Assembly: GCA_016763335.1 (NCBI GenBank)
Contig: JAESUD010000351.1
Coordinates: 1-12,597 of the forward strand
DNA: 12,597 bases
Reading direction: 5' to 3'
DNA from: Emcibacteraceae bacterium
GTDB lineage: Bacteria; Pseudomonadota; Alphaproteobacteria; Sphingomonadales; Emcibacteraceae
The notes under the pieces were generated by a model. It saw nothing but the letters and a program-made list of their open reading frames with translations. It had not been told where the DNA came from and made no database searches. Positions 1 to 12,597 of the stretch are shown here, one piece after another. Positions within the stretch are counted from its first letter, which is position 1; every line of letters starts with the position of its first letter. The position numbers and the translations under genes were made by a program.

Positions 1-984
1 ACCCATCATAAGGCGATGGCCTACCTTTCCTATGGGATCAGTCAGGGCGAGGGTTTTATTATTATTACCGGTGAGATTGGCTCAGGTAAAACGACGCTTG
101 TAGGGCGATTGCTACAAAGCTTGGATCCAACTCAGTTTGTTACAGCTAAAATTGTAACTTCTCAGCTTGATGCTGATAATATTCTTAAAATGGTGGCTGC
201 GGCATTTGGTATTGATATTCGCAATACTGATAAAGCAATTATGATCACAGAAATTGAAAAGCTTCTCCGTAATAACAATCGACTTGGTAAAAATACTCTT
301 CTGCTTATTGATGAAGCACAGAATTTAACGACATCTGCCCTTGAAGAGCTCAGAATGTTATCTAACTTCCAAGAAGGTAATAAAGCTTTACTACAAAGTT
401 TTCTCGTAGGGCAGCCGGAATTTCGTGATAAATGGGCATTTGATCCAGCGTTAGAACAGTTGCGTCAAAGAGTTATCGCCACTCATCATCTGTCGTCGAT
501 GAGTGCAGAAGAAACCAAAGAATATATTGAACATCGCCTTACACTTGTTAACTGGAAGGGTAACCCGGCATTTACTGAGGATGCCAATGCGGAAATTTAT
601 AATTATTCCGGTGGAGTTCCTCGTAAGTTAAATACTCTTTGTACACGTATATTACTTTTTGGTGCGATAGAGGAACTTGACGTTATAGACGGTGAGATGG
701 TGAAAGAAGTTTTGGCCGATATGGAACAAGATAATTATGCCGCATCGCCAGGTGCGAGATCATTACAAAATGGCGGAATGAGTGTGAGCGGTCTAAATGA
801 TAATGATGCTATGGCTCATATTTCTGAAGAAGCCCTTGAAGAAGCAAAAGAGGCAGGACTTAACGCATCATCCGAGCTTATCAAGCTGCGCAAACGCATC
901 GTAAGGCTCGAGAAAAATATAAAAATACATGATAAGACCATTAAAGGGACTATCGGCATCGTAGAAGATATGCTCAACGCATAA
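1..984 (+). CDS. XrtA/PEP-CTERM locus secretion-type ATPase (5'-partial)
   Basis: AAA+ ATPase of the ExeA/GspA-like family that accompanies exosortase A exopolysaccharide loci, probably a cytoplasmic or inner-membrane-associated motor or regulator of polysaccharide or protein export. The frame is open from base 1 (Thr-His-His-Lys-Ala before the ATG at 16), and family members usually have sequence ahead of this 'H-x-A-x-AYLxYG' block, so the gene is cut by the window edge and the ATG at 16 is internal. Counting from that Met, Walker A is GEIGSGKTT (19-27) and Walker B is LLLIDEAQ (95-102). The GGVPRKLN block near 195-202 is the sensor-2-like region of this family. Residues 230-322 form a variable tail ending in a charged, probably coiled-coil helix (LIKLRKRIVRLEKNI). 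It ends in TAA, 22 nt before the deacetylase gene, so the two are likely one operon. The family call is firm; the exact role in export is inferred. Confidence 0.9.
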   Translation, partial: THHKAMAYLSYGISQGEGFIIITGEIGSGKTTLVGRLLQSLDPTQFVTAKIVTSQLDADNILKMVAAAFGIDIRNTDKAIMITEIEKLLRNNNRLGKNTLLLIDEAQNLTTSALEELRMLSNFQEGNKALLQSFLVGQPEFRDKWAFDPALEQLRQRVIATHHLSSMSAEETKEYIEHRLTLVNWKGNPAFTEDANAEIYNYSGGVPRKLNTLCTRILLFGAIEELDVIDGEMVKEVLADMEQDNYAASPGARSLQNGGMSVSGLNDNDAMAHISEEALEEAKEAGLNASSELIKLRKRIVRLEKNIKIHDKTIKGTIGIVEDMLNA

Positions 985-1006
985 TCAATGGGGAAGCTGA
1001 AATATC

Positions 1007-1900
1007 ATGACTGCAACCATGCTCAAAAAAACTGAAGGTGATTTCCAACAACCTACGCAACGCATAATTAATGCAATGACTGTTGATGTTGAGGATTATT
1101 TTCATGTTGGTGCCTTTGAAAATGATATTTCAAGAGATGACTGGGACGGGCTTGAATGCCGGGTAGAAAGAAACACTGATAAAGTTTTAGAGCTTTTTGC
1201 ACGTTATCATGTCAAAGCGACCTTTTTCGTTTTGGGGTGGGTATGTGAGCGTTATCCGGAATTGATACGGAAAATTCATAAAGCAGGCCATGAAGTGGCC
1301 AGTCACAGTATCGGCCATCACCGGGTTAGCGATCTGACACGGGAAGAGTTTGTTGATGATATTACGCGGTCAAAAAAGCTGCTTGAAGATACCATTGGTG
1401 CAGCGGTAATTGGTTACCGTGCGCCGAGCTTTTCCATTGGGGAAAAAAACTTGTGGGCGCTTCAATGTTTGATGGAAGCCGGGTATTTGTACAGTTCGAG
1501 CATTTATCCAATACGCCATGATCATTACGGCATGCCAAATGCGCCAAGATTTTCATTTTATCCGATAGAAAATAGTGAATTTCTTGAAATGCCGGTAACG
1601 ACATTTACAGTGCTGGATAAAAAATTTCCTTGTGGTGGCGGTGGCTATTTTCGCTTGCTTCCTTATGCATTATCAAAAATGGCCATGAACAGAGTGAATA
1701 ATAAAGACCAGAGAGCCTGTATTTTTTATTTTCATCCATGGGAAATTGACCCTGGGCAACCGCGACAGGAGCATGCCAGTTTGAAGTCGAAATTCCGTCA
1801 TTATACCAATCTTAAAGTCATGGAACAAAAAATTGAAAAATTACTGATAGATTTTAAGTGGGGCAGGATGGATGAAATTTATCTTGGTGGAGATAATTAA
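1007..1900 (+). CDS. XrtA-system polysaccharide deacetylase (NodB-like, DUF3473 tail)
   Basis: Metal-dependent carbohydrate esterase of the NodB/CE4 fold, in the subfamily found in exosortase A loci; it probably removes acetyl groups from an exopolysaccharide. It has 297 aa, normal for the subfamily. Visible motifs are TVDVEDYFHV (25-34, catalytic and metal Asp around 27/30), HSIGH (100-104, the two metal-binding His), RAPSFSIG (138-145) and FYFHPWE (240-246, catalytic His 243). The region after about residue 180 (PRFSFYPIEN, GGGGYFRLLPY) matches the C-terminal extension typical of XrtA-linked deacetylases. There is no signal peptide. The ATG at 1007 has GGGGAAG at 990-996; an ATG at 1019 is an alternative. 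The stop abuts the GTG of the next gene, indicating translational coupling. Confidence 0.93.
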   Translation: MTATMLKKTEGDFQQPTQRIINAMTVDVEDYFHVGAFENDISRDDWDGLECRVERNTDKVLELFARYHVKATFFVLGWVCERYPELIRKIHKAGHEVASHSIGHHRVSDLTREEFVDDITRSKKLLEDTIGAAVIGYRAPSFSIGEKNLWALQCLMEAGYLYSSSIYPIRHDHYGMPNAPRFSFYPIENSEFLEMPVTTFTVLDKKFPCGGGGYFRLLPYALSKMAMNRVNNKDQRACIFYFHPWEIDPGQPRQEHASLKSKFRHYTNLKVMEQKIEKLLIDFKWGRMDEIYLGGDN

Positions 1901-2938
1901 GTGATTGAAATTAAAAGAATAGATGTTGCTGCAGATTGTTCGGCATGGGATAAATATGTTTTGGAACATAGCAGTTCAAGCGTATTTCATATGTCTGGAT
2001 GGGGACGTAGTGTTCATAAAAGTATGGGGCATGATGTATATTATTTATATGCGCAAAAAGACGGGGAAATTTGTGGAATATTGCCGCTTACTCATATTAA
2101 AAGCCGTTTGTTTGGTAATTCATTAGTATCGGTGGCTTTTTCTGTTGGCGGCGGACCATTATTTGATAACCAGGAAGCGCTTGATAAATTAGACAATGAA
2201 GCCAAACGCATAGCCGATGAACTTGGTGTCAGCGCCATGGAATATCGCCAAATGAAACGTTGCCATGAAAACTGGCCGATTAAAGCAGAGACATATTCGA
2301 CATTTCGTAAAGAGCTCAGCGCTGATAACGAAGAAAATATGTTGGCAATTCCGCGTAAACAACGTGCGATGGTGCGCAAAGGTATTAAGTTTGGGCTGAC
2401 ATACGATATCGATGATAACGTTGATAGGTTATTTCATTTATATTCCACAAGTGTTAGAAACCTTGGTACGCCGGTATTTCCAAAATCACTTTTTAAAGCT
2501 TTAAAAAACGAATTTAAAGAAGACTGCGAGATATTAACGGTATCAGCGCCGGACGGTGAGGCTATTTCCAGCGTGATGAGTTTTTATTTTAAGAATGAAA
2601 TTGTGCCTTATTATGGCGGTGGTGGTTTCTCAGCGCGTTCATATGCGGCAAATGATTTTATGTATTGGTCGGTTATGGAACATGCGGTTTCGGCGCGCGG
2701 GGCAACATTATTTGATTTTGGCCGCAGTAAAAATGGCACAGGGGCCTTTAGTTTCAAGAAAAACTGGGGATTTGAGCCGACGGCACTTGAATATGAATAT
2801 TATCTTCGTGAAGGTGATGATATTCCTGAAATTAACCCGCTTAATCCAAAATATCAGTTGATGATCAAAACGTGGCGCAAGCTACCGTTGCCGGTTGCTA
2901 ATTTCCTTGGACCATTTATCGCTAAATCTTTAGGTTAA
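1901..2938 (+). CDS. FemAB-family protein of the XrtA/PEP-CTERM system
   Basis: A GNAT-fold, FemAB-like acyl- or aminoacyltransferase of the subfamily tied to exosortase A loci; its substrate is not established. It has 345 aa. The N-terminal half has the family pattern FHMSGWGRSV (29-38), GHDVYYLYA (43-51), ILPLTHIKSRLFG (60-72) and a glycine-rich stretch (83-86). The second half has PYYGGGGFSA (236-245) and FDFGRSKNGTG (271-281) followed by FKKNWGFEP (285-293), the most conserved block of this group. The GTG start directly follows the TAA of the deacetylase, with GGTGGAG at 1886-1892 as ribosome site. It is the last plus-strand gene of the operon and ends 4 nt from the end of a convergent small gene. 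No clear terminator hairpin was seen between the two. Confidence 0.92.
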   Translation: MIEIKRIDVAADCSAWDKYVLEHSSSSVFHMSGWGRSVHKSMGHDVYYLYAQKDGEICGILPLTHIKSRLFGNSLVSVAFSVGGGPLFDNQEALDKLDNEAKRIADELGVSAMEYRQMKRCHENWPIKAETYSTFRKELSADNEENMLAIPRKQRAMVRKGIKFGLTYDIDDNVDRLFHLYSTSVRNLGTPVFPKSLFKALKNEFKEDCEILTVSAPDGEAISSVMSFYFKNEIVPYYGGGGFSARSYAANDFMYWSVMEHAVSARGATLFDFGRSKNGTGAFSFKKNWGFEPTALEYEYYLREGDDIPEINPLNPKYQLMIKTWRKLPLPVANFLGPFIAKSLG

Positions 2939-2942
2939 GTTA

Positions 2943-3185
2943 TTATTGATTTGGCTGCGTGTCACCGGCAGCGGGAAGAACCTGTTCCATTCTTATGGCG
3001 TCTTCTGCGTTTGGTTCGGTTTGTGCAGTGATAACCACGTCTTCCTCATCACCGGTTATGCTAGTAAAAGATGTGAAGGCGAGGGCCCAGCCGAGCACAG
3101 CGCATATGATCCAGGCAAACACAGACATTCTGGCAGATAACTTACCTGATGTATCGACATTGATGTCTGGTTTATCATTTGTCAT
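2943..3185 (-). CDS. Small single-pass membrane protein, unknown function
   Basis: I do not recognise this gene. The protein has about 80 aa from the ATG at 3185; ATG 3197 and GTG 3206 are in-frame alternatives giving up to 87 aa. I prefer 3185 because GGA lies 7 nt upstream. There is a polar N-terminus with Lys and Arg, one clear transmembrane helix (SVFAWIICAVLGWALAFTSF) and an acidic, Pro/Gln-rich tail (GDEEDVV ... PAAGDTQPNQ). By the positive-inside rule the N-terminus is cytoplasmic and the tail periplasmic. It lies downstream of phoB on the same strand, but 266-287 nt away, so it probably has its own promoter in the TTAAC-rich stretch. It is convergent with the FemAB gene, with a 4-nt gap. 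An overlapping plus-strand reading (2959-3213) has no comparable protein-like pattern. Confidence 0.6.
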   Translation of the reverse strand: MTNDKPDINVDTSGKLSARMSVFAWIICAVLGWALAFTSFTSITGDEEDVVITAQTEPNAEDAIRMEQVLPAAGDTQPNQ

Positions 3186-3236
3186 GTGTATTTCCATGTT
3201 CTTCACATTCTGAAAATTATTACTATTAATTAAATA

Positions 3237-3254
3237 TTAACTAAAATGGTTAAC
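3237..3254. repeat. TTAACTA-N6-TTAAC unit, copy 1
   Basis: An 18-bp stretch with two TTAAC half-sites whose starts are 13 bp apart. It matches the unit at 3335-3352 at 13 of 18 positions. It may be a regulator site for the small gene starting at 3185-3206. The half-site resembles that of CtrA, but the spacer is 9 bp between TTAA cores instead of 7. Confidence 0.35.
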
Positions 3255-3334
3255 AATACATTAATCTTATTGAAGGTAAGCCCAAGAATGATTGAAATAG
3301 CTTATGTTTCAGCGGCTTATCATATCAAAAATCA

Positions 3335-3352
3335 TTAACTATATAAATTAAC
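3335..3352. repeat. TTAACTA-N6-TTAAC unit, copy 2, followed by TTAACCAT
   Basis: Second copy of the same 18-bp layout, again with half-site starts 13 bp apart. It is followed at 3358-3365 by TTAACCAT, a form known as a CtrA half-site in alphaproteobacteria. The function is inferred only; in such an AT-rich region chance is a real alternative. Confidence 0.35.
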
Positions 3353-3472
3353 GAAAATTAACCATACCGATAAAAAATTGAATTGCAAGCGTTTCTTAAT
3401 GCAACCAATTAAGCTATCAGTATAACTATCTGTAATGTAAGGTGAAAAGTAGGATTTTTTTATAAAAAGTCT

Positions 3473-4162
3473 TTAAAAGTCTTTGTCTAGGGAGTATCCG
3501 GCACTACGGACGGTGCGGATGATATTTGGTTTATCACCAATATTTAGGGCCTTTCGCAGGCGGCGGATATGTACATCAATGGTGCGTGCTTCAACATAAA
3601 CATCATTGCCCCATACCATATCGAGCAGTTGGCCCCGTGAAAATACCCGGCGCGGGTTTTCAAGTAGGAATTTCAAGATATTAAATTCTGTAGGGCCGAG
3701 ATGAATATGTTCGCCGTCACGTGTTATTTTACGGGTTGCTAAATCCATTTCTATGTTAGCATATTCGAGCGTTTGTTCACTTAATGCAGGTCTGATACGC
3801 CTGAACATCGCTTTTATTCTAGCGATCAGTTCTTTTGGTGAGAATGGTTTGGTTATATAATCATCGGCACCGGTATCCAGTCCGCGAATGCGGTCATTTT
3901 CTTCGCTTCTTGCGGTTAGCATAATGACGGGAATATTTTGTGTTTTTTTATCACGCCTGATGCGGCGACATATTTCAATACCGGAAAGATTAGGCAACAT
4001 CCAGTCAAGTAATATTAAGTCGGGTGTATTGTCCTGAGCACTGAGAAGGCCCAATTCACCGTCCATTTCCACATTGACAGTATAACCTTCTTGCTCAAGA
4101 TTATACTTTATTAGCTCGGTTAAACTTGGGTCGTCTTCAATAAGCAGTATTTTTGCAGACAT
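3473..4162 (-). CDS. phoB: Phosphate regulon response regulator PhoB (OmpR family)
   Basis: DNA-binding response regulator, 229 aa. The receiver domain is at 1-120 with acidic pocket E9/D10/D11, phospho-acceptor D53 (LLLDWMLPN), T83 (MLTAR) and K105 (TKPF), the same positions as in E. coli PhoB. The C-terminal winged helix (about 130-229) carries GPTEFNILKFLLENP, the recognition-helix region with VEARTIDVHIRRLRKAL, and the terminal IRTVRSAGYSL. The ATG at 4162 has only a weak ribosome site. It lies 78 nt downstream of phoR on the same strand, and this gap carries a candidate Pho box, so phoB may be transcribed on its own and autoregulated. PhoB rather than another OmpR-type regulator is favoured by sequence and by the adjacent kinase; no pst or phoU gene is in the window. 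Confidence 0.93.
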   Translation of the reverse strand: MSAKILLIEDDPSLTELIKYNLEQEGYTVNVEMDGELGLLSAQDNTPDLILLDWMLPNLSGIEICRRIRRDKKTQNIPVIMLTARSEENDRIRGLDTGADDYITKPFSPKELIARIKAMFRRIRPALSEQTLEYANIEMDLATRKITRDGEHIHLGPTEFNILKFLLENPRRVFSRGQLLDMVWGNDVYVEARTIDVHIRRLRKALNIGDKPNIIRTVRSAGYSLDKDF

Positions 4163-4212
4163 AAGGTTTACTCAGTAGTTTAATAATTACAACGTCTGTA
4201 TTACATTTGTTT

Positions 4213-4230
4213 ATTACATTATTATGACAG
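4213..4230 (-). promoter_or_regulatory. Candidate Pho box upstream of phoB
   Basis: Read on the minus strand this is CTGTCATAATAATGTAAT. The first 7-bp half is a perfect CTGTCAT; after the canonical 4-bp spacer the second half ATGTAAT matches 5 of 7. It lies about 51-68 bp upstream of the phoB start, inside the phoR-phoB gap. This is good evidence for PhoB autoregulation, but it is by eye only. Confidence 0.65.
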
Positions 4231-4240
4231 ATTAAATTAA

Positions 4241-5449
4241 TTAAGATTTTTGTGGTAATAAAATGGTTGCTTTGGTGTATTTTCCTACTTCGCTTTCAAA
4301 GGATAGCTCGCCTTCATGGCGCTGAATAATATGTTTTACAATGGCAAGTCCCAGCCCGGTTCCACCAAGACTTCGAGAGCGGGCGGTATCAACCCGGTAA
4401 AACCGTTCGGTCAATCGTTTGATATGCTCAGGGGCAATGCCTGCACCAAGGTTTGTGATGCTGATCTCAATATATTTTTGATTATTCTGCTTGTTTTGGT
4501 GGCCTTGCATATGGATGGAAATATCGGTGTTTTCGGCGCCGTACTTTACCGCATTATCAATTAAATTTTGAAAAACCTGTGTAAGTTGGTCGCGGTCACC
4601 GGTGATGTTTCCGGATTTAAATTCTGTAGTAAGTGTGGCGGTCATGTTGCGCTTATTCAATCTAATATTCATAGTTTCCACAACATTTTCAATGATTTTA
4701 ATCAAGGATATATTTTCACTTGGCGGAATATGTGCATCACGTTCGATATGACTTAATGAAAGTAAATCGTCAATAAGACGGGCCATGCGCATGGCTTCAT
4801 CCTGCATAATTTTTAAAAACCGTTCTAATGCCTGTTTGTCATCCTTTGCGGGGCCTTGCAGGGTTTCTACAAAGCCAAGGATTGAAGCGAGTGGGGTACG
4901 AAGTTCGTGACTGACATTGGCGACAAAATCAACGCGCATCCTTTCGGCTTCACGAATGCCGGTAATATCATAAATTGTCAGTAATATTGTTCGTTCTTCT
5001 GTTTTTAAGGAAGGGGTGTCCATTGCGGTTTTATCAAGGACATGTATACGGAGCAGGTAATTTCTTGATCGCGGTCTTGGTGTGCTAAATTCCACTGTGT
5101 CTGACTTTCCACTTTCAATGGCTTTTTTAATGGCGTTAACAGCCTCGACATCAATTAAAAAATCGGTGATGTTATGATTGATTATTTCAGTGCCATACAT
5201 GTCGGTTGCGGATTTATTTGCCATGATAATATTGCTGTTAATATCTAAGAAAAACAGCGGATCGGTCAGGTTTTCCATGATGTTGACGAACAATGATGGT
5301 TGCTCGCCGTAATTAAACGCAGACTTTTTCAATGTCCTATGCAGCATTATAAAGGCGAATAACCCGGTTAAGCCAAGTGAAATCGCTTGAACTGCGGATA
5401 TATCACCCTTAAACAATAAAAAGTTTAAAAGCAGTATTAATGGTGCCAA
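4241..5449 (-). CDS. phoR: Phosphate regulon sensor histidine kinase PhoR
   Basis: Membrane-bound sensor kinase that phosphorylates PhoB, about 402 aa. Two hydrophobic segments (about 1-13 and 20-36) anchor it with almost no periplasmic domain, as in PhoR proteins that sense through the Pst complex. A PAS domain follows (about 50-165), then the HisKA helix pair with phospho-acceptor H181 in SHELRTPLASI, and the ATPase domain: N-box NLIDNAVKYG (295-304), G1 motif TNLGAGI (332-338), LTERFYRVD (346-354), and GGTGLGLAI (362-370). In G1 the usual Asp is Asn333. The start is uncertain: the frame opens with a TTG at 5449 directly after a run of T, without a visible ribosome site, and no ATG or GTG lies between it and the upstream in-frame stop. 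A homopolymer error or a rare start is possible. Confidence 0.9.
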   Translation of the reverse strand: MAPLILLLNFLLFKGDISAVQAISLGLTGLFAFIMLHRTLKKSAFNYGEQPSLFVNIMENLTDPLFFLDINSNIIMANKSATDMYGTEIINHNITDFLIDVEAVNAIKKAIESGKSDTVEFSTPRPRSRNYLLRIHVLDKTAMDTPSLKTEERTILLTIYDITGIREAERMRVDFVANVSHELRTPLASILGFVETLQGPAKDDKQALERFLKIMQDEAMRMARLIDDLLSLSHIERDAHIPPSENISLIKIIENVVETMNIRLNKRNMTATLTTEFKSGNITGDRDQLTQVFQNLIDNAVKYGAENTDISIHMQGHQNKQNNQKYIEISITNLGAGIAPEHIKRLTERFYRVDTARSRSLGGTGLGLAIVKHIIQRHEGELSFESEVGKYTKATILLPQKS

Positions 5450-5547
5450 AAAAAAGGCGTATTTTATAATTTTGGCATATTTTTATATTATCTTAATCAG
5501 TAAGTGGTTTTATAGCGTTTCGTTATGCTAACTTAAGTTTTCGGGTT

Positions 5548-5561
5548 TGTCGATATTGACA
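5548..5561. promoter_or_regulatory. Imperfect dyad, possible enhancer site 1
   Basis: TGTCGATATTGACA is symmetric at 12 of 14 positions. It lies about 150 bp upstream of the transcription start predicted from the sigma-54 promoter, within the usual range of bacterial enhancer-binding protein sites. No particular activator can be named. Confidence 0.4.
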
Positions 5562-5597
5562 TAAAACTTTAACATGGAATGTCTCAAAACGGGATAG

Positions 5598-5616
5598 CTG
5601 TTAAATTGTTTTACAG
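5598..5616. promoter_or_regulatory. Imperfect dyad, possible enhancer site 2
   Basis: CTGTTAAA-TTG-TTTTACAG has arms that pair at 7 of 8 positions. It is centred about 100 bp upstream of the predicted start, a typical place for an activator of a sigma-54 promoter. The function is inferred. Confidence 0.4.
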
Positions 5617-5677
5617 TATTTAGTCGGTTTTCGATTTTTTTTTAGCTAATATGTTGATTATTATAGAATTTATCTTT

Positions 5678-5694
5678 TTGGCACGATTATTGCT
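5678..5694 (+). promoter_or_regulatory. Sigma-54 (RpoN) -24/-12 promoter
   Basis: TTGGCACGATTATTGCT matches the sigma-54 consensus TTGGCACG-N4-TTGCW at every defined base, with exactly 10 bp between the GG (5680-5681) and the GC (5692-5693). Transcription should begin near 5704-5706, leaving a leader of about 75 nt before the ATG at 5781. It points into the Tat-protein/PqqD/kinase cassette. From literature memory, XrtA/PEP-CTERM genes in some bacteria are controlled by the PrsK/PrsR two-component system together with RpoN, which would link this cassette to the exopolysaccharide system; that link is inference. Confidence 0.85.
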
Positions 5695-5724
5695 ATTTTA
5701 GATGTAGATTTTTTTTAATAGTAA

Positions 5725-5755
5725 TTGCCACGACCAGAAATATTGGAATTGGCAA
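5725..5755 (+). promoter_or_regulatory. 5' UTR inverted repeat / hairpin
   Basis: Nested, symmetric stem: TTGCCA (5725-5730) pairs with TGGCAA (5750-5755), then a 3/3 internal loop, then CCA (5734-5736) with TGG (5744-5746), closing a 7-nt loop. It lies in the predicted leader, 15 nt ahead of the ribosome site. It could be an mRNA hairpin or a protein-binding dyad. There is no U-run after it, so it is not a terminator. Confidence 0.4.
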
Positions 5756-5780
5756 AAGTTTATGGAACTGGGTGAATAGT

Positions 5781-6212
5781 ATGACCAAAGTAAATGATGC
5801 TGAAGTAAACAAGAGTACGGGACTAAGTCAAAGGCTACATCGTCGTAGTTTGTTAAAGGCGGGCGCTGTTATTGCGCCGATCGTGGTTACGTTGCATGGT
5901 GGTGTTCCGCTTGCGCATGCTGATTCAGCCGGGCTTTGTGTAATGCAATTGGTTGATATTGCCAATGATTCATCTGATAGCCGTCATGGGTACATGCAAA
6001 TTCCAATGAAAGGCGGCCAAATTGCGCAGCCACTTATTGGATTAACTCATAATCAGGAAGCAAAACTTTCAGATTATCCTGATGGCACAGAGCTTGAGGC
6101 TTTTAATGCAAGTCCAGCTCATTGGAACTTTATTGCTGATCCGACTAATAACAGGTTTGGTTTTTCTTGCGTAAATTCAATTGGACATTATACTAACGCT
6201 AAGCTTAGCTAA
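5781..6212 (+). CDS. Small Tat-exported protein of unknown function, C-terminal Ser
   Basis: I do not recognise a named family. From the ATG at 5781 the protein has 143 aa; GTG 5772 is in frame but the GGTGA at 5771-5775 is well placed for 5781. Counting from 5772, the N-terminus has a twin-arginine signal: HRRSLLKAG (23-31), a hydrophobic stretch (AVIAPIVVTLHGGVPL), and a cleavage site after AHA at about residue 50. The mature part of about 96 aa has two Cys (56, 133) that could pair in the periplasm, is rich in Asn, Asp and Ser, and ends in Asn-Ala-Lys-Leu-Ser. There is no PEP-CTERM sorting tail or second membrane helix. It is the first gene behind the sigma-54 promoter and lies 71 nt upstream of the PqqD-like gene. 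The context suggests it is the substrate of the cassette, but this is inference. Confidence 0.8.
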   Translation: MTKVNDAEVNKSTGLSQRLHRRSLLKAGAVIAPIVVTLHGGVPLAHADSAGLCVMQLVDIANDSSDSRHGYMQIPMKGGQIAQPLIGLTHNQEAKLSDYPDGTELEAFNASPAHWNFIADPTNNRFGFSCVNSIGHYTNAKLS

Positions 6213-6283
6213 GAATTGCTCAATAGAATTTAAATTATAGGAATAAGTAAATTACTGTAATTAACAATAAGAATTTTGATGAA

Positions 6284-6559
6284 ATGGCTGTGTACCGGGT
6301 TCCGGACACGGCCAATTTATTATGGTCCGGATGGGACGATGCCTGTATTGTTTATGATCAACGCAGTGGTCATACACAGGTACTTAATGATTTTGCACGA
6401 GAATTACTTGCTATTTATGAAGACGGGCAAAAAACGCTTGTTGAAATTTATGAAGAATTCGAAAAAATCTTTGAAAAAAAACTAGATGAAAATCTTAAAT
6501 TAAAAATATTAGAATCAGTCAGAGAATTTGATAATATGGGTTTGATCGAACCCGTATAA
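6284..6559 (+). CDS. PqqD-like protein of an HPr-rel-A type system
   Basis: A 91-aa PqqD-family protein. PqqD-like domains (RiPP recognition elements) bind a peptide and present it to a modifying enzyme. Visible family features are the N-terminal strand pattern with LLWSGWDDACIVYDQRSGHTQVLNDFARELLAIY (about 12-45), in which a 'hTxxLNxxA' block leads into the helix, and the C-terminal EFDNMGLIEPV (81-91), typical of the PqqD fold end. The middle helix is strongly charged (EEFEKIFEKKLDENLK). The start at 6284 has only a weak upstream site (GATGA). It is directly followed, after 29 nt, by an HprK-related kinase, the arrangement of the HPr-rel-A cassette. The family call is fairly firm; its binding partner is not known. 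Confidence 0.82.
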   Translation: MAVYRVPDTANLLWSGWDDACIVYDQRSGHTQVLNDFARELLAIYEDGQKTLVEIYEEFEKIFEKKLDENLKLKILESVREFDNMGLIEPV

Positions 6560-6588
6560 AATAATAATGACAAATAAAGAAATCAATT

Positions 6589-7581
6589 ATGCCTGAGATA
6601 AGCGTGTTTCATAATAATAAAAACTTGGTAACGCTTAATGATCAGCAACTTGATGCACGTCTTGCTGCGGATGGGGCACAGTTGGAAATCGGACCTTTTA
6701 CAGTTAATGTATCGTTGGGTTTTGAAAATATTCGCCGTGAATTTATTAATATATACCGTGATTACCCATTTTATGACGAGACAGTTATATGTGATAATTA
6801 TATAAAAATTTATGGCCGTAATTTTTACCGCAAATATATTAAACCACAGGCGTTTGTGGATGTGGGGATGAATGATGAATTTATTCCGCTTCCGGCGAGC
6901 CTTGGCATGGTCAGCCTCGAAATGGGGCTTAATTGGCAAGTGGCGTCTGCGTGCAAACAATATTTAATGTTTCATGCGGGTGTTATATCAAAGGATGGCG
7001 TTGGATTAGTTATGCCGGCCATGTCGGGAAGTGGGAAAAGTACGCTGGCGGCGGGTTTGTCTTACCGGGGGTGGCAGCTTCATTCGGATGAATTTGGCTT
7101 GCTTGATATGGAAAGCGGTGAACTAGTTCCTTACCCACGAGCGGTTTCCTTAAAAAATCAATCAATTGCGGTAATGAAAAAATGGGTATCAGATGTTAGT
7201 GATGACCCGCTTAGCCATTTTACCGATGAATTTGAAGGCACACCTAAAGGCACAATCTGTTATTTGCGGCCGCCAAAAAAATCAATTGAAGACATGCATA
7301 AAAGAACAAAGCCAAATGTAGTGATATTGCCGATTTATGACGCGGATGCCAAACCCGCAATTAGACCAATAACCAAAACAATGGCTATGTTCAGGATTGT
7401 AATGTCATCGGCCAATTACGGTGATATTGGCGCCGACGCATTTAAGGCTATTTCAAAAGTCATTGATAATTCGTCTGTGTGCGAAATAATATACCCGTCG
7501 CTTGAGGATGCTGTGAAATTGGTTGAAGAGTTCGTCGCTGAAAATGTACATTGCCAAGAGAGTGGTGATGAAAATGACTAA
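6589..7581 (+). CDS. HprK-related kinase (HPr-rel-A type)
   Basis: A 330-aa protein related to the C-terminal kinase domain of HPr Ser kinase/phosphorylase. From about residue 125 the sequence follows the HprK core: MFHAGVI (127-133) with H129 where HprK has its catalytic-loop His, PAMSGSGKST (143-152) as Walker A with K150/S151, then RGWQLHSDEFGLLD (160-173), where D167-E168 replace the Asp-Asp pair of true HprK. The first 120 residues are specific to this group. No HPr gene is in the window and true HprK regulates sugar transport, so a different substrate is likely. Flanked by PqqD-like and nucleotidyltransferase genes, it resembles tailoring kinases of some lasso-peptide clusters that phosphorylate a C-terminal Ser. 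The next gene overlaps its end by 8 nt. Confidence 0.88.
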   Translation: MPEISVFHNNKNLVTLNDQQLDARLAADGAQLEIGPFTVNVSLGFENIRREFINIYRDYPFYDETVICDNYIKIYGRNFYRKYIKPQAFVDVGMNDEFIPLPASLGMVSLEMGLNWQVASACKQYLMFHAGVISKDGVGLVMPAMSGSGKSTLAAGLSYRGWQLHSDEFGLLDMESGELVPYPRAVSLKNQSIAVMKKWVSDVSDDPLSHFTDEFEGTPKGTICYLRPPKKSIEDMHKRTKPNVVILPIYDADAKPAIRPITKTMAMFRIVMSSANYGDIGADAFKAISKVIDNSSVCEIIYPSLEDAVKLVEEFVAENVHCQESGDEND

Positions 7582-8656
7582 TGTAATCACCGAAAAAAAT
7601 ATTTTGGTCACTATTCTTAAAGATCCGGCAAAAATGTTGGAACTATCGCCCGAAGATTGGAATGAGTTATTACGAGAAGCAAAAATAGCCAACCTCGCTG
7701 GAAGGTTAGCTGCGGATAGTAAGCTACTTGATATAAATGATAAATTGCCATTGAAGGTGCGGGATTTATTTAAATCTTTTTCTTATACCAGTGCCGGATC
7801 GACACGTATGATTAAGTGGGAAATGAACCGGGTAAAACGCGCACTCAGGGGCAGTAATGACAAGATAATTTTGCTTAAAGGCGCGGCATATATTGAAAAG
7901 CAGTTAAATTGTACCCGTGGCCGAAATAGTGTTGATCTGGATATTCTGGTCGCAAAAACCCGTATCGACTGGGTCGAGGAACAGTTTCTCGCCGCCGGAT
8001 GGCAACATCATCTTGAAAATGATTATGATCAGAAGTTTTACCGGGAATATTCCCATGAATTACCACCGATGATTCACCCAGATCGCCGTATAAGCATTGA
8101 TGTCCATCATAGTATTTTACCAGTGACAAGCCGGGTTTATCCGGATATGTCAAAATTAATAGAATGTGCGGTAAAATGCAGTGATGGGTTTTATGTTTTC
8201 TCTGATGTTGATATTATTCTACATAGTGTTGTCCACCAATTTCAGGATGGGGAAGTTCGCTCTAGCCTTAGAAATTTGCTTGAGCAACATGATATGTTTA
8301 TGGAATTTGGTAAGAATTCTGAATTTTGGCAAAAGCTTGTGCCGCGCGCTGAAGAGCTAGGATTTACCCGTGCGTTATATTATGCGTTAAGATATACTAG
8401 TATAATATTCGGCACGGGAATCCCTGATCATGTGACGCAGGCAATAAAACATCACCAACCGGGGTTTGTAACACGTTCATTGATGGATTGGATGGTGCCA
8501 GCGGTCATATCACCGACAATTGGGGCAAGAGGAGTTAGCCGTTATTTATCGGCTAACGGGCTTTACATTCGTTCTCATTGGTTACGAATGCCGCCACTAT
8601 TACTGATGAAGCATTTGAGCATAAAGTTTTTTAGACGGTTTAAGTCTGAGGGGTAA
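7574..8656 (+). CDS. Nucleotidyltransferase-fold protein (NTP_transf_5-like)
   Basis: About 360 aa from the ATG at 7574; an ATG at 7568 is a near-equal alternative, while the longer reading from 7523 lies mostly inside the kinase gene and is unlikely. GGTGAT at 7564-7569 supports 7574. The core shows the pattern of this family: IILLKGAAYIEK (98-109), then RGRNSVDLDILV (115-126) with the metal-binding Asp-x-Asp at 121/123, and a third acidic strand SIDVHH (174-179). The helical C-terminal half is less informative. Proteins of this family sit beside HprK-like kinases in lasso-peptide clusters, where one was reported to add sugars onto the phosphorylated C-terminus. Here it is last in the cassette and its 3' end overlaps the convergent gph by 17 nt. 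The exact reaction is unknown. Confidence 0.82.
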   Translation: MTNVITEKNILVTILKDPAKMLELSPEDWNELLREAKIANLAGRLAADSKLLDINDKLPLKVRDLFKSFSYTSAGSTRMIKWEMNRVKRALRGSNDKIILLKGAAYIEKQLNCTRGRNSVDLDILVAKTRIDWVEEQFLAAGWQHHLENDYDQKFYREYSHELPPMIHPDRRISIDVHHSILPVTSRVYPDMSKLIECAVKCSDGFYVFSDVDIILHSVVHQFQDGEVRSSLRNLLEQHDMFMEFGKNSEFWQKLVPRAEELGFTRALYYALRYTSIIFGTGIPDHVTQAIKHHQPGFVTRSLMDWMVPAVISPTIGARGVSRYLSANGLYIRSHWLRMPPLLLMKHLSIKFFRRFKSEG

Positions 8657-9323
8657 AGCTGTTAATTGCAGTAATAAAATCATCAAAATGATCAATAACA
8701 ATATCAGCGCCCAGTTCAGACATTGGTATTTTGCTGTATCCAAAAGTGACACCGACCGATAAAAAGTTCGCGGCCTTTGCCGGGGTAATGTCATTGATGC
8801 TATCACCAACCATAATGGCGTTATCTGTTCCTGCTTTCATTAGCTCACATGTGGCAATCAGATGGCGGGGGTCTGGTTTTCTAAACGGGAAGCTATCGCC
8901 GCAACTAACGGCAGAAAAATAATGATTAATATTCATTTCTTCAAGCAAGGCATGGGTTAGGACAATGTTTTTATTGGTGCAGACTGCCAGTGGGATTTTT
9001 TCAGCTGTTAATTTTTTAATTAGATCAAGAACTCCCGGAAAAAGCACCGTCTTGTCGGCGATATTATCAAGATAATATTTCAAATATTGGTCAAGAAGTG
9101 CGTCTATTTCCTGGTCGTTTGGTGTTTCACCTGTATGGGTGAAGCCTTTAACGATAAGCGCTCTGGCACCTTGTCCGACCATATTGCGAATTAATGATGG
9201 ATCTATTTCGTCGCGGCCGGCGACATCGAGCAGATAATTTAAGGAAGCCGATAGATCAAGGGCGCTGTCGGCAATCGTACCGTCGAGATCAAAAAGTATT
9301 GCACTGGGTTTGTTTTTAAACAT
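8640..9323 (-). CDS. gph: Phosphoglycolate phosphatase (HAD superfamily)
   Basis: A 227-aa HAD-IA phosphatase that likely hydrolyses 2-phosphoglycolate, a metabolite from DNA repair and oxygenase side reactions. All four HAD motifs are present: FDLDGT (11-16, nucleophile D12 and acid/base D14), CTN (115-117), K149 in FRKPDP, and GDSINDI (173-179, metal Asp 174/178). The cap region DLSASLNYLL ... VGQGARALI (about 22-57) fits Gph; the length is standard. A related phosphatase with another substrate cannot be excluded from motifs alone, but the gph-glmU-glmS neighbourhood is common in alphaproteobacteria. The start ATG at 9323 lies 160 nt from the divergent glmU. The 3' end overlaps the upstream cassette's last gene by 17 nt, tail to tail. 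Confidence 0.87.
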   Translation of the reverse strand: MFKNKPSAILFDLDGTIADSALDLSASLNYLLDVAGRDEIDPSLIRNMVGQGARALIVKGFTHTGETPNDQEIDALLDQYLKYYLDNIADKTVLFPGVLDLIKKLTAEKIPLAVCTNKNIVLTHALLEEMNINHYFSAVSCGDSFPFRKPDPRHLIATCELMKAGTDNAIMVGDSINDITPAKAANFLSVGVTFGYSKIPMSELGADIVIDHFDDFITAINSFTPQT

Positions 9324-9444
9324 TTTTCGCCTGTTTTTTTAATATAAACTTAAAGCATATGGTGTATTAAAATTATTATATATTCAACATTGATTAATCT
9401 TATGACATTATGTTGTCTAAATTAATAGTCAGAGTACAAAAAAA

Positions 9445-9462
9445 TACAAAATGTACAAAATG
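9445..9462. repeat. Tandem TACAAAATG repeat upstream of glmU
   Basis: Two perfect adjacent copies of TACAAAATG (9445-9453, 9454-9462), with a third partial copy (TACAAAA) at 9435-9441. They lie 22-49 nt upstream of the glmU start and just before the weak CGGGA ribosome site (9466-9470). They could be an operator, part of the leader, or chance in AT-rich sequence. Confidence 0.45.
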
Positions 9463-9483
9463 TAACGGGAAATAATATAAACC

Positions 9484-10836
9484 ATGAATGCTTCTGATCT
9501 TGCAATTATCATCCTCGCCGCCGGTAAAGGTACACGGATGAAATCGTCCTTACATAAAGTTCTTCATCCGCTTGGTGGAAGGCCGATGCTGCATCATTTG
9601 CTGGATACGGCGGCACCACTTAAACCGTCACGTAAAGTTATCGTTGTTGGTGCCGGAAAAGAACAGGTTGAGGCATCAGTCGGTGAGCAAGCCGATATTG
9701 TCGTGCAGGAACCACAACTGGGCACTGGGCATGCGGTTCAGGTGACGGGGGACCAGCTTCGCGGGTTTGATGGTGATGTTCTTATTCTTTACGGTGATGT
9801 GCCGTTATTGAAGCAGGACACTATGCAGAAAATGATTGATGTACGCGCTGAAACGAATGCAGCCGTTGTCGTGCTTGGTTTTACCCCGGATGATGCCAAA
9901 GCGTACGGAAGACTTAAGGTTGGTTCTGACGGTAATCTTGAGGCGATCATTGAATTTAAAGACGCGAGCGAGGATGAACGGGCGATTACGCTTTGTAATA
10001 GCGGTATTATGCTGCTCGACGGCGTTAAGATGTTTGAACTGCTTGATGCACTTGATAATAAAAATGCCGCGAAAGAATATTATTTGACGGATGTGGTGGC
10101 AATTGCCGGTCAAAAGAAACTTGGCTGCGTCGTGGTTGAGGCAGATGAATATGAGGTCATGGGAATTAACAGCCGTTCGGAACTTGCCGAGGCGGAAGCG
10201 GTTTTTCAAAATAACAGACGGAAGTACTTTATGGACGAGGGCGTCACGCTTAATGATCCATCAAGTGTATATTTCAGCCATGATACAATAATTGGCCGTG
10301 ATGTGACCATCGCGCCGAATGTGGTATTTGGCCCGGGAACCGAAATTGCCGATAACGTTACGATCAATGCATTTTGTCATATTGAAGGGGCGAAGATTGG
10401 CAATGGGGCATCAGTTGGCCCGTTTGCACGGTTACGTCCAGCAGCAGAGCTTGGACGCGGTGTTAAAGTCGGTAACTTTGTTGAAATTAAAAAATCAAAA
10501 ATTGAAGACGGGGCAAAAATAAGCCATTTAAGTTATATTGGTGATGCGCGTATTGGCAAGAATGTCAATATCGGCGCGGGGACTATTACTTGCAATTATG
10601 ACGGTTATTTTAAATATCCTACAGATATCGGAGAAGGGGCCTTTATTGGTTCAAATACGGCGCTGGTGGCGCCAGTGAAAATTGGTGCCGGTGCTATTAT
10701 TGGTGCGGGAAGCGTCATTACGTCAGATGTAAACGCTGATGCGCTCGCCGTTGCACGCGGAAAAATGAAAGAATTTGGTGGTTGGGCCGCTAAATTTAGA
10801 ACTAACAGTCAAAATAAAAAAAATAAACAGGGTTAG
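9484..10836 (+). CDS. glmU: Bifunctional GlmU: GlcN-1-P acetyltransferase / GlcNAc-1-P uridyltransferase
   Basis: A 450-aa cytoplasmic enzyme that makes UDP-GlcNAc, the precursor for peptidoglycan, lipid A and exopolysaccharide. The N-terminal pyrophosphorylase domain has [18 protein letters not shown] (11-28, with His24 where many homologues have Pro), QLGTGHAV (78-85), LYGDVPLL (102-109, metal-site D105) and GINSR (227-231, N228). The C-terminal left-handed beta helix carries hexapeptide repeats from about 255, RLRPAAELG (317-325), [12 protein letters not shown] (347-358, catalytic H348), [13 protein letters not shown] (362-374) and the [14 protein letters not shown] block (385-398). Full length for the family. 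It ends in TAG, the only complete gene of the window that does not end in TAA, and glmS begins 5 nt later, so the two are probably co-transcribed. Confidence 0.97.
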
Positions 10837-10841
10837 AAAAT

Positions 10842-12597
10842 ATGTGCGGAATTATTGGTATTATAAGTGAACATGATGTAGCAGGCCGGATTGTTGATGG
10901 CCTTCGCCGTTTGGAATATCGCGGATATGACAGCGCCGGTGTTGCGACCATTTATAATGGTGAAAATATCGGACGTCGCCGTGCCAAAGGGTAGCTGATT
11001 AATCTTGAAAAAGAAATAGCTGAAATTCCGCTTCCGGGTTTGCTCGGCATTGGACACACGCGCTGGGCGACCCACGGTGAGCCAACAATGGAAAATGCCC
11101 ATCCGCATGCTTCAGAAAAAGTAGCGGTTGTTCATAACGGGATTATTGAAAATTTCCGCGACTTACGCGAAAGATTAAGCGCCAAGGGTCACGAATTTAA
11201 CACAGAAACCGATACGGAAACCATTGTTCATCTAATCACTGATTTTATTGATCAGGGCTTATCGGCAAGTGATGCAGCAAAGGCGGCGTTGGCGGAATTA
11301 GAAGGGGCATTTGCCCTGGCGATTATTTTTGACGGTGAAGATAACTTAATGATCGGTGCGCGGCGCGGTAGCCCGCTCGTGCTTGGTTACGGAACCGATG
11401 AAAATGACGGAACAGAAATGTATTTGGGGTCAGATGCCATCGCGCTTTCGCATTTGACCAATAAGATTTCCTACCTTGAAGAAGGTGACCGGGTCGTTAT
11501 TACCCGAAGCAGCGCACAGGTATTTGATGAAAATGGTGAGGAAGTAAGCCGTGAAATCCACACCGTGGACGTGGGTAGCGGCGCCATCGATAAAGGCAAT
11601 TACAATCATTTCATGATGAAAGAAATTTACGAGCAGCCAACAGTGGTTGGTCAAACGCTTGGCACATTGATAGACCCGCTTCATGGCCGGGTTAAATTGC
11701 CGGACATGCCGTTTGATATGGCGAGCATTGACCGAGTGACGATTATTGCTTGCGGCACAAGTTATTATGCCGCCATGGTGGCAAAATATTGGTTGGAGCG
11801 CATTGGCCGTATCAATGTTGATATTGATATTGCCTCAGAATATCGTTACCGCGAGCCGGTAATGCCGAAAGGCGGATTATCAATATTTATATCACAAAGC
11901 GGCGAAACGGCGGATACGCTTGCGGCGCTTAGATATGCCAAATCACAAGGGCAGCATATTTTATCAATATTAAACGTGGCACAAAGTTCCATGGAACGGG
12001 AAAGCGATGTGGTTCTGCATACGCATGCCGGACCGGAAGTGGGTGTTGCGTCGACCAAGGCGTTTACTTGTCAGCTTTCAGTGCTTGCCTGTTTTTCCAT
12101 TGCCCATGCAAGGGCAAGGGGAACCATTGACGACGCCGAGGAAGCGCGTTTATGCGTGGCGCTTAGCGAAGTTCCAGCGAGAATGGCCGAAGTGCTTAAC
12201 CATGATCAGGCTATTAAGGATATGGCACAGGAAGTGGCGAAAGCGCAGGATGTGATTTATCTCGGTCGTGGCCTTGAATATCCTATTGCCATGGAAGGTG
12301 CGCTTAAACTTAAGGAAATATCCTATATCCATGCCGAGGGTTACGCCGCCGGTGAAATGAAGCATGGTCCCATTGCTCTTATTGATAAAAATGTGCCAAT
12401 TATTGTTATTGCCCCGAGCGGGCGGCTATATGAAAAAACCGTGTCAAACATGCAGGAAGTTATTGCCCGCAAAGGCCAAGTTTACTTTTTCACGGATATT
12501 AAAGGCGCAAAAGTGGACGGCGAGGCGGCGATTGCCACCATTGCCCTGCCAATGTTAGATGAGTTCGTAACGCCACTGCTTCACGCGATCCCCGTGC
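10842..12597 (+). CDS. glmS: Glutamine--fructose-6-phosphate aminotransferase GlmS, in-frame TAG, 3'-partial
   Basis: GlmS turns fructose-6-P and glutamine into glucosamine-6-P, the first step towards UDP-GlcNAc. The frame starts MCGIIGII with the catalytic Cys2, then [13 protein letters not shown] (21-33). Codon 51 (10992-10994) is TAG, at the place where homologues have Lys in Gly-Lys-(Leu/Val). After it the same frame stays open to the window end: [10 protein letters not shown] (72-81), HNGIIENF, then two SIS sugar-binding domains with [39 protein letters not shown] and [13 protein letters not shown]. About 585 codons are present of a usual 600-610, so roughly 20 residues lie beyond the edge. 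Apart from the TAG there is no frameshift or lost motif. The identity is certain; whether the gene is broken, read through, or miscalled at one base is open. Confidence 0.93.
10992..10994 (+). other. In-frame amber codon in glmS
   Basis: TAG at codon 51, between Ala-Lys-Gly and Leu-Ile-Asn-Leu. The conserved residue here is normally Lys, so one base change from AAG would produce it. If it terminates, the product is a 50-aa stub; the next in-frame ATG (11088) would give a protein without the Cys2 nucleophile. Confidence 0.95.

Follow-up and report, generated by a model that had tools for sequence, protein, structure and literature searches.

A Tat-signal protein as the likely substrate of an HPr-rel-A kinase cassette under a PrsR-type promoter

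What is modified by a cassette that pairs an HprK-like kinase with a PqqD-like protein and a nucleotidyltransferase-like protein, and what is a Tat-signal protein doing at its head? The locus lies in a window (the whole stretch of DNA analysed) of 12,597 nt from an Emcibacteraceae bacterium (GCA_016763335.1, contig JAESUD010000351.1, positions 1 to 12,597). A first-pass annotation had described four same-strand genes, the last two overlapping, behind a sigma-54 promoter, the first encoding a Tat-signal protein of ~96 mature residues with two Cys, and all of these were found in place (Table 1). On the + strand, the sigma-54 site is followed by the Tat-signal protein, the PqqD-like protein, HprK_rel_A and the PF14907 protein. 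The kinase scored 258 bits against TIGR04352 (cut-off 200) and the PqqD-like protein 47 bits against TIGR04353 (cut-off 35), the two NCBIfam profiles of HPr-rel-A, a named cassette on which full-text literature searches found no paper. We consider it probable that the cassette, from promoter to Tat export, makes and modifies a dedicated exported protein.

Table 1. Positions in the window of the cassette, its promoter elements and neighbouring genes.
Feature	Position	Strand	Remarks
XrtA-associated ATPase, deacetylase, FemAB-like protein	16..2938	+	NCBIfam profiles; context only
PrsR-type PEP-CTERM box	5599..5615	+	17 nt ending TTTACA; by length, end and spacing
sigma-54 promoter TGGCACGATTATTGC	5679..5693	+	exact match to TGGCAC-N5-TTGC
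Tat-signal protein, presumed substrate	5781..6212	+	ATG 5781, alternative start GTG 5772
Tat signal peptide region, presumed PqqD-bound leader	5832..5921	+	residues 18-47; conserved extra motif PIVVTL
Cys53 codon	5937..5939	+	invariant in A1 and A3
C-terminal motif SCVNSI	6165..6182	+	Cys130 6168-6170, Ser133 6177-6179 (candidate phosphosite)
PqqD-like protein, TIGR04353	6284..6559	+	presumed leader-binding element; true start perhaps further upstream
HprK-like kinase, TIGR04352	6589..7581	+	over curated cut-off
Nucleotidyltransferase-like protein, PF14907	7568..8656	+	over cut-off; overlaps kinase

Residues His129, Lys150, Asp167 and Glu168 are invariant in 111/111 kinases, and by sequence the kinase matched PDB chains of HprK weakly, across the P-loop region (best E 3.6e-4). 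A PDB sequence search with the PqqD-like protein returned nothing convincing, and its iterated profile matched at 104 of the 110 kinase loci. The nucleotidyltransferase scored 155.7 bits against PF14907 (cut-off 31.2); its open reading frame opens with TTG at 7523, and because its likely start is ATG 7568 or 7574 it overlaps the kinase gene. Of the named loci, which rank as the best 80 among 331 candidates, 79 have a relative of the transferase near the kinase, in a survey that also took in twenty phylum-sample proteins, minus that sample's seven class B ones. Overall, such a relative is found in 98/110 loci, or 101/110 with a profile; the nine loci in which none was found near the kinase even so all come from the sample with 1.5 kb flanks. 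Two Magnetococcales loci have another gene between kinase and transferase. An Asp-x-Asp pair is present in all 98 transferase proteins with letters at that place.

Absence of the Tat gene from most related cassettes, the outcome that the first-pass annotation had named as counting against its reading, was not what the neighbourhood survey found. The gene lies upstream of the kinase in 34/35 loci of relatives (34 that pass the cut-off, not counting the window, and G037, which falls just short of it; L067, with a distant kinase, was excluded) and in 75/80 named loci (again the top 80 among 331 candidates). In the phylum sample the kinase is over the cut-off in 51 of 397 genomes; loci were taken, with 1.5 kb flanks, from the best 30 of these 51 only, and 27 of the 30 have the Tat gene upstream. 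The three sets overlap: 20/80 named loci lie on contigs equal in length to those of relatives' loci, and phylum-sample locus L189 and training-set locus L157 are identical. The counts score the broken Tat gene of L064 as present and include genes assigned by eye rather than by profile (L057, L060 and L066 among relatives; L180, L181 and L205 in the sample). Eight distinct loci have no Tat gene, four of them at contig edges; in L191, L192 and L196 a nearby PqqD-like gene is likewise missing, and at L116 the other three genes of the cassette are present with no Tat gene nearby. Chance co-occurrence was rejected, as Tat gene, PqqD-like gene and kinase are found together throughout the phylum.

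The Tat protein itself matched no NCBIfam profile at E 0.01 and no Pfam family at E 0.1, for ten further members no NCBIfam or Pfam score reached its cut-off, and a search of viral contigs with it found no relative. Numbered from ATG 5781, it carries the leader HRRSLLKAGAVIAPIVVTLHGGVPLAHA, 96 residues after AHA, and cysteines at C53 and C130, the first of which is likely, by analogy, to be the disulfide partner of the second. By reading, HRRSLLK is followed by a hydrophobic stretch and then AHA, and export by Tat is predicted on these features. An RR leader is present in 109 of 112 collected Tat proteins, the exceptions being a fragment and a broken gene that occurs twice, and mature parts range from ~50 to 230 residues. 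Signal peptides usually diverge faster than the proteins they export. Here the trend is the opposite, with mean pairwise identity in A1 of 0.88 over the signal peptide region (residues 18-47) vs 0.53 over residues 48-126, and in A3 of 0.71 vs 0.35 for the mature part. A PxxLTL-type motif occurs in 84/88 cassette leaders (including twenty phylum-sample proteins and excluding that sample's seven class B proteins) vs 1/29 ordinary Tat leaders; the motif was picked after inspection of the cassette leaders, which share descent, so that 84/88 measures conservation and not independent recurrence. Constraint from Tat export alone was rejected as the cause, the motif being missing from 28/29 ordinary Tat leaders, and the signal peptide may double as a recognition leader for the PqqD-like protein.

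The second conserved part of the protein is its tail. A motif of the form (S/T)C-Phi-x-S-Phi lies in the last 30 residues of 57/68 nonredundant proteins (a set drawn at 60% identity from 109 proteins, with one fragment and two of class B among the 68), against a mean of 2.4 and a maximum of 6 after shuffling. Both C130 and S133 are invariant in A1 and A3, the serine is kept where the cysteine is lost, and no motif with threonine in place of serine was seen in the tails read by eye, which makes Ser133 the best candidate phosphosite. Class B proteins (13 loci) contain a recurrent domain and lack the C-terminal motif, 11/13 carrying C[STA]xSG instead (exceptions L178 and L199). When subtypes labelled by hand (Cys type, Cys-less type, class B, and L148 alone) were mapped on the kinase tree, they changed three times, the fewest possible, against a shuffled mean of 25.8; the eight loci without a Tat gene were unlabelled, L127 (GASII) is a loose match to the Cys-less motif, and a formal test of the Cys-less group came only after the first kinase tree had been seen. 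In the Chromatiaceae, kinases and motif subtypes split together. Linked operons co-inherit, and co-variation of subtype and kinase is by itself no proof of contact between enzyme and substrate. Together, the constrained leader, the conserved C-terminal serine and this co-variation lend support to the part of the first-pass interpretation that made the Tat protein the substrate; on that interpretation, modification would also precede export and the protein would leave the cytoplasm folded.

Upstream of the cassette, the promoter has two parts. A sigma-54 site with at most two mismatches was found in 40/67 related upstream regions (67 of 68, one being too short), with 7.2 expected from shuffles and 11/67 on the reverse complement. 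A PrsR-type box, its likeness judged by 17-nt length, the six positions of its TTTACA end and spacing as given in excerpts of PMC1569441, lies 63 nt before the sigma-54 site of the window, the mean spacer reported there being 62.8. In the 36 of 68 upstream regions that were long enough and matched the sigma-54 core, exact TTTACA occurs 32-92 nt before the site in 25 vs 0.93 expected, and in 30 vs 13.7 expected when one mismatch is allowed. PrsR (TIGR02915) is encoded in the same genome (666 bits, cut-off 502.6). The cassette promoter thus appears, from sequence, to fit the PrsR/sigma-54 regulon of PEP-CTERM genes, sharing the two-part layout and often the neighbourhood described for PrsK-PrsR-sigma-54 and exosortase A in excerpts of PMC1569441 and PMC9850573. 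It differs in that its Tat protein has no NCBIfam match at E 0.01; a C-terminal sorting domain was likewise unmatched (NCBIfam E 0.01, Pfam E 0.1), and the Tat protein was rejected as a PEP-CTERM protein. The cassette tends to co-occur with exosortase A; strict dependence was rejected, with 5/36 cassette-bearing relatives lacking a match at E 0.001 and 16/51 phylum-sample genomes lacking one at 1e-20.

This setting is the basis of a first alternative, in which the neighbouring EPS locus supplies the target of kinase and transferase, a polysaccharide or small-molecule intermediate, and the Tat protein is a co-expressed, unmodified periplasmic binding or assembly protein. The EPS/exosortase neighbourhood and the shared PrsR-type promoter speak for it, but we think it improbable, since a PqqD-like peptide-binding protein belongs to the set, conservation in the Tat protein is highest in its leader and at its serine, and those 16 of 51 cassette genomes have no exosortase A match at 1e-20.

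The reading that we favour, a dedicated and modified Tat protein, has close parallels in excerpts of published work. Linear polyphosphorylated peptides (LPP; RiPPs of Bacillota, lppA-K-B-S-D-N) likewise combine a discrete RRE (here the PqqD-like protein is taken as such), an HprK-like kinase and an NTP transferase, with precursors of 35-200 residues that have a conserved N-terminus and a variable rest, with no cyclase, and often within polysaccharide loci (PMC13381572). LppK, acting with the RRE LppB, modifies Ser and not Thr (PMC13381572); one key Ser is demonstrated for LPP and proposed for the cassette. LPP loci encode an SpI-like peptidase and an MsbA-like exporter, neither of which was recognised among the window genes scanned; their leader motif YxxPxVLxHQxIxFETxxS is resembled by the cassette leader VIAPIVVTLHGG only in the xxPx[LVI] part; and the LPP Ser lies near the new N-terminus, whereas the conserved Ser of class A lies near the C-terminus and the leader is a Tat signal. 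In paeninodin- and pseudomycoidin-type lasso peptides, PadeK, SyanK and PsmK/PsmN act on the C-terminal Ser of the precursor, as predicted here, and a nucleotidyltransferase homologue is reported to add hexoses to phosphorylated Ser (PMC9266682). The lasso kinases have a His-Lys-Asp-Asp catalytic set in those excerpts and the cassette kinase His-Lys-Asp-Glu, and the cassette substrate would be a Tat protein of ~96 mature residues. No cyclase, macrolactam-forming or other, and no leader peptidase, B2 protease or transporter was recognised among the scanned window genes; within the window this upholds the earlier judgement against a lasso cluster, which is rejected on that ground. By analogy, the cassette would work in the manner of the LPP RiPPs of Bacillota and the kinases of paeninodin, with Tat as its export route.

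The same parallels suggest a second, doubtful alternative, that the Tat protein is a precursor from which proteolysis after export frees a modified C-terminal peptide, as in ordinary RiPPs: a conserved leader, variable core and conserved near-C-terminal site recall LPP and lasso precursors, but the window shows no recognisable peptidase gene, and mature parts of such length, with a recurrent domain in class B, suit a protein product. Least likely is phosphorylation as an export gate or reversible signal through which a metabolite-sensing kinase controls release of the Tat protein from a PqqD-like chaperone, for although HprK is a metabolite-sensing kinase/phosphorylase and REMP chaperones are believed to retain immature Tat precursors, the candidate site lies ~85 residues past the leader and a transferase is usually present too.

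Two further systems offer parallels, the first as a precedent for the binding of Tat signals. REMP chaperones belong to protein families different from that of the PqqD-like protein. According to excerpts of PMC3316669 and PMC3712460, the cytoplasmic proteins DmsD, TorD and NapD bind Tat signals and couple maturation to export, as proposed here for the PqqD-like protein; they serve cofactor loading, the cassette a proposed covalent side-chain modification. In Bufferins and other MNIO-modified RiPPs, an export signal peptide replaces the classical leader of protein-sized substrates, and the signal has been suggested to stay masked until modification has finished (excerpts of PMC12452194). They use Sec and an iron oxidase where the cassette would use Tat and a kinase/transferase pair; 'Tat' occurs 0 times as a whole word in PMC12452194.

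In the order of events that we infer from known relatives, the PrsR/sigma-54 promoter would turn the cassette on, and the PqqD-like protein would bind the newly made Tat protein by its signal peptide, via the PxxLTL stretch, marking it for the enzymes and, probably, holding back export. The HprK-like kinase would then phosphorylate Ser133 of SCVNSI, and the PF14907 enzyme may extend the phosphate, e.g. with a sugar, although LppN showed no activity in the heterologous system used for LPP (PMC13381572, in excerpt). The finished protein would be exported by Tat, its leader cut off by signal peptidase, and Cys53 and Cys130 would pair outside the cell. HPr-rel-A is thereby assigned a likely substrate with a candidate acceptor residue, and is placed in a regulon. 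If true, Tat signal peptides can serve as modification leaders, kinase/NTP-transferase RiPP chemistry reaches from Bacillota peptides to exported proteins, and the PEP-CTERM/EPS regulon acquires a covalent-modification branch. We regard as speculative, and unlikely, the further step in which the Tat signal is a RiPP-type leader and a Ser-linked phospho-glycan couples the exported protein to exopolysaccharide of the PrsR/exosortase regulon; such a protein-polysaccharide linkage of Gram-negative cells would start in the cytoplasm and leave it by Tat.

The wider window also holds XrtA/PEP-CTERM-type genes at 16-2938, which the first-pass annotation overlooked along with the PrsR-type box: the TIGR03006 deacetylase and TIGR03019 FemAB-like protein are both over cut-off, and the TIGR03015 XrtA-associated ATPase is below it (305.5 bits, cut-off 324.5). 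Flanking genes encode PhoB (over cut-off), a PhoR-like kinase, a HAD phosphatase and GlmU, and a flanking open frame, outside the profile scan, resembles GlmS.

The Tat-signal protein, which contains two cysteines and matched no known family in an NCBIfam/Pfam scan, is well supported as the dedicated substrate of the HPr-rel-A cassette, and phosphorylation of the protein on serine is likely. Gene and family calls bore out the four-gene, one-strand cassette with its last two genes overlapping that the first-pass annotation had described. His129, Lys150, Asp167 and Glu168 were kept in 111/111 kinases compared, and the kinase profile aligned weakly with solved HprK chains across the P-loop and Asp pair (best E 3.6e-4). 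The Asp-x-Asp pair of the transferase was retained in 98/98.

Features of the cassette and its upstream region in the window
Feature	Position	Strand	Remark
ATPase, deacetylase, FemAB-like	16-2938	+	ATPase under its cut-off
PrsR-type box TGTTAAATTGTTTTACA	5599-5615	+	TTTACA end and spacing as described in PMC1569441
Sigma-54 site TGGCACGATTATTGC	starts 5679	+	63 nt after box
Tat-signal protein	5781-6212	+	
PqqD-like protein	6284-6559	+	TIGR04353
HprK-like kinase	6589-7581	+	TIGR04352
Nucleotidyltransferase	7568-8656	+	PF14907; overlaps kinase gene

Across related genomes, the kinase scored over cut-off in 35/60, the window's own included, with that of G037 nearly full-length and just under. Excluding the window, a same-strand RR-signal protein lay upstream of the kinase in 34/35 of these relatives' loci (31 found by profile, three by eye); at the remaining locus the contig ends, and the lost part, including the Tat gene, sits on another contig of the same genome. 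Among named genomes, where of 331 kinase relatives the best 80 were kept (20 of them on contigs equal in length to contigs of the relatives), 75/80 loci carried the gene. In four of the five misses the sequence ahead of the kinase match was just 3 to 731 bases long, leaving a Methylococcaceae locus (L116, 5726-6927) as the true exception, with PqqD-like gene, kinase and transferase and no Tat gene upstream. As a fresh test, a phylum sample yielded a kinase over cut-off in 51/397 genomes; in the best-scoring 30 of these loci, the Tat gene was found in 24 by a profile frozen beforehand (one protein being identical to a training protein) and in three more by inspection. The three sample loci without it (L191, L192, L196) likewise lacked a PqqD-like gene nearby. 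The first-pass annotation had tied its proposal to the Tat gene not being absent from most related cassettes; at 34/35, 75/80 and 27/30, such absence did not occur. Two family Tat proteins precede a single kinase at L034 (6704-8112) and L126 (3099-4603), which suggests that a cassette may sometimes serve two substrates. The Tat gene of a methanotrophic Bathymodiolus endosymbiont (L165, 4766-5666) looks broken or misassembled, with leader and SCWTSL motif in two separate frames.

The transferase was present in 79/80 named loci but only 19/30 phylum-sample loci (98/110 in total, rising to 101/110 with a profile). At all nine loci still without a match the flanks span 1.5 kb. In two Magnetococcales loci for which more sequence was covered (L157, 6930-8627; L167, 6975-8669), a ~565-codon gene separates kinase from transferase; some misses may therefore be out of sight. 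Four phylum-sample loci (L183, L189, L197, L203) have an open frame of ~490 or more codons after the kinase.

Mature parts of the Tat proteins differ widely, and mean pairwise identity among 25 homologues was 0.88 in the signal-peptide region vs 0.53 in the mature part. The leaders share a proline followed, after one or two residues, by [LIVMA][TS][LIVFM]. This pattern, picked after inspecting them, occurs in 84/88 cassette leaders vs 1/29 ordinary Tat leaders drawn from those genomes and related ones. According to published work, discrete lasso RREs recognise [Y/W]xxPx[L/V/I/F/A] (PMC13381572), and it is the hydrophobic stretch of a Tat signal that determines REMP specificity (PMC3316669, PMC3712460). 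We infer that a single peptide could act as both export signal and recognition leader. A distant cassette relative (L067, 6537-9485 in G005:C123) encodes a PqqD-like protein, an HprK-like kinase, an 85-residue protein with an RR-less leader and a 411-residue protein resembling nucleotidyltransferase by appearance; its related leader reads YAVPVV at the same place and is a possible bridge.

The motif [CA]Phi-x-S-Phi, read as SCVNSI in the window with candidate phosphosite Ser133, occurs within the last 30 residues of 57/68 nonredundant proteins (shuffled mean 2.4, maximum 6). We take Phi-x-S-Phi to resemble HPr around Ser46. A Cys-less group at 13 kinase loci (AYTSL, SASSL and similar; L127 fits loosely) retains the Ser and following hydrophobic residue, while class B (13 loci) has no tail motif and carries C[STA]xSG in 11/13, several members bearing a GYSPGWW/PGYW-type domain. 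Subtype labels required three changes on the kinase tree, the minimum, vs 25.8 when shuffled. A single branch separated each of these two groups from the rest of the tree; its support was moderate (75 and 68 in IQ-TREE, 95 and 91 in FastTree). Chromatiaceae proteins split between Cys and Cys-less groups, as did their kinases. Part of this agreement is due to linked genes being inherited together as an operon; it thus supports partnership without proving chemistry. Seven close homologues (P0002, P0007, P0019, P0021-P0024) have an extra C-terminal tail like NNGWGNGDQPAPGGSLPNNNAENGP beyond the CxxS motif.

The nearest worked example is the LPP system of Bacillota, which combines an RRE, HprK-like kinase and NTP transferase and whose phosphorylation is Ser-specific (PMC13381572). 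Lasso kinases act on a C-terminal Ser, and PsmN reportedly attaches hexoses to the phosphorylated Ser (PMC9266682). The MNIO paper terms Sec signals rare as leaders, and the word Tat is absent from its text (PMC12452194). Full-text searches, with most subscription papers outside coverage, returned no paper on HPr-rel-A, HprK with exosortase, or the family accessions, and the one paper returned for PqqD with PEP-CTERM concerns another system.

PEP-CTERM genes of Proteobacteria have in common a 17-nt box ending TTTACA, a spacer averaging 62.8 nt and a sigma-54 site (PMC1569441). A sigma-54 core match was found in 36/68 related upstreams; in 25/36 of these an exact TTTACA lies at a distance that falls within the published range (0.93 expected). 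The window's genome has PrsR over cut-off. Kordiimonas-type loci (L060, L061, L151, L173) have a poor sigma-54 site with 3 or 4 mismatches; related genomes of family f5 are also without PrsR over cut-off.

In the 397-genome phylum sample, exosortase A exceeded cut-off in 29/51 cassette genomes vs 12/346 others (Fisher p 6e-21, uncorrected for kinship), and in 16/36 related genomes an exosortase shared a contig with the kinase at a distance of 3 to 14 kb. Strict linkage is countered by the 16/51 cassette genomes of the sample with no exosortase A match at 1e-20 and by large same-contig distances in several genomes, for example ~187 kb (G247), ~292 kb (G283) and ~2.5 Mb (G036). The window genome's own match (179.5 bits, under the XrtA cut-off of 208) is on another contig; three XrtA/PEP-CTERM-type genes lie ~2.8 kb upstream of the window's Tat gene.
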